From Halorhabdus salina (lineage in GTDB: Archaea; Halobacteriota; Halobacteria; Halobacteriales; Haloarculaceae), in NCBI RefSeq assembly GCF_013839425.1, contig NZ_JACDNP010000014.1, positions 1 to 57,211 on the forward strand: 57,211 nt of DNA, given 5' to 3'. Each line of letters begins with the position of its first letter. Within the stretch, counting starts at the first letter, position 1. The translations under genes and the position numbers were made by a program. Below the pieces are notes generated by a model. That model was not told the origin of the DNA, did no database searches, and worked only from the letters and a program-made list of their open reading frames with translations. Shown here one piece after another: positions 1-57,211 of this stretch.

Positions 1-153
1 TTTAGCGTGAGCTACTAGGAAATCTATACGAATTCAGGAGGCGCTGAACTGCGTGGTTTCGAGCGTCTAAACAAGGCCCTCTCAAACCCAACGACGAGCG
101 ACAGTCATGATCGGGTGTTGAAACACCGACCGAGGAGCAGATGCTACCGTGCC

Positions 154-173
154 AATTAAGTTGTGTATACAAC
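154..173 (+). promoter_or_regulatory. promoter and likely MarR operator
   Basis: A TATA-like AATTAAG (154-160) lies about 27 nt before the ATG at 184, which fits a leaderless mRNA. It abuts an inverted repeat, GTTGT-GTAT-ACAAC (160-173). A half-site GTTGT recurs at 178-182. The position suits autorepression by the MarR protein encoded just downstream. The operator role is inferred. Nothing else was recognised in bases 1-153. Confidence 0.5.
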
Positions 174-183
174 TATCCGTTGT

Positions 184-627
184 ATGTCCGATCGCGAGTC
201 AGTCGCCTGGCACGTTTCCCTGGCGGGTCGTGCACTCAGCCGGACAATCGAAGCCGAGTTGTCGACGGTAGATCTGGGTCGCGGGGAGTATCGCGTGCTG
301 TTCGCCCTTACAGAGCGCGAGGGTATCACGCAATCAGATCTGGTCGAACGCCACCACCTGGAGAAGAGTTCGATCGCCCGTGTCGTAGCCCAACTCGAGT
401 CGAAGGGCTACGTCGAAAAGCGACCGGATCCAGACGACCGCCGCCGAAAGCGACTCTATCTGACTGAAACTGGCCAGACACTCCGTGAGGAGATTGCGGC
501 CGTGAAAGATCGCGTCGAGTCACGCCTCACAGCGGGATTGTCACCCTCGGAGACTGACGCACTCCGTGAGCACCTGCGGGCAGTCTGTCGGAACCTGGAC
601 GTGGAACTAGCGGAGGAGCAAGCGTGA
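184..627 (+). CDS. MarR family transcriptional regulator
   Basis: A 147-residue winged-helix regulator. The recognition region reads TQSDLVERHHLEKSSIARVV, followed by the MarR wing KRPDPDDRRRKRLYLT and a C-terminal dimerisation helix. The open frame extends upstream to 163, but the ATG at 184 is at leaderless spacing from the TATA element and gives the usual MarR length. Its stop overlaps the GTG of the MFS gene by 4 nt (GTGA), so the two are probably co-transcribed and translationally coupled. MarR-MFS pairs are usually ligand-responsive repressors with their efflux pump. The ligand is unknown. Confidence 0.85.
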   Translation: MSDRESVAWHVSLAGRALSRTIEAELSTVDLGRGEYRVLFALTEREGITQSDLVERHHLEKSSIARVVAQLESKGYVEKRPDPDDRRRKRLYLTETGQTLREEIAAVKDRVESRLTAGLSPSETDALREHLRAVCRNLDVELAEEQA

Positions 628-1835
628 CCAGTGGAACCCTAGGCCATCGTCTCCGGGATCGAATTCCGCTGTCGCCATCCGCGCGTGCCGCCCTCTGGGT
701 GATCGTCGCCTCGGGCACGCTGACGGTCATGGCTGGAGCGATTCTCGGCCCGGTCGTCAACCAGATCCAGTCCGGGCTGGGAGTCAGTCAGTCGCTGGCG
801 GGACTCATTATTACCACGCACGGTCTGTTCATCGTCCTTACGAGCCCGATCGCCGGTGCCCTCATCGACCGGTATGGGCCTCGAAAGCCCTACATTCTCG
901 GGTTAGTCATCTACGCTGTCGCTGGCGGTGCCGGCCTGGTCGTCACGTCGTTTCCCGTCTTGCTCGCGACGCGGGCAGCCCTGGGCGTCGCCGTCGCCTT
1001 CGTCTACACGGGTGTGACCGTCCTCATCTACAATCTCTACGAGGGGCGACGGAAGGACCGCGCGATGGGGTTGCGAGCGAGTGCGAACAGCGTCGGGGCG
1101 TCGGTCTGGCCCCTCGTCGGCGGGATCCTCGGGACGATGTCCTGGCAAGTCCCCTTCGGCGTTTATCTCATTGGACTGCCACTGGGCGTGCTGGCGCTCC
1201 TCTTCGTCCCCGAACCGGCGATGGTGTCGACCAGTTCGGAAACGGGAGAGGCAAGCAGTAGTCTCGAAGCGCTCCTGGACGTGATCACGGGAACGCCGTT
1301 GCTCGTTCTCGTGTACTTGCTTTACTTTCTGGCGAACGTCCTGTTGTATTCGATTATCGTCTTCTATCCGGGCGTTCTGGCGACCTTCGGCATCGAGTCG
1401 TCCTTCCAGATCAGCCTGTATCTCTCGGCGATGGGCGTCGCCGGCGGCGTCAGCGCCGCGCTGTACGATCGGATCCATCAGCAGTTTTCCTACGGGCAAT
1501 TGGCCCGGATCGCGCTGGTCCTCTGGACAATCGGCTTTGGGATCGTGCCGATCGCGGAATCGCCATTGGTCGCCATTCTCCCGGTCGTCCTGTTCGGACT
1601 GGGCCAGGGCCTGGTCTTTCCGACGGCGATGCTCTGGGTCGAGGAGTTGGTCCCACCCGATCGAAAGGGGCAGTTCAGCTCCTACATCGCCATGTTCGGC
1701 TACGTGGGACAGTTCCTCTCGCCGGTGCTGTTCGGTCCCGTCGCCGCCGGGTTAGGCGTCACTGCGGTCTTTTGCGTTGCTGCCGGCGTCGTCGCTGCGC
1801 TTCTGGCTGGAACGACAGTCTGGTATCTGGCGTAA
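624..1835 (+). CDS. MFS family transporter
   Basis: A 403-residue major facilitator superfamily permease with about twelve hydrophobic segments. A motif A-like sequence, DRYGPRKPY, lies between TM2 and TM3 (residues 82-90). It starts with GTG inside the end of the MarR gene. By context it is an efflux or drug/metabolite exporter under MarR control, but substrate specificity cannot be read from the sequence. It ends with TAA directly against the stop codon of the convergent phosphoesterase gene, with no spacer for a terminator. Confidence 0.85.
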   Translation: MTSGTLGHRLRDRIPLSPSARAALWVIVASGTLTVMAGAILGPVVNQIQSGLGVSQSLAGLIITTHGLFIVLTSPIAGALIDRYGPRKPYILGLVIYAVAGGAGLVVTSFPVLLATRAALGVAVAFVYTGVTVLIYNLYEGRRKDRAMGLRASANSVGASVWPLVGGILGTMSWQVPFGVYLIGLPLGVLALLFVPEPAMVSTSSETGEASSSLEALLDVITGTPLLVLVYLLYFLANVLLYSIIVFYPGVLATFGIESSFQISLYLSAMGVAGGVSAALYDRIHQQFSYGQLARIALVLWTIGFGIVPIAESPLVAILPVVLFGLGQGLVFPTAMLWVEELVPPDRKGQFSSYIAMFGYVGQFLSPVLFGPVAAGLGVTAVFCVAAGVVAALLAGTTVWYLA

Positions 1836-3164
1836 TCAATCGTCACTTGCTGGCACCCTTTCCGTCGAAGACTCGCCGACGACCACCCGATCGGGAATAC
1901 TCGGATCCGGTTCTCGACCGACGGTCAACAACCGTTCGGTGAACGTCAGATCTGCCGTGGCGGGGTCGGGTTTCTCCATCGTCTCGTACTCGACTGCCAC
2001 ACCCTCCTCAGTCGGGGCGAACCGGGCGATGCTCAACCGGAACGACGGATGGAACACCGGCGGGAGCAATCCAGCGATGACAGGGCGACGGTGGAAGCGC
2101 TTCAACCACGACCCGGTGTTGACGATCGCTCGGCCGTCGACCTCCTCGACCGATGGTCGGTGGGTATGCCCGTAGCAAAAGACCGCGACCTCCGGGTCTT
2201 CCTCGAAGAGATCCCTCGCCACGTCGACGTAGGGCTCGCTCGGATCGACGGTAAACTCAGTCTCGACGAGGCCGAACCGATCGATCGTTCGCTTGAAGTC
2301 CTGGAGAATGAACCGGAGTGGAATCCAGACCAGCACCAGGACGCCGACGATAGCCACGTTGATCGCAAGCACCGCAAGGGCGAGCGTCCCGGCCGACCCG
2401 AGCCGACCGAAGGTCCCCTCGATTGTCTCGGTCGGCAACGACCAGACGCCGACCAGATCGAGAACGGCAGCGATCGCGATCAAGGCGCTCAAATTGAACA
2501 GCAGGAGGAACGGGACGGCGGCATACCGAAGCAATGGGTGCATCTCGTTGTAGAAGTACTTCGAGAGGAACCAGACGGGAACCCGCTCGGTCGGCGTCAC
2601 CGCCTGGATGTCCTTCAACCAGTTGCGTCGCCCGCGATCGGACACCTGCCCGGCGCGACTCGTCACCAGCGTGTTGTAGTAGTAGCCCAGGGGCTTCTCG
2701 TGGGGATTGCCGAAGTCCTCGAAGCGGTTGTTCGGGTCGTGTTGATTGCCGTGCTCGAAGTGGATCACGCGGTCACCGATCGGTCGCCTGAGAGACTGTT
2801 GCTGGACGAGATCGACGTTGTAGGCGGCGAAACGAGCAACGTACTCTTCGTAGGCGGCGAGTTCGTGATCGTGATTGCCCGGCAAGAGCGTGATCTGGAT
2901 GTTCTCGCCTGTCGCACGCAGTTGCTCGAACAACGCCGGGTAGCGCTCGACGAGAGCGTCGAACTTATCGAGTCCGTCCATCATGGTAAACTCCCAGAGC
3001 CCGAAGGCGTCCCCGTTAATGAGGAGTTCGGCGCGTTCGTCAGTTTCTTCGAGCCGTTCGAGGAACGCGAGCAGTTCGTCGAGAAACTCGACGTGTTCTA
3101 ACTGTTCGTCGCCACCGATGTGGAGGTCACTGATCGCATAGTATATCGTCTCGGCGTCGGCCAT
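1836..3164 (-). CDS. membrane-anchored calcineurin-like metallophosphoesterase
   Basis: A 442-residue protein with the full dinuclear metallophosphoesterase motif set: SDLHIGG (D13, H15), NGDAFG (D52), GNHDHE (96-101), HGNQHD and YGHTHRP (331-337). Two hydrophobic segments at about 212-241 and 258-287 interrupt the catalytic domain between its N-terminal and C-terminal motifs, so the enzyme is probably membrane-tethered with a cytosolic active site. The start at 3164 (MADAETIYYAISDLH) was chosen because the upstream 95 residues of the open frame look non-coding and the family starts close to the first motif. The substrate is unknown; LpxH-like phospholipid or nucleotide phosphatase activity is possible. 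Confidence 0.8.
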   Translation of the reverse strand: MADAETIYYAISDLHIGGDEQLEHVEFLDELLAFLERLEETDERAELLINGDAFGLWEFTMMDGLDKFDALVERYPALFEQLRATGENIQITLLPGNHDHELAAYEEYVARFAAYNVDLVQQQSLRRPIGDRVIHFEHGNQHDPNNRFEDFGNPHEKPLGYYYNTLVTSRAGQVSDRGRRNWLKDIQAVTPTERVPVWFLSKYFYNEMHPLLRYAAVPFLLLFNLSALIAIAAVLDLVGVWSLPTETIEGTFGRLGSAGTLALAVLAINVAIVGVLVLVWIPLRFILQDFKRTIDRFGLVETEFTVDPSEPYVDVARDLFEEDPEVAVFCYGHTHRPSVEEVDGRAIVNTGSWLKRFHRRPVIAGLLPPVFHPSFRLSIARFAPTEEGVAVEYETMEKPDPATADLTFTERLLTVGREPDPSIPDRVVVGESSTERVPASDD

Positions 3165-3257
3165 CGTCTGTACGTTCGCGCCCAGCCCCAAAACGTCTCG
3201 TGAGTGGGACTTGCGCGATTCGCAACTACTTTGCTGGCGGCACGCGCCCACTCGCAC

Positions 3258-4838
3258 ATGAAGCTCGCCGGAATGGCCTCGAACAGAGGGCGCAACCTGC
3301 TGAATATCTCCGACCGCGCGCCGGGCGGGGCAGAGTTCGCCGTCGTCGTGACGAACGACGCCGACGCACCGATCCTCGACGCAGCCGCCGATCGCGGTAT
3401 TCCGACTGAAGTCGTCGAACAGGCCGAAGACGAAAGTCGCACGGAACACGAAGAACGCGTCCTTGAGACACTCGCCGACTACGAGTTCGACGTCGTGGCA
3501 CTGGACGGCTACATGCGTATCTTGTCAGAAACGTTCCTCGAAGGAACACCGACGACACTGAACGTCCACCCCGCGCTCTTGCCCGCATTCAAGGGCATGA
3601 GCCCCCACGAGGACGTCCTCGAGTCGGGGGTCAAGACGACTGGCTGTACTGTCCACGTCGTCGGGGAGTCCGTCGACGACGGCCCCATCGTCACCCAGGA
3701 GCCGATCCCCGTCCGGGACGGCGACACGGTCGAGGACCTCAAGGAACGCGTCCTCTATGAGGGCGAGTTCAAGGCCTATCCGCGCGTAATCGAGTGGTTC
3801 GCCGAGGATCGGGTCGAGATCGACTGGGAAGCAGGGACAGTCTCTGTGGAGGGCGACGACGGGGGGGCCTACCCTGCACGTCGGCTCGATAGCGATGACC
3901 GCGTTCGAACGCTCCGGTACGGCGAAAATCCCCACCAGGATGCCGCCCTCTATGCCGATCGCACCTGCGAGGAGGCAAGCGTCGTCCACGCGCCCCAGCT
4001 CAACGAGGGCGCGAAGGGGATGGGGTACAACAATTACAACGATGCCGACGCCGCGCTGAACATCGTCAAGGAGTTCGAGGATCCGGCCTGTGCGGTCATC
4101 AAACACACCAACCCAGCGGGCTGTGCGGTCGCCGACTCGATCAGTGAGGCCTACGCCGACGCGCTGGCGACTGATCCCAAAAGTGCCTTCGGCGGGATCG
4201 TCGCGCTGAATCGGGAGTGTGACGCCGCGACGGCCGAGCAGATCATCGACTCGTTCAAGGAGGTCGTCGTCGCGCCGGGCTACACCGACGACGCCCTGGA
4301 CGTGCTCTTCGAGAAGGAGAACCTCCGAGTATTGGACGTTACCGATCAGTACGATCCAAGCGAGACCCTGACCGAGAAGCCGATCGTGGGGGGTCGACTC
4401 GTCCAGGATCGGGACCTGCAGACGGTCACCGCGGACGATCTTGAAGTCGTCACGGAGCGCGAACCAACCGACGAGCAAATCGAGTCGCTGCTGTTTGCCT
4501 GGCAGACCATCAAGCACGTCAAATCCAACGCGATCCTCTTTGCGAAGGGCACTGAGACGGTCGGCGTCGGTGCAGGCCAGGTCTCCCGCGTCGATGCGGT
4601 CGAGATCGCGAAGATGAAAGCCGAAAGTGATGCAGAGGACAAGGACGCCGATGGCGCCGTGATGGCCTCTGATGCCTTCTTCCCGTTCCCGGACGGTATC
4701 GACGCGGCCGACGAGGCAGGCATCGAGGCAGTCATCCAGCCCGGCGGGAGCGTGAATGATGACGACGTGATCGAGCGGGCTGACGAACTCGACATCGCGA
4801 TGGTCTTTACGGGATCACGGGCGTTCCGGCACGATTGA
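3258..4838 (+). CDS. purH: bifunctional GAR/AICAR transformylase (PurN-PurH fusion)
   Basis: A 526-residue fusion. Residues 1 to about 195 are a PurN-like formyltransferase (MASNRGRNLL phosphate loop, NVHPALLPAF with N102 and H104, VDDGPIV with D131). Residues about 200-526 are the AICAR transformylase half of PurH (LRYGENPHQ, YNNYNDADAALN, the catalytic Lys-His pair at K272-H273 in IKHTNPAGC, DPKSAFGGIV, QPGGSVNDDD). It should perform both 10-formyl-THF steps of IMP synthesis. The IMP cyclohydrolase domain of bacterial PurH is absent; many archaea use PurO for that step. This domain order is known in haloarchaea. The ATG at 3258 gives the canonical PurN N-terminus; the longer frame from 3204 lies in the divergent promoter region. 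Confidence 0.93.
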   Translation: MKLAGMASNRGRNLLNISDRAPGGAEFAVVVTNDADAPILDAAADRGIPTEVVEQAEDESRTEHEERVLETLADYEFDVVALDGYMRILSETFLEGTPTTLNVHPALLPAFKGMSPHEDVLESGVKTTGCTVHVVGESVDDGPIVTQEPIPVRDGDTVEDLKERVLYEGEFKAYPRVIEWFAEDRVEIDWEAGTVSVEGDDGGAYPARRLDSDDRVRTLRYGENPHQDAALYADRTCEEASVVHAPQLNEGAKGMGYNNYNDADAALNIVKEFEDPACAVIKHTNPAGCAVADSISEAYADALATDPKSAFGGIVALNRECDAATAEQIIDSFKEVVVAPGYTDDALDVLFEKENLRVLDVTDQYDPSETLTEKPIVGGRLVQDRDLQTVTADDLEVVTEREPTDEQIESLLFAWQTIKHVKSNAILFAKGTETVGVGAGQVSRVDAVEIAKMKAESDAEDKDADGAVMASDAFFPFPDGIDAADEAGIEAVIQPGGSVNDDDVIERADELDIAMVFTGSRAFRHD

Positions 4839-4914
4839 ATCCGGACCAGTCCGAGAAACACCCGGGAACGCTCAGCAGTAGCGATTGACCCGACCACTGC
4901 CGAAATGAGGATGC

Positions 4915-4922
4915 TTTAATAA
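4915..4922 (+). promoter_or_regulatory. TATA element of lipoprotein gene
   Basis: TTTAATAA is centred about 31 nt before the ATG at 4950, with purine-rich CGAAATGAGG just upstream as a possible BRE. Spacing predicts a leaderless or nearly leaderless mRNA. Confidence 0.55.
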
Positions 4923-4949
4923 GAGCCAACGAAACGGCAAGACGAATCC

Positions 4950-5771
4950 ATGCGACGACACACATTCGCCCTGGTTGCCCTCGCCGGGATGTTGGTCCTT
5001 GCCGGGTGCACCGGTGGCGGGACCACGACCGCGCCGAGTCCAGACCAGGCAGACGACGTGCCGACAGCAACGCAACTCCAACAGGAAGCGATTGGGGCCA
5101 TGGCCGAGGTCGAGGCATATCAGGCTCACCAAAACGCCACGATCCGCCAGCAGGCAAACAACCTCAACCGGACGACGACACTCGATATCGACTATCGAGT
5201 GGATCGCTCGGTACGCTCGCTTGCGTCCCATCGGACCGCGGTCCAAGGTGGTCGTGAAGACGTGGTCGATCGATACATCGTCGACCAGATGCTCTACCAG
5301 CGCAGTGACCGATACACGTCCGTGTACGGGTCCGAATGGGTCAAAAATGATCTCTCGGACAATTTCACTCGTCAATGGCATCTGAGCGACCAACTCTGGC
5401 GATACAAGTTCATGCTCGGGAACGCGTCACTGTCTGACGTCACAACTGAAACGATCAACGGCAGTGAAACGTACGTCGTCACCGCTGACGTGGACATGGA
5501 AGAATTCAATCAAGCGTTGAACGAGCAACTGGACCTCCCATCGAACGCCTCGCAAACGAGTGGCGGGAATACGATCATCGAGGCGACGTTCTGGATCGAC
5601 GCCGAAACCGACCGCCCGATCAAAGTCCAGCGGTCAGTTACCGGAACCCAGACCGTCCAAGGCCAGACAATCGAGTTCGAACGGGAAATCGAGACGATGA
5701 TGCAGTACGATGCGGTCTCGATTTCGCTTCCCGACGAGGCTGAAAACGCAATCGACATTGGCAATCAATAA
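4950..5771 (+). CDS. haloarchaeal lipoprotein, LolA/DUF6612-like fold (paralogue 1)
   Basis: A 273-residue exported protein with a lipobox (VLAGC, Cys20) followed by a Thr/Gly-rich linker. The body is about 230 residues of alternating beta strands with many N-glycosylation sequons. Landmarks are VEAYQAHQNATI, DQMLYQRSDRY, SDQLWRYKFMLGNASLSDV, ETYVVTADVDMEEFNQAL and TFWIDAETDRPIKVQRS. The strand pattern resembles LolA/LppX-like lipid-binding lipoproteins and haloarchaeal DUF6612-type proteins; that fold assignment is an inference. It is clearly paralogous to the next gene. No transport or enzymatic motif is visible. It is anchored outside the cell membrane. Confidence 0.75.
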   Translation: MRRHTFALVALAGMLVLAGCTGGGTTTAPSPDQADDVPTATQLQQEAIGAMAEVEAYQAHQNATIRQQANNLNRTTTLDIDYRVDRSVRSLASHRTAVQGGREDVVDRYIVDQMLYQRSDRYTSVYGSEWVKNDLSDNFTRQWHLSDQLWRYKFMLGNASLSDVTTETINGSETYVVTADVDMEEFNQALNEQLDLPSNASQTSGGNTIIEATFWIDAETDRPIKVQRSVTGTQTVQGQTIEFEREIETMMQYDAVSISLPDEAENAIDIGNQ

Positions 5772-5865
5772 CGACTGCGATCAGCGACCGAATTCAAACG
5801 GCTGTTTTTCCAGTGAAGTTGCCGCCACATCGAGGGGAACTCCAATTGACTGCCGAACAGCCGCG

Positions 5866-5873
5866 TTTTTATT
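5866..5873 (+). promoter_or_regulatory. TATA element of second lipoprotein gene
   Basis: TTTTTATT is centred 28 nt upstream of the ATG at 5898. This supports that start over the in-frame GTG at 5877 and indicates the paralogue is transcribed on its own. Confidence 0.55.
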
Positions 5874-5897
5874 GCCGTGGCTGTGACAGTGACAACA

Positions 5898-6725
5898 ATG
5901 AGGAAGTCACGATGGGTGGGCATCGCCCTGGTAGTGTTACTCGTCCTCGCGGGGTGTAGCGGCAACTCCGCGACGACGGAAGGGGCGCCGGACATCGCCG
6001 AGAATGGCACAGTCCCCGCGGCGGCTGACCTACAGACAGCGACCCTCTCAGCGATGAGTGGCGTCGATGCGTACACAGCCAATCAGACCACGACGATCGT
6101 CCGGGAAACGGACGAGGGCAATCGAACGACGACCGTGTCGGTCAGGTATGCCGTCAACCGGAGCGAGCGAACCTTGATTTCGAACCGGTCGACGACCAGC
6201 ACGGACGGTACTGTAAATGTCACTCGCTACCTGATCGACGAGACGCTCTACCAGCACGGCGAGCAGTTCACCGAGGAATACGGCAGCACCTGGATTAGTC
6301 GCGACCTCTCGGAAAATCCGACTCGGTACAGTCAGTTATCTGACCAGCTCTGGCGACACCAGTTCACGCTTGGCAACGCCACGCTGTCGAACGTCACTAC
6401 GGCAACCGTCGACGGTATCGAGACCTACGTCGTCACGGCTGACGTGGACACGGAAGCGCTAAACAACGCACTGAGAGAATCGCTCGATATCCCGCGGGGG
6501 ACTTCGCTTGCGTCCGAACGCAACGTGAGCCTGACAGCGACGTTCTGGATCGACACGGACACGTATCTGCCAGTCCAGGTCGAGCGAACACTCGTGGAAA
6601 CGGAAACGGACGACGGCACGACGGTTCGAGTCACGCGAGACGTAAAGACGAACCTGTCATACGGCAACGTGTCTGTGTCGCTCCCTAAGGCCGCTGAAGA
6701 CGCCCAGTCAATCGACGGCCAGTGA
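5898..6725 (+). CDS. haloarchaeal lipoprotein, LolA/DUF6612-like fold (paralogue 2)
   Basis: A 275-residue lipoprotein (VLAGC, Cys20) that aligns along its length with the preceding gene: VDAYTANQTTTI, DETLYQHGEQFTEEYGSTW, SDQLWRHQFTLGNATLSNV, ETYVVTADVDTEALNNAL, TFWIDTDTYLPVQVER and VSVSLPKAAEDA at the end. The two are a tandem duplication that has since diverged, with many Asn-X-Ser/Thr sequons for surface glycosylation. Each copy has its own TATA element. The function is unknown; a lipid or polysaccharide carrier at the cell surface is possible from the fold resemblance only. Confidence 0.75.
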   Translation: MRKSRWVGIALVVLLVLAGCSGNSATTEGAPDIAENGTVPAAADLQTATLSAMSGVDAYTANQTTTIVRETDEGNRTTTVSVRYAVNRSERTLISNRSTTSTDGTVNVTRYLIDETLYQHGEQFTEEYGSTWISRDLSENPTRYSQLSDQLWRHQFTLGNATLSNVTTATVDGIETYVVTADVDTEALNNALRESLDIPRGTSLASERNVSLTATFWIDTDTYLPVQVERTLVETETDDGTTVRVTRDVKTNLSYGNVSVSLPKAAEDAQSIDGQ

Positions 6726-6848
6726 CGGTGGGCGGGACGCTGCAGGAACGAATCTGGCTCACGGCTGTTTGGGGAGATCGCTGTAGATCGAGACTGGCAA
6801 AGTGACTACATTTTTGCGTGTGAACGGTTTTCCAATGACCAACCACCG

Positions 6849-8105
6849 ATGAGAACCGCTCGACTCGCCGTCGCCCTCCTCGCTATCCTCGCCGTGACCG
6901 GGTGTCAAGCGCCGATGGAGGAACCGCAGCTAGATGGGTCGATCGCCATCGAAGGTGAGACCATCTCGGTGTCCCCCGAACCGGTGTATGCAGGCGTTCG
7001 AACCGTCGCCGAAGCCGACGTCCCAGCGCCCGAGCGCATCAGCGTCCTCCCGAACGCGTCTGCGTTTCGATCGCTCCCCGGCTTCAGCGGCGGAAATCTG
7101 CCCCGGTTCTACGAGGTCCTCGGATTCGTCAACGAAACGGTCCCGAACGGATCGGCGCTCGAACGAATGGAGAACGGTGCCACCTACAACACGGGACTCA
7201 TATACATCCTCCCGGCAGCGGACGCCGATCCCGCGAGCACCGAGTGGGTGCTGGCCCACGAGTTCGGCCACTACGTCAACCTACAACTCGGTCGAGTCAG
7301 TGATCTCGGGGCGAAACTGGGGACCTCGACGGACGAGTCCTACGTCGCGGGGGCACTCAGAGAGGGAGCGACCGTCTTCACGACGGACACGTACCTCCAA
7401 CGGTACGGCAATCGAACCGAGCCGACGGCCCCGATGTACGAACGGCTACTCAGCACCCTCCCGGCGGGTGAGTACACCCGGTTCAGTCTCAGCAAGTACG
7501 TCCACGGGTATCGATACGTGTCGAACCGTGTGAACGATCCAAGCGAACTCGATACTGTCTTCTCCCAACCGCCGACGACGAGCGAACAACTGCTTCACGG
7601 CTATCTGCCGGACGAGGAGCCACCCGCGGCACTGAACGTGACTGTCAACGAATCCGACTCCTGGCGGGTCAGCAGAACCGACCGCCTCGGTGAGGCGTTC
7701 CTGCGTTACGCCCTCGAAAACGGCGTCGCCACGGATCGGGCTGTCGAAGCTGCGGCCGGATGGGGCGTCGACCGGCTGTACTATCTCCAGCCGGACGGCG
7801 AGGGGCACACGTCGTATGCCTGGACCTTCCGCTGGGACGACGCGGCGAATGCCAGCGAGTTCGAACAGACGCTCGAAGCGTATCTCGACGAGCGAGGGGA
7901 CCGGCGGGGCGATGTCTGGACGATGATGGCACAGAGTTCCGCGGCCATCCGATCACCGAGCGATCGGACGACGGTTGTCCTTCTGGGGAACCGAACGCTC
8001 GTCTCCGAGACGACGGTGACCGCAGCCGCCGAGGGGCACGTACGACTCGACCTGCCGGACGGTTCGAACGCGGAGAACCAGTCGAGTGAGCGGTCCGACC
8101 AGTGA
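6849..8105 (+). CDS. HExxH zinc-metalloprotease-like lipoprotein
   Basis: A 418-residue secreted lipoprotein (lipobox AVTGC, Cys19). It contains an HExxH zinc site, LAHEFGHYVN (H137, E138, H141), and REGATVF about 30 residues later, whose Glu172 fits a gluzincin third ligand. The C-terminal half is acidic and of unknown fold. A TATA-like ATTTTTGC lies at 6810-6817. A tiny ORF starting at 6835 ends in TGA overlapping this ATG, which may be chance. It follows the two LolA-like lipoproteins on the same strand but with separate promoters. It is likely an extracytoplasmic peptidase; the substrate is unknown. Confidence 0.75.
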   Translation: MRTARLAVALLAILAVTGCQAPMEEPQLDGSIAIEGETISVSPEPVYAGVRTVAEADVPAPERISVLPNASAFRSLPGFSGGNLPRFYEVLGFVNETVPNGSALERMENGATYNTGLIYILPAADADPASTEWVLAHEFGHYVNLQLGRVSDLGAKLGTSTDESYVAGALREGATVFTTDTYLQRYGNRTEPTAPMYERLLSTLPAGEYTRFSLSKYVHGYRYVSNRVNDPSELDTVFSQPPTTSEQLLHGYLPDEEPPAALNVTVNESDSWRVSRTDRLGEAFLRYALENGVATDRAVEAAAGWGVDRLYYLQPDGEGHTSYAWTFRWDDAANASEFEQTLEAYLDERGDRRGDVWTMMAQSSAAIRSPSDRTTVVLLGNRTLVSETTVTAAAEGHVRLDLPDGSNAENQSSERSDQ

Positions 8106-8186
8106 GGTGACAGCCGGACAATTTCGCTTGCGTGTCTGAGGAGTGACTCCGATAGGCTAAAGCGCGCCCGGCCGATGCCAACAATC

Positions 8187-10622
8187 ATGCCCTATCACGA
8201 GGCGGCGAACTTTCTTTTCGACCTTCGCCGGTTCTCGCCACGGCCCGGGACCGAGGCGACTCGCGAGCTTCTGGCCCATCTGGACACCCCCCAGGAATCG
8301 CTGACCGCCGTCCAGATCGCCGGCTCGAACGGGAAGGGAAGTACTGCCCGAATGCTCGAATCAATCCTGCGCGAAGCCGGACTCGACGTGGGGATCTACA
8401 CGTCGCCACACCTCGAAGACGTTCGCGAGCGGATCAACGTCAACGGACGAAAAATATCGAAGGCAGCGATCAGTGAGTTCGTTGCAGACATCGAGCCGTA
8501 CGTGACTGATCGTGCGGCGTCCGGCGACTCGCCGACGTTTTTCGAGACGATGACGGCACTGGCCTTGTGGGAGTTTGGCCGTCAGGATGTCGACGTGGCA
8601 ATCCTGGAGGTCGGCATCGGCGGGCGTCACGACGCGACGAGCGTCGTGGACCCGGTTGCTGCAGGGCTCACCAGCGTCACGCTCGAACACACGGACTTCC
8701 TGGGCGAGACCATTCCGGAAATCGCCCGGGACAAGGCCGCTGTCGCGCCGGCTGACGCGGCCCTGGTGACGGCTGCCACCGGCGAGGCCCGCGAAACGAT
8801 CGAAACCGAAGTCAAAGACGTGCTTGGCGTCGGCAGGGACGACGCAGCCGTCAGCGTCGAGTACGAGGGTCGTGAGGGGCTCAGGAGCGTCATCTCTCTG
8901 GCCGGTTCCGACTGGTCGGTCGAGACGCGTCTCCCGCTGCTAGGTGCCCATCAGGCCCAAAACGCTGGTGTCGCCGCGGCGCTCGCCCGCCAGATCGCCG
9001 ACGTGACGGAAGCCGAGCTGATCGCAGGCCTCAGCCGTGCCACCTGGCCCGGTCGCTTCGAAGTGCTCGGCCGGGAACCGCTGGTCGTCCTCGACGGCGC
9101 GCACAATCCCGGCGGGTGTGAACGCGTCGGCGAGACTCTCGAGAGCTTCGACTACGACGACCTGCACCTCGTCGTCGGCGCGATGTGTGATAAGGACCAC
9201 CGGGGGATGGCCGCCGCGCTCCCAGACGCGGATCGGGTGACGGCCTGTGAACCCGCGATCGACCGCGCGGAGGACGAGACCGTGCTTGCGCGGGCCTTCA
9301 GCGAGCAGACCGACGCGGACGTCCGAACCCGATCTGATGTCGCCGGAGCGCTCGACGACGCCATCGAGGAGGCAGACCCCGCCGACGCCGTCCTCGTCGT
9401 GGGATCGCTGTACGCCGTCAGGGAGGCACGAACTCGCTGGACGCGCTCGACGACGCCAAAGCGCGTCGAGTCCCTTTCTGAGGGAGCAGAGACCCTCGAA
9501 GCCGCCCACGTCACGGATGCGGGCGTTCGGCACATGCGCGGGAAGGCCGCCCATCGGGTACTCAAGACGCGCGTCCAGCCCCGGCAGGCCCAGTACCTCA
9601 AGGAAGAACTGCTTTCCGTGGGTGGGGAGTGTGCGATTTCCGGACTGGCCGACCAGGACGAAGAACGCGTCGACGTGGTGCTGATGGGAACACTCGAACA
9701 GATCCGACGACTGACGGCAGGACTGGCCGATCAGCCCTACGGGCTTGCCCCGCTTGCCGACCAACTCCGGGCGACGCTTGGATTCGGCACCGAGGACGGC
9801 ACCGACGACTACCCCTGGAGTGACAGCACGGCAGTCATGGGAATTCTCAACGTCACACCGGATAGTTTCCACGACGGCGGGCAGTACAACGCCGTCGAGG
9901 ACGCACTGGCCCGCGCCGAGGAGATGATAGAGGCGGGTGTCGACATCGTCGACGTAGGCGGTGAGAGTACGCGCCCGGGGGCCGATCCGGTCGCCGTCGA
10001 GACCGAGCGGGACCGCGTCGTCCCCGTGATCGAGGAACTCGCCGGGCGAGACGTGACGGTCTCGGTCGACACCCGGAAAGTCGACGTCGCGGCGGCTGCC
10101 CTCGAAGCGGGAGCCGATATTCTCAACGACGTCTCCGGACTGGAAGATCCCGAAATGGCCGAACTGGCAGCCGAACACGACGCACCGGTGGTCGTGATGC
10201 ACAGCATCGATACGCCGGTCGATCCGGATCACGAGGTCCACTACGACGACGTGGTCGAAGACGTGATCGACGAGGTGACCGAACGTGTGTTGCTGGCCGA
10301 GAAGGCGGGGCTGGATCGCTCACAGATCCTCGTCGATCCCGGGCTTGGTTTCGGCAAGACGCCCGCGGAGGACTTCGAAGTTCTCGATCGACTGGAGGAA
10401 CTCGACGCACTCGGCTGCCCGATCCTGCTCGGCCACTCCCACAAGTCGATGTTCGGCCTCGTCGGCCGGGACGCCGAGGAACGGTACGATCCGACGGTCG
10501 CCGCGACGGCACTGGCAACCGAACGCGGGGCGGACGTGATCAGGGTCCACGACGCAGCCGCTGGCGTCGCAGCCGTCGACGTCGTCGAGGCCGCGGCCGA
10601 TCCCGACGCATTCCGTGACTGA
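8187..10622 (+). CDS. folCP: folylpolyglutamate synthase / dihydropteroate synthase fusion
   Basis: An 811-residue fusion. The N-terminal half is FolC: the Mur-ligase-type P-loop AGSNGKGSTARM (around residues 45-56), TSPHLEDVRERINVNG, GRHDATSVVDPVAAGLTSV and LDGAHNPGG. A linker domain covers about 425-520. The C-terminal half from about 546 is dihydropteroate synthase FolP: MGILNVTPDSFHDGG, GGESTRPGADPV, SVDTRKVDVAAAALEAGADI, DPGLGFGK and LLGHSHKS. It joins pterin to p-aminobenzoate and adds glutamate. A FolC-FolP fusion has been characterised in Haloferax volcanii. The start at 8187 (MPYHEAANFLFDL) matches FolC N-termini; an ATG four codons upstream (8175) is the alternative. Confidence 0.93.
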   Translation: MPYHEAANFLFDLRRFSPRPGTEATRELLAHLDTPQESLTAVQIAGSNGKGSTARMLESILREAGLDVGIYTSPHLEDVRERINVNGRKISKAAISEFVADIEPYVTDRAASGDSPTFFETMTALALWEFGRQDVDVAILEVGIGGRHDATSVVDPVAAGLTSVTLEHTDFLGETIPEIARDKAAVAPADAALVTAATGEARETIETEVKDVLGVGRDDAAVSVEYEGREGLRSVISLAGSDWSVETRLPLLGAHQAQNAGVAAALARQIADVTEAELIAGLSRATWPGRFEVLGREPLVVLDGAHNPGGCERVGETLESFDYDDLHLVVGAMCDKDHRGMAAALPDADRVTACEPAIDRAEDETVLARAFSEQTDADVRTRSDVAGALDDAIEEADPADAVLVVGSLYAVREARTRWTRSTTPKRVESLSEGAETLEAAHVTDAGVRHMRGKAAHRVLKTRVQPRQAQYLKEELLSVGGECAISGLADQDEERVDVVLMGTLEQIRRLTAGLADQPYGLAPLADQLRATLGFGTEDGTDDYPWSDSTAVMGILNVTPDSFHDGGQYNAVEDALARAEEMIEAGVDIVDVGGESTRPGADPVAVETERDRVVPVIEELAGRDVTVSVDTRKVDVAAAALEAGADILNDVSGLEDPEMAELAAEHDAPVVVMHSIDTPVDPDHEVHYDDVVEDVIDEVTERVLLAEKAGLDRSQILVDPGLGFGKTPAEDFEVLDRLEELDALGCPILLGHSHKSMFGLVGRDAEERYDPTVAATALATERGADVIRVHDAAAGVAAVDVVEAAADPDAFRD

Positions 10623-10648
10623 GCTGTCCGATTTTCTCCCGTTGGCAC

Positions 10649-11707
10649 TCACAACAGTCCGTGTGACGCCACGACGTCCTCGTAGACATCGACGTAGGCG
10701 TCTATGACAGCCTCGTGATCGTAAGACGCGAAGGAATCGTCGAACGACCGGCGTTCGAGTCCGCCCGATTCGACGATGGCGTCGGCCAGTTCCTGTGGGT
10801 CGGTCACCCGGAAGCTGCGTCGATGGTTCTCGATCAGTTCGTGCGCGCTGGACTTGGCCTGATACTCGACAATGCCGACGGACCCGGCCGCAAGCGCCCA
10901 GAGCAATTCCGTGGCGAAATATTCCCGATAGGCAGTGTGGACGAAGGTGTGGGCACCCCGGTAGATCGCCAGGCGTTCGTCCCGTGAGGCCTCGCCGACG
11001 AACGTGAGACGGTCGTCGATTCGGAGGTCGGCGGCTTGGCGCTCATAGTCAGCCCGGAGCGGCCCGTCGCCGACGATCGTGGCCGACCACTCCCGGTCGC
11101 GCAACTCCGCGAGGGCCAGTAAGAGACTGTCGACGTTGGCACTCTCATCAAGCGGATGGGCAAAGGCGACTTCGACTGGCTCGGCCGGGTCGACCGACTG
11201 CACCAGCGAGAGGTCGATGCCGTTAGGGATCTGCTCGGTCCGGTCATCAGCAATCCCACGCTCGCGGACCTGTGTCCGGACGAGTTCCGAAGGGGTGATC
11301 ACCGCGGCCGCTTCGCGGAGTGACTGGGCCACGGTCCGTGAGTCGGCCAGCCCCTCGTCACCGTACCACTCGATTATCAGCGGCGCGCGGGCGAGCGTCC
11401 CACCGGTCGAAGCCCCGAAGACCGCAGCCGGTGGGTTCGGGGCCGCATGGATCACGTCCGGGCGATGGCGAGCCAGTAGCAGTGGCAGCCGGGCCCCAAA
11501 GGAGGTCCGGGCCGGCGAGACCGTCACGCCGTGATAGGTTACGCCGTCGATCGTCCGTTGGTCCTGATACTCGTCCCACCAAGCGGCACAGTAGACAGTG
11601 ACGTCGTGGCCGCGATCGGCCAGCCGGTGAGCGACGCGTTCGAGTCGACGGTTTCCCTCGGTGTCCCGATGACGGGTCGTCGTCATCGACACGAAGGCGA
11701 CCCGCAT
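10649..11707 (-). CDS. glycosyltransferase family 4 (GT-B) protein
   Basis: A 352-residue GT-B glycosyltransferase. The N-terminal Rossmann domain begins MRVAFVSMTTTRHRDTEGNRR, with RLADRGHDVTVY and RHRPDVIHAAPNPPAAV. The C-terminal domain has IPNGIDLSLV, ATIVGDGPLRADYE, RLTFVGEAS and the acceptor/nucleotide-sugar region YREYFATELLWALAAGSVGIV. The start at 11707 puts the first beta strand at the N-terminus as is usual; nine upstream codons are ignored. Donor and acceptor are unknown. It stands alone, convergent with folCP and divergent from the ABC exporter. Confidence 0.85.
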   Translation of the reverse strand: MRVAFVSMTTTRHRDTEGNRRLERVAHRLADRGHDVTVYCAAWWDEYQDQRTIDGVTYHGVTVSPARTSFGARLPLLLARHRPDVIHAAPNPPAAVFGASTGGTLARAPLIIEWYGDEGLADSRTVAQSLREAAAVITPSELVRTQVRERGIADDRTEQIPNGIDLSLVQSVDPAEPVEVAFAHPLDESANVDSLLLALAELRDREWSATIVGDGPLRADYERQAADLRIDDRLTFVGEASRDERLAIYRGAHTFVHTAYREYFATELLWALAAGSVGIVEYQAKSSAHELIENHRRSFRVTDPQELADAIVESGGLERRSFDDSFASYDHEAVIDAYVDVYEDVVASHGLL

Positions 11708-11819
11708 ACTCGGCCTGAGAACGCCGGCTCTCAAAAACCCCCCGTCTTCGACGGGCGCGTCACTGCCAACCTGCGAGTGAGGTGATACCCAGTTCTCCGT
11801 TGCGTTGCCGAAATGAAAA

Positions 11820-11827
11820 CTATTTTT
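11820..11827 (+). promoter_or_regulatory. BRE/TATA promoter of ABC exporter operon
   Basis: CTATTTTT, preceded by a strong BRE-like CCGAAATGAAAA (11808-11819), is centred 27 nt upstream of the ATG at 11851. This predicts a leaderless two-gene mRNA and fixes the start well inside the longer open frame. Confidence 0.65.
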
Positions 11828-11850
11828 CAGTCCGACGGCGAGGGGCCAGT

Positions 11851-12828
11851 ATGACCGCCATCGAGATCAAAAATCTTACCAAGCGATATGGATCGGGACC
11901 CGACGCCGTCCAGGCACTGGACGGCCTGGACCTCACCGTCCGGGAAGGTGAAGTCTTTGGCTTTCTCGGTCCAAACGGGGCCGGAAAGTCCACGACGATC
12001 AATATCCTGTTACACTTCATCGACGCGACGGACGGCACAGCGACTGTCTTCGGCCACGACGTCGGCACGGAGTCGATGGCCGTCCGGTCGAAGACGGGCG
12101 TCCTGCCGGAGGGATTCGAGGTGTTCGACCGGCTCACGGCCCGGGAACACCTGGAGTGGGTCATGGACGCCAAAGGCATCACGGACGACGCTGGGGCGAT
12201 CCTCGAGACAGTCGGGCTCAGCGAGGCTGCTGATCGGCAGACCGGTGGGTTCTCGAAAGGGATGGGCCAGCGACTGGCCCTCGGGATGGCACTGGTCGGC
12301 GATCCCGACCTGCTGATTCTGGACGAACCCTCCTCGGGGCTGGACCCGACCGGGATGCAGGACGTCCGGAATATCATCCTCGACCTCGCAGAGCAAGGGA
12401 CGACAGTCTTCTTCTCGAGTCACATCCTCGGCGAGGTCGAGGCGGTCTGTGATCGGGTCGCTATCCTCAATCAGGGCGAACTCGTCGCCCTGGACACGAT
12501 CGAAGCCCTTCAAGAGCGTGACGGCGGTGTCGAATCGATCGAGGTGACCGTTGAGGCGGTCCCGGAGCCGGCCGGCCTGAACGAGTTCAACGGCGTTCAG
12601 CGCGTCAGCGTCGAGGAGGACACCGTCGTCGCAGTCTGTTCGGACACGGCAGCCAAAGTCGACGTCGTGCGCTGGCTGGACGAGCGAACGACAGTGACGG
12701 ACATTATCTCCGAGGACACATCTCTGGAAGAACTCTTCCACCGGTATACGGGTGAGAATCCAGCGACCGAGCAGCAAACAGCAGGGAGTCCCGAGACACC
12801 GGCCCAGGCCACGGAGGGGAGCCAATGA
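11851..12828 (+). CDS. ABC-2 type transporter ATP-binding protein
   Basis: A 325-residue ABC ATPase of the DrrA/CcmA-like exporter class. It has Walker A GPNGAGKST (40-48), signature GFSKGMGQRLALGMAL, Walker B LLILDEPSSGLDP and the switch histidine in SSHILGEVEAVCDR. A C-terminal extension of about 90 residues carries a conserved DTSLEELFHRYTG element and then a disordered Pro/Thr/Gln tail. Its stop overlaps the permease start by 4 nt (ATGA). Together they form a complete ABC-2 exporter with unknown cargo. Confidence 0.9.
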   Translation: MTAIEIKNLTKRYGSGPDAVQALDGLDLTVREGEVFGFLGPNGAGKSTTINILLHFIDATDGTATVFGHDVGTESMAVRSKTGVLPEGFEVFDRLTAREHLEWVMDAKGITDDAGAILETVGLSEAADRQTGGFSKGMGQRLALGMALVGDPDLLILDEPSSGLDPTGMQDVRNIILDLAEQGTTVFFSSHILGEVEAVCDRVAILNQGELVALDTIEALQERDGGVESIEVTVEAVPEPAGLNEFNGVQRVSVEEDTVVAVCSDTAAKVDVVRWLDERTTVTDIISEDTSLEELFHRYTGENPATEQQTAGSPETPAQATEGSQ

Positions 12829-13667
12829 GTCTGCTTGCCGTCGCGCGACGGGACTTCCTCGACGTCCGGCGCGCCAAACTCGTCTGGGCCCCGGTCGCGC
12901 TGTACACCGCGTTCATGCTCCTGTTCTTCTGGGGCCAAAGTACTGCATCCGATCCAGACTTCTATGGGATCATCTGGGGGCTCGTCGGCCTGGGTGGCGT
13001 CCTGCTCGTGCCGTTGATCGCGCTGGTCGCCGCGTACCTCTCAATCGCCGGGGAACGTGAGTCAGGACAAATCAAGTTCACGCTCGGCGTACCCGTCAGT
13101 CGCACAGCAGTCATCGGCGGGAAACTCCTTGCACGTGGGGCCGTCGTCTTGCTCGGTCTCGCTGTCTCGCTGGCGTTGGCCGTGCCGATCGCAATGGTCT
13201 TCGTTCCCGAGATGACGATCGAGTACGGCGATTACGCGCTGTTCGCGCTGACGACGCTCGCCTATGCCCTGGCGTACGTCGCGATCGCCGTTTCCCTCTC
13301 GGCGGTGACGGGCAGCCGCTCGCGAGCGATGGCCGCCGGGATCGGCTTTTTCTTCGTGTTCAACATCGGCTGGAACTTCCTCCCGGTCAGACCCATAGAG
13401 ATGATCGAGTTCGTCCTCGACCAGTTCGGCATGACAGCTTCCGAGGAGCTGCTCGAACTGGTCTACAGCCTTTCTCCGACCGGGGCGTACATGAACGCGA
13501 CCGAACTCTACATGCCAACCCGGTTCCTCGAGATGGTCGGCAACGTCCCACCCAGTGACCCACCGTTCTACATCCAGGGCTGGTTCATGGTCGTCATCCT
13601 CGCGGCCTGGATCGTCGTCCCGCTCGCGTTGGCCAACTGGCGGTTCTCGAAGGCCCAGCTCGGATAG
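12825..13667 (+). CDS. ABC-2 type transporter permease
   Basis: A 280-residue polytopic membrane protein with about six hydrophobic segments. It carries the ABC-2 permease signature after TM2, AAYLSIAGERESGQIKFTLGVPVSRTAVIGGKLLARG, where the ATPase is expected to dock. Between TM5 and TM6 is an extracellular loop containing SLSPTGAYMNATELYMP. It is translationally coupled to the ATPase gene by a 4-nt overlap. It resembles NosY/ABC2_membrane_2-type permeases common beside such ATPases in haloarchaea. The substrate is unknown. Confidence 0.85.
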   Translation: MSLLAVARRDFLDVRRAKLVWAPVALYTAFMLLFFWGQSTASDPDFYGIIWGLVGLGGVLLVPLIALVAAYLSIAGERESGQIKFTLGVPVSRTAVIGGKLLARGAVVLLGLAVSLALAVPIAMVFVPEMTIEYGDYALFALTTLAYALAYVAIAVSLSAVTGSRSRAMAAGIGFFFVFNIGWNFLPVRPIEMIEFVLDQFGMTASEELLELVYSLSPTGAYMNATELYMPTRFLEMVGNVPPSDPPFYIQGWFMVVILAAWIVVPLALANWRFSKAQLG

Positions 13668-13832
13668 GTCTCCACACAGCGTGTCATCGGCCTTCGGGCA
13701 GTCTTTTCATCCAATATCTGTCAAGAATCGCGTCAAGATGCAGGGCACGTATCTTGCACGACTGTCTGCCCGAAATGCGGGCGAAGAGAATCGGTCGATA
13801 CAGTCGTTACAGGTAATAGTGGATGAAGATCG

Positions 13833-14051
13833 CTATTCGTCGTAACGTGCCTCGTACCGCCTGTATATGAGAGCAAAAGGAACAAAAGCGAGAGCGGCCC
13901 CGATTACGAACCCGACTGTTCCCGCGTATGGTAGATTCTGTGTTTGAGCGTATACACTGACTGCTTCTCCCGCGTACTGCATCCCTATAGATGCCGATAT
14001 AATAAGTGCCGCCTGCACAGCAAAGTGGTTTTCAACAAAATTCTCAGCCAT
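13833..14051 (-). CDS. small two-span membrane protein
   Basis: A 72-residue hypothetical protein with two predicted membrane segments (about 12-34 and 43-62) and a charged C-terminus RRYEARYDE. A minus-strand TATA element (CATAAAAT, within 14078-14087) lies about 30 nt before the ATG, which supports a real leaderless gene. Base composition is more AT-rich than its neighbours. No family was recognised. It lies between the ABC exporter and egsA with no operon partner. Confidence 0.55.
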   Translation of the reverse strand: MAENFVENHFAVQAALIISASIGMQYAGEAVSVYAQTQNLPYAGTVGFVIGAALAFVPFALIYRRYEARYDE

Positions 14052-14176
14052 GACTAAAACTAGAGTACGAACACCGATAGATTTTATGTTGACTGTTACG
14101 TTCGCATCCTGTCCCGAGTGGCTGGTTCAATATCTTCAGTATGAAAGATAAAAATCCGTCTTGCTGAATGGGCGCT

Positions 14177-15235
14177 CTAGATCACGCCGGTCACTTCAGC
14201 CGCTTCAAGTGCCGCGGCTTCGCTCATCCCGTTCCCGAGGATCGTGTAGCGATCGCGGATCTCGTGGGCGGTCGTCAGCGCTTCGATGATCGTCGACTCG
14301 TCGATTTCAAGTTCCTCGGCGGTCGTCGGCGCGCCGATAACGGCCAGGGCGTCCCGGATGTCACGCCATTCGCCATCCGCCCCGCTGTGGAGGTACTCGA
14401 CCATGATCGAGCCGACGCCGACCTGATGGCCGTGCAGTGCGGCATCCGGAACGAGCCGATCGAGCTGGTGGGAAAAGAGGTGCTCGGCACCCGAGGCCGG
14501 CCGAGAACTGCCGGCGATGGACATCGCCACGCCGGAGGAAACCAGTGCCTTGACGACCACCCAGGCGGACTCCTCTAACCCCTGCTTGATCGAGTCCGCG
14601 CGCTCGACGAGCAACTCGGCCGTCATCCGTGAGAGGGCCCCGGAGTACTCCGAGTAGGTGACGTTCTGGAGGCGCTGGGCGAGTTGCCAGTCTTTGACGG
14701 CGGTATAGTTCGAGATGATGTCGGCACAGCCTGCAGTCGTCAGTCGCCAGGGTGCGTCCGCCAAAATGGTCGTGTCGGCGATGACAGCCACCGGCGGGTG
14801 TGCGGCGACACTGTGTCGCGTCCCGGCCTCGGGCACCGAAGCGCGGCCGCTGACGATCCCGTCGTGGCTGGCGGCAGTCGGTACCGAGACAAACCCCGTC
14901 CCCAGTTCGTCGGCAGCCATCTTCGTGATGTCGATGGGTTTGCCGCCGCCGACGCCAATCAGGTAGTCCGCGCCGACGTCCTCGGCGGCGTCGATCACGC
15001 GCTGGACAGCCTCGAAACTCGCCTCCTCGATGATCGTGACAGCGGGGTCGTGACCGCGCTCTTCGAACTGTTCACAGACGGTCTGGCCGGCAACTTCGTT
15101 CGGTATCTCGCCGGTCACGATCAGCGGGCGGCCGGACAGGTGAAGCTCTTCGACGGCTTCCGCCGTCCGTCCGAGGACGTCGTGACCCACGAGAACGTTC
15201 CGAGGCAGGCGGATCCAGATTGACTTCTCGAACAT
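14177..15235 (-). CDS. egsA: sn-glycerol-1-phosphate dehydrogenase
   Basis: A 352-residue NAD(P)H-dependent enzyme that reduces dihydroxyacetone phosphate to sn-glycerol-1-phosphate, the backbone of archaeal ether lipids. It has the cofactor loop GVGGGKPIDITKMAA, the substrate/metal region PTAASHDGIVSGRAS, and the zinc ligand histidines in GAEHLFSHQLD and ALHGHQVGVGSIMVEY. The length matches archaeal EgsA. The ATG at 15235 (MFEKSIWIRLPRNVLVGH) is preferred to an in-frame start nine codons upstream. It is a single essential gene with no lipid-synthesis neighbours here. Confidence 0.95.
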   Translation of the reverse strand: MFEKSIWIRLPRNVLVGHDVLGRTAEAVEELHLSGRPLIVTGEIPNEVAGQTVCEQFEERGHDPAVTIIEEASFEAVQRVIDAAEDVGADYLIGVGGGKPIDITKMAADELGTGFVSVPTAASHDGIVSGRASVPEAGTRHSVAAHPPVAVIADTTILADAPWRLTTAGCADIISNYTAVKDWQLAQRLQNVTYSEYSGALSRMTAELLVERADSIKQGLEESAWVVVKALVSSGVAMSIAGSSRPASGAEHLFSHQLDRLVPDAALHGHQVGVGSIMVEYLHSGADGEWRDIRDALAVIGAPTTAEELEIDESTIIEALTTAHEIRDRYTILGNGMSEAAALEAAEVTGVI

Positions 15236-15299
15236 GTCCCGACACTCGCCGCCAGTGCTCATAATCCTTTGCCGTCACGATACGAACCAGACCACACTG

Positions 15300-16670
15300 T
15301 CACTCAGCAACGTCGGCTCGCTCTGCCATCATGCCGGCCGCTTTCTCAGCCCAGTCACCCCAGACGAAGCCGGCCACCGCGACGGCCGCCCAGCAGGCGT
15401 AGTTCAGAATTACCCCGACATAGATGCCAGGAACACCCCACTCGAAGACGATCGCGAGGAGAGACGAGACGCCGAGCATGAATACGAACGAGCCGATCGC
15501 TCGGGCGTAAAACGGGATTCGGGTCTCCCCAGCCCCACGTAACGCGCCGGCAAAGGGAAAGAAGATCCCGAAGAACACCATCGATCCCCCAAACACCTGC
15601 GTAAACGGGATCGCGTAGCCGAGCGTGGCAGCGTCGTCCGTGAACACAGCTGCGATCGGAGCGGCGAAGATGACGAGTCCCGCCCCGACGATCCCCACCG
15701 TGACGACACTGAGTCCGGCGATCGCGAATCCGGTGTAGCGCGCCTGTGCAGGGTCCCCGTCACCGAGGGCCTGGCCGACCAGGATGCTGCTGACCGTATT
15801 GATCGCTCGGTAGATCGGTCCGGCGACCTGCTGGTAGCTCCGTCGACCGATGTGGAAGGCGGCGTTGACTTCCGTTCCGAAGACGAGCAGCAGCGAGTTG
15901 AACGGGAAATTCGCCAGCGACGAGCTCATCCCCTCCGCGAAGTTGGGCGCACTGATCCGGACAAGCTGGTCCGTAATCGTCAGCGATCGCGGGCGGGCAA
16001 AGGACAGATCGGTCCAGCGACTCGCGATCGCGGCCACGACAACACTGGCTTCCAAGAAGCGTGCGAGCAGTGTCGCCAGCCCGATTCCGACGATTCCCAA
16101 TCGCGGGACCAGGCCGACACCCAGCGCCAGCACGACCGTTGTGACTGCGTTGAAGATGCTCGCGCCACCGTTGACAACCATTGGAGTCACCGTGTCGCCG
16201 GCCCCCTGTAACGCCCGTGAGCCGACCAACCCGACGATCCGGAACGGTGAAGCGACGAAGATCAACGTGAGATAAGCCCCGCCGAGGCGCACGACATCGG
16301 CTTCAGCGCCGAGGATCTCAATAAACCTGTCCGCGAACAGCAATCCGACGGCGACCAGCGGAATTCCGATCAGGAAACCGATGAGGATCGCCTGTGTAAT
16401 TCCCCGGTTGCGCGTCGTCTTCGCACCCCGCCCGGTGTCCTGACTCGACAGCGCAATCGCGCCAGTCCCGAGACTGAGGCCCATTCTGAGCGGGATCTGT
16501 CCGTAGAGATCAGCTAATCCGACGGCCGTGACGTAGGCCGGGGCGAACAGCCCGGCGACCACGATATCGACCGTCCGCATCAGCGTCGTGAAGCCGTGCT
16601 GGACGGCGACTGGCCAGGAGAGCGTAAAAACCTGCCGCCAGAGCCCGACCAACCGATCGCGGTCGACCAT
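15300..16670 (-). CDS. MATE family efflux transporter
   Basis: A 456-residue membrane protein with twelve hydrophobic segments in two homologous halves. MATE-type features include TLSWPVAVQHGFTTLMRTVD in TM1, the NorM-like GTGAIALSSQDTGRG, ALQGAGDTVTPM and GALRGAGETRIPFYAR, the last two being the paired G-A/R-G-A-G-x-T motifs of the two halves. It probably exports cationic drugs or metabolites using a Na+ or H+ gradient. It is on the same strand as the epimerase upstream, but a gap of about 100 nt separates them. Confidence 0.9.
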   Translation of the reverse strand: MVDRDRLVGLWRQVFTLSWPVAVQHGFTTLMRTVDIVVAGLFAPAYVTAVGLADLYGQIPLRMGLSLGTGAIALSSQDTGRGAKTTRNRGITQAILIGFLIGIPLVAVGLLFADRFIEILGAEADVVRLGGAYLTLIFVASPFRIVGLVGSRALQGAGDTVTPMVVNGGASIFNAVTTVVLALGVGLVPRLGIVGIGLATLLARFLEASVVVAAIASRWTDLSFARPRSLTITDQLVRISAPNFAEGMSSSLANFPFNSLLLVFGTEVNAAFHIGRRSYQQVAGPIYRAINTVSSILVGQALGDGDPAQARYTGFAIAGLSVVTVGIVGAGLVIFAAPIAAVFTDDAATLGYAIPFTQVFGGSMVFFGIFFPFAGALRGAGETRIPFYARAIGSFVFMLGVSSLLAIVFEWGVPGIYVGVILNYACWAAVAVAGFVWGDWAEKAAGMMAERADVAE

Positions 16671-16772
16671 TCACGTCCGCGAAGGGTGGGCGCCCGAAAG
16701 TCAGTGTCGATGTGCTCTCTGCTGCCCCGGGGTGTCTCTCACGTGCACGGTGTTTCGGCCGCCCGCGGTCAC

Positions 16773-17753
16773 TCACTGCGAACCGATGACCATCTCGACT
16801 CGCTCGCGATCCGGCCCGTTACCTTGGCCCGTTCGATCGCTCTCGCGGTGTTCAGCCACGGTCGCCGCAAGTGCTTGCTCCTGGGGCGTCGACTCCCACC
16901 CGAGCGCGTGGAGTTTCGACGTCGATAGCAGATGTGGTTGCTCGCGATAAAGCGGGAATTCCTCGGGGGAGACCATCCCCGCGGCGAGTTCGTTTGCACT
17001 CACGCCCACGGGGCGGGCATCGCGGTCCATCGCGTCGGCGATCAGTTCGACCCACTGGCCAAGCGTCGGGGCGTGACGGTCGCCGACGTTGTAGGCCTCG
17101 CCAGCCTCGCCGCGTTCGGCGACGATCCGGAGCGCGCTGGCGACGTCCTCGACGTAGACGAATTGCCAGAGGCTGAGGCCGTCTCCTGGCACCACGACCC
17201 GGTCGAAGGTATCGACCCGGTGGAGCCAGTAGTCGAACCGTGCGGTGTAGTCATATGGCCCATAAACCACCGTCGGGCGAACGCTCATTGCCCGGACGCC
17301 GTCCTCGGCGGCGGCAAAGACCGCGCGGTCACCCTCGGCCTTCCGGTTGCCGTACGTCCGCGAGGAGTCGTCAGTCGCTTGCTCGTCAGTACACGGTTCC
17401 AGGGGCGTCTCGTCTTCCCGTTTGGGCACGCGTTCTTCGCCGTAGGCCGAGCCACTGGAGACGTAAACGTACGCCTCAACGTCGGCGAAGATGTCGGTCG
17501 CGACGCGAACGTCCCGCGGGTAGTAGGCCACGCAATCGATGACGACGTCAGGGTCAACTTGCTCGTGAGCGGCTTCGAGTGCCGCGTCGTCGGTCCGATC
17601 GCCCTGGACGTGGACGACGCGGTCGTCCGCCGCGAACGGGTTCTCGTGGTTACCCCGGTTGAACAGCGTCACGTCGTACTCGTGATCGAGAAACTCCTCG
17701 ACGGTGTGGCGGCCGATAAATCGCGTGCCGCCGATGATCAGTACGTCGTCCAT
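16773..17753 (-). CDS. NAD-dependent epimerase/dehydratase (extended SDR)
   Basis: A 326-residue extended short-chain dehydrogenase. It has the Rossmann motif IIGGTRFIGRHTVEEF at the N-terminus, the catalytic YxxxK as YGNRKAEGD with SSGSAYG upstream, then RPTVVYGPYD. The C-terminal part (YNVGDRHAPTLGQWVELIADAM) resembles the isoflavone-reductase-like and chloroplast RNA-binding (CSP41-like) epimerases. The substrate is probably a nucleotide sugar but cannot be assigned. It lies 72 nt downstream of gltD on the same strand and could be a distal member of that transcript. Confidence 0.8.
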   Translation of the reverse strand: MDDVLIIGGTRFIGRHTVEEFLDHEYDVTLFNRGNHENPFAADDRVVHVQGDRTDDAALEAAHEQVDPDVVIDCVAYYPRDVRVATDIFADVEAYVYVSSGSAYGEERVPKREDETPLEPCTDEQATDDSSRTYGNRKAEGDRAVFAAAEDGVRAMSVRPTVVYGPYDYTARFDYWLHRVDTFDRVVVPGDGLSLWQFVYVEDVASALRIVAERGEAGEAYNVGDRHAPTLGQWVELIADAMDRDARPVGVSANELAAGMVSPEEFPLYREQPHLLSTSKLHALGWESTPQEQALAATVAEHRESDRTGQGNGPDRERVEMVIGSQ

Positions 17754-17825
17754 GGGTCATCGCTGGGCCGGGTGCGACAAGCCCGTGTCGTTCTCCGGCC
17801 TACCGAGGAAGGGCGTCGATCACTC

Positions 17826-19307
17826 TCACATCGACACGGTCGGTTCGTTCGGCGTCTCCAGACTCGGGGGGAGGTCGGTGTCACCGGTGAGGTGCAGATC
17901 GACGTGGCGGGCCACGTCGCGACCACTGCCGATCGCCCAGACGATCAGCGACGGTCCCATGTCGGCATCACCAGCTGCAAAGACACTCTCGGCGGTGGTC
18001 ATCATCGCCTCGTCGGTCGCGAGCGTGCCGTCGTTGTTGGTCTCGACGCCCAGCGGTTCGAACGGACTCGATTCGGGTGCTTCAAAGCCGACCGCCAGGA
18101 TCACCAGATCGGCGTCGATCTGGACGTTCGACTGCGTGACAGTCTTCTGTGGCGGGCCGGCCCCGCCCTCTTCCCACATGATGCGGTCGGCGAGGATCGC
18201 GTCGACCTGACCATCCTCGTCGGTGTCGACGAACTCGTTGGTATCGACGCAATACTCCTCGACAGCACCTTCCTCCTGGGCGTAGGTCTTCTTGTACGTC
18301 TGGGGCTGGTCGGGCCAGGGGTTGTCAGGCGGGCGCTCGACCGGCGGTTTCGGCAGGAGTTCGATCTGGACGACCTGTTCTGCGCCCTGGCGGTGGGCCG
18401 TTGCGACGCAGTCCGCGCCGGTGTCGCCCCCGCCCAGCACGACGACGTTCTTGCCGTCGGCATCGATATTCGGACCCGAAACGTCTTTCTCGGCGTTGAG
18501 CCGGTTCTGCTGGGTCAAGTAGTCCATCGCGAAGTGGATACCCTCAAGGTCACGGCCCGGCAGCGGGAGGTCGATGGGCTTCTGAGAGCCCACGGCGATG
18601 ACTGAGGCGTCGAAATCCTCCTCTAAGCGCTCGACAGGCACGTTCCCGCCGATTTCGGCGTTCGTCTCGAAGGTGATTCCTTCCGCGCGAAGCTGGTCGG
18701 CCCGCTGCTCGACGCGATGTTTGGCGAACTTCTGATCGGGGATGCCGTAGCGCATCAACCCACCGACCTCGTCGGCGCGCTCGAAGACGGTCACGTGGTG
18801 GCCTGCGCGGTTGAGTTGCTGGGCGGCTGAGAGGCCGGCCGGCCCGCTGCCGACGACGGCGACTTCGTAGTCGGTGCGCTCTCCGGGCGGCTCGGGTTCG
18901 ATCCAGCCTTCTTCCCACCCTCTGTCGACGATTGCCCGCTCGATGGACTTGATCGTTACCGGATCGTCGTTGAACGCGAGCACGCAAGAGTTCTCACACG
19001 GCGCAGGGCAGTTGTAGCCCGTAAACTCCGGGAAGTTATTGGTCGCGTGGAGCCGTTCGAGGGCTTCCTTCCAGTCGCTCCGATGGACGAGGTCGTTCCA
19101 GTCGGGGATGATGTTCCCGATCGGACACCCGCCCATACAGGTCGGGGTCCCACAGTCCATGCAGCGCTCGCCCTGTTCTTTGAGATGTTCCTCGTCCCAC
19201 TTCTCCTCCCAGACCTCCTCGAAGTCCTGCTTTCGTTCCTCGGGATCGCGCTTGCCGATCGGTTGTCGGCGGTGGCGGCGGTAGCCGCCTGGGTGGTTTT
19301 CGGCCAT
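17826..19307 (-). CDS. gltD: glutamate synthase small subunit
   Basis: A 493-residue FAD/iron-sulfur oxidoreductase subunit. The N-terminal cysteine clusters CMDCGTPTCMGGCPIGN and YNCPAPCENSC bind [4Fe-4S] centres. The FAD fold is VAVVGSGPAGLSAAQQL, the NADPH site VVVLGGGDTGADCVATAHR, and the C-terminal FAD segment FAAGDADMGPSLIVWAIGSG. It passes electrons from NADPH to the large subunit, so this is an NADPH-type GOGAT rather than the stand-alone ferredoxin form. Its ATG overlaps the gltB stop by one base (TGATG), so translation is coupled. Confidence 0.95.
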   Translation of the reverse strand: MAENHPGGYRRHRRQPIGKRDPEERKQDFEEVWEEKWDEEHLKEQGERCMDCGTPTCMGGCPIGNIIPDWNDLVHRSDWKEALERLHATNNFPEFTGYNCPAPCENSCVLAFNDDPVTIKSIERAIVDRGWEEGWIEPEPPGERTDYEVAVVGSGPAGLSAAQQLNRAGHHVTVFERADEVGGLMRYGIPDQKFAKHRVEQRADQLRAEGITFETNAEIGGNVPVERLEEDFDASVIAVGSQKPIDLPLPGRDLEGIHFAMDYLTQQNRLNAEKDVSGPNIDADGKNVVVLGGGDTGADCVATAHRQGAEQVVQIELLPKPPVERPPDNPWPDQPQTYKKTYAQEEGAVEEYCVDTNEFVDTDEDGQVDAILADRIMWEEGGAGPPQKTVTQSNVQIDADLVILAVGFEAPESSPFEPLGVETNNDGTLATDEAMMTTAESVFAAGDADMGPSLIVWAIGSGRDVARHVDLHLTGDTDLPPSLETPNEPTVSM

Positions 19308-22300
19308 CAGTCATCACCCTCCGTTGGGAACGTCGGACTGTTCGGTTTCGGCGGGGGTGACGCCCGCACGTCCTCATCCGCTTCGAGGTGCTCCTCGACG
19401 ACGGCGGCAAAGGCATCGGGCATCACCTTCACGAACTGGGAGACGTAGGCGTCCCAGTCGTCTAAGATCGCCTCGGCACGCTCGCTGTCGGTGTAGCGGG
19501 CGTGATTCTCGACCATCCGGCGGATCATCTGTCGGTCGCGGTCCTCGAGTGCTTCGACGTGAACCATATCCGTGTTCAATCGATCCTCGAAGTCACCGGA
19601 CTCGTCGAGGACGTAGGCCTCGCCGCCGGACATTCCGGCCCCAAAGTTCTTGCCCGTCTCGCCGAGGATCACGGCGACGCCACCGGTCATGTACTCACAG
19701 CCGTGGTCGCCGACGCCCTCGACGACCGTCTTGACGCCGGAGTTGCGGACGGCAAAGCGCTCGCCAGCCTGGCCGTTGAAGTAGGCCTCGCCATCGGTCG
19801 CGCCGTACAGCGCGACGTTGCCGGTGAGGATGTTCTCGCTGGCCGCATACCCGGCTTCAGGCGGCGTCTCGACGATCAGTTTGCCGCCCGAGAGGCCCTT
19901 GCCAGCGTAGTCGTTGACGTCTCCCGTCATGTCGATCGTGACGCCGGGGGCCAGGAACGCACCGAACGATTGGCCGCCAGTACCCGCAAGATCGAGTGAG
20001 ACGGTATCGTCGGGCAATCCGTCTCCGCCGTGGGCCTTCGAGATCTCGGCGCTCAACATGGCGCCGATAGTGCGGTCCTCGTTAGTGACTCGGCCGTCGA
20101 TGTCGACGTTGTCGCCGCGTTTGATCGCCGGCTGTGCTTGTGCGATGAAGTCATTGTCGACCTTGTCGGCGAGCTTGTGATTCTGGCCGCGTGTCTTCCG
20201 ACGGTCGTCCTCAGCGTCTGGCCGCCAGAGGAGTTCCGAGAGATCGACGTGCTGGGCGCGCGGGTGATCGACGTCCTTCTGTTCGAGGAACTCGGTGTGG
20301 CCGATCAGCTCGTCCATCGTCTCGACGCCGAGTTCGGCCATGATCTCCCGCACCTCGCGGGCGATAAAGCGCATGTAATTGGCGACGAATTCGGGGTCAC
20401 CCGGGAACTTCTCGCGCAACTCCTCGTCCTGGGTCGCGACACCGACCGAACAGGTGTTGCAGTGGCACTTGCGCAGCATCACACAGCCACAGGTGATCAG
20501 CGGCGCCGTCCCGAAGCCGTACTCCTCGGCCCCGAGCAGTGCGGCGATCGCGACGTCGCGGCCGGTCTTCATCCCGCCGTCGACCCGGACGCGGATGCGC
20601 GACCGGAGGTCGTTGTTCAGCAGGATCTGATTGGCCTCGGCGATGCCCAGTTCCCAGGGCAGGCCCGCGTTCTTGATCGACGTCTTTGGCGACGCGCCCG
20701 TCCCGCCGGACTGGCCCGAGATCAGGACGGCGTCGGCTTTGCCCTTAGCGACGCCGGCTGCGATGATGCCCACGCCGGCCTCGCTGACGAGTTTGACGTG
20801 GACGTCCGCGTCGCGATTCGAGCACTTCAGGTCGTGGATGAGCTGGGCGAGGTCCTCGATCGAGTAGATATCGTGATGGGGCGGCGGCGAGATGAGCGGC
20901 ACGCCGGGCGTCGTCGAACGCGTCTCGGCGATCAACTCGCTGACCTTCTCACCCGGCAGGTGGCCGCCCTCCCCGGGCTTTGACCCCTGTGCCATCTTGA
21001 TCTCCAGGTGATCGGCGTTGACCAGATAATTCGAGTCGACGCCAAAGCGCCCAGAAGCAACTTGCTTGTCCGCACACTCGCGTTCGGTGCCGAACCGTTC
21101 GGTTGGCTCACCACCCTCGCCAGTGGAGGCAAAGCCGCCGACGCGGTTCATCCCCGCGGCCAGCGTCTCGTGGGCCTCCGGGCTGATCGACCCGAATGAC
21201 ATCGAGGAACTGAAAAAGCGCTGGGTGATCTCCTCGACCGGTTCGACGTCCTCGATCGGGATCGACTCCCGCTGGTCGGTATCGAAGTCCAGCAGGCCCC
21301 GCAAGGTCTGGAGGCGCTCGTTCTGGTTGTTGATCATGCCGGCGAACTCCTGGTAGGCCTCGTATTCGCCGTGATTGGTGGCGTACTGGAGTTTGCCGAT
21401 CGTGCTGGGGTTCCACTGGTGGAACTCGCCGTCTCGACGCCAGTATAGTTCCCCGCCCTGGTCGAGTTCGAGATTGCCCGCGACGGCCTCCTCGAAGCCG
21501 TTCTCGTGGCGTTCGAGGACATCCGCTTCCAGTTGGTCGAGGCCGATTCCTTCGGTCCGGTTTTCCGTTCCCTCGAAGTATTCGGCGACGAAATCGCTGT
21601 CCAGCCCGACGGCCTCGAAGATCTGGGCCCCCTTGTAGCTCTCAAGCGTTGAGATGCCCATCTTGGCCATGACTTTCTGGATGCCGTCCTCGATGGCGTG
21701 GCGGTACTGCTGGAGGGCCGTCTCACGGTCGACGTCGAGAGTGCCGTCGTAGACGAGTTCCTCGATGGATTCGTAGGCCAGATACGGCGTCACGGCGTCG
21801 GCACCGTAGCCCACCAGCGTCGCGAAGTGATGGACGGCGTTGGGCTGGCCGCTTTCGAGGACGATCCCGGCGTGCGTCCGGAGGCCCTCACGGACCAGAT
21901 GGTGGTGAACGCCGCCGACCGCAAGCAAGCTCGGGATCGGGACGCGACCCGGCCCGGTCGCCGCGTCCGAGAGGATCACGAGCTCAGCCCCGTTTTCGAT
22001 CGCTTCCCGGGCCGAGTCTCGGACGGTTTCGACGGCCGCTTCTAGATCAGTCTCGTCTGGATCGTAGGTGATATCGATCGATTCCGAGCGGATGCCGTTG
22101 GCTTCGATATCGGCGATCTTTCCGTGCTCGTCCCGCGAGAGGATCGGCGAATCGAGGGCCAGTTGCCGGCAGTGGTCGGGGGTTTCGGCCAGCAGGTTGT
22201 TCTGGCGGCCAACGTGTTGCTGGAGGGACGTGACGGTCTCCTCGCGAATGTAGTCGATCGGCGGGTTCGACACCTGGGCGAACAGTTGCTTGAAATAGGT

Positions 22301-23839
22301 AAAGAGGGTCTTGTTCCGACTCGAGAGAACCGACAGCGGCGTGTCATTGCCCATCGCGCCGATCGGATCCTTGCCCTCGGCGGCCATCGGCTCAATCAGG
22401 CGCTCGACGTGATCGAGCGTGTACCCGAAAGTGCGCTGGTACTTGGTGATGTCCTCCTCGACGTAGGTGGGCGTCTCGGCGTCGCCAGGTTCGACATCCG
22501 CTAGCGTGACCCGGTTCTGCTCGAGCCACTCGCCGTATTTCTCGTCGGTCAAGCGATCAAAGATTTCGTCGTCGGGGACGATTCGCCCTTCCTCGGCGTC
22601 GGCGTAGAACATTTGGCCCGGTTCGAGTCGGTCTTTGTGCTTGACCCGCGAGGGATCGACCTCGATGGCGCCAGTCTCACTGGACATGACCAGCCGGTCG
22701 TCTTCGGTGACGAGATACCGGCAGGGACGCAGGCCGTTCCGGTCGAGGATCGCACCGACGTTTTCCCCGTCGGTAACGGCCACGAGGGCGGGGCCATCCC
22801 AGGGTTCGTTGATCGTCGAATGATACTGATAGAAGTCCCTGCGTTCCTCGGCCAGATACTCGGACTCTTCCCAGGCCTCGGGAACGAGCATCCGCAAGGC
22901 GTGTGGCAGCGAGCGTCCGCCTTCGACGAGCAATTCGAGGACGTTGTCGACGACAGCCGTGTCACTCTGGCCGTCCTCGGTGATCGGTTTGAGTTTCTCG
23001 ATGTCATCGCCAAAGACCGGACTGGCAAGGTCAGCCTCCCGGGCTTGCATCCAGTTGAGGTTCCCGCGAAGCGTGTTGATCTCGCCGTTGTGAATGATGT
23101 TCCGGTAGGGATGGGCGAGTTCCCAGGCACCCAGCGTGTTCGTCGAGAACCGCGAGTGGACGAACACGAGACTCGTCTCGACGCGCTCATCGGAGAGGTC
23201 CTCGTAGTAGGTCCGAACCTGCGCGTTGGTCAACAACCCTTTGTAGACGAGTTTTTGCCGATCGAGCGAACAGATGTAGAAGCGCTCGTGCCCGGTAGGT
23301 TTCGTTGACTCGATGCGGTTCTCGATGACGTTCCGGAGGATGTACAGCGCCGTGTCGAGTGCTTCGGGCGCGAGATCCTCACGGGGCCGGACGAAAAACT
23401 GCTGGACGTCCGGTTCACTGTCCAGCGCTGTCGCCCCGAGTCCCTCGTTGTCCGTCGGGACCGATCGCCACGCGACGACCTCGAACCCCTCGTCGGCCGC
23501 CGCCTCCTCGATTGTCTCTCGTAGCTCCGCATCCGGCTGCTCGTTGGGGAAGAACACCTGACCGACGCCGTAGTCGTCGTAGTCACCGAGACCCTCGACT
23601 TCTTCGGCGAAAAATGCGTGTGGCTTCTGAATCATGATCCCGGCGCCGTCACCGGTGTTTTCCTCGGCCCCGCGGGCACCGCGGTGGTCGAGGTTCTCCA
23701 GCAACGAAAGTCCCTCCGAGATGATCTCGTGTTCTTTGTCACCCGAGAGATTGAGGAGGACACCGACGCCACAGTTTGCCGTCTGGGCGGTGGCGTCGGC
23801 AAGCCCTCTCTCAGCTACAGATTCGTTTGAATCGCTCAT
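19307..23839 (-). CDS. gltB: glutamate synthase large subunit
   Basis: A 1510-residue enzyme that transfers the glutamine amide to 2-oxoglutarate. The propeptide ends before Cys23 (TANCGVGVLLNLSG), the class II amidotransferase nucleophile. The central domain is followed by the FMN barrel (SMSFGSISPEAHETLAAGMN, GSKPGEGGHLPGEKV, GGTGASPKTSIKNAGLPWE). The [3Fe-4S] site is CGCVMLRKCHCNTCSVGVAT, and the end is the Gly-rich beta-helix (GGLSGGKL-like repeats). The ATG at 23839 is 29 nt from a TATA element and gives the expected propeptide; 71 residues of upstream open frame are excluded. It is the first gene of the gltB-gltD operon. Confidence 0.96.
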   Translation of the reverse strand: MSDSNESVAERGLADATAQTANCGVGVLLNLSGDKEHEIISEGLSLLENLDHRGARGAEENTGDGAGIMIQKPHAFFAEEVEGLGDYDDYGVGQVFFPNEQPDAELRETIEEAAADEGFEVVAWRSVPTDNEGLGATALDSEPDVQQFFVRPREDLAPEALDTALYILRNVIENRIESTKPTGHERFYICSLDRQKLVYKGLLTNAQVRTYYEDLSDERVETSLVFVHSRFSTNTLGAWELAHPYRNIIHNGEINTLRGNLNWMQAREADLASPVFGDDIEKLKPITEDGQSDTAVVDNVLELLVEGGRSLPHALRMLVPEAWEESEYLAEERRDFYQYHSTINEPWDGPALVAVTDGENVGAILDRNGLRPCRYLVTEDDRLVMSSETGAIEVDPSRVKHKDRLEPGQMFYADAEEGRIVPDDEIFDRLTDEKYGEWLEQNRVTLADVEPGDAETPTYVEEDITKYQRTFGYTLDHVERLIEPMAAEGKDPIGAMGNDTPLSVLSSRNKTLFTYFKQLFAQVSNPPIDYIREETVTSLQQHVGRQNNLLAETPDHCRQLALDSPILSRDEHGKIADIEANGIRSESIDITYDPDETDLEAAVETVRDSAREAIENGAELVILSDAATGPGRVPIPSLLAVGGVHHHLVREGLRTHAGIVLESGQPNAVHHFATLVGYGADAVTPYLAYESIEELVYDGTLDVDRETALQQYRHAIEDGIQKVMAKMGISTLESYKGAQIFEAVGLDSDFVAEYFEGTENRTEGIGLDQLEADVLERHENGFEEAVAGNLELDQGGELYWRRDGEFHQWNPSTIGKLQYATNHGEYEAYQEFAGMINNQNERLQTLRGLLDFDTDQRESIPIEDVEPVEEITQRFFSSSMSFGSISPEAHETLAAGMNRVGGFASTGEGGEPTERFGTERECADKQVASGRFGVDSNYLVNADHLEIKMAQGSKPGEGGHLPGEKVSELIAETRSTTPGVPLISPPPHHDIYSIEDLAQLIHDLKCSNRDADVHVKLVSEAGVGIIAAGVAKGKADAVLISGQSGGTGASPKTSIKNAGLPWELGIAEANQILLNNDLRSRIRVRVDGGMKTGRDVAIAALLGAEEYGFGTAPLITCGCVMLRKCHCNTCSVGVATQDEELREKFPGDPEFVANYMRFIAREVREIMAELGVETMDELIGHTEFLEQKDVDHPRAQHVDLSELLWRPDAEDDRRKTRGQNHKLADKVDNDFIAQAQPAIKRGDNVDIDGRVTNEDRTIGAMLSAEISKAHGGDGLPDDTVSLDLAGTGGQSFGAFLAPGVTIDMTGDVNDYAGKGLSGGKLIVETPPEAGYAASENILTGNVALYGATDGEAYFNGQAGERFAVRNSGVKTVVEGVGDHGCEYMTGGVAVILGETGKNFGAGMSGGEAYVLDESGDFEDRLNTDMVHVEALEDRDRQMIRRMVENHARYTDSERAEAILDDWDAYVSQFVKVMPDAFAAVVEEHLEADEDVRASPPPKPNSPTFPTEGDD

Positions 23840-23863
23840 TGTGTATCTGATTCGTGGAGATAC

Positions 23864-23871
23864 GGATAAAC
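23864..23871 (-). promoter_or_regulatory. TATA element of gltBD operon
   Basis: On the minus strand GTTTATCC is centred about 29 nt upstream of the gltB ATG. A leaderless GOGAT transcript is predicted. Nothing else was recognised between here and the GNAT gene stop at 24053. Confidence 0.55.
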
Positions 23872-24052
23872 AATCGGGTTGAGTGCAGGAATTGCGTGCC
23901 CCTCTCACATACCCGGACGTGTGCCGTGGTTTCTCGATGTGAGTACACTGATCGTGTCGTTTCGATCGCGCCTCTCGGTTGATCGTCCAGAAACGGCCTG
24001 ACTGAGGGAAAAACCGCATTATCAACCGAGAAGATTCCTGACACTCGGGCAC

Positions 24053-24517
24053 TCAACGGTCCAGTGGCTTTGTCATCGTGTCGGCGGGGAGTCCGCGCCA
24101 CTCTGCAGCCGCTGACTGCTCGTATCCGTTCGCCTCGAAGAATTCGACCGCAATCGTCGGCACTGTGGCCCGAATCAACTGCGTGCCTGCTTGCCTCGAC
24201 CGGGCTTCACTCCGCTCCAGCAAGACACTCCCAAACCCTTCGCGCTGGTACTCTGGGCTCGTAAAGATACCCCGAACGACCCCCGAATCAGGGGCAAAAA
24301 CAACGTAACTAACTGGCGTAATGGGAGTTTCGGCAACGAGCACCGTCATCGTGTCATCGTCAACCCAGGCCTCCAGCTGATCGTTCGCCGCGACGACGAG
24401 GTCGGCATAATCCCCACGGTCGTAGACGCCGCTACAGGCATCCTCGATCGCCTGGCTACGCAAAATTCGAAGTCCCGGCACGTCGGTTCGCTCGGCCCCT
24501 CGCACAGTGACGTCCAT
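24053..24517 (-). CDS. GNAT family N-acetyltransferase
   Basis: A 154-residue GCN5-related acetyltransferase. It has motif A, VRGIFTSPEYQREGFGSVLLERSEARSRQAG (acetyl-CoA pyrophosphate loop Q/R-x-x-G-x-G/A), and the terminal EFFEANGYEQ typical of the fold. A minus-strand TATA-like CAATTTAC near 24546-24553 is about 32 nt from the ATG. The acceptor (small molecule or protein N-terminus) is unknown. It is a single gene divergent from the CHAT cluster. Confidence 0.85.
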   Translation of the reverse strand: MDVTVRGAERTDVPGLRILRSQAIEDACSGVYDRGDYADLVVAANDQLEAWVDDDTMTVLVAETPITPVSYVVFAPDSGVVRGIFTSPEYQREGFGSVLLERSEARSRQAGTQLIRATVPTIAVEFFEANGYEQSAAAEWRGLPADTMTKPLDR

Positions 24518-24946
24518 CGTCTATCTCGTCGTATCGGCCCGAGACGTAAATTGCCTTGCCGGCCTGAGACGGCCCGATAAGTGTCTCATGGAGACACCTG
24601 GTGGTCTGTGAATCGTTCTCAGTCTGCCGATTGTCCGACTGAAGTCTGACGGTGATTTATGTATGCCCCACGGCGACGGTTTCACGGGGGCACCTGAAAT
24701 GTCACACGCTCCCCCTCCCATCGTTTTGCGATAGTGCCAATCGAGTACAACCGCTGCGGGATCTCGTCCAGACCCACTGATACGGATTATTGTAGTGATA
24801 TTCCGGTATCCGCCGACCCCGGGTCAGCATCATCCGGACATACTCGACCTAATCCGTATGACAGCACAGGGGAACGCTTTTTGGCACCCTTCTCGAACGT
24901 CGTTTCATACTACGGCCGTCACGGTCGACCACCCTCCCACGAAAGC
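24518..24946. other. intergenic region between GNAT and CHAT genes
   Basis: This 429-nt stretch holds the divergent promoters of the GNAT and CHAT genes and a perfect inverted repeat at 24581-24597. An open frame continuing upstream of the CHAT ATG to a GTG at 24734 has the non-acidic, Cys/Arg/Ser/Pro-rich composition of non-coding sequence and is not taken as coding. A TATA-like TTTCATACTA (24903-24912) lies about 39 nt before the ATG at 24947. Confidence 0.5.
24581..24597. repeat. perfect 7-bp inverted repeat (possible operator)
   Basis: GTGTCTC-ATG-GAGACAC is a perfect palindrome with a 3-nt spacer in the divergent promoter region. It could be a regulator binding site. No T-run follows on either strand, so a terminator is unlikely. 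Confidence 0.4.
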
Positions 24947-27076
24947 ATGGACGCCGACGCATCGTTACCGAAGCCGCGATACAAACCACGTGAGTCACCG
25001 CCCGGTATTCGATTCGTCGATCCGATCGACGGGGGGCAGTTTTCGCTGTTCACCGAGGAGCCGTTTGCGCCGATCGAACGATCGACTGACGCACTCCCGA
25101 TACCGCTCGACACGGCCATCGAGATCGAGCCAGATACCTTTCAAACACCGTATCTCGTCGGCGTCTGGATTCGCGACAGTGAGTTCACCCTCGTCGATCA
25201 GTGTACCGGCGGAGACACCGTTTCCCTGGAAGACGGCGAGTATATCGTCGAATTCTCGGCAGTCCAGTTGAAGGTATATCTCGGTATCGACGGGCCGTTC
25301 GAGATCGACGCGACCGGCGACGCAGTGACGTTTTCGACCGAGCAAGCGTCTGACGTGGTACTCGGCGTCCGCTCGTACCACGAGCAACCGGCCCGGACGA
25401 TCACGACGACGACCGACCCACGGGACCTGATGCACGCGATTTCACAATTTCGCGCGTCATTGATGACCACGAGTCCCGAACGCTCGTTCCCGACGTTGCG
25501 TGGGCACCCACCGTTGCTCGAACTCGGCGAGGAGTTGTCGATCCCGGCCGGCTCGGCCCTCTCGGAACCGTCGGTCTTTATCGAAGTGCCAGTCAGATGG
25601 GACCGAATATTGCCCGTCACGTCGCTTTCGTATTATCTGGATGCAGCAGTGGTCCCTGGCCGGGAACCGCGACTGGTCGTCGACGGAGAGCAGTTCCCGC
25701 TCGTCGGTCCCGAAGGGTTCGAACAGCGCGTTGAGGCCATCCTCAAACACGTTTTCACACTCGATTGTATCACACGCACGGAAGGGCTGTACGACGTCGA
25801 ATTGCACGAGCGAACGCTTATCGAGGAGCACGTCGACCTCGACTTTGCCGAGCTATACGACGCTCCGATCGCCGACCGGATCGCGGCCTACATGGACGTT
25901 CCCTTCGACGTCGTCGAACCGGCAGTGCCGGAGTGGAAGCTCACGGCGGACGTCGAACCGGATCCGAACAACATCCCAGTGTTACCATTCCTGGCTTCCG
26001 ATCTGGCGGTCATCAGAGTGCCACGGAACCAGGACATCGAAACGCGGATCATCGAAGACACGACGCCGGACGTCGAGGCGTTCTTCAGGGAAGATCCGGT
26101 GCTGGTTCGGGGCCAGCCCACCGCCGATCGGACGACCAGCACGACAGACAGTGAGACGATTTCGGATCGCGTGTTCCGTCCGGAGCCGACCGAGAGCCTG
26201 ATGCAGACGTTCGTCGGCGACGGTATCCCGATGGGCGCGACGAAGATGACGCCGACGGCCTTCCGCCGACGCCTGGAGTACGAACCGGCCGAGCCAGGTC
26301 GCATCCAGGTCGACGTGGTGAACAACGAGGACGCGATGAGCGAGGAATCGGCCGTCTCGGACGTCTACGGGACCCGCGAGTGGATCGACTTCGACATCTC
26401 GGTCCACACGGAACTGACGAAAGCAGAACTCACCGACGTGCTGAAACAAGAGACGGATTTCTTCCACTACATCGGCCACGTCGAAGACGAGGGCTTTCGC
26501 TGTGCGGACGGCCACCTGGACGCAGAGACGCTGTCAGACGTGAATATTGGCGCGTTCCTGCTCAACGCCTGCAAGTCCTACGACCAGGGGCAGGCGCTCG
26601 TTGATGCCGGCGCGCTCGGTGGGATTGTCACGCTAGCGACGATTCCGAACCCGACCGCGACTGAGGTCGGGAAGAATGTGGCGAAACTACTAAACACCGG
26701 CTTCTCGATTGCGAACGCACGCTCATTGCTGGAAGAAGACGAACAACTTGCGAGTCGGTACATGGTTGTGGGGGACGGTCACGCGAATGTTGTTGAGAGT
26801 AAAGCTGGTTCCCCGGCATCTATTCAGGTGAAATCTGCTAGTAATACCGCTGTCAAAGTTGAGTTTCAAGGATACCCTTCCCCCGCCCACTCAGTGGGTG
26901 GTTTGCGTAGTTGGAACGTCGAAATGCCTGTATCAAACTGTATTGAAACTACAAGGATTCCGCATATTGAAATACAACGCGATGAATTCGAGTCACTCTG
27001 CAGAATGGATCAAATTCCCATTCTATCCGATAATGAACTACAGTGGAGTGGCGAAGTGGATCTAACTCAGATTTAA
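24947..27076 (+). CDS. CHAT domain (caspase-like) protein
   Basis: A 709-residue soluble protein. The N-terminal ~430 residues are an acidic beta-rich region that I do not recognise. Residues about 480-620 look like a CHAT (caspase HetF-associated) peptidase domain: FFHYIGHVEDEGFRC carries the candidate catalytic His511 and GAFLLNACKSYDQG the candidate Cys542, followed by LVDAGALGGIVTLATIPN, as in CHAT proteases (His in GH, Cys in a hydrophobic-x-A-C-x-S motif). The last ~105 residues, from about 26760, have clearly lower GC. The ATG at 24947 is preferred to the far-upstream GTG by composition. Neighbours are a tiny membrane protein, a RecA-like protein and a pseudo-receiver. A proteolytic signalling or defence role is inferred. 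Confidence 0.7.
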   Translation: MDADASLPKPRYKPRESPPGIRFVDPIDGGQFSLFTEEPFAPIERSTDALPIPLDTAIEIEPDTFQTPYLVGVWIRDSEFTLVDQCTGGDTVSLEDGEYIVEFSAVQLKVYLGIDGPFEIDATGDAVTFSTEQASDVVLGVRSYHEQPARTITTTTDPRDLMHAISQFRASLMTTSPERSFPTLRGHPPLLELGEELSIPAGSALSEPSVFIEVPVRWDRILPVTSLSYYLDAAVVPGREPRLVVDGEQFPLVGPEGFEQRVEAILKHVFTLDCITRTEGLYDVELHERTLIEEHVDLDFAELYDAPIADRIAAYMDVPFDVVEPAVPEWKLTADVEPDPNNIPVLPFLASDLAVIRVPRNQDIETRIIEDTTPDVEAFFREDPVLVRGQPTADRTTSTTDSETISDRVFRPEPTESLMQTFVGDGIPMGATKMTPTAFRRRLEYEPAEPGRIQVDVVNNEDAMSEESAVSDVYGTREWIDFDISVHTELTKAELTDVLKQETDFFHYIGHVEDEGFRCADGHLDAETLSDVNIGAFLLNACKSYDQGQALVDAGALGGIVTLATIPNPTATEVGKNVAKLLNTGFSIANARSLLEEDEQLASRYMVVGDGHANVVESKAGSPASIQVKSASNTAVKVEFQGYPSPAHSVGGLRSWNVEMPVSNCIETTRIPHIEIQRDEFESLCRMDQIPILSDNELQWSGEVDLTQI

Positions 27077-27213
27077 GGCCCGAAAGTAACGCTCGAGTAG
27101 CTTGCCGAAGCTGCTCCCACCTGTGTCAGCAACACGAGTAGGGTAAACAGGACGCCGATCATTTTGGGGTGCTCTTCGAGGAACGCCTCCATCTCCGATT
27201 CTGATTGGCTCAT
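27073..27213 (-). CDS. 46-residue single-span membrane protein (DUF7503-like)
   Basis: A tiny gene below usual ORF cut-offs. It begins MSQSESEMEAFLEEHPKMIG, continues into a hydrophobic span (about residues 18-33: IGVLFTLLVLLTQVG), and ends AASASYSSVTFGP. The pattern (acidic head, E-HP-MIGVLFTL, L-QVG-A-A, terminal GP) matches a family of very short haloarchaeal proteins I recall as DUF7503. Its stop overlaps the convergent CHAT stop by 4 nt. A TATA-like CTATTTTTCC lies at 27239-27248. An ATG two codons upstream (27219) is an alternative start. The function is unknown. Confidence 0.6.
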   Translation of the reverse strand: MSQSESEMEAFLEEHPKMIGVLFTLLVLLTQVGAASASYSSVTFGP

Positions 27214-27427
27214 AGCCATCGTCTACTTTTTTGCAGATGGAAAAATAGATTACTAAAGATATTTAATAGTTGAATATTTAATATAAATTTGGGGAATGTC
27301 GGATATATCATCTCAAAATCATTCGAATCCAAGGTGAATCGGGCGAAGTCCATGGGATTGAGAACCCAAGACGAGGCCCCGAAACCTTCTTACTTGTTAC
27401 TAATGTAATCAGTAGTAGGAAACACAG

Positions 27428-27466
27428 ATGATCGAGCACTTCGCAACCCCGGCAAGAGAGGGGTAA
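27428..27466 (+). other. short leader ORF upstream of RecA-like gene
   Basis: ATG at 27428 opens 12 codons (MIEHFATPAREG) and stops 2 nt before the GTG of the next gene. A weak TATA-like TTACTAAT (27397-27404) is about 28 nt upstream, so the mRNA could start on this ATG. GAGAGGGG inside its end (27456-27463) would serve as a Shine-Dalgarno for the GTG, suggesting reinitiation or coupling. Confidence 0.35.
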
Positions 27467-27468
27467 CC

Positions 27469-28062
27469 GTGAGCGACGATCACTCGCATTCTACTGACGT
27501 GGCTGATGCAGCGTCAAACGTTCTCTGTGCGACTCCAGCGATCGGGCACGCGAAAAACGAGCACTGTCGAGACTTGTTGACGCGGGCGGGACCGCCCGGG
27601 ACGATCCTCGGCGTGACCGTTGCCTCCTCGCCCGGTGAACGGATGAGCGAGTGGAGCAACGCAATCGATCCCGTCCAAACCAAGCTCTCGTTCGTCGACG
27701 TATCCAACGGCGGCCGATCCGCAGCCATGTCTGTTGACGGGTTCGGCGGCCAGCACGGAGCGATGGTCAACATGGTCGAGATCGAAGATGTCGACCTCCA
27801 CCAACTCGGGACACAGATATCGGCACAGCTCGACGCGGCGACGGACGGCCCTGTGGTGGTCTGTCTGGACTCGCTGACGGACCTGTTCCAGTTCGAATCC
27901 GAACGGAAGATCCATCGGTTCCTCAACGTCGTCACGACTCGCGTCGAAGCAGCCGATGCCATCGCACACTACCATATCGACGCGAATGGCCACCCGACAT
28001 CCACGATCGAAACGTTGGCGCCACTGTTCGACGTGACCATTCGGGCCGACGAGTCGCTGTAG
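27469..28062 (+). CDS. RecA/KaiC-like protein lacking the P-loop (DUF7504-like)
   Basis: A 197-residue protein with a RecA-type core. GPVVVCLDSLTDLFQF resembles a Walker B strand; FLNVVTTRVEAADAIAHYHID and TLAPLFDVTIRADE follow as in KaiC-like haloarchaeal proteins. The usual GxxGxGK[ST] Walker A is absent: the equivalent region reads AGPPGTILGVTVASSPGER, so nucleotide hydrolysis is doubtful. I recall this family as DUF7504, often found near regulators. It starts with GTG preceded by a good Shine-Dalgarno, which is unusual in this window. It lies between the CHAT cluster and the HalX protein, on the same strand. Confidence 0.6.
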   Translation: MSDDHSHSTDVADAASNVLCATPAIGHAKNEHCRDLLTRAGPPGTILGVTVASSPGERMSEWSNAIDPVQTKLSFVDVSNGGRSAAMSVDGFGGQHGAMVNMVEIEDVDLHQLGTQISAQLDAATDGPVVVCLDSLTDLFQFESERKIHRFLNVVTTRVEAADAIAHYHIDANGHPTSTIETLAPLFDVTIRADESL

Positions 28063-28119
28063 ACCTCCACTGCAGTAGAGTGCCTCGCCATCCAGCAATT
28101 CTCGATTGAAGAGCCTCAT

Positions 28120-28128
28120 CATTTTTGC
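28120..28128 (+). promoter_or_regulatory. TATA element of HalX protein gene
   Basis: CATTTTTGC is centred 31 nt before the ATG at 28155. This gives the HalX gene its own promoter and supports the internal ATG over the open-frame start at 28125. Confidence 0.5.
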
Positions 28129-28154
28129 CGTCGCCAAGGAAACGCTTCGATACG

Positions 28155-28685
28155 ATGGCCGCGCCGCCCGACGTCGTGTTGGTATACGTACCTGACAAGA
28201 CAAAACGTCGATCGATCACGACCGCCCTCCGGGACCGCTGGTCGGTCCGAACTGCTGCCTCACTAGATGCAGCCACCACTAGTCTGGACGAAACGATCGC
28301 TGTGGTCGTCGTCGGCGGGGACGACAGCACCGCAATCGAACATGCCCTCACGAACAGCCCAAATGAGTGCGATCACATACAGGTGCTGTGGCTCGGTAGT
28401 AACGAGGCCGATATCGCAGCCAGCGCTGTCAAGGTGCTTGCCGAGGATGTTACAGCGGCTGAACTTCAACAGACCGTCGCTCGACTCCATCAACGGGCGC
28501 GTTACAATCGGTTGCTCACGACGTGCTACGAACTATCTCGTGCACGAAGTGAAGCAAAAGCAGATGGGCTATCGGATGCTGTCGACACCCACGATCAAAC
28601 GCTCGAATCAGTACAGCGCGAACTCGACGATCTTGCGGCAGACATAGACGACATCGACGCGTTCGACGTCGCCCTCGAAAAGTGA
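28155..28685 (+). CDS. degenerate receiver-HalX domain protein
   Basis: A 176-residue protein. Residues 1 to about 105 have receiver-like alternation but lack the conserved acidic pocket: VLVYVPDKTKRR replaces the usual DD, and the phospho-acceptor strand reads AVVVVGGDDS rather than hydrophobic-x-D. The C-terminal ~70 residues (LHQRARYNRLLTTCYELSRARSEAK, then an acidic helix ending LDDLAADIDDID) match the HalX helical domain of haloarchaeal response regulators. It probably signals without phosphorylation or acts as a scaffold. It stops 52 nt before the convergent leuD. Confidence 0.7.
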   Translation: MAAPPDVVLVYVPDKTKRRSITTALRDRWSVRTAASLDAATTSLDETIAVVVVGGDDSTAIEHALTNSPNECDHIQVLWLGSNEADIAASAVKVLAEDVTAAELQQTVARLHQRARYNRLLTTCYELSRARSEAKADGLSDAVDTHDQTLESVQRELDDLAADIDDIDAFDVALEK

Positions 28686-28737
28686 CAAGACGCGACGATC
28701 GCCGTGTACGCTCGAGGGAGGCTAGGCCGACACGACG

Positions 28738-29352
28738 TTATTTCAGATACGGCAGTGACGCAGCCGTCGCCGAAATTTCGCCGCTGTTTGCGCTCATCAG
28801 CGCGGTCGTGTCCCAGATGCCCTCGACTAGGGCCTGTCGCTGTGCGTCGTCGACATCAACATCGACAGTCTGACCGCCGTAGGTGACCGTCTCGTTCTCG
28901 ACGTCGATGTCGATGTCGCCGTCGGGATTGGCCTCGACCCAGTCCTGCAGATCGGCGATGGTTTCGCTGTCGGCCGTCACCGTCGGCATCCCGAGTGCGA
29001 GGCAGTTACCCGCGAAAATCTCGGCGAAGGACTCGCCGATGAACGCGTCGATCCCCCAGCGCATCAGCGCCTGGGGTGCGTGTTCTCGCGAGGAGCCACA
29101 CCCGAAGTTGTCGTTGACAACCATCACGTTGGCCTCGTTGAACCGCTCCTCGTTCATCGGGTGGGCTTTCTGGTTGTCATCGTCGTCATAACGGACGTCG
29201 AAGAAGGCGAACTGCCCCAGGCCGTCGAAGGTGACGACCTTCATGAAGCGCGCGGGGATGATCTGGTCGGTGTCGATGTCGTTGCCCCGGATGGGCACAC
29301 CCGTCTCACTCACCGCACGGACTTCGGGAATGTCGGCGTCGAAGTCGCTCAT
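28738..29352 (-). CDS. leuD: 3-isopropylmalate dehydratase small subunit
   Basis: A 204-residue swivel-domain subunit: VPIRGNDIDTDQIIPARFMK at the N-terminus and NFGCGSSREHAPQALMRWGIDAFIGESFAEIF, the substrate-binding motif of aconitase-family small subunits. With LeuC it isomerises 2-isopropylmalate to 3-isopropylmalate. Its ATG overlaps the leuC stop (ATGA, 4 nt). It is the last gene of the ilvB-ilvN-ilvC-leuC-leuD run. No leuB follows: the next gene is the convergent HalX protein. Confidence 0.95.
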   Translation of the reverse strand: MSDFDADIPEVRAVSETGVPIRGNDIDTDQIIPARFMKVVTFDGLGQFAFFDVRYDDDDNQKAHPMNEERFNEANVMVVNDNFGCGSSREHAPQALMRWGIDAFIGESFAEIFAGNCLALGMPTVTADSETIADLQDWVEANPDGDIDIDVENETVTYGGQTVDVDVDDAQRQALVEGIWDTTALMSANSGEISATAASLPYLK

Positions 29353-30770
29353 ACAGGAGTCACCTCCGGCAGTTCGCGCACGTCAGTCACTTCCCCGGTG
29401 ATCGCCGCGGCGGCGACCATCTGGGGATTCATCAGCACCGTCCGCCCGTCTTTGCTCCCCTGTCGGCCGACGAAGTTCCGGTTCGACGAGGAGGCGGAGG
29501 CCTCGTCGCCCTCCAGTTGATCCTCGTTCATGCCCAGACACATCGAACAGCCGGCGTTGCGCCATTCGAAGCCGGCCTCGCGGAACACGTCCGCCAGGCC
29601 CTCTTCCTCTGCGGCCTCCTGGACGCGCTGGCTGCCGGGGACGACCATCGCGCGGACGCTGTCGTCGACGTCCCGGCCTTCGACGATCGCCGCGGCCCGA
29701 CGGAGGTCCGGCAAGCGAGCGTTCGTACACGACCCCAGGAAGACGACGTCGATATCGTAGCCCGCCATGGTCTCGCCAGGTTCGACGCGCATGTGCTCCT
29801 GGGCGCGGCGGGCGGTCTCCTGTTTGTCCTCGGGCAGGTCCTCGGGGTGGGGGATCGGCTCGGTGATGCCGATGCCCTGACCCGGGGTCGTGCCCCACGT
29901 AACGACTGGCTCGAGTTCGCTGGCGTCGATGTGGACCACGTCGTCGTACTCGGCGTCCTCATCTGAGCGGATCGACTCCCAGTAGGGCTTGAGCTCGTCG
30001 AACTTCTCAGGGTTCTCCTGGAAGTAATCAGTTTCCTTCATCCACTCGTAGGTGGTCTCGTCGGGGTTGACGTAGCCCGCGCGAGCGCCGCCCTCGATGG
30101 ACATGTTACAGATCGACATTCGCCCCTCCATGTCCAGGTTCTCGATGGCTTCGCCAGCGTACTCATAGACGTAGCCGACGCCGCCGTCAGTGCCCAGCCG
30201 GCGGATGATCTCTAAGATGATGTCCTTGGCCTCGACGCCAGCCCCGAGTTCGCCGTCGACCTGGATTTTCCGCACTTTCTGTTTCTCCATGGCGATGCAC
30301 TGGGTGGCCAGGACGTCCCGGATCTGGGAGGTACCGATGCCAAAGGCCAGCGCGCCGAAGGCACCGTGCGTGGAGGTGTGACTGTCGCCACAGACGATCG
30401 TCTTCCCGGGCTGGGTGATGCCCTGCTCCGGGCCGATAACGTGGACGATGCCCTGATCTCCCGTACTCGGATCGGAGAACTCGATGTTCGCCTCGCGGAC
30501 GTTCTGCTCGAGTTCGCTCATCATCTCCTCGGCCGCGTCGTCGCTGTAGGGCCGGGACTGATCGCTCGTCGGCACGATGTGATCGACCGTCGCGTGGGTC
30601 AGGTCCGGGCGGGCGACCTCGATATCGCGCTCCCGGAGCATGCCGAAGGCTTGTGGGCTGGTGACCTCGTGGATGAGGTGGAGCCCGACGAACAGTTGGT
30701 CCTGCCCGTTGGGGAGTTGCGTTACCTTGTGCTCGTCCCACACCTTGTCGTACAGCGTTCCCTGACTCAT
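29349..30770 (-). CDS. leuC: 3-isopropylmalate dehydratase large subunit
   Basis: A 473-residue aconitase-family subunit. [4Fe-4S] ligands are in VVFLGSCTNARLPDLRRAA and GCSMCLGMNEDQ. Other landmarks are HEVTSPQAFGMLRE, PTSDQSRPYSDD, CGDSHTSTHGAFGALAFGIG and SNRNFVGRQGSKDGRTVLMN. It catalyses the leucine-branch isomerisation with LeuD. It follows ilvC by 57 nt and is coupled to leuD by a 4-nt overlap. The length and motif set favour LeuC over aconitase. Confidence 0.95.
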   Translation of the reverse strand: MSQGTLYDKVWDEHKVTQLPNGQDQLFVGLHLIHEVTSPQAFGMLRERDIEVARPDLTHATVDHIVPTSDQSRPYSDDAAEEMMSELEQNVREANIEFSDPSTGDQGIVHVIGPEQGITQPGKTIVCGDSHTSTHGAFGALAFGIGTSQIRDVLATQCIAMEKQKVRKIQVDGELGAGVEAKDIILEIIRRLGTDGGVGYVYEYAGEAIENLDMEGRMSICNMSIEGGARAGYVNPDETTYEWMKETDYFQENPEKFDELKPYWESIRSDEDAEYDDVVHIDASELEPVVTWGTTPGQGIGITEPIPHPEDLPEDKQETARRAQEHMRVEPGETMAGYDIDVVFLGSCTNARLPDLRRAAAIVEGRDVDDSVRAMVVPGSQRVQEAAEEEGLADVFREAGFEWRNAGCSMCLGMNEDQLEGDEASASSSNRNFVGRQGSKDGRTVLMNPQMVAAAAITGEVTDVRELPEVTPV

Positions 30771-30827
30771 ACTCGTCCTCCGTCCGTTGTGTGCGTTCGA
30801 TAGCGTGATTTCATTGTGTCGCGTCGC

Positions 30828-31838
<1,011 letters not shown>

Positions 31839-31910
31839 CGTTGTCGTCTCCATATCTGCGTTACGTGGGTGTCAATCTATCGTGTCGTCACGGGCAGGCG
31901 AGAATCGGCG

Positions 31911-32528
31911 TTACTCACCACTCGCGTACCCGTTTGCATCCATCGTTTCCGCGCCGCGTTCGAGGGCCGCCGCTCCCGTTCGGACGACTTCCTCGACATC
32001 GAACTGCTCGAAGGCCTCGATCGCGGCGTCTATCTTCTGTTTGCTTCCGGTGATCTCGACGGTCACGGCGTTGGGTGAGGCGTCGACAGCCTGGCCGTTG
32101 TACATCTCCGCGACCGACTGGACGTCGTCTGGCTTCTCGGCCCGCACTTTAACGAGGGCGAGTTCCCGTCGCATCGCCTCGGGTTGCAGTTCCTCGACGG
32201 CGATCGTCGGGATCAGCTTCCGGAGCTGTTTTTTCGCCTGCTCGACGCCCGGCTCGGGTTCCTCGATGACGATCGTCATCCGGGCGACGCCGTCGTCGGT
32301 CGTCGGGCCAACGGTGAGGCTCTCGATGTTGAACTGCCGGCGGCTAAAGAGCCCGGACACCTCCGCGAGGACGCCGGGCTCGTGTTTGACCAGCGCCGAC
32401 AGCACCGCATAGCGGGGCTGGTGGGTCGCTTCAGCTTCCGGATCGATACGAATACCTTGCTCGTTGCGCCGCCCCTCGGGTCGCATTCGCTCTTCGGGGG
32501 CCGGCCCTGGGAGTTCTCCACTACTCAT
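31911..32528 (-). CDS. ilvN: acetolactate synthase regulatory (small) subunit
   Basis: A 205-residue ACT-domain subunit. The ACT motif is YAVLSALVKHEPGVLAEVSGLFSRRQFNIESLTVGPT, the site where valine-type feedback inhibitors bind in this family. A second C-terminal domain (ALVKVRAEKPDDVQSVAEMY, TVEITGSKQKIDAAIEAF) follows. An N-terminal extension of about 38 residues, rich in Pro/Glu/Arg, precedes the ACT domain. Only 2 nt separate it from the ilvB stop, so the catalytic and regulatory subunits are made together. Confidence 0.93.
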   Translation of the reverse strand: MSSGELPGPAPEERMRPEGRRNEQGIRIDPEAEATHQPRYAVLSALVKHEPGVLAEVSGLFSRRQFNIESLTVGPTTDDGVARMTIVIEEPEPGVEQAKKQLRKLIPTIAVEELQPEAMRRELALVKVRAEKPDDVQSVAEMYNGQAVDASPNAVTVEITGSKQKIDAAIEAFEQFDVEEVVRTGAAALERGAETMDANGYASGE

Positions 32529-32530
32529 TG

Positions 32531-34306
32531 TTAGAGGGTGTCCAGTTGCTGCTCGTTCAGCGCGAACTGTCCGTTGTCGCCGCCGCTCGGAACCATCGGA
32601 TAGACGTTCTCGCCGGGGTCGATGATCGCATCGATGACCGCAGGCCCGTCGTACTCCCGGGCCTTCTTGATCACGTCATCGACCTCGTCGTGCTCTTCCA
32701 GTCGGAATCCACGCGCGCCAAAGGATTCCGCCAGCAGGTCGAACTCGGGGATCCACGGGTACTCGCTGGCCATCCGTCGGCCCTCGTAGAACCCGTCCTG
32801 CCACTGGCGGACCATCCCGATCGCCTCGTTGTTGAGGATGACGTACGTGATGTCCAGATCCTCCCGCACGGCGACGGATAGTTCCTGCATCGTCATCAGG
32901 AACGAACCGTCCCCATCGAAGGTAACGACTTCACGGTCGGGCGCTCCCAGCTTGGCCCCGATGGCCGAGGGAACACCGTAGCCCATCGTCCCCAGCCCAT
33001 TGCTGGAAACCCACGTGCGGGGTTCGGTGTACGTCCAGAACTGGCAGGCCCACATCTGATGTTGGCCGACACCCGTGGTGACGATCGCGTCGTCGTCGGC
33101 GTGCTCGGCGAAGCGTTCGACGACATATTGGGGCTTGAGCGGTTCGTCCTCGGGCGTCTCGTAGTCCAGCGGGTACTCCTCGGTCCACGTCTGACACTGT
33201 GCGCGCCACTCGTCGGCGTCGGGGGCCTCGGTCAGTTCGTCGTCCAACTGTTCGAGGACGCGCTCGGCGTCGCCCAGGAGCGGATAGTCGGCGTAGATGT
33301 TCTTGTTGATCTCGGCGGGGTCGATCTCGACGTGGATGACGTCGGCGTCCGGTGCGAAGCTGTCGACGCCGCCGGTCAGCCGGTCGTCGAAGCGCGTCCC
33401 GATACCCAGCAACACGTCGCAGTTGGTGATCGCCAAGTTGGCCGCGCCCGTGCCGTGCATCCCGGCCATGCCCAGCGAGAGGTCGTCGGTCTCGGGGAAA
33501 CCTCCCAACCCAGGCATGGTCGTGATCACTGGAATCTCGTACTCGCGGGCGAACGCGCGCAATTCGTCGTGTGCTTCGCCCTTGATGACGCCCCCACCCG
33601 AGAGAATAGCCGGTCGATCGGCTTCCTCGAGTGCTTCGGCAGCAGCCTCGATGACCGCCTCGTCGGCAGTCTCTGGCGGGTGGTAGGTATCCGGCGTCTC
33701 AGGGGAGACCGGCTGGACGTCGGTCTCGGCCTTGCTGGCGTCTTTGGGCAAGTCGACCAAAGTCGGCCCCTGTCGACCGGCATCGGCCAGCGCGAAGGCC
33801 TCGCTGACGTCCTCGCCCAGGGTGTCCGGATCGCCGGCGAAGTAGTTCTGCTTGGTGATCGGCTGGGTGATCCCGACAGTGTCGACTTCCTGGAAGGCGT
33901 CGTTGCCGACGAAATCCGTCGCGACCTGGCCGGTCAGGGCGATCATCGGATCGGAGTCCATCGAGGCGTCGGCGATCCCTGTCACGAGATTGGTCGCTCC
34001 CGGCCCCGAGGTCGCCATCGCGACGCCCGGATCGCCCGAGACGATGCCGTAGGCGTCGGCCGCGTGGGCCGCACCTTGCTCGTGGGCCATCGTGATGTGC
34101 TCGATGTCCGAGTCATAGAGTGCGTCGTAGACGGGCATGATCGCGCCGCCCTGGACGCCAAAGGCCATGTCGACGCCGGCCTCCTCCAAGGCGATGATCG
34201 CGGCTTCTGCGCCCGTCGTCACTTCACGAGCGTCGTCACTCCCGTCGTCGGCTTCGTCTCCCGGCGAGTCCGGTTCCGGATCCTGATGGAACGCGCGTTC
34301 GCTCAT
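32531..34306 (-). CDS. ilvB: acetolactate synthase catalytic (large) subunit
   Basis: A 591-residue ThDP-dependent enzyme committing pyruvate to branched-chain amino acids. It has FGVQGGAIMPVYDALYDS and HEQGAAHAADAYGIVSG (catalytic Glu), GPGATNLVTGIADASMDS, a central FAD/DHS domain, and the ThDP motif GDGSFLMTMQELSVAVREDL ending in VILNN. An acidic N-terminal extension of about 30 residues is haloarchaeal in style. The start is preceded by GGGAGG at suitable SD spacing and overlaps the stop of an upstream short ORF (ATGA). It heads ilvB-ilvN-ilvC-leuC-leuD. Confidence 0.95.
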   Translation of the reverse strand: MSERAFHQDPEPDSPGDEADDGSDDAREVTTGAEAAIIALEEAGVDMAFGVQGGAIMPVYDALYDSDIEHITMAHEQGAAHAADAYGIVSGDPGVAMATSGPGATNLVTGIADASMDSDPMIALTGQVATDFVGNDAFQEVDTVGITQPITKQNYFAGDPDTLGEDVSEAFALADAGRQGPTLVDLPKDASKAETDVQPVSPETPDTYHPPETADEAVIEAAAEALEEADRPAILSGGGVIKGEAHDELRAFAREYEIPVITTMPGLGGFPETDDLSLGMAGMHGTGAANLAITNCDVLLGIGTRFDDRLTGGVDSFAPDADVIHVEIDPAEINKNIYADYPLLGDAERVLEQLDDELTEAPDADEWRAQCQTWTEEYPLDYETPEDEPLKPQYVVERFAEHADDDAIVTTGVGQHQMWACQFWTYTEPRTWVSSNGLGTMGYGVPSAIGAKLGAPDREVVTFDGDGSFLMTMQELSVAVREDLDITYVILNNEAIGMVRQWQDGFYEGRRMASEYPWIPEFDLLAESFGARGFRLEEHDEVDDVIKKAREYDGPAVIDAIIDPGENVYPMVPSGGDNGQFALNEQQLDTL

Positions 34307-34386
34307 GGTCGATACCTCCCTGCGGTGGGTGCCGGTCCCGGACTGGATGCCCGCGGACGCAGCGTCGATGAGTGCTGGTGTGTCAT
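34303..34386 (-). other. second leader ORF, overlapping ilvB start
   Basis: A 27-codon ORF (MTHQHSSTLRPRASS..., Pro/Arg/Ser-rich) starts 68 nt beyond the first leader ORF. It ends in TGA that overlaps the ilvB ATG by 4 nt. Its last codons contain the GGGAGG that would be the ilvB Shine-Dalgarno. Ribosomes translating it would deliver directly to ilvB. Whether it is translated is unknown. Confidence 0.35.
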
Positions 34387-34441
34387 AGCTGGAGTCTTGT
34401 CGCTGGTGGTCACAACGCCGTACAATCGTCGTCGGAGATGT

Positions 34442-34475
34442 GGTACTGTTGGGGCTATAGGGCCCCTACAATACC
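34442..34475 (-). promoter_or_regulatory. RNA hairpin in ilv leader (candidate attenuator)
   Basis: On the minus-strand RNA, GGUAUUGUAGGGGC (34475-34462) pairs with GCCCCAACAGUACC (34455-34442) around the 6-nt loop CCUAUA. There are twelve Watson-Crick pairs, one U-G and one A-A mismatch. The left arm encodes the Gly-Ile-Val-Gly-Ala codons of the leader ORF, and the UAG stop straddles the loop and right arm, so translation and folding are mutually exclusive. No U-run follows, so a classic intrinsic terminator is not evident. Confidence 0.5.
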
Positions 34476-34541
34476 GACGAGAAGCAGGTCGGACGCGCCG
34501 CTGGCACTGGATCGAACCCCGGACGTGACCAGCGGGCGCAT
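34455..34541 (-). other. candidate branched-chain leader peptide (ilvL-like)
   Basis: A 28-codon ORF starts with ATG about 30 nt from a good TATA box, as expected for a leaderless mRNA. It begins MRPLVTSGVR and ends DLLLVGIVGAL. The last 11 residues hold four Leu, two Val and one Ile, the products of the operon it precedes. The codons there (CTT, ATT, GTA, CTA) are uncommon in neighbouring GC-rich genes. Stalling at these codons would leave the downstream hairpin free. This is the design of a leader-peptide attenuator, but it is inferred purely from sequence. Confidence 0.5.
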
Positions 34542-34566
34542 CGGTACCGGAACGTAGTCGTCGTTC

Positions 34567-34574
34567 ATTATAAA
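34567..34574 (-). promoter_or_regulatory. TATA element of ilvBNC-leuCD operon
   Basis: TTTATAAT on the minus strand, with a CGGAACG BRE-like element upstream, is centred 30 nt before the leader ORF ATG at 34541. The ilvB start is 235 nt further on, an unusually long leader for a haloarchaeal mRNA. Between 34575 and the leuA stop at 34661 nothing was recognised. Confidence 0.6.
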
Positions 34575-34660
34575 CGTTCCGTGAGATTGATCCACGAACG
34601 TACGACACTGCGTCGTACAGCGGTCGCTGGCCGGTCTGGGCGGGCGACGTGGGTGACATG

Positions 34661-35866
<1,206 letters not shown>

Positions 35867-35911
35867 CCTCGGATGTGTTAGACATTTGCGTTCGGGCGGA
35901 TGGCGCCGGCG

Positions 35912-35919
35912 TATTTAAA
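35912..35919 (-). promoter_or_regulatory. TATA element of leuA
   Basis: TTTAAATA on the minus strand is a consensus haloarchaeal TATA box, centred 30 nt before the ATG at 35885 and 49 nt before the TTG that begins the leuA frame. Confidence 0.6.
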
Positions 35920-36184
35920 TCTTCTCAAACCCGCAGTTCGGATCGGGCAAACGTCAAGTCACGTCCTAATCTGGCGTCGAAAGTCGCGCGATTGTTGCGT
36001 AATTCGGTATGGGTGTCGTCACACAGTCCCGCTGTCGCCTGGCCATGGTCGAGCCCGCACGTTGCTCGCTTGTTCGGCGTGTTCTGGATTGAACATTATG
36101 TTGGATATCGGAGTTATTAGTATTGATACCAGGAGATACAGGCTTATCTTTTCGAGCCCATCTACTTCGGATAGTTACCCATCA

Positions 36185-37294
36185 ATGCGCCCAAAACGAT
36201 ACAGTAGACGAGAGTTACTCGGTGCCACTGCTGGCATCGGTATTGCTGGACTCGCCGGTTGTATCGGCGATGGCAATTCAGCCACCGAGACCGAAACGGC
36301 CGCCTCGGCGGGTGAACAGATAGGCGAAGACACCACGCAGGTGGGTATGATCTACGCGCTCGCCGGCCTCGACGACCGCTCGTTCAACGATGCGGCCAAC
36401 AGGGGGATCCAGCGAGCACGACTCGACTACGGCATTTCGTTCTCGAATCACGAGCCGGACACGGCCAAAGACATCTCGGCGTTGCAACGCCAGCTCGCAC
36501 GCAGTGAGACACCGGCCTACGATCTTCTCTGTTGTATCGGGTTCGTCCAGCAGGAATCGCTTGGAACGATCGCGTCCGAATACCCGGACCAAAAATTCAT
36601 GATCGTCGACGCGACCGTTGACGCCGAGAACGTTGCCAGTTATGTGTTCAAGGAGCACGAAGGCTCGTTCCAGGCAGGCCATCTCGCTGGCCAGTTGACC
36701 AGCAGGGAGATCACGCTTGGTACCGGCACAACCAACCCCGAGGAACGAACCGTGGGGTTCGTTGGTGGCGTCGAAAACGACCTGATAAAACGCTTCGAGG
36801 CGGGATATCGGGCAGGCGTAAGCTACGCCGATTCGGAGGTAACTGTCCGCTCGTCGTACGTCGGGAACTTCGCGGACGTGCAGACGGCCTTCGATATCGC
36901 ACAGGGCATGTACGACGACGGAGCAGATATTGTCTATCACGCGGCCGGCGGGGCCGGGCTGGGCGTCTTTCAGGCGGCCCAGGCCGCTAACCGGTACGCG
37001 ATCGGCGTCGACGCCGACCAGTCCCGGAGTAATCCACGATACGCGGACGTCATCCTCGCGAGTATGGTCAAGCGTGTCGATAACGCCATCTACAGCGCCA
37101 CCAGCAACGTCGTCGACGGTGGATTCCAGGGTGGGAGTATCATCCCGCTTGGCCTTGAATCGGACGGCGTCGATCTGGTCTACGGGACTTCGCTTGAACC
37201 AGCGATACCGAAGGCCGTCAAGACAGCAATCCAGACCTCCAGAGAAGAGATCGTCGCGGGACGTATTACGGTCCCAACAGAGGTCGAGGGGTGA
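36185..37294 (+). CDS. BMP family (nucleoside-binding type) Tat lipoprotein
   Basis: A 369-residue binding protein. The N-terminus carries a twin-arginine motif, YSRRELLGA, and a lipobox, LAGC, giving a Tat-exported lipoprotein. The body matches the Bmp/PnrA family: VGMIYALAGLDDRSFNDAANRGI, SEYPDQKFMIVDATVD, NVASYVFKEHEGSFQAGHLAG, RTVGFVGGVENDLIKRFEAGYRAG, IVYHAAGGAGLGVFQAA and YAIGVDADQS. Family members bind purine nucleosides or similar ligands for ABC uptake, but no ABC transporter is here. The gene is followed after 6 nt by a chemotaxis transducer. The likely role is as ligand sensor for taxis, as for the BasB-BasT and CosB-CosT pairs of Halobacterium salinarum. Confidence 0.88.
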   Translation: MRPKRYSRRELLGATAGIGIAGLAGCIGDGNSATETETAASAGEQIGEDTTQVGMIYALAGLDDRSFNDAANRGIQRARLDYGISFSNHEPDTAKDISALQRQLARSETPAYDLLCCIGFVQQESLGTIASEYPDQKFMIVDATVDAENVASYVFKEHEGSFQAGHLAGQLTSREITLGTGTTNPEERTVGFVGGVENDLIKRFEAGYRAGVSYADSEVTVRSSYVGNFADVQTAFDIAQGMYDDGADIVYHAAGGAGLGVFQAAQAANRYAIGVDADQSRSNPRYADVILASMVKRVDNAIYSATSNVVDGGFQGGSIIPLGLESDGVDLVYGTSLEPAIPKAVKTAIQTSREEIVAGRITVPTEVEG

Positions 37295-37300
37295 GTACGG

Positions 37301-39625
37301 ATGGCCGATAGTCTCAGGACGCTACTCGCACGGTACGGTCGTCGAATCGTCCCCGAATTCGTCCGCAAGCGGTACGCCGCACAGTTCGCGATTGCGTTTC
37401 TCGCCGTCGTGCTCGTGATCGCAGGTGTCGGTGCCCTCACCTACGTACAGGCGGGGCAAACCGTCGAATCGAGTACGACCCAGCAGTTAGAGGAAACCAG
37501 TAACCTACAGGGCCAGTCTATCGGCTCGTGGGTCCAGGAGATGCGGACGAGTACCAGATCGGTCTCTGGCGGTGACGGGCTCCAGACCGATCGAACGGCC
37601 GCCGCACACATTCTTCTCCAGGATCAGCTGCTCTCTGAAGACATCGTGAGCATGCACTACGTCAACACGAGCCAAAACCAGGTCGTCGCGAGTACTGAAC
37701 TCCCGATCGAGGGGCGGACACTCGATGAACTCTCAGCGCCCTGGACGAACGCCGAAGTGCCGGAAGGCCCTGGAGAGAACAGCCGCGTCTGGCAGTCCTC
37801 GCGATCCTATCGCTCCCCGGTTCTGAACGACCGGCCAGTTATGGCCTTTGCCAGTTCTGTCCCGCAGCGGGCAAATTCCTATCTTGTCGTCGTTAGCCGG
37901 ATCCAGCCACAGCTCGAGCGCGTCCAGGGAGAGAACACTGACCAGCGGACGACCATTGTCAACGCGGACGGCGAGACGGTACTCGATCTCGATCGAAGCG
38001 TCTCGGCCACGAGCCACGCCACACAATTCGAAACGATCCGTAACGGATCGGCCAACGGGACAACGTCGCGGATCGGATCAAGCCACGTCTTTGCCTACGC
38101 GTCGGTACCCGGGACCGACTGGGTGGCCATGACTGACATCGAGACGTCGACGGCCTTCGCCGTCCGTGACGATGTCGCTCAGTCGGTTCTGCTGTTGGTC
38201 GCACTGGCACTGGTATCTCTCGTCATCGTCGGGCTTGTCCTCGGCCAGCGGACAATCAGACCCTTGACACGGCTCCGGTCCCGGGCCGAGCAGATGGAAT
38301 CGGGTGAACTCGATGTGGACTTAGAAACCAAACGCGAAGACGAGATCGGGCGCCTATACGACAGTTTCGACGCGATGCGCAATTCCTTGCGGGAGCGCAT
38401 CACCGAGGCCGAAGAGGCACTCGACGATGCAGAGAACGCCCGGAGCGAAGCGGAAGCAGCCAAGCAAGACGCCCAAGCGGTCAGCAGGCGACTCAAACAG
38501 CGCGCCGCGGCCTACAGCGACGTCATGCGCTCCGTTGCCGAGGGCGACCTCACGCGACGGATGGATCCCGACGCCGACCAAGAGGCCATGGCCGAGATCG
38601 CACGAGAGTTCAACGCGATGATCGACCAACTCGAAGAGACAGTCGGCGGCGTGATGGCATTCGCCGAAGCGGTCGCAACGGCAAGTGAGGAAGTCGCATC
38701 CGGTGCCGGCGAGATAGAGACGACGAGCCAGACGGTCGCGACCCGCGTCCAGCAGATCTCGGACGGCGCACGCCAGCAAAACGAGACGCTACAGGAAACC
38801 GCTGGTGAGATGAACGATCTCTCGGCGAGCATCGAAGAGATTGCGTCCGCGTCCGCATCTGTCGCCGAGACGGCGAGCGACACAGCCGAACGCGGCCGGG
38901 AAGGGCGTCAGGCGGCTCAGTCCGCTATCGACGACATGGCCGAAATAGAGACACGATCGGAGACGGCCGTCGAACAGATCCTCGAGTTGCAGTCCCAGAT
39001 GGACGAAATCGGCGAGGTGGTCGATTTCATCACCGACATCGCCGAACAGACGAACCTACTCGCCCTCAACGCGAACATCGAAGCGGCCCATGCCGATGAC
39101 AGCGGCGATGGGTTCGACGTCGTTGCCAACGAAGTCAAGAACCTCGCCGAGGAGACCAGAACGTCCGCCGAACAGATCGAGACCCAGATCGAAGAACTCC
39201 AGAACGCGACCGACGAGACCGTCTCAGACATCCGGACGACGAGTGAGCAGATCAGCAACGGCGTCGAGACAGTCAGAGAGGTGTCCAACGCACTGGACGA
39301 AATCGTCGACTCCGTCGAAGACACCAACCAGGGCATTCAAGACATCAATACGACGACCGACGAACAGGCCGAATCGACACAGCGCGTCGTCAGCCGCGTC
39401 GACGAAGTCTCCGACATTAGCCAGAACGTCACTGAGGACGCCGAGCAGGTTTCGGCTGCCGCCGAGGAACAAACGGCGTCCGTCACGGAAATCGCAACCA
39501 ACGCAACCGAACTCAAAGACCGGGCAACGGAGCTGACTGCCACACTCGATGCATTCACTGTCGACGACCAGCGAAAAGCAACGACGGATCACTCCGGGTC
39601 GACAGCCGATCGCGACAAACAGTAG
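37301..39625 (+). CDS. methyl-accepting chemotaxis transducer (Htr)
   Basis: A 774-residue transducer. TM1 is near residues 27-50 ([20 protein letters not shown]) and is followed by an extracytoplasmic dCache-like sensor to about 285. TM2 is [20 protein letters not shown], then HAMP ([20 protein letters not shown]) and a second HAMP-like segment ([17 protein letters not shown]). A long coiled-coil signalling domain has the CheA/CheW hairpin tip [20 protein letters not shown] and flanking Glu/Gln methylation helices. It begins 6 nt after the BMP lipoprotein gene, so the sensor probably reads the liganded lipoprotein and drives the motility kinase. No che or arl genes are present in the window. 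Confidence 0.92.
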
Positions 39626-39753
39626 CACCACGTCAGTGCTGCTTGGCGCCTAGGGCTGTCGGCGGTGTCAACGCGATACTCAACGGCAAACCGCGCTCGC
39701 GATTCAGTAGTCCGTCGCGTGGATTTTTATCGTCGCCGAACGCAGTTGTGTGT

Positions 39754-40047
39754 ATGCCCGAGTTCGATCTGGATCTGCAGGCCGTCGAATCTCAGCTAGA
39801 AGGCGACGAGGGCGCGGACCACCGCGTCATCCTGGACATCCTCGACGGGACGACACCCGACGAGGAGTGGGTGAGATGTATCACAAACGGGGCCATCTTG
39901 GTGTTGAACGTCGACGGAGACGTCAACGAGCAGGCCGGTGGGTTCGCCCGCGACGTTCGGGACAGTGGCGGGAGCCTGGTTCACTTCAGGGGCTTTCTGA
40001 TCGTTACCCCCCCGAGCGTAGAGATCGATACGGACCGTCTCGAATGA
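39754..40047 (+). CDS. small conserved haloarchaeal protein (DUF5779-like)
   Basis: A 97-residue acidic protein with ILDGTTPDEEWVRCITNGAI, LVLNVDGDVNEQAGGFARDV and HFRGFLIVTPPSVEIDTDRL. It resembles a short haloarchaeal family I recall as DUF5779; the function is unknown. The ATG at 39754 has a TATA box (TTTTTATC, 39724-39731) 26 nt upstream, so the 37 open codons before it are not coding. Confidence 0.7.
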   Translation: MPEFDLDLQAVESQLEGDEGADHRVILDILDGTTPDEEWVRCITNGAILVLNVDGDVNEQAGGFARDVRDSGGSLVHFRGFLIVTPPSVEIDTDRLE

Positions 40048-40153
40048 TCAGCGGTCGGGGGAAACCTGAGCGCAATTGGCCACGGTCGAAGTCGCCACCT
40101 CAAGATCATCCGACGACTGATGGTTTATGCCAGTTCGGACCGTAATCTGATGT

Positions 40154-40828
40154 ATGCCAACGAACGGGTCCGAAACCGGAACGGTTGGGCCGGTCGACCG
40201 CCGCGAGGGGGGTTCGACCTGGATCGCACATCCCGAGGAAACGATGCAGCGGGCGAGTCACGCGCTGGGCGTCGACGGCGAGGTCTGGCTCGTCGACCCG
40301 GTTGACGTCGCCGGACTGGACGACCATCTCGCCGACCTGGGCGAAGTCGCCGGCGTCGTGATCCTGCTGGATCGGCACAAACGCGACTGCGAGACGATTG
40401 CCACACGCCACGATGTCCCGGTGTTCGTGCCAGAGTGGATGGACGGCGTCGCCGGCGAGATCGACGCCGACGTCGAGCGATTTGGGACCACACTAGCCGA
40501 AACGTTTCAGGTCTATCCGATCGTCAACTCACGCTTCTGGCAGGAGGCCGCGCTGTACGACGAGGACAGCGGCACACTGGTCGTCGCGGAATCGGTTGGC
40601 ACAGTGTCGTACTTCACAACTGGCGGACGACCCCTCGGTGTCCACCCGATGCGACGCCACCGTCCGCCCCGGCGACTCAGACAGTTCGACCCCGAGCGGA
40701 TTCTCGTCGGCCACGGCCCACCAGTGACGACAGAGGCGAGTGCTGCAGTGACCGAAGCACTGGACGGCGCTCGCCGCCGCGCACCGCGGCTGTACGCTGA
40801 GTCCCTCCGAGACCTACTCTTCGGGTAG
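40154..40828 (+). CDS. degenerate MBL-fold-like haloarchaeal protein
   Basis: A 224-residue soluble protein. The sequence rhythm (STWIAHPEE, GEVWLVDPVDVAGLDDHLA, VAGVVILLDRHKRDCETIA, VPVFVPEWM, GTLVVAESVGTVSYFTTGG, RILVGHGPPV) resembles metallo-beta-lactamase-fold proteins. The metal signature HxHxDH is replaced by LDRHKRDC, so catalysis is doubtful. TTTATG at 40124-40129 is about 27 nt before the ATG. The next gene begins 3 nt after its stop, so the two form an operon of unknown function. Confidence 0.6.
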   Translation: MPTNGSETGTVGPVDRREGGSTWIAHPEETMQRASHALGVDGEVWLVDPVDVAGLDDHLADLGEVAGVVILLDRHKRDCETIATRHDVPVFVPEWMDGVAGEIDADVERFGTTLAETFQVYPIVNSRFWQEAALYDEDSGTLVVAESVGTVSYFTTGGRPLGVHPMRRHRPPRRLRQFDPERILVGHGPPVTTEASAAVTEALDGARRRAPRLYAESLRDLLFG

Positions 40829-40831
40829 CCG

Positions 40832-41257
40832 ATGGACGCGGACCCAATCTATGCGACGACAGGGCTCGTCGACGTGCTCTTAGCACGCGCTGGCGAGCAA
40901 GCACCCGATCCAACGACGATCTCGGTGTCGGTCACGCCAGCCGCCGATCTCCCGGACGTAGACCTATCCGGGGACGTGCCGGTGTTCACACACTTCTATG
41001 TACCCACTGCCGGCAACTCCGTCAACTTCGTCTTCGGCGTCGACCTTGGGACGCCGGTCGGCCAGACCCAGGGGCGGTTCGTCTCTCACCCCGAGGGCCG
41101 ACTCGAACCGGCCCAGTCCGACGACTTCCACGAGGTGCTGTTCGTCGCCGTCCCGCCCTGGGATCGAGACTCGATCGCTACGTTCGACCGGGACAGCACC
41201 CGGCGGGATCTCCAGTTACTGGACGTCGAGCCGCCCGAAGAAGTCTTCGAAGCCTGA
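40832..41257 (+). CDS. hypothetical acidic protein, operon partner of MBL-like gene
   Basis: A 141-residue acidic soluble protein beginning MDADPIYATTGLVDVLLARA, with PVFTHFYVPTAGNSVNFVFG and VDLGTPVGQTQGRFVSHPEG. I do not recognise a family or a catalytic motif. It starts 3 nt after the preceding gene and should be co-translated with it. No membrane segment or signal peptide is evident. Confidence 0.65.
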   Translation: MDADPIYATTGLVDVLLARAGEQAPDPTTISVSVTPAADLPDVDLSGDVPVFTHFYVPTAGNSVNFVFGVDLGTPVGQTQGRFVSHPEGRLEPAQSDDFHEVLFVAVPPWDRDSIATFDRDSTRRDLQLLDVEPPEEVFEA

Positions 41258-41280
41258 ACGACAGTGGGTAATGTCATCGC

Positions 41281-41490
41281 TCACTCAAGATAGCCCAGGT
41301 CCTGCAGCTGGGACGTGATTTCGTCGAACTCTGCCTCGGTGAGTTCCTCTGATTGCTGGTGCTGGATGACAATACTCCGGAGCAAAAATCGGACGAGATC
41401 ACTCGTCGATGAGAAACTCGTCCCCTCGATCGTATCCTCGACGCGGTTGGCGAGATCCTTTGGGATCGATACCGTGGTGTATTCGGTCAT
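41281..41490 (-). CDS. ribbon-helix-helix (CopG/ParD-like) protein
   Basis: A 69-residue protein with the N-terminal strand TEYTTVSIPKDLANRVEDTI and helix STSDLVRFLLRSIVI of the ribbon-helix-helix DNA-binding fold, then an acidic C-terminal helix (ELTEAEFDEITSQLQDLGYL). The ATG at 41490 gives the standard RHH start; 11 upstream codons are ignored. No toxin partner is adjacent: the neighbours are a convergent hypothetical gene and an unrelated small ORF. It is therefore more likely a stand-alone regulator than an antitoxin. Confidence 0.75.
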   Translation of the reverse strand: MTEYTTVSIPKDLANRVEDTIEGTSFSSTSDLVRFLLRSIVIQHQQSEELTEAEFDEITSQLQDLGYLE

Positions 41491-41558
41491 ACATGCCCGG
41501 TCGGTGCCACGCGAGAAAGGCATTGCGTCCGCGTGACGAGCCGAGCGATCGTGTGATG

Positions 41559-41765
41559 TTACCGATCCTGATACTCGGCTTCCGTCTCGAACATATCCGG
41601 CAGACTCGACTGTTCAGCCGGGGCAAAAACGCTCGGTGCAGACGAAGGATCGCTGTTAGGCGAGTCCGCGCCTGGCGAACGATCGTGCTCCGGGATTTCC
41701 GGCTGTTGAGTAGTTGGTGGGCGATACGCGGTCTCGGTCGGACGTCGGTTCGGATTGGAACTCAT
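41559..41765 (-). CDS. small disordered hypothetical protein
   Basis: A 68-residue Pro/Ser/Glu-rich, probably unstructured protein (MSSNPNRRPTETAYRPPTTQ..., ending SLPDMFETEAEYQDR). No family is known to me. A consensus AT-rich promoter (TATATTTATTA on the minus strand, 41876-41886) lies upstream, separated from the ATG by a short leader ORF at 41810-41848. Acidic C-terminal composition fits a haloarchaeal protein, but evidence for expression is weak. Confidence 0.4.
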   Translation of the reverse strand: MSSNPNRRPTETAYRPPTTQQPEIPEHDRSPGADSPNSDPSSAPSVFAPAEQSSLPDMFETEAEYQDR

Positions 41766-41809
41766 CGGTACGTGGTTCGCAGGTGGTCGAAAGACGATGC
41801 TGACCGGAA

Positions 41810-41848
41810 TCAGCGGAATGCTGCGCCACGTACACGGAGTTTGAACAT
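41810..41848 (-). other. 12-codon leader ORF before small disordered gene
   Basis: ATG at 41848 is about 32 nt from the TATA element at 41876-41886 and encodes MFKLRVRGAAFR before a TGA, 44 nt upstream of the next ATG at 41765. It is positioned as the first codon of a leaderless mRNA. It may be a translated leader or a chance ORF. Confidence 0.3.
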
Positions 41849-41905
41849 CGTATCTCTCCCGACGATAGCCGGGCTAATAAATATAACGATTGTAAATGAT
41901 AGACT

Positions 41906-43081
41906 TCACTCGACAAGCGAGATTGGATAGTCAGTCAGATTTTCGGCCCCGGTTTCGGTCACGACGAGGAAATCCTCGATACGGACTCCACCGACTGCGG
42001 GGTCGTACAGTCCGGGTTCGATCGTGATGACGTGGCCGGGTTCGAGTTCGTCCCCACCCGGCCCGATACTGGGTTGTTCGTGAACGGCAAGCCCCACGCC
42101 GTGGCCAGTCGTGTGAATAAATCCGGTCTCAGTACTCCCGTCACTCCGGAGCGTCGCGAATCCGGCGTCTTCGTAGATGTCACAGACGACATCGTGGACG
42201 GCTTCCCCGGTAACGCCTGGTTCGACCGCGTCGATAGCGGCCGCTCGTGCCTCGTTGGTCAGGTCGAACCACTCTTGAATCGTCTCGCTCGGCTCACCGA
42301 CCAGAAACGTCCGGGTCATGTCGGCGTGGTACTTCGTCGCCTTGTCCTGGGGAAAGATGTCGACAATGATCGGCTCGTCGGCCAGGAGTGGCCCGCTCCC
42401 GCGATCGTGGGGGTCAGCCGCGTCGGCCCCGCAGGCGACGATCGTCTCGTCGAGCGCACAGCCGTTCCGGAGTAACGTCACTTCGATTTCTTCGCGGACG
42501 CGCTCGCTCGTCAGCACGTCGCCGTCGTGAATGAGTCGTCTCTCGCTGTCCACTGATGCCCCGCGGATCAGTTCTTCCGCCGCCGCCATCGCACGCTCGT
42601 TGGCCCGCTGGGCGGTCCGGACGTGTTCGATCTCTGTCTCGGTCTTCGTCGCCCGGACAGACTCGATTACGTCGTCGTAATCGACTGAGACAGTGACGCC
42701 CTGCTCTCGGAGGCCGTCAGCAGCCCCGGTCGGGAACCGCGGCGGGACGACGAGGTGCTCGACGTCGTGGGCAGCGAGAAACGCGGCGCGGACGCGATCT
42801 GTGGCTTCGCGCCGATCGAACTCCTCGCGCAATCGATCGTAGTCGTAATCGACGTATCGCTCGACGCTTTCGGCATCCGATTCCCGCTTGGCTCGCCCGA
42901 ATTCGAGGCTTCGGGGGAAGAAGAGATGCACGTCCCCGGCGTACAGCGTCAGGAATGGGTCGGGGGCGTCGAATCCCGAGAGATACTGCTGGTTCGGATC
43001 GGTGCCGTCGGCGTCTAGCAGGTAGCCGTCAGCCTCCAACTCGCCGAGTCGTTCGTCCAGTTGTGAGAAATCCGTGTCCAT
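41906..43081 (-). CDS. M24 family metallopeptidase (Xaa-Pro aminopeptidase type)
   Basis: A 391-residue creatinase-fold peptidase. The N-terminal domain ([35 protein letters not shown]) precedes a pita-bread catalytic domain. Dinuclear metal ligands are in [20 protein letters not shown] (two Asp), [16 protein letters not shown] (His), [11 protein letters not shown] (Glu) and [13 protein letters not shown] (Glu). It removes N-terminal residues before proline, probably for peptide turnover in the cytosol. The ATG at 43081 gives the canonical start; 35 upstream codons overlap the TetR gene's 3' end and are excluded. The TetR gene ends 31 nt upstream, so it may be the last gene of that transcript. 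Confidence 0.88.
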
Positions 43082-43112
43082 GCGCTTTGATCGACCCGCC
43101 GCGGCCAAAGGG

Positions 43113-43721
43113 TTATCGACCGTCGGCCAGCAGCCGCGTTTCGACGTACGCCTCGGCCTCCGCCCGCAACGTCGAGTGGTCGACATCGGCCGTGGACTGC
43201 TGGGTCATTACCCCGGTAATCGTCGCGTGGAGCATCGTCGCCACGGCCTCGGGATCGACGTCACGAAACGTGCCGTCCTCGACACCCTCACGGACGATCG
43301 CAGCGAGTCGATCCCGGAAGAAGGCGTCGTGTTCGCTGAAGTGTTCCCGGTAGGCCGGATCGGTCGTCGCCTGGGCTCGCAGCCCGACCATCGCCTGCCG
43401 GAACGCCGCTGCCTCGGGGTCGTCGTCGGGTGAGAACACGCGATCGAAGATTACCCCCAGTCGCTCGGCGGGACCCAGGTCGCCCTCGATACCGAGGTCT
43501 GCCTCAGCATCTTCGAGCAGATAGGATAGAAAGTCACGCAGGAGTTCGTCCTTGCCATCGTAGTGATGGTAGATCAACGACGTACTCTTTGGGAAGTGTT
43601 CGCCGATACGTTCGATCGTCAGGTCCGCATAGCCGTGTTCGCGCAAGGCCCCGTACGTGGCTTTCAAAATCCCGATGCGCGTCTCCGCTGGCTCGTCCGG
43701 AAAGAGATGATGGGACGACAT
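43113..43721 (-). CDS. TetR/AcrR family transcriptional regulator
   Basis: A 202-residue repressor. The N-terminal TetR helix-turn-helix is ILKATYGALREHGYADLTIE followed by RIGEHFPKSTSLIYHHYDGK. The C-terminal part is an all-helical ligand domain (FRQAMVGLRAQATTDPAYREHFS, AAIVREGVEDGTFRDVDPEA). It follows the SDR gene by 4 nt, so the two are co-transcribed from a promoter that overlaps a perfect palindrome at 44639-44654. It probably represses both its own operon and the divergent ABC exporter through that site. Confidence 0.9.
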   Translation of the reverse strand: MSSHHLFPDEPAETRIGILKATYGALREHGYADLTIERIGEHFPKSTSLIYHHYDGKDELLRDFLSYLLEDAEADLGIEGDLGPAERLGVIFDRVFSPDDDPEAAAFRQAMVGLRAQATTDPAYREHFSEHDAFFRDRLAAIVREGVEDGTFRDVDPEAVATMLHATITGVMTQQSTADVDHSTLRAEAEAYVETRLLADGR

Positions 43722-43725
43722 TCCG

Positions 43726-44604
43726 TTAGCTCACCCGTGCCCCTGTAGCCTCGAAGGCGTCACGGTTCGCCCCGGCCCAGGGGGCAAGCGCCGTGGGTGG
43801 GCGACCGAGAACCCGTTCTGCGTCAACGGAAACTCGCTCGGCCAAACCGAGGCGTGCAGTCGTGTACAGTCCGACCATGACGACGGTCAATCCCCAGGGC
43901 CGTCCGATCCGGGAGTGACGGACGAATTCGAGCAGCGACGGCTCAGTGTACTGCACGTCGTGATCGAGGACCGTCCCCAACGTCGCAGCGACCTCGTGGT
44001 AGGTCAGCGCTGCGGGGCCTGTGAGGTCGTAGGCTCGATTCCGATGGCCCGAGGCGGTCAGCACCCGCGTGCCGACCGCGGCGACGTCATCGGCAGCCAC
44101 GAAACTCGTCGCGCCATCACCCGCAGGGACGACAAGTTCCCCGCGCTCGACGATTTCCTGACCGTGTGTCTCGACAAGATTCTCCATGAAAAACGACGCG
44201 CGCAGGAACGTCCAGTCGAGCGAACTGCCCTGGAGGTGTTTCTCAATGCGGCGGTGTGGCAACAGCGGGATGTTCTCCGCGCCGAGAACCGATAGCACGA
44301 CGACGTGCTCGACACCCACCCGCCCGGCAGCGTCGATCGCGGGCAGAATCGACTCGCCCACGCGACTGATCGCCGGCGGCCGGACGAGGAAGAGACGATC
44401 GACGCCCTCGAACGCGGGCCCCCACGTTTCTGGACGCTCGAAGTCGAACGCGACTGTCTCGTCAGCAGCCGATACGGACGTCTCGTCCGGATCACGCGTG
44501 GCTGCCCGAACCGTCCCCGCCCAGTCAGCGAGGGCCCCGACGACGCGTGAGCCGACGGTCCCCGTCGCCCCGGTGACGAGTACCCGGTTGTCGTCGCTAT
44601 CCAT
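43726..44604 (-). CDS. NmrA-like NAD(P)-binding SDR
   Basis: A 292-residue atypical short-chain dehydrogenase. Its Rossmann N-terminus is RVLVTGATGTVGSRVVGALA, with GVDRLFLVRPP, VGVEHVVVLSVLGAEN, SLDWTFLRASFFMENLVET and FVAADDVAAVGTRVL, as in NmrA/QOR2-like NAD(P)H-binding proteins. No Tyr-x-x-x-Lys catalytic pair is obvious, so it may sense redox cofactor or reduce a quinone-like substrate. The start at 44604 was chosen because the longer frame from 44658 runs through the operator. It is first in an operon with the TetR regulator. Confidence 0.85.
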   Translation of the reverse strand: MDSDDNRVLVTGATGTVGSRVVGALADWAGTVRAATRDPDETSVSAADETVAFDFERPETWGPAFEGVDRLFLVRPPAISRVGESILPAIDAAGRVGVEHVVVLSVLGAENIPLLPHRRIEKHLQGSSLDWTFLRASFFMENLVETHGQEIVERGELVVPAGDGATSFVAADDVAAVGTRVLTASGHRNRAYDLTGPAALTYHEVAATLGTVLDHDVQYTEPSLLEFVRHSRIGRPWGLTVVMVGLYTTARLGLAERVSVDAERVLGRPPTALAPWAGANRDAFEATGARVS

Positions 44605-44638
44605 ACGATCAGTGAGGGGCCGAAGAACCAAAACGGTG

Positions 44639-44654
44639 TTGAATAAATATTCAA
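44639..44654. promoter_or_regulatory. perfect palindromic operator with divergent TATA
   Basis: TTGAATA-AA-TATTCAA is a perfect 7-bp inverted repeat lying midway between the SDR-TetR operon and the ABC exporter operon. Its AT-rich centre (AATAAATATT) can act as TATA box in both directions: about 27 nt from a GTG at 44674 on the plus strand and about 27 nt from the expected SDR transcription start. Binding by the local TetR protein would shut off both promoters. The binding partner is inferred. Confidence 0.65.
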
Positions 44655-44694
44655 TCAATCCATTTTTCCCTGCGTGGCTCCGACAGTCGGGGCG

Positions 44695-45771
44695 ATGAGT
44701 ACGAACAGCGACGACGACCGGAACAGGCCGGTTGACACCGATCGCCGCCGCGCGATCGAAGCCGAGGGTCTCGAACTCACGTACGCCGACGGGACGGAAG
44801 CGGTCTCGGGCGTGTCCCTCGCCGTCCCCGAGGGGGAGTTCTTTGGCTTTCTCGGCCCCAACGGCGCGGGGAAGACGACGACGATCAAGGTCCTGGCGAC
44901 GCTGCTGGCCCCGACTGCCGGGTCAGTGCACGTCAACGGGTTCGACGTCGAGGGTGAGGCCCAGAAGATCCGTGAGTCGATCGGGTACATGGCCCAGGAG
45001 ACCAGCGTCATCAACGAGATGACCGCCCGGGAGAACCTCCGATTCGCCTGTGACGCCTACGGCGTACCGAGTGCCGATCGAGGCGACCGCATCGAAGAGT
45101 TGCTCGATCTCGTCGATCTGGCTGCCGTTGCCGATAAGCAAGCCCAGGATTTCTCAGGTGGTATGAAAAAGCGCTTAGACGCCGCGATGGCACTGGTTCA
45201 TCGGCCGCCGCTGGTGTTTCTGGACGAGCCAACGACCGGGCTCGATCCGAAAGCGCGCAACCGACTCTGGGACTACTTCGAGGAGATCAACGACCGCGGG
45301 ACGACCATCTTCCTGACGACCCAATATCTGGAGGAGGCCGATCACCTCTGTGATCGACTCTCGGTCATTCTCGACGGCGAAATCGTCGCCGACGGCTCGC
45401 CCGAGACACTCAAACGAGAGGTGGGCGGCGAAATTCTGGACGTCGAACTCGACGATGGGACCGAAGCCCGCGAACGGGCCGCCGAAATCGTTCGCTCGGA
45501 CGGCCTGTTCGGCGATGACCCAATCGTTGAGCTCACCGACGACGGCATCTCCATAACCTCTCGGGAGGCCCGAAAGCGTGGCCCGGACCTACTCGTCGCG
45601 CTCCGGGATGCGGAAATCACCGTCACCGGGTTCAACGTCCGTTCGCCGACGCTTGACGACGTTTTCCTCGCGATTACCGGTGAACACGTCGACGCCGACG
45701 CCAGCTCGGACGAAGAGCGCGTCGAGACAGCCGCTGATCCGTCGACAGCCGCCGATGGAGGGAACCCATGA
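44695..45771 (+). CDS. ABC transporter ATP-binding protein (DrrA-like)
   Basis: A 358-residue ATPase of drug-exporter type. It has Walker A GPNGAGKTTTIKVL, signature DFSGGMKKRLDAAMAL, Walker B LVFLDEPTTGLDPKAR, an H-switch variant in FLTTQYLEEADHLCDRLSVI (Gln-Tyr in place of the usual His, as in DrrA), and a C-terminal domain ending SPTLDDVFLAITGEHVD. That C-terminal motif is typical of daunorubicin-resistance ATPases. A GTG at 44674 is at leaderless spacing from the palindromic promoter and may be the real start (seven extra residues). The stop overlaps the permease start by 4 nt. Confidence 0.9.
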   Translation: MSTNSDDDRNRPVDTDRRRAIEAEGLELTYADGTEAVSGVSLAVPEGEFFGFLGPNGAGKTTTIKVLATLLAPTAGSVHVNGFDVEGEAQKIRESIGYMAQETSVINEMTARENLRFACDAYGVPSADRGDRIEELLDLVDLAAVADKQAQDFSGGMKKRLDAAMALVHRPPLVFLDEPTTGLDPKARNRLWDYFEEINDRGTTIFLTTQYLEEADHLCDRLSVILDGEIVADGSPETLKREVGGEILDVELDDGTEARERAAEIVRSDGLFGDDPIVELTDDGISITSREARKRGPDLLVALRDAEITVTGFNVRSPTLDDVFLAITGEHVDADASSDEERVETAADPSTAADGGNP

Positions 45772-46628
45772 GCACAGATACGGTCGACGACAGGGACGTT
45801 GTCCGGACGTCGAATACGTTCCTGCGGGACATCTGGACGAACTTCATGCGCTGGAACATCAACGCGATTCGGAATCCATTCGTGGTGGTGTCCTCGCTCG
45901 TCCAGCCGATTATCTTCCTCGTCCTGTTCACGCAGATATTCGGGAACGTCGTCACTGGGACGCTCCCAGGTGGGATCAGCTACGAGTCCTATCTCGTACC
46001 CGCGATTGCCGTCCAGATCGCGCTGATCGTCGCCTCCTCCTCGGGAATCGGGCTCGTCGACGACATCGAGAGCGGCGTCTTCCAGAAGACGCTGGTCACG
46101 CCGATGAACCGGGTCGCGATCTTCCTCGGCAAGACGCTCTCGGAACTGATCCGAATCGTCATCCAGGTCGTCATCATCCTGGTGCTTGGCGTTATCCTCG
46201 GGGCAGACGTCGCCACTGGCCTGCCCGGTGCGCTGGCGATCATCGGTATCGCAATCCTGTTCGCGCTGTGGTTCCTGGCCTTTTCGAACGTCATCGCGCT
46301 CATCACGCGCGATCAGGAGTCGACGATCATCGCCGCCAACATGGTCCAGTTGCCGCTGTTGTTCGTCTCCAGTGCCTTCCTCCCGGTGAGTTCGATGCCC
46401 GGGTGGGTCCAAACGGTCGCGACGTACAACCCGATCACGTATGGCGTCGACGCTGCGCGGGCACTCATGCTCGATGCCGACGTCATGGAAGTCCTCGATA
46501 TCACTGCGTTCGGTGGGATCTGGAACACGCTCGTCCCCTCACTGGCGGTGCTCATCGTCCTCGACGTGATCCTGGGGGCGATTGCTGTCTACATGATCAA
46601 TCGCGCCTCCAGTGCGAGCGTCCAGTGA
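45768..46628 (+). CDS. ABC-2 permease (DrrB-like)
   Basis: A 286-residue membrane protein with six hydrophobic segments. It carries the ABC-2 signature region ESGVFQKTLVTPMNRVAIFLGKTLSELIRIV, where it docks the ATPase, and the C-terminal YNPITYGVDAARALML common to DrrB/NodJ-like permeases. Together with the ATPase it forms a lipophilic drug or lipid exporter. It lies in an operon with the ATPase and is probably under TetR control from the shared palindrome. The cargo is unknown. Confidence 0.9.
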   Translation: MSTDTVDDRDVVRTSNTFLRDIWTNFMRWNINAIRNPFVVVSSLVQPIIFLVLFTQIFGNVVTGTLPGGISYESYLVPAIAVQIALIVASSSGIGLVDDIESGVFQKTLVTPMNRVAIFLGKTLSELIRIVIQVVIILVLGVILGADVATGLPGALAIIGIAILFALWFLAFSNVIALITRDQESTIIAANMVQLPLLFVSSAFLPVSSMPGWVQTVATYNPITYGVDAARALMLDADVMEVLDITAFGGIWNTLVPSLAVLIVLDVILGAIAVYMINRASSASVQ

Positions 46629-46658
46629 TCGACGCTTACGATCGACGTCACGCAGCGT

Positions 46659-49388
46659 TCAGGCAACGACGTCGACGCCGGTGAACTCGAAGCGCACACC
46701 ACCCTCCCGACTCTCAGTCACGGTGACATCCCAGTCATGGGCATCGGCGATCCGTTCGACGATCGTCAACCCGAACCCGGTCCCATCCGTTGTCGTAGTA
46801 TATCCCGGTTCGAAGACATCTGGCCGCTCGTCTTCGGGAATGCCAGGTCCATCGTCGGTGACGTAAAAGCCGCGATTATTGAGCTGCCCGATAGTGATCG
46901 TCACAGCCTCGGGCAGCTCCGATTCGTCGGCGGCCGAAGCTGCACTCCCTCCGGTCGCGTGCTCGACCGCGTTGCCGAAGAGATTCTCGAAGATGTGGCG
47001 AACGCGATCGGGATCGCCTCGGATCCGAAACTCGTCGGCGAGCTCGATCGAGGCCGTCTCGGTATCGATCATCGCCGCACACTGCTCGACGACATCCGGC
47101 ACTGCAACGGCTTCGGTTTCGCCGACGGTATCACCCTGCCGGGCGAGCATCAGTGTATTGTCGACGATATCCCCCATCCGTTCGAGGGCGTCGATCAACG
47201 GACGGGTGTGTTCACTCTCAGAGGACTCCTCGAGTAGGGTCGCCCGCCCGGTGGCGACGTTCAATGGATTCCGAAGATCGTGTGCGACAACTTCCGCGAA
47301 CTCGTCTAAGCGTTCGTTGTGACGTTCGAGTTCCCGTTCGTACTCCCGTAAGACGGTGACGTCGGTGACCGTCCCGACGACGCGAGGTGCGTCTCCGTCG
47401 GTCAACACTTCGGCCTGCTCGCGGACCCAGATCCGTTCCTCACCCGGTTCGACCGGGTACGTGAGATCATAGCTGGCCCCCTCGTCGATCGCACGCTGGA
47501 TGGCGTCTTTGATCCGATCGCGGTGATCCGGTGGGACGATCTCGAAATAGGTATCGAAGACCGGCTTGACTGCCGAGGAGTCGATACCAAAGACATCCTC
47601 GAAGGTCGGGTAGCGCCGGATCGCCTCGTCTTCGGGGTGCCAGTCGAACGTATAGGCGTTGGTCGTCTCCAGGGCGAGTTCGAGTTGATCGCGCACTGAT
47701 TCGAGTTGGTCGTTGATTTGCTGTAGCTCGCGTTCGCGTTCGATAGTGTCGGTCACGTCCTGATAGAGCCAGAGATTCCCCATGCCGTCGGGCAGCGAGA
47801 ACGGAATGTAACTCCGGGAGAGCGTTCGGCCGTCAGCCATTTCGATGTGCTCGTTCAGCGTGGGTTCTCTCTCAGCCAAGATCTCCTCGATACGTTCGAG
47901 GAACCCGTCCGCGTTCTCGAGATCGTCACTGACGTCCGCCGCGACCGCCAGACAGTCTTCGCCAACGAGTTCCTCGCAGTCAGCGGAGAAATCGAAGATC
48001 TCGCAGAGTTTCGGGTTTGCGGCCATGATCTCCCGGTCAGGGTCCTCGACGAGGACGCCAAACGGGAGGGTATCGAGTAACGTCGAGAGGAGCGTGTTGG
48101 TCTCGACCAGTTCCTGATCGCGCTCGACCAGGGTCGTGATGTCGATGAACGTCGTGACAAACTGGTCCCCGCCAAGCGGGAACGCCCGAATGGCGTAATG
48201 TGTATCCAAGGATGTCGCATAGTGCTCGAACCGGGCCGGTTCGTTTTCCAAGACAACCTGCCCGTATCGTTCGACAAAGGACGGGTCGAGGTCCGTCAGG
48301 ACGTCTGTGGCACGCTCGCCGACGACCACCTCTCGTTCGAGCCCAGTCGTGTTCTCGAAGGCCTCGTTGACGTCGAGAAAAACGTAATCCACCGGCTGGC
48401 CGTTCTCGTCCGTCCGGAGTTCGTGGACGGCAGTCGCGTTGATGGACTCCTTGAAGAGCCGCCGATAGCGATGTTCTTGTTCGAGACGATGGATCGCGTG
48501 CCCGATGTCACCGCCGAGTTCGCGGAGCAGGTCCTTCTCGGCGTCGTCGAAGGGCTCTCGTTTGCCGCTGTAGACGTTCAACACGCCGTACTGTTCATCC
48601 TCGAAGAACAGTGGAACGGCCACACTGGAGTGAAAGCCACACTGGAGGGCGGCCTCCCGCCAGGAGGCGAACGCATCGTTGTCGGCGATCGACTGCGCCA
48701 CAGCAAGGTCGTTCTCCCGGAGAGCCCGGGCGGTCGGACTGTCCGCAGTCGGCACGTCATCGAGTGTGATCGTGATGTCGGACAGATACCTCTCACCGTT
48801 TCCGGCGCTCGCGCGTGGCCGGACGATGCCTTCGTCGGCATCCCGCTCGCCGATCCACGCGAACTCGTAGGGCTTCCCGCTCGCGACGATGTCACACACT
48901 CGGTGTTCGAGATCCGACCGAGATCGCGAGCGGACCAGCACCTGATTGACGTCACGGACCGTGTTGCGGACACGATCCAGTATCGCCGCGTGCTCGCTGG
49001 CCCGATACTGCTCGACGGCGTTCTCGATCCGGTTACGGAGAACGGTATACTGTGCCGGGTCACCGGATTTCTCCAGATAATCGGTGACGCCCGCCGAGAT
49101 GGCCTCGCTGGCAACCCCCTCCGATCCGCGAGCCGTATAGAGGATAAACGGCACATCCGGATACTCGCTGCGGACAGCATCGAGCAATTCGAGCCCGTCT
49201 CGGCCAGGCAGTTCGTACTCACTGACGATACATTCGAATCGACCCTCGCCCAACATCTCCAGCGCTTTTGCCCCACTCGATGCGGTCTCGACAGTGAGAC
49301 GATCGCCCTCGGCGTCGAGCATTGTCGACGTCCGCTCGAGAAAGTCCGGGTCGTCGTCGACGTGAAGCACCCGAATCGACTCGCGCAT
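46659..49388 (-). CDS. hybrid sensor histidine kinase (receiver-GAF-PAS-PAS-PAS)
   Basis: A 909-residue cytosolic kinase with no membrane span. Domains in order: receiver (1-120; [23 protein letters not shown]), GAF (about 150-300; [20 protein letters not shown]), three PAS/PAC modules (about 305-690), HisKA with [20 protein letters not shown], and HATPase_c ([14 protein letters not shown]-box, [23 protein letters not shown]). In the receiver the expected phospho-acceptor Asp57 is Glu ([10 protein letters not shown]), so it may not be phosphorylated or may mimic the phosphorylated state. No partner regulator is adjacent. It senses soluble or light/redox cues, unspecified. Confidence 0.9.
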
Positions 49389-49558
49389 GTGCTGATATCA
49401 AACGGTTCAGCGGAAAAATGTATGGCATCATGTCACACATCAAACGACACGCAGCTGGCAGAGATACGGGGCCGTCAAACACACCACTGGCTGATCGATA
49501 CGGTCTGGCTGGGATGTGCACCGGTACCCTCATGTCGCCCCCTCCCGATCACTCGCGC

Positions 49559-50845
49559 ATGGATGTCCACGTTTCCCAGTCGACAGTCGACGGGACGGTA
49601 CAGGCACCGCCCTCGAAGAGTTACACGCACCGTGCAATCCTCGCCGCGGGGTACGCCGACGGCGCAACCGTCCGAGATCCGCTGGTCAGCGCCGACACGG
49701 AGGCGACGATGGGAGCTGTCGAGGCCTACGGGGGCAGGGTCGATCGCGGTGACGGCCACCTCGAGATAACTGGTTTCGACGGGAAACCGTCGGTGCCGGA
49801 CGATATCGTCACTTGTGCCAACAGCGGCACGACGATGCGCCTGGTGACGGCCACGGCTGCCCTCGCCGATGGCATCACCGTGCTAACGGGCGACGACTCC
49901 CTCAGGTCGCGCCCGCAGGGGCCGCTCCTGGATGCGGTCGAACAGCTCGATGGGCGCGCAGAGAGCACGCGCGGGAATGGCCAGGCCCCGCTCGTCGTGA
50001 AAGGGCCAGTCGACGGAGACTCCGTCTCGATCCCAGGGGATGTCTCCTCGCAGTATATCACTGCGCTGCTGATGGCCGGCGCCGTCACCGACGAGGGCAT
50101 CGAAATCGACTTAGAGACAGCGTTGAAGTCCGCGCCGTACGTCGACATCACGATCGAAGTCCTCGAGGCGTTCGGCGTCGAGGCCGAATCGACGGCCGAT
50201 GGATTCGAAGTGCCGGGCGGCCAGACGTACGATCCCGCGGGCGGTGAGTACGCTGTCCCGGGTGACTTTTCCTCGATGTCCTATCTGCTGGCGGCGGGCG
50301 CACTCGCCGCCCCCGAGGGACTCACCGTCACGAGCGCCCATCCCAGCGCGCAAGGGGACTCGGCGATCGTCGACGTCCTCGATCGAATGGGTGCGGACAT
50401 CGAGTGGGATCGGGACGCGGGCGAGATCACCGTCTCGCGCTCCGATCTCTCGGGCGTCGAGGTCAGCGTCGCCGACACACCCGATCTCTTGCCGACGATT
50501 GCGGTCCTCGGAGCCGTGGCCGACGGCGACACCCGGATCGTCGATTGTGAACACGTCCGTTTCAAGGAGACCGACCGCGTCCGCGCGATGGCCGAGGAAT
50601 TGGGCGCGATGGGCGCGAACGTCACCGAACAGCAGGACGTGCTGACGATCCACGGTGGCGACACTGATCTATCGGGCGCGGACGTCGACGGACGGGCCGA
50701 CCACCGAATCGTGATGTCGCTGGCGATCGCCGGGCTGATCGCCGACGGCGAGACGACCGTCCGGGGTAGCGAACACGTCGACGTGTCGTTCCCAAACTTC
50801 TTCGACGTACTGGACTCGATCGGGGCGGACGTGCAGCGAGATTGA
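49559..50845 (+). CDS. aroA: 3-phosphoshikimate 1-carboxyvinyltransferase (EPSP synthase)
   Basis: A 428-residue shikimate-pathway enzyme joining phosphoenolpyruvate to shikimate-3-phosphate. Landmarks are [20 protein letters not shown] (PEP/S3P site), [27 protein letters not shown], the [15 protein letters not shown] strand, and [20 protein letters not shown] near the C-terminus, then [13 protein letters not shown]. The ATG at 49559 ([20 protein letters not shown]) matches family starts. An ATG at 49532 or the far-upstream frame into the kinase region is less likely. It stands alone here, without other aro genes. Confidence 0.95.
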
Positions 50846-50898
50846 TCGATCCGTCTCCGCGAGTCACGTTCATGTAGCGGGCAAGCGGACAGTGTGTT

Positions 50899-51480
50899 AT
50901 GAGCATCTTCGACGGAGCGGATTCGGGCGAATCGACCGTGGAACCCGACATCGCCGACCTGGTCGAGCAACTGGACGAACTCGAAGATACCGTCGACAGC
51001 CCCGAAGAACGCGAACGTGTCGATTCCGTCAGGGAGACTGCCCTATCCGTGAGTAGACAGGGTTCGTTCGGCCGCGTCATCGCGGGGTTCGACCGCGCCG
51101 ACGCCTCCGAGGCGCTGCTTGGCAGCGTCCTCTTTGGCATCCCGATGTTCGTCGAAGGCGGGACCAGCGAGGTCGGGGCGTACCTCGCAACGCGTCCCCA
51201 TTTCCTGGTCGGGACAGCGGGATTTACCTTCGCCCTCGTCTATGGGATTCTCTACGTCGCCGAGATCCAGGACGTCCGCGTGAAAAAACGGCTGCTGGGA
51301 ATCGTTCCCCATCGGTTCGCCGGCGTGTTGTTCATCGCGTCGGCGACTGCCCTCGTCCTGATGACGATGTGGGGTCGACTGACGTTTTCAGAACCACTCG
51401 TTGCCCTCGGCGAACTCGCCGCCGCAATCCTGCCGATGGCCGTCGGTGGCGCGCTGGGCGACATCCTGCCCGGCTCGTAA
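50899..51480 (+). CDS. DUF2391-like integral membrane protein
   Basis: A 193-residue protein. An acidic N-terminal coiled region (DIADLVEQLDELEDTVDSPE) precedes four to five hydrophobic segments: EALLGSVLFGIPMFVEGG, FLVGTAGFTFALVYGILYVA, RFAGVLFIASATALVLMTMW and LGELAAAILPMAVGGALGDI. The RFAGVLFIASATALVLMTMWGRL section and length resemble haloarchaeal DUF2391 membrane proteins. The function is unknown. It follows aroA by about 50 nt on the same strand. Confidence 0.65.
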   Translation: MSIFDGADSGESTVEPDIADLVEQLDELEDTVDSPEERERVDSVRETALSVSRQGSFGRVIAGFDRADASEALLGSVLFGIPMFVEGGTSEVGAYLATRPHFLVGTAGFTFALVYGILYVAEIQDVRVKKRLLGIVPHRFAGVLFIASATALVLMTMWGRLTFSEPLVALGELAAAILPMAVGGALGDILPGS

Positions 51481-51499
51481 GCACCTCGACTGGCTGCCG

Positions 51500-51907
51500 T
51501 CACTCGGCGGTCTCGGCGACGTACGCCAGTTGCTCTTCGAGTTCGTTCGTCCGCTGGCGCTTGATCAGCGTGGCGTCCAGCGCTGACCCGATCATCCCCC
51601 CGAGTTCGAACTCCGTCATCGCCGTGATCGTCACCCCGTCCTCTCCATCTTCGACCTGATACGTGGTCCACATTTCGTCGAACATCCCCTCGACCTGCTC
51701 GTATCGCAGTACGGCGTCGCTGTCGACGAGTTCGAGGGTGAGTTCGAGTTCGGCCAGCCCAATAGTTCGCCCGACGGTGACACGATCGCCCTCGACCGTG
51801 ACGTCATCGAATCCTGCGGCGCGCATGAACGCTCCCACGTCCTCGAACGCCCCCCGAATCGCGTCTGGCGCTGCCGAAACGTCCCGCGAGACAGTGACCT
51901 CTTGCAT
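51500..51907 (-). CDS. SRPBCC (START-like) family protein
   Basis: A 135-residue protein of the START/polyketide cyclase-like fold: EVTVSRDVSAAPDAIRGAFEDVGAFMRAAGF at the N-terminus, a central beta sheet (RVTVGRTIGLAELELTLELV, YQVEDGEDGVTITAMTEFEL), and the long C-terminal helix (LDATLIKRQRTNELEEQLAY). It probably binds a hydrophobic ligand in the cytosol. It is convergent with the DUF2391-like gene (19-nt gap) and divergent from the HTH_10 regulator. Confidence 0.75.
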   Translation of the reverse strand: MQEVTVSRDVSAAPDAIRGAFEDVGAFMRAAGFDDVTVEGDRVTVGRTIGLAELELTLELVDSDAVLRYEQVEGMFDEMWTTYQVEDGEDGVTITAMTEFELGGMIGSALDATLIKRQRTNELEEQLAYVAETAE

Positions 51908-51992
51908 ACATCCACGAGCGCCCCCCGCTCGCGTTAATCTGTCGTCGAACCAGTTCGGCTGCCGGCGGGCTGGCGGCCATCGTATGCGAATA

Positions 51993-52031
51993 TGTTCGGA
52001 ACAATTACCCTACGAGAGCCCGAACACGTTC
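51993..52031. promoter_or_regulatory. promoter with two GAAC/GTTC palindromes
   Basis: TGTTC-G-GAACA (51993-52003) and GAAC-AC-GTTC (52022-52031) flank a TATA-like AATTACCC centred about 30 nt before the ATG at 52037. Paired palindromes around the TATA box suggest repressor or activator binding, perhaps autoregulation by the HTH_10 protein. Confidence 0.4.
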
Positions 52032-52036
52032 CCCAT

Positions 52037-52693
52037 ATGGTACACGCGACGCTGACATTATCGATACCGCGACGCATCTGGATCGGCGCGCTTTCCCAGG
52101 ATCATCCCGAGTCACGCATTCGCGTCCTCTCGGCGTTCCCGAAGGGGGAAGAATCCGGAGTGGGGCTGGTCGAGGTCGACGGACCCGACGTCCCTGCAGT
52201 CGTGACAGCGATCGACGACGAGGAGACCGTCACGGACCTGGCGGTGCTGGGCCGGCACGACGATCAGGCGCTCGTGCAGTTCGAGACGACCGATCCCCTC
52301 CTGCTCTTTCCGATCGTTGGGTCGGGCATCCCGCTGGAACTCCCCTTCGACATCCGGGACGGCCAGGCCCGCTGGGAGTTGACCGCCTCCCAGGATCGGC
52401 TCTCGGAACTGGGCGAGCAACTGGAGACGCTCGGGATCAGTTTCACCGTCGAGCAACTCCGCCAGCACGTCGAACCCGAACAGGTCCTGACCGACAGTCA
52501 GACGGAACTCGTCAAAGAAGCCATCGACCGCGGCTACTACGACACGCCGCGGGAGTGTACGCTGACTGAACTGGCCGACGCCATGGACATGGCCAAATCG
52601 ACATGCAGCGAAACCCTGCACCGCGCCGAGGAGAAGATCGTCAAGGGCTTTTTCGAGGACGAGCCAACGGCGAGCGCAAGACGGCAGGTGTGA
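52037..52693 (+). CDS. HTH_10 (Bat-like) transcriptional regulator
   Basis: A 218-residue regulator with an N-terminal ligand/dimerisation region as in bacterio-opsin-activator relatives. The C-terminal HTH_10 domain is LTDSQTELVKEAIDRGYYDT, then PRECTLTELADAMDMAKSTC and SETLHRAEEKIVKGFFEDEP. The ATG at 52037 (MVHATLTLSIP) is at leaderless spacing; the 15 codons before it are promoter sequence. A fragment of a second, closely related gene lies 2.6 kb downstream at 55258-55341. Targets are unknown. Confidence 0.85.
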   Translation: MVHATLTLSIPRRIWIGALSQDHPESRIRVLSAFPKGEESGVGLVEVDGPDVPAVVTAIDDEETVTDLAVLGRHDDQALVQFETTDPLLLFPIVGSGIPLELPFDIRDGQARWELTASQDRLSELGEQLETLGISFTVEQLRQHVEPEQVLTDSQTELVKEAIDRGYYDTPRECTLTELADAMDMAKSTCSETLHRAEEKIVKGFFEDEPTASARRQV

Positions 52694-52737
52694 TTGACGG
52701 CGTTGCCAATTGACAGCATAGCCGGCCAGTCCTCCCC

Positions 52738-53898
52738 TTATGGTTCGAAGTGGTAACCTCGAAGTGTTCCATCCGGATGATTCACGACGACGTGCCCGTT
52801 TGCGACCGCAGGTGTCGACTCAGTGTTGAACGCCTCATCCATCACCCAGCGTTGGGACTGTAAATCCCGTCCGAGTCCCATCAGTCCCCGACCGATCGAT
52901 CCGGCGATGACAGTGTCACCAACGACAACCGGCGAAGAATAGATATCTCCTTGCAAGTCGTGTTTGGAGATCCGTTTCCCGGTCTCGGGATCAATTTTGA
53001 CAATGGCAAACCCATCCGTCGCGTACAGTGCCGTGTCAGTCGCCGCGGGTGATGTCCAGGGCGTAGGATCTCTCCAATGCTGCTGTACTTCGCCCGTGTC
53101 CGCCGCAACTGCCAAAATACCATCGTTCACGCCAGCGACGACGACAGTCGATTCGTGTACCGTCGGTGACGCACGTACCTTACGTGAAGGAACTGTCCAG
53201 AGATGGGTGCGTGACTCTCGACTGTATGCCGAAACGCTGTTCTCGTTAGGGACGTAGACTCGTGACTCGTCAATTGCGATAGATATGTCTTTACGCGCTT
53301 TTTGAGCGCCCACTTCGAACGTTGGCACGTCCGTCTGGTGAAGAACATCTCCAGACTCGCTGTCAATCCACAGCAATCGTTCCGACGTTCGAACAAAGAC
53401 AATTCGGTCTGAAACGGACGGAGAAAACAGTTTCTCATCCGGAAGGTCCACCGTCCACAGCGGTTCTTTGTCCCTCGTGTGATACGCAAGCAGTTGACTT
53501 CCCTGCTTTGTCTGTACCGGAACGTACACTCGCTCCGCTGAGGCTGTCGGACTGGCCGAGACGACGCCACCGACTCCGTGTTCCCACCGCAGTCCGCCCG
53601 TTTCCAACTCAACCATTCCGACGCCGTCGACCGTCCCCGTAACGACCCCACCATCGGTGATGATGGGAGAGAGCCACCCACGGCCAGTCGAAAAGATCCA
53701 CGTTTCGGAGACATTGGAAGGGAGAGCACCATCAGTGAATCCCGTGTTTTGGGTGTTTGCTTGTACGCTCGGCCAAGATGTAGGGGTTGTACTGTTAGAT
53801 GTACCTGAAAATGCCATCTCGGAACACCCGGCCAATAGAACACTCCCCGCTACAGCTAAAAATCCTCGACGAGAGGAGTTTATCCCTTCCGTTCGCAT
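52738..53898 (-). CDS. PQQ-like beta-propeller Tat lipoprotein
   Basis: A 386-residue exported protein. The N-terminus has a twin-arginine motif, SSRRGFLAVAG, and a lipobox, LLAGC. The remainder is a multi-bladed propeller with repeats such as GWLSPIITDGGVVTGTVDGV, VVSASPTASAERVYVPVQTK, KVRASPTVHESTVVVAGVND, PWTSPAATDTALYATDGFAI and DIYSSPVVVGDTVIAGSIGR, ending near GHVVVNHPDGTLRGYHFEP. Such BamB/PQQ-like propellers on the archaeal surface act as scaffolds or ligand-binding proteins. No dehydrogenase residues are obvious. The start at 53898 places the Tat motif at the N-terminus. Lower GC than neighbours hints at acquisition. Confidence 0.82.
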   Translation of the reverse strand: MRTEGINSSRRGFLAVAGSVLLAGCSEMAFSGTSNSTTPTSWPSVQANTQNTGFTDGALPSNVSETWIFSTGRGWLSPIITDGGVVTGTVDGVGMVELETGGLRWEHGVGGVVSASPTASAERVYVPVQTKQGSQLLAYHTRDKEPLWTVDLPDEKLFSPSVSDRIVFVRTSERLLWIDSESGDVLHQTDVPTFEVGAQKARKDISIAIDESRVYVPNENSVSAYSRESRTHLWTVPSRKVRASPTVHESTVVVAGVNDGILAVAADTGEVQQHWRDPTPWTSPAATDTALYATDGFAIVKIDPETGKRISKHDLQGDIYSSPVVVGDTVIAGSIGRGLMGLGRDLQSQRWVMDEAFNTESTPAVANGHVVVNHPDGTLRGYHFEP

Positions 53899-53997
53899 AC
53901 ACTCACCAAACTTCTCCAGGGAAATGTGATTCTTCATCAATTATTCTCTTTTACTGAGAGTTGCCATAATTATCTTATTTTCTGTACGTAATGGCGA

Positions 53998-54501
53998 TCA
54001 CGGGTTCGACGAACAGACGCAGTCGTGCTCCAGAGACGCGTACTCGAGAACATACCGATGGACAGCTTCGGCCAGCGCCACCATCGCGTCCGCTTGCTCG
54101 GCACTGGCGACAGTCTCACGGTAGTACACCTCGGCCCGGTTTTGTTGCCAGAGTTGTGTGAGTCGGTCCGCAAACGCCTCGCTGAACAAGTTCACAGTGG
54201 TTGCGTGTCGGTAGACCCTCGTGTGCTCGTATCGTAGGTCTTCCGCCGAGACGTGTCCCCGGTCGAGGAGGTAGAATTGGAGACTCCGCTCGACGGCGAC
54301 AAAGGAGGCTTCGATCACGACCGTGTAGTAGCCGTTTCGCTCCCTGAGCGTCCGGGCGGCTTCCAAGAGACGGCACGCTTTCCGCAGTTGGACGAGCGCA
54401 CTGTCAGTGACGGCCAGTCCGGACTCGGCAGTATGACCGCGGGTGTCCTGAAAAGCGTTTTCGGCGTCCGTGAGTGCTGTCTCGACGTAGCTACCGTCCA
54501 T
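53998..54501 (-). CDS. HEPN-like protein (putative toxin)
   Basis: A 167-residue all-helical protein (ALVQLRKACRLLEAARTLRE, YYTVVIEASFVAVERSLQFY, HTRVYRHATTVNLFSEAFAD) of the haloarchaeal HEPN type found beside MNT nucleotidyltransferases. The canonical RNase motif R-x4-6-H is not clear; the closest is RYEHTRVYRH. The start overlaps the end of the upstream MNT gene by 11 nt on the same strand, as in HEPN-MNT toxin-antitoxin operons. The toxin role is inferred from the pairing. Confidence 0.7.
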   Translation of the reverse strand: MDGSYVETALTDAENAFQDTRGHTAESGLAVTDSALVQLRKACRLLEAARTLRERNGYYTVVIEASFVAVERSLQFYLLDRGHVSAEDLRYEHTRVYRHATTVNLFSEAFADRLTQLWQQNRAEVYYRETVASAEQADAMVALAEAVHRYVLEYASLEHDCVCSSNP

Positions 54502-55168
54502 CCGTCAGGACCTCCGATTTGAGCGCAGACAGGGCCTCGGAGTCATCGAGTGTGAGCCCGGTCGCGAAGATCTCACGGAGTCGATCCCCATGTCGACTGG
54601 CGCTCTCGATGGATTCGGCCAGTATGTGGAACTTGTAGCGGTCCCCGTCGAAGGGTTCCTCGTTCAGTTCGCCAGTGATCTCGTCGGCGATTCGCTGGGC
54701 GGTGGCTTGCATTCCCCCGACGAGCACGAAACAATCAATATCGCTCCGACGGTCTGCCTCACCCCGGGCGACGCTCCCGAAGAGCACGATCCCACGAACC
54801 TCGTCCAGCTGTTCGGTCAAGCGGGCGCGGAGTTCCCGGACTGGGGTGTGGAATTCGGGCTGGGGAATCCCGACGATCGGGTCATCGGGCTTGTCCAGCC
54901 GACGCCGATTGATTCGAACCAGTTTCTTCCGACCGTCGTGCTCAGTTTCGACAAACCCGACGGCCTCAAGGTCCTCGACGGCCGCGGAAATACTCCGATG
55001 TGGGTGATCCGTCGCCCGACTCAGATCCCGAATGCCGAATGCAGTATGTGGATTGTCGACGAGAACACCCAATACGTCGGGGGTACAACCGTGGCTGAAC
55101 AGTCCCGTCGGTGGTACGGGTACTGGCAAGGCGAGTGACACACCAGTTTGGATATTTTTACTGCCCAT
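54491..55168 (-). CDS. MNT nucleotidyltransferase with N-terminal winged helix (antitoxin)
   Basis: A 225-residue protein. Residues about 28-90 form a winged helix (DVLGVLVDNPHTAFGIRDLS, RSISAAVEDLEAVGFVETEH). Residues about 105-220 are a minimal nucleotidyltransferase: IVLFGSVARGEADRRSDIDC contains the GSxxRG loop (131-136) and the metal-binding Asp143 and Asp145. MNT antitoxins neutralise HEPN partners, in some systems by AMPylation. It precedes the HEPN gene with an 11-nt overlap. A 7-bp inverted repeat abuts the ATG, suggesting autoregulation through the winged helix. The start is uncertain because the promoter cannot be placed confidently. Confidence 0.8.
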   Translation of the reverse strand: MGSKNIQTGVSLALPVPVPPTGLFSHGCTPDVLGVLVDNPHTAFGIRDLSRATDHPHRSISAAVEDLEAVGFVETEHDGRKKLVRINRRRLDKPDDPIVGIPQPEFHTPVRELRARLTEQLDEVRGIVLFGSVARGEADRRSDIDCFVLVGGMQATAQRIADEITGELNEEPFDGDRYKFHILAESIESASRHGDRLREIFATGLTLDDSEALSALKSEVLTDGR

Positions 55169-55186
55169 GGATAGAATAACTATCCA
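55168..55186. promoter_or_regulatory. inverted repeat at MNT gene start (likely operator)
   Basis: TGGATAG-AATAA-CTATCCA is a perfect 7-bp inverted repeat whose first base is in the start codon of the MNT gene. A further related half-site (GGATATTTTT, 55150-55159) lies inside the gene. It is placed to block transcription or initiation of the MNT-HEPN operon. Confidence 0.55.
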
Positions 55187-55257
55187 AAACTGAAAGACGT
55201 TTCGGCGACGGCTCGCTCGTGAGAACGGCCAAACAGCGCGGAACGAAAGGGCTAATC

Positions 55258-55341
55258 GGGACGCTGCACCGCGCTGAAGAGAAGATCGTCACGGGCTTCT
55301 TCGAGGATGAATCGACCGCTAGCGCCCGTCGGAGGCTGTGA
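55258..55341 (+). pseudogene. 3' fragment of an HTH_10 regulator gene
   Basis: Translation of this frame gives GTLHRAEEKIVTGFFEDEST followed by ASARRRL and a stop. It differs from the last 27 residues of the HTH_10 gene at 52037-52693 at only a few positions. The frame upstream has no helix-turn-helix, no Bat domain and no start, so this is the tail of a deleted paralogue. The rest of the 406-nt gap (55169-55574) holds the MNT operator and the TSUP promoter region and nothing else recognised. Confidence 0.7.
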
Positions 55342-55574
55342 ACGGATCGGCGGCGATTGTCACTCTGTACTGGCGCGTCCGGATCCCGCTTGGGCCCCGT
55401 CCCGCCTCCCACCACGTCACCGGGTGATCGCGACTGTGAGCGTGTCACAGAGACGGCCGAGAACACGTCGTTTTTCTGCCTCGATCCATGGCTGGCTCAG
55501 TATGTACCAGTCACTCCTTGATGGAGCATCGCCCGCTTACCGCCCTTGGCCCCCATTCTCGGTTGTGTGTTGAG

Positions 55575-56609
55575 ATGTTCGGGACCGGAATCTCCCCAAT
55601 AGGCCTGCTAACGCTCGTGCTCCTGGGGTTCACCATTGCGACGATCGTCAACACCTTCGCCATGGAGGCGGCGGTGCTGTTCGTCCCCGCGTTCCTGTTC
55701 CTGTTTCCCGTATTCGTCCCTGGCTTTCCGGACCTGGCGACGAACGGGGCCATCGGGTTGGCGCTGTACGTCGAGTTGTTCGGGTACTCCTCGTCGGTGC
55801 TGGCCTACTGGTATCGCCACCAGATCGACTTCAACGTCGCCGGCAAGCTGCTGGTCATCACGATCCCGGCTGCCGTCCTGGCGCGAACGGTGTCGTATGC
55901 CGTGCCCTCGACGGTGCTGATGGTCGGGTTCGGTCTCCTGCTGGTTGCCCTCTCGCTGGTGCTGTACGAGGCCCACGAACACGGCCCCTCCATCATCGAC
56001 ACCGTCGCCGAGAAACCCGAACTGTCGTTGCTGAGTGTCCTGCACACCGACTACGAGCCCCGGACTCGGGTCCTCACGGACCGGCACGACGCGGGCGAGA
56101 CCCCACCCAGCGAGACCATGGGTGGGGCGGCCGAGACACCGGCCGAGCGGGCGAACGGCCGGGCGCTGCTGGGCGACGGCGAGGACACCACCGCGTTCCA
56201 TCTCGAACTCCCCGACGTCCTCATCACGCTACTCGGCGGGACGCTCGCGGGCCTGGTCGGCATCGCCATCGGCGAGTTGACCCAGACCATGCTGGCGATC
56301 CGCCGGCGCGTCCCGCTGTCCCTGTCGACCGGGACGGCCGCCCTCGTCCTCCACGCCACGATCGTCGCCCCCCTGCTCACCAATATCGGCCTGCTCACCT
56401 TCGCGCCGGCGCTGACGAGCGGCCTGTCGGTCCCGTTCGTCACCGGCTCGTTCGTCGCCTTGGGCTGTGTCTTTGGCGGCCAGGCCGGGGCCTACCTCAA
56501 TAATCGCCTGCCGGAATCGACGGTGATGGTGTTACTCATCGCCGTCTACGCCACTGTCGGGGTGTTCGTGCTCGTCCGCACGCTGGCGTTCGCGGGCGGC
56601 GGGCACTGA
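55575..56609 (+). CDS. TSUP family (TauE/SafE-like) transporter
   Basis: A 344-residue membrane protein. Two blocks of four or so hydrophobic segments (GLLTLVLLGFTIATIVNTFA and following; DVLITLLGGTLAGLVGIAIG and following) are separated by a ~95-residue hydrophilic loop rich in Glu/Thr/Ala. The second block contains GGTLAGLVGIAIGELTQTML and ALGCVFGGQAGAYLNNRLPE, which match the repeated Gly-rich TSUP motifs. It probably moves sulfite, sulfonates or another organic anion. The ATG at 55575 (MFGTGISPIGLL) puts the first TM near the N-terminus; an upstream ATG at 55521 is possible. Confidence 0.8.
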   Translation: MFGTGISPIGLLTLVLLGFTIATIVNTFAMEAAVLFVPAFLFLFPVFVPGFPDLATNGAIGLALYVELFGYSSSVLAYWYRHQIDFNVAGKLLVITIPAAVLARTVSYAVPSTVLMVGFGLLLVALSLVLYEAHEHGPSIIDTVAEKPELSLLSVLHTDYEPRTRVLTDRHDAGETPPSETMGGAAETPAERANGRALLGDGEDTTAFHLELPDVLITLLGGTLAGLVGIAIGELTQTMLAIRRRVPLSLSTGTAALVLHATIVAPLLTNIGLLTFAPALTSGLSVPFVTGSFVALGCVFGGQAGAYLNNRLPESTVMVLLIAVYATVGVFVLVRTLAFAGGGH

Positions 56610-56864
56610 TACGGCATCGTGTCGCTGGCTCTTCTCTCTCCTGGTGGGCACCAGACAGCTTGCTGGTATTGCTACCCGTTGTCGTGTAAAACTTAGAGCA
56701 TACAGTCAGCACCTAAATGTAGTCAGCATGGCTCATACAAATAGTCAGCTGGGGGATAAGTATCTAAATAAAATGATCCGTGAGATTTCAAGGGAAAATG
56801 TATTTCACAATTAGATATAACGACAGTAGATTCACCTGGTAGTTGTGGGACTCATCCGGGACAG
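56610..56864. other. AT-rich intergenic region at an accessory-DNA boundary
   Basis: GC falls abruptly after about 56670. A 28-codon ORF (56728-56814, MAHTNSQLGDKYLNKM...) uses codons like the following AT-rich gene but has no family resemblance. It may be a gene remnant or chance. No inverted terminal repeat or attachment duplication could be identified, because the element would continue outside the window. Confidence 0.35.
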
Positions 56865-57211
56865 TCAGATTGGTTGTATTTTTGATGTCTGTCCTACAGG
56901 AACCATCTCCATATTGACAGCAGAGCTAGTATCTGCCGCATCTTCGACCTCGTTAATATTTTTGATTTTGGCTTTTGGGAACTCAAGTTTCACGTCGCCA
57001 ACCTCAACATATTCACCCAAGATAAGAATTTCAAACCCTTTAAAATTGATACTTATTCCTTCAATCACTCCATTTTCGTCAATCTCATCCACTAATGTCT
57101 CATCAAATCCGGACTCTAATTCGGCAGAGAAGGTATCTACAGGAGATTTAGTTCCTTTTCCTTCGAGAAGCTCTCTCGCGATTCGGGCATTCTCGAAGTC
57201 TAACTCATCCC
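56865..57211 (-). CDS. hypothetical protein, 3' part of a gene running off the window
   Basis: The frame is open from the window edge (57211) to a TAA at 56865, giving the last 115 residues of a longer protein. Readable parts include DELDFENARIARELLEG, VIEGISINFKGFEILILGEY, VEVGDVKLEFPKAKIKNINE and a tail ending VGQTSKIQPI. The GTG at 57092 is not a necessary start. Lys/Ile/Asn-rich composition and AT-rich codons differ sharply from the rest of the window, suggesting recent transfer. I recognise no family. Confidence 0.5.
   Translation of the reverse strand, partial: DELDFENARIARELLEGKGTKSPVDTFSAELESGFDETLVDEIDENGVIEGISINFKGFEILILGEYVEVGDVKLEFPKAKIKNINEVEDAADTSSAVNMEMVPVGQTSKIQPI

Follow-up and report, generated by a model that had tools for sequence, protein, structure and literature searches.

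Does the region preceding the branched-chain amino acid operon of the haloarchaeon Halorhabdus salina encode a ribosome-mediated attenuator? Leader-peptide attenuation belongs to the textbook mechanisms of bacteria, and the first-pass annotation of a 57,211-nt stretch of H. salina DNA (contig NZ_JACDNP010000014.1, hereafter the window) had proposed that the position of the ribosome on a short leader ORF controls the folding of a hairpin and thereby the expression of ilvB. The comparative evidence presented below suggests that a ribosome-mediated attenuator in an archaeon is the best explanation of this locus, with a probability that may be put at roughly three in four.

Organization of the ilvB leader region

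All the features considered here lie on the minus strand. The first structural gene of the downstream operon is ilvB (32531..34306; Pfam TPP_enzyme_N/M/C), which encodes the large subunit of acetolactate synthase. It is followed by ilvN for the small subunit of the same enzyme (31911..32528; ACT_AHAS_ss, ALS_ss_C), ilvC for ketol-acid reductoisomerase (30828..31853; KARI_N/C), and leuC and leuD for the large and small subunits of isopropylmalate dehydratase (29349..30770, Aconitase, and 28738..29352, Aconitase_C, respectively). The Pfam assignments bear out the previously annotated order ilvB-ilvN-ilvC-leuC-leuD. The ATG of ilvB is at 34306, and the spacer between the leader stop codon and ilvB (34307..34454) is indeed 148 nt long; it contains an SD-like sequence, GGGAGG (34320-34315), and a stretch, CGGAGGTATCGACCATG, which is conserved within the genus. 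On the other side, 119 nt separate the leader ATG from the end of a leuA/homocitrate-synthase-like gene (HMGL-like; window positions 34661-35866), so that the leader promoter divides a cluster of branched-chain amino acid genes.

The leader ORF (34455..34541) consists of 28 codons and a TAG, as described previously, and encodes the peptide MRPLVTSGVRSSASGASDLLLVGIVGAL; its assignment is supported by class-wide orthologues that are in frame with the hairpin. The ATG occupies 34541-34539 and the TAG 34457-34455. A TATA box, TTTATAAT (34574-34567), lies upstream at a distance from the ATG that is conserved among relatives. The box itself had been correctly located, the 30 nt formerly given for its distance to the ATG being only approximate: the gap between box and ATG is 25 nt, and 33 nt separate the first T of the box from the A of the start codon. 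A second in-frame ATG, at 34568, falls inside the TATA box and is absent from a relative (G002), and for these two reasons the start giving 28 codons is considered to be the right one.

The same box-to-start distance of 33 nt was found in 84 of the 105 leaders with a scorable clear box, which is the spacing expected if the transcript begins at or next to the start codon. The mRNA of the leader ORF is predicted to be leaderless or nearly so, and to be translated. Moreover, a TATA box is present near the start of the upstream ORF (uORF) in 114 of 143 leaders and near the start of ilvB in a single one (1/143), so that transcription of ilvB most likely proceeds through the leader.

Towards its end, the leader ORF contains the putative regulatory codons ATT-GTA (Ile-Val; 34467..34472), assigned from the conservation of Ile and GTA in 143 distinct leaders and preceded in the window by CTG CTT CTC GTC GGT (Leu Leu Leu Val Gly). 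In the 15,951 codons of the window, GTA accounts for 5.7% of Val codons, CTT and CTA for 7.4% and 3.3% of Leu codons, and ATT for 15.2% of Ile codons; the earlier remark that CTT, ATT, GTA and CTA are uncommon here is thus accurate in the sense that all four are minority codons.

The ATT-GTA pair is part of a hairpin spanning 34442..34475, which was recovered in both MFE and centroid folds. Its arms, GGTATTGTAGGGGC and GCCCCAACAGTACC (34475-34442), form 12 Watson-Crick pairs and one G-U pair with one A.A mismatch, and hence the 13-bp hairpin of the first-pass annotation. The left arm corresponds to the leader codons GGT ATT GTA GGG GC, and the 34-mer occurs once in the window, with 0 occurrences expected. 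Across the class, what is conserved is a core shorter than the 13-pair stem, the outer stem being only partly kept. In the window this core comprises GGGGC (34466-34462), the loop CCTATA (34461-34456) and GCCCC (34455-34451). The T and A of the TAG close the loop and its G opens the right arm, in agreement with the earlier placement of the stop codon at the junction of loop and right arm. The hairpin is followed by a G-poor, C/U/A-rich tract of 17 nt, AACAGTACCACATCTCC (34434..34450).

Conservation upstream of ilvB in the class Halobacteria

A search with the leader peptide retrieved the leader in 7/7 genomes of the genus. Beyond the genus, the matches of this search had E values of about 0.2-1 and were mostly noise, the peptide being too short to score, and upstream regions anchored on ilvB were compared instead. 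The ilvB gene was located in 390 of the 391 sampled genomes of Halobacteria, and upstream DNA was taken from 162 loci in many genera, including Salinibaculum, Halospeciosus, Halobacterium, Halonotius and Halobaculum. A short ORF ending at a common motif was present in 155 of the 162 regions. Accordingly, homologous regions devoid of ORF or hairpin, which would have spoken against the proposal, are not what the comparison found: the ORF, its terminal Ile/Val codons and the hairpin, with a covarying stem, are features of haloarchaeal ilvB upstream regions throughout the class.

The typical leader ends with (I/V/L)-V-G-A/V-(x)-stop, and its codons AUY-GUA-GGG are almost invariant. Among 143 distinct leaders, the first of these positions is Ile (ATT/ATC) in 138, the second GTA in 142 and the third GGG in 142. 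A scan that ignored gene annotation found the pattern ATYGTAGGGGY-N(1-9)-RGCCCC in 257 of 391 haloarchaeal genomes, nearly always once per genome, and at the ilvB loci examined the match was the ilvB leader; in the same class-wide scan, the reversed control pattern gave almost no matches. Among ilvB regions from genomes lacking the strict pattern, 59 of 65 also carry a leader that has the same ORF end and departs from the motif by no more than 2 mismatches. The deepest of the sampled families (G027, G219, G286) and G127 gave no leader, and G016 and G222 only a diverged form of it. A particular case is locus L196 (G221), where an aberrant leader upstream of ilvB ends in GIIGIIGIIGAPQ, an Ile-Ile-Gly repeat, and lacks ATYGTAGGG.

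Apart from the end that overlaps the hairpin, the leaders are mostly free to vary in sequence, and their length ranges from about 15 to 45 codons. In ilvB leaders, Ile, Leu and Val together account for 48% of the nine C-terminal residues, as compared with 15% of the remainder. One further peculiarity is that the U before AUY, together with GUA (positions 34467-34473 in the window), is near-invariant in the 143 leaders, including those that have not kept the outer stem. This exceeds what simple pairing explains; one guess is that a sensitive tRNA reads a rare codon here.

Of 141 distinct ilvB leaders, 130 have a perfect 5-bp stem with the stop codon in the loop or the right arm; these stems were picked as perfect, so that the evidence lies in the shuffle-controlled scan described below rather than in pairing percentages. 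The stem covaries, changes in one arm being compensated in the other. In G306, the compensated stem GTACGGGC...GCCCGCAC is accompanied by a change of Gly to Arg in the peptide (GIVRA), and another compensated variant, GTAGGGCC...GGCCCTAC, is found in G184. Loop lengths often differ by 3 nt, which keeps the stop codon in frame.

The tract that follows the hairpin is likewise conserved in composition. In the 143 leaders, the first position past the right arm has 13% G, and each of the 16 that follow has 0-9%. Positions 12-16 are enriched in T and C, and G rises again past the tract, which as a whole is more C- than U-rich. Between hairpin and ilvB, a run of at least five T was found in only 4 of 143 leaders, which indicates that the element is no U-tract terminator of the standard archaeal kind. 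The absence of a U-run had been noted in the original description of the locus; a conserved G-free, C/U-rich tract occupies its place. The search for an antiterminator was negative: upstream leader sequence pairs with the left arm over shorter stretches than shuffled sequence does (longest pairing, mean 5.19 vs 5.80 nt), and consensus folds of three genera contain no conserved alternative or competing stem.

The motif is constrained as a reading frame

An open frame upstream of the motif is in itself uninformative, since the other two frames are also open in 118/143 and 143/143 leaders. Open frames being this common in GC-rich DNA, the position of the stop codon and the frame anchored by the TATA box were tested instead. 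A stop codon within three codons after GTAGGG is found in frame in 135 of 143 leaders and in the other two frames in 0/143 and 0/143. Of 94 leaders with a clear TATA box, 92 have a start codon 28-38 nt beyond it, and among these start codons, located from the TATA box alone, 86 of 92 are in frame with the motif (one third would be expected; P ~6e-34). These results indicate that the motif is constrained as a coding-type frame, beyond being a mere DNA or RNA motif.

Counterparts upstream of valS and argG

The genome of H. salina contains a second element, upstream of valS (L239/L307; G000:C20:307354-307372, minus strand), whose leader MRRYVPSAGRAAPPTEPAVDAHTVVVGAA ends with VVVGAA before the stop. 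The nucleotide sequence at this end reads GTA GTA GTA GGG GCG GCC TAG CCCC, followed by ACCTTTTCCTCACC. Identification of the downstream gene as valS comes from its N-terminal sequence, and PF00133 also retrieved it. When the genus was searched generically, valS leaders turned up in further species. In one relative (G001, L305), the Val run is reduced to EVGAA, and this leader may be decaying. In another (G003), a leader ending LLRRRRRGR, with five Arg codons, precedes argG.

Leaders of the latter kind, with Arg codons (for example …RRRRPGR before the stop) and a hairpin over the stop codon, were present upstream of argG in 28 of 30 genomes from 25 genera (L310, L342-L371). Runs of CGA are frequent in them, and their stems are diverse, including GGGGC/GCCCC, CGGGCC/GGCCCG, GGGGTC/GACCCC and GGCCC/GGGCC. 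Upstream of valS, leaders were found in 12 of 21 genomes with ValS of the window type and in 0 of 9 with a divergent ValS (~42-44% identical). In the genomes with divergent ValS (L333-L341), it is as if replacement of the gene had removed the control. One of 13 valS matches (MIQNKMYYNYLISFV) was rejected as due to chance.

The structural scan was identical for all genes, and amino acids play no part in it. Its background was low (1/486 for shuffled ilvB, 1/90 for shuffled valS and 1/90 for shuffled argG regions), and the combination of a hairpin over the stop codon with a G-poor tract was found in 0 of 45 upstream regions of ileS, leuS, trpS and tyrS, which served as controls. The hairpin-over-stop device, as predicted from these regions, is paired with cognate codons, namely Ile-Val for ilvBNC, Val for valS and Arg for argG. 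This match between codons and downstream gene is the decisive observation: it is expected of a ribosome whose position depends on codons, and not of a DNA operator or a riboswitch.

A model for attenuation without an antiterminator

As far as sensing is concerned, the original proposal that ribosome position on the leader controls the hairpin and ilvB gains support from conservation and covariation, and the sensing step, in which the ribosome would take its position on cognate codons, may be regarded as strongly supported. Translation of the leader, stalling of the leader ribosome and termination as the output are steps that we infer.

Transcription from the TATA box at 34574 would produce an mRNA starting at, or within a few nucleotides of, the leader ATG, and the first ribosome would load on the leader as it does on other leaderless haloarchaeal mRNAs. 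When Ile- or Val-tRNA (or Leu-tRNA) is poorly charged, this ribosome would stall on the Leu, Ile or Val codons before or inside the left arm. It would then occupy the left arm (AUU GUA GGG GC), the hairpin would not form, and the polymerase would proceed into ilvBNC-leuCD. With plentiful charged tRNA, the ribosome would reach the stop codon and depart, and the hairpin could fold across the stop behind the polymerase. Folding would probably end transcription: the hairpin and the G-free, pyrimidine-rich tract would halt it, be it by themselves or by exposing ribosome-free RNA to FttA/aCPSF1. An equivalent switch would operate with Val codons for valS and Arg codons for argG. A ribosome waiting at AUU, GUA or a CGA run would, given the size of the ribosome footprint, cover the arm with its leading edge. 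With cognate codons that adjoin or extend into the left arm, an antiterminator would be unnecessary.

Published data on Haloferax volcanii are relevant to the output step. In this species, 503 RNA 3′ ends were found to have a hairpin no more than 10 nt upstream, and a hairpin that was tested caused termination of 59% of transcripts; at intergenic 3′ ends there were T stretches with a TC dinucleotide (PMC7237163), which the T/C-rich end of the tract described here may loosely resemble. FttA carries out factor-dependent termination on nascent RNA, and it has been suggested that FttA and the ribosome exclude one another (PMC11616081). The fit is only partial, since FttA is reported to prefer U-rich RNA (PMC11616081) and the tract is richer in C.

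Alternative explanations

Alternatively, sensing may occur as proposed while the output is post-transcriptional, in that, once the ribosome has departed, the hairpin and tract cause the mRNA to be cleaved or degraded, or else give rise to a structure by which ilvB translation is reduced. The lack of a U-run after the hairpin would be consistent with this, as would the observation that FttA is itself a nuclease (PMC11616081). A possible point of translational control is the SD-like sequence before ilvB, which occurs in 74 of 143 leaders, about half, the window included. On the other hand, in consensus folds of three genera the core hairpin does not pair with the ilvB start in any conserved way, and the spacer from stop codon to ilvB ranges from about 80 to more than 300 nt among leaders, which disfavours a structure that would need to reach ilvB. 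Coupling by reinitiation is also unlikely with a gap of 148 nt, termination-reinitiation in H. volcanii being weak beyond 30-40 nt (PMC12548453). Altogether, we regard a post-transcriptional output as unlikely.

The high conservation of Ile-Val-Gly-Ala at the end of ilvB leaders, and the recurrence of VGA at the ends of valS leaders, may hint that the nascent peptide acts in the exit tunnel, in the manner of TnaC, in place of codons responding to tRNA supply. The argG leaders, however, end in runs of Arg and have no VGA. The third positions of GTA and GGG are fixed, so that conservation is also exerted at the level of nucleotides, and the one change of Gly to Arg coincides with a compensated stem. 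Finally, residues located farther upstream vary freely. Arrest by the peptide itself is accordingly quite improbable.

Still less is to be said for the view that the palindrome GTAGGGGC-GCCCC(TAC) is a DNA operator bound by a dimeric transcription regulator, the ORF being incidental. The element is a dyad located just downstream of a promoter, as such an operator might be, but the position of the stop codon and the frame anchored by the TATA box are constrained together with the ORF, and the stems differ and covary among argG, valS and ilvB leaders while the codons match the downstream gene. That the product of the uORF is a small protein working by itself is hardly credible, for although the end of the peptide is conserved, most of it varies in sequence and length and only the part overlapping the hairpin is kept.

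Relation to known systems

The preferred reading, attenuation by the leader ribosome, invites comparison with bacterial attenuators such as those of trp, his, leu, ilvGMEDA and enterobacterial ilvB, which combine a short leader ORF with a ribosome-dependent hairpin and in which a stalled ribosome usually permits an antiterminator to form. The haloarchaeal leaders share with them the short ORF before the operon, the cognate codons and the hairpin that a ribosome can block. The codon logic is also that of classical attenuators, whose leaders contain cognate codons for the products of the pathway (PMC1183508). In contrast to these, the promoter is archaeal and the leader ORF is apparently leaderless; the regulatory codons are part of the hairpin's own left arm or directly abut it, and the stop codon is inside the hairpin; no antiterminator was detected in the haloarchaeal leaders, and a G-free C/U tract replaces the U-run. 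The haloarchaeal leaders would thus work like ribosome-mediated attenuation minus two of its classical features, antiterminator and U-run.

Another parallel is offered by the tna operon of Escherichia coli, where the ribosome translating TnaC shields, at the stop codon, the loading site of Rho, and free Trp is sensed by means of an arrest peptide. Both systems would have a key ribosome at or next to the stop codon that shields RNA ahead of a C-rich, G-poor stretch. They differ in that archaea use FttA/aCPSF1 and not Rho, that a hairpin is present, and that the codons match the regulated pathway. The actinobacterial ilvB leaders with their LEU element (PMC1262725) and the uORF of Corynebacterium ilvBNC (PMC10272879, PMC11857589) likewise place a peptide rich in branched-chain amino acids before ilvBNC. 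The actinobacterial leaders belong to another domain of life, however, and differ in sequence and structure, with candidate terminators present; the LEU element is a pseudoknot that pairs with the downstream SD (PMC1262725).

In the open-licence papers searched, we found no precedent for leader-peptide attenuation in archaea, only bacterial work; an earlier description may exist elsewhere. Neither the ilvB leader region nor the loci with ilvB, valS and argG leaders (12 loci, E up to 1) had a relevant counterpart in Rfam release 15 (4227 models), and the window contained no match at the gathering score. A T-box riboswitch was rejected, as no T-box match was obtained among the Rfam models and the cognate codons sit in a constrained reading frame. 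An RNA motif named 'leuA-Halobacteria' was reportedly described in a 2017 survey and might represent a Leu member of this family. In H. volcanii, uORFs of 15-31 codons have been listed, two of them upstream of aminoacyl-tRNA synthetase genes (a trpS and pheS), and no mechanism was proposed (PMC4983044, Table 2). The absence of ilvB, argG and valS from that list speaks against the attenuator reading; the 5′UTR window of 150-250 nt used there (PMC4983044, Table 2) would miss many such leaders. Before the trpS genes sampled here, no hairpin over the stop codon was found, so that the H. volcanii trpS uORF (PMC4983044) is not counted as a member of this class.

It seems likely that archaea have evolved their own modular, antiterminator-free form of leader-peptide attenuation, employed across Halobacteria for several amino acids and probably acting through FttA-type or hairpin-assisted termination, and so through the coupling of transcription and translation. 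If this is true, regulated coupling between translation and gene output exists in archaea, and the leaders would account for the tuning of amino acid genes in haloarchaea. They would also provide tractable loci, in H. volcanii, for the study of transcription-translation coupling and factor-dependent termination in vivo. The anatomy of a hairpin over the stop codon constitutes a simple sequence rule by which more such leaders can be sought. Finally, two genomes (G074 and G273) each contain two copies of ilvB and the strict leader pattern once per genome, which suggests that the two copies may differ in their control.
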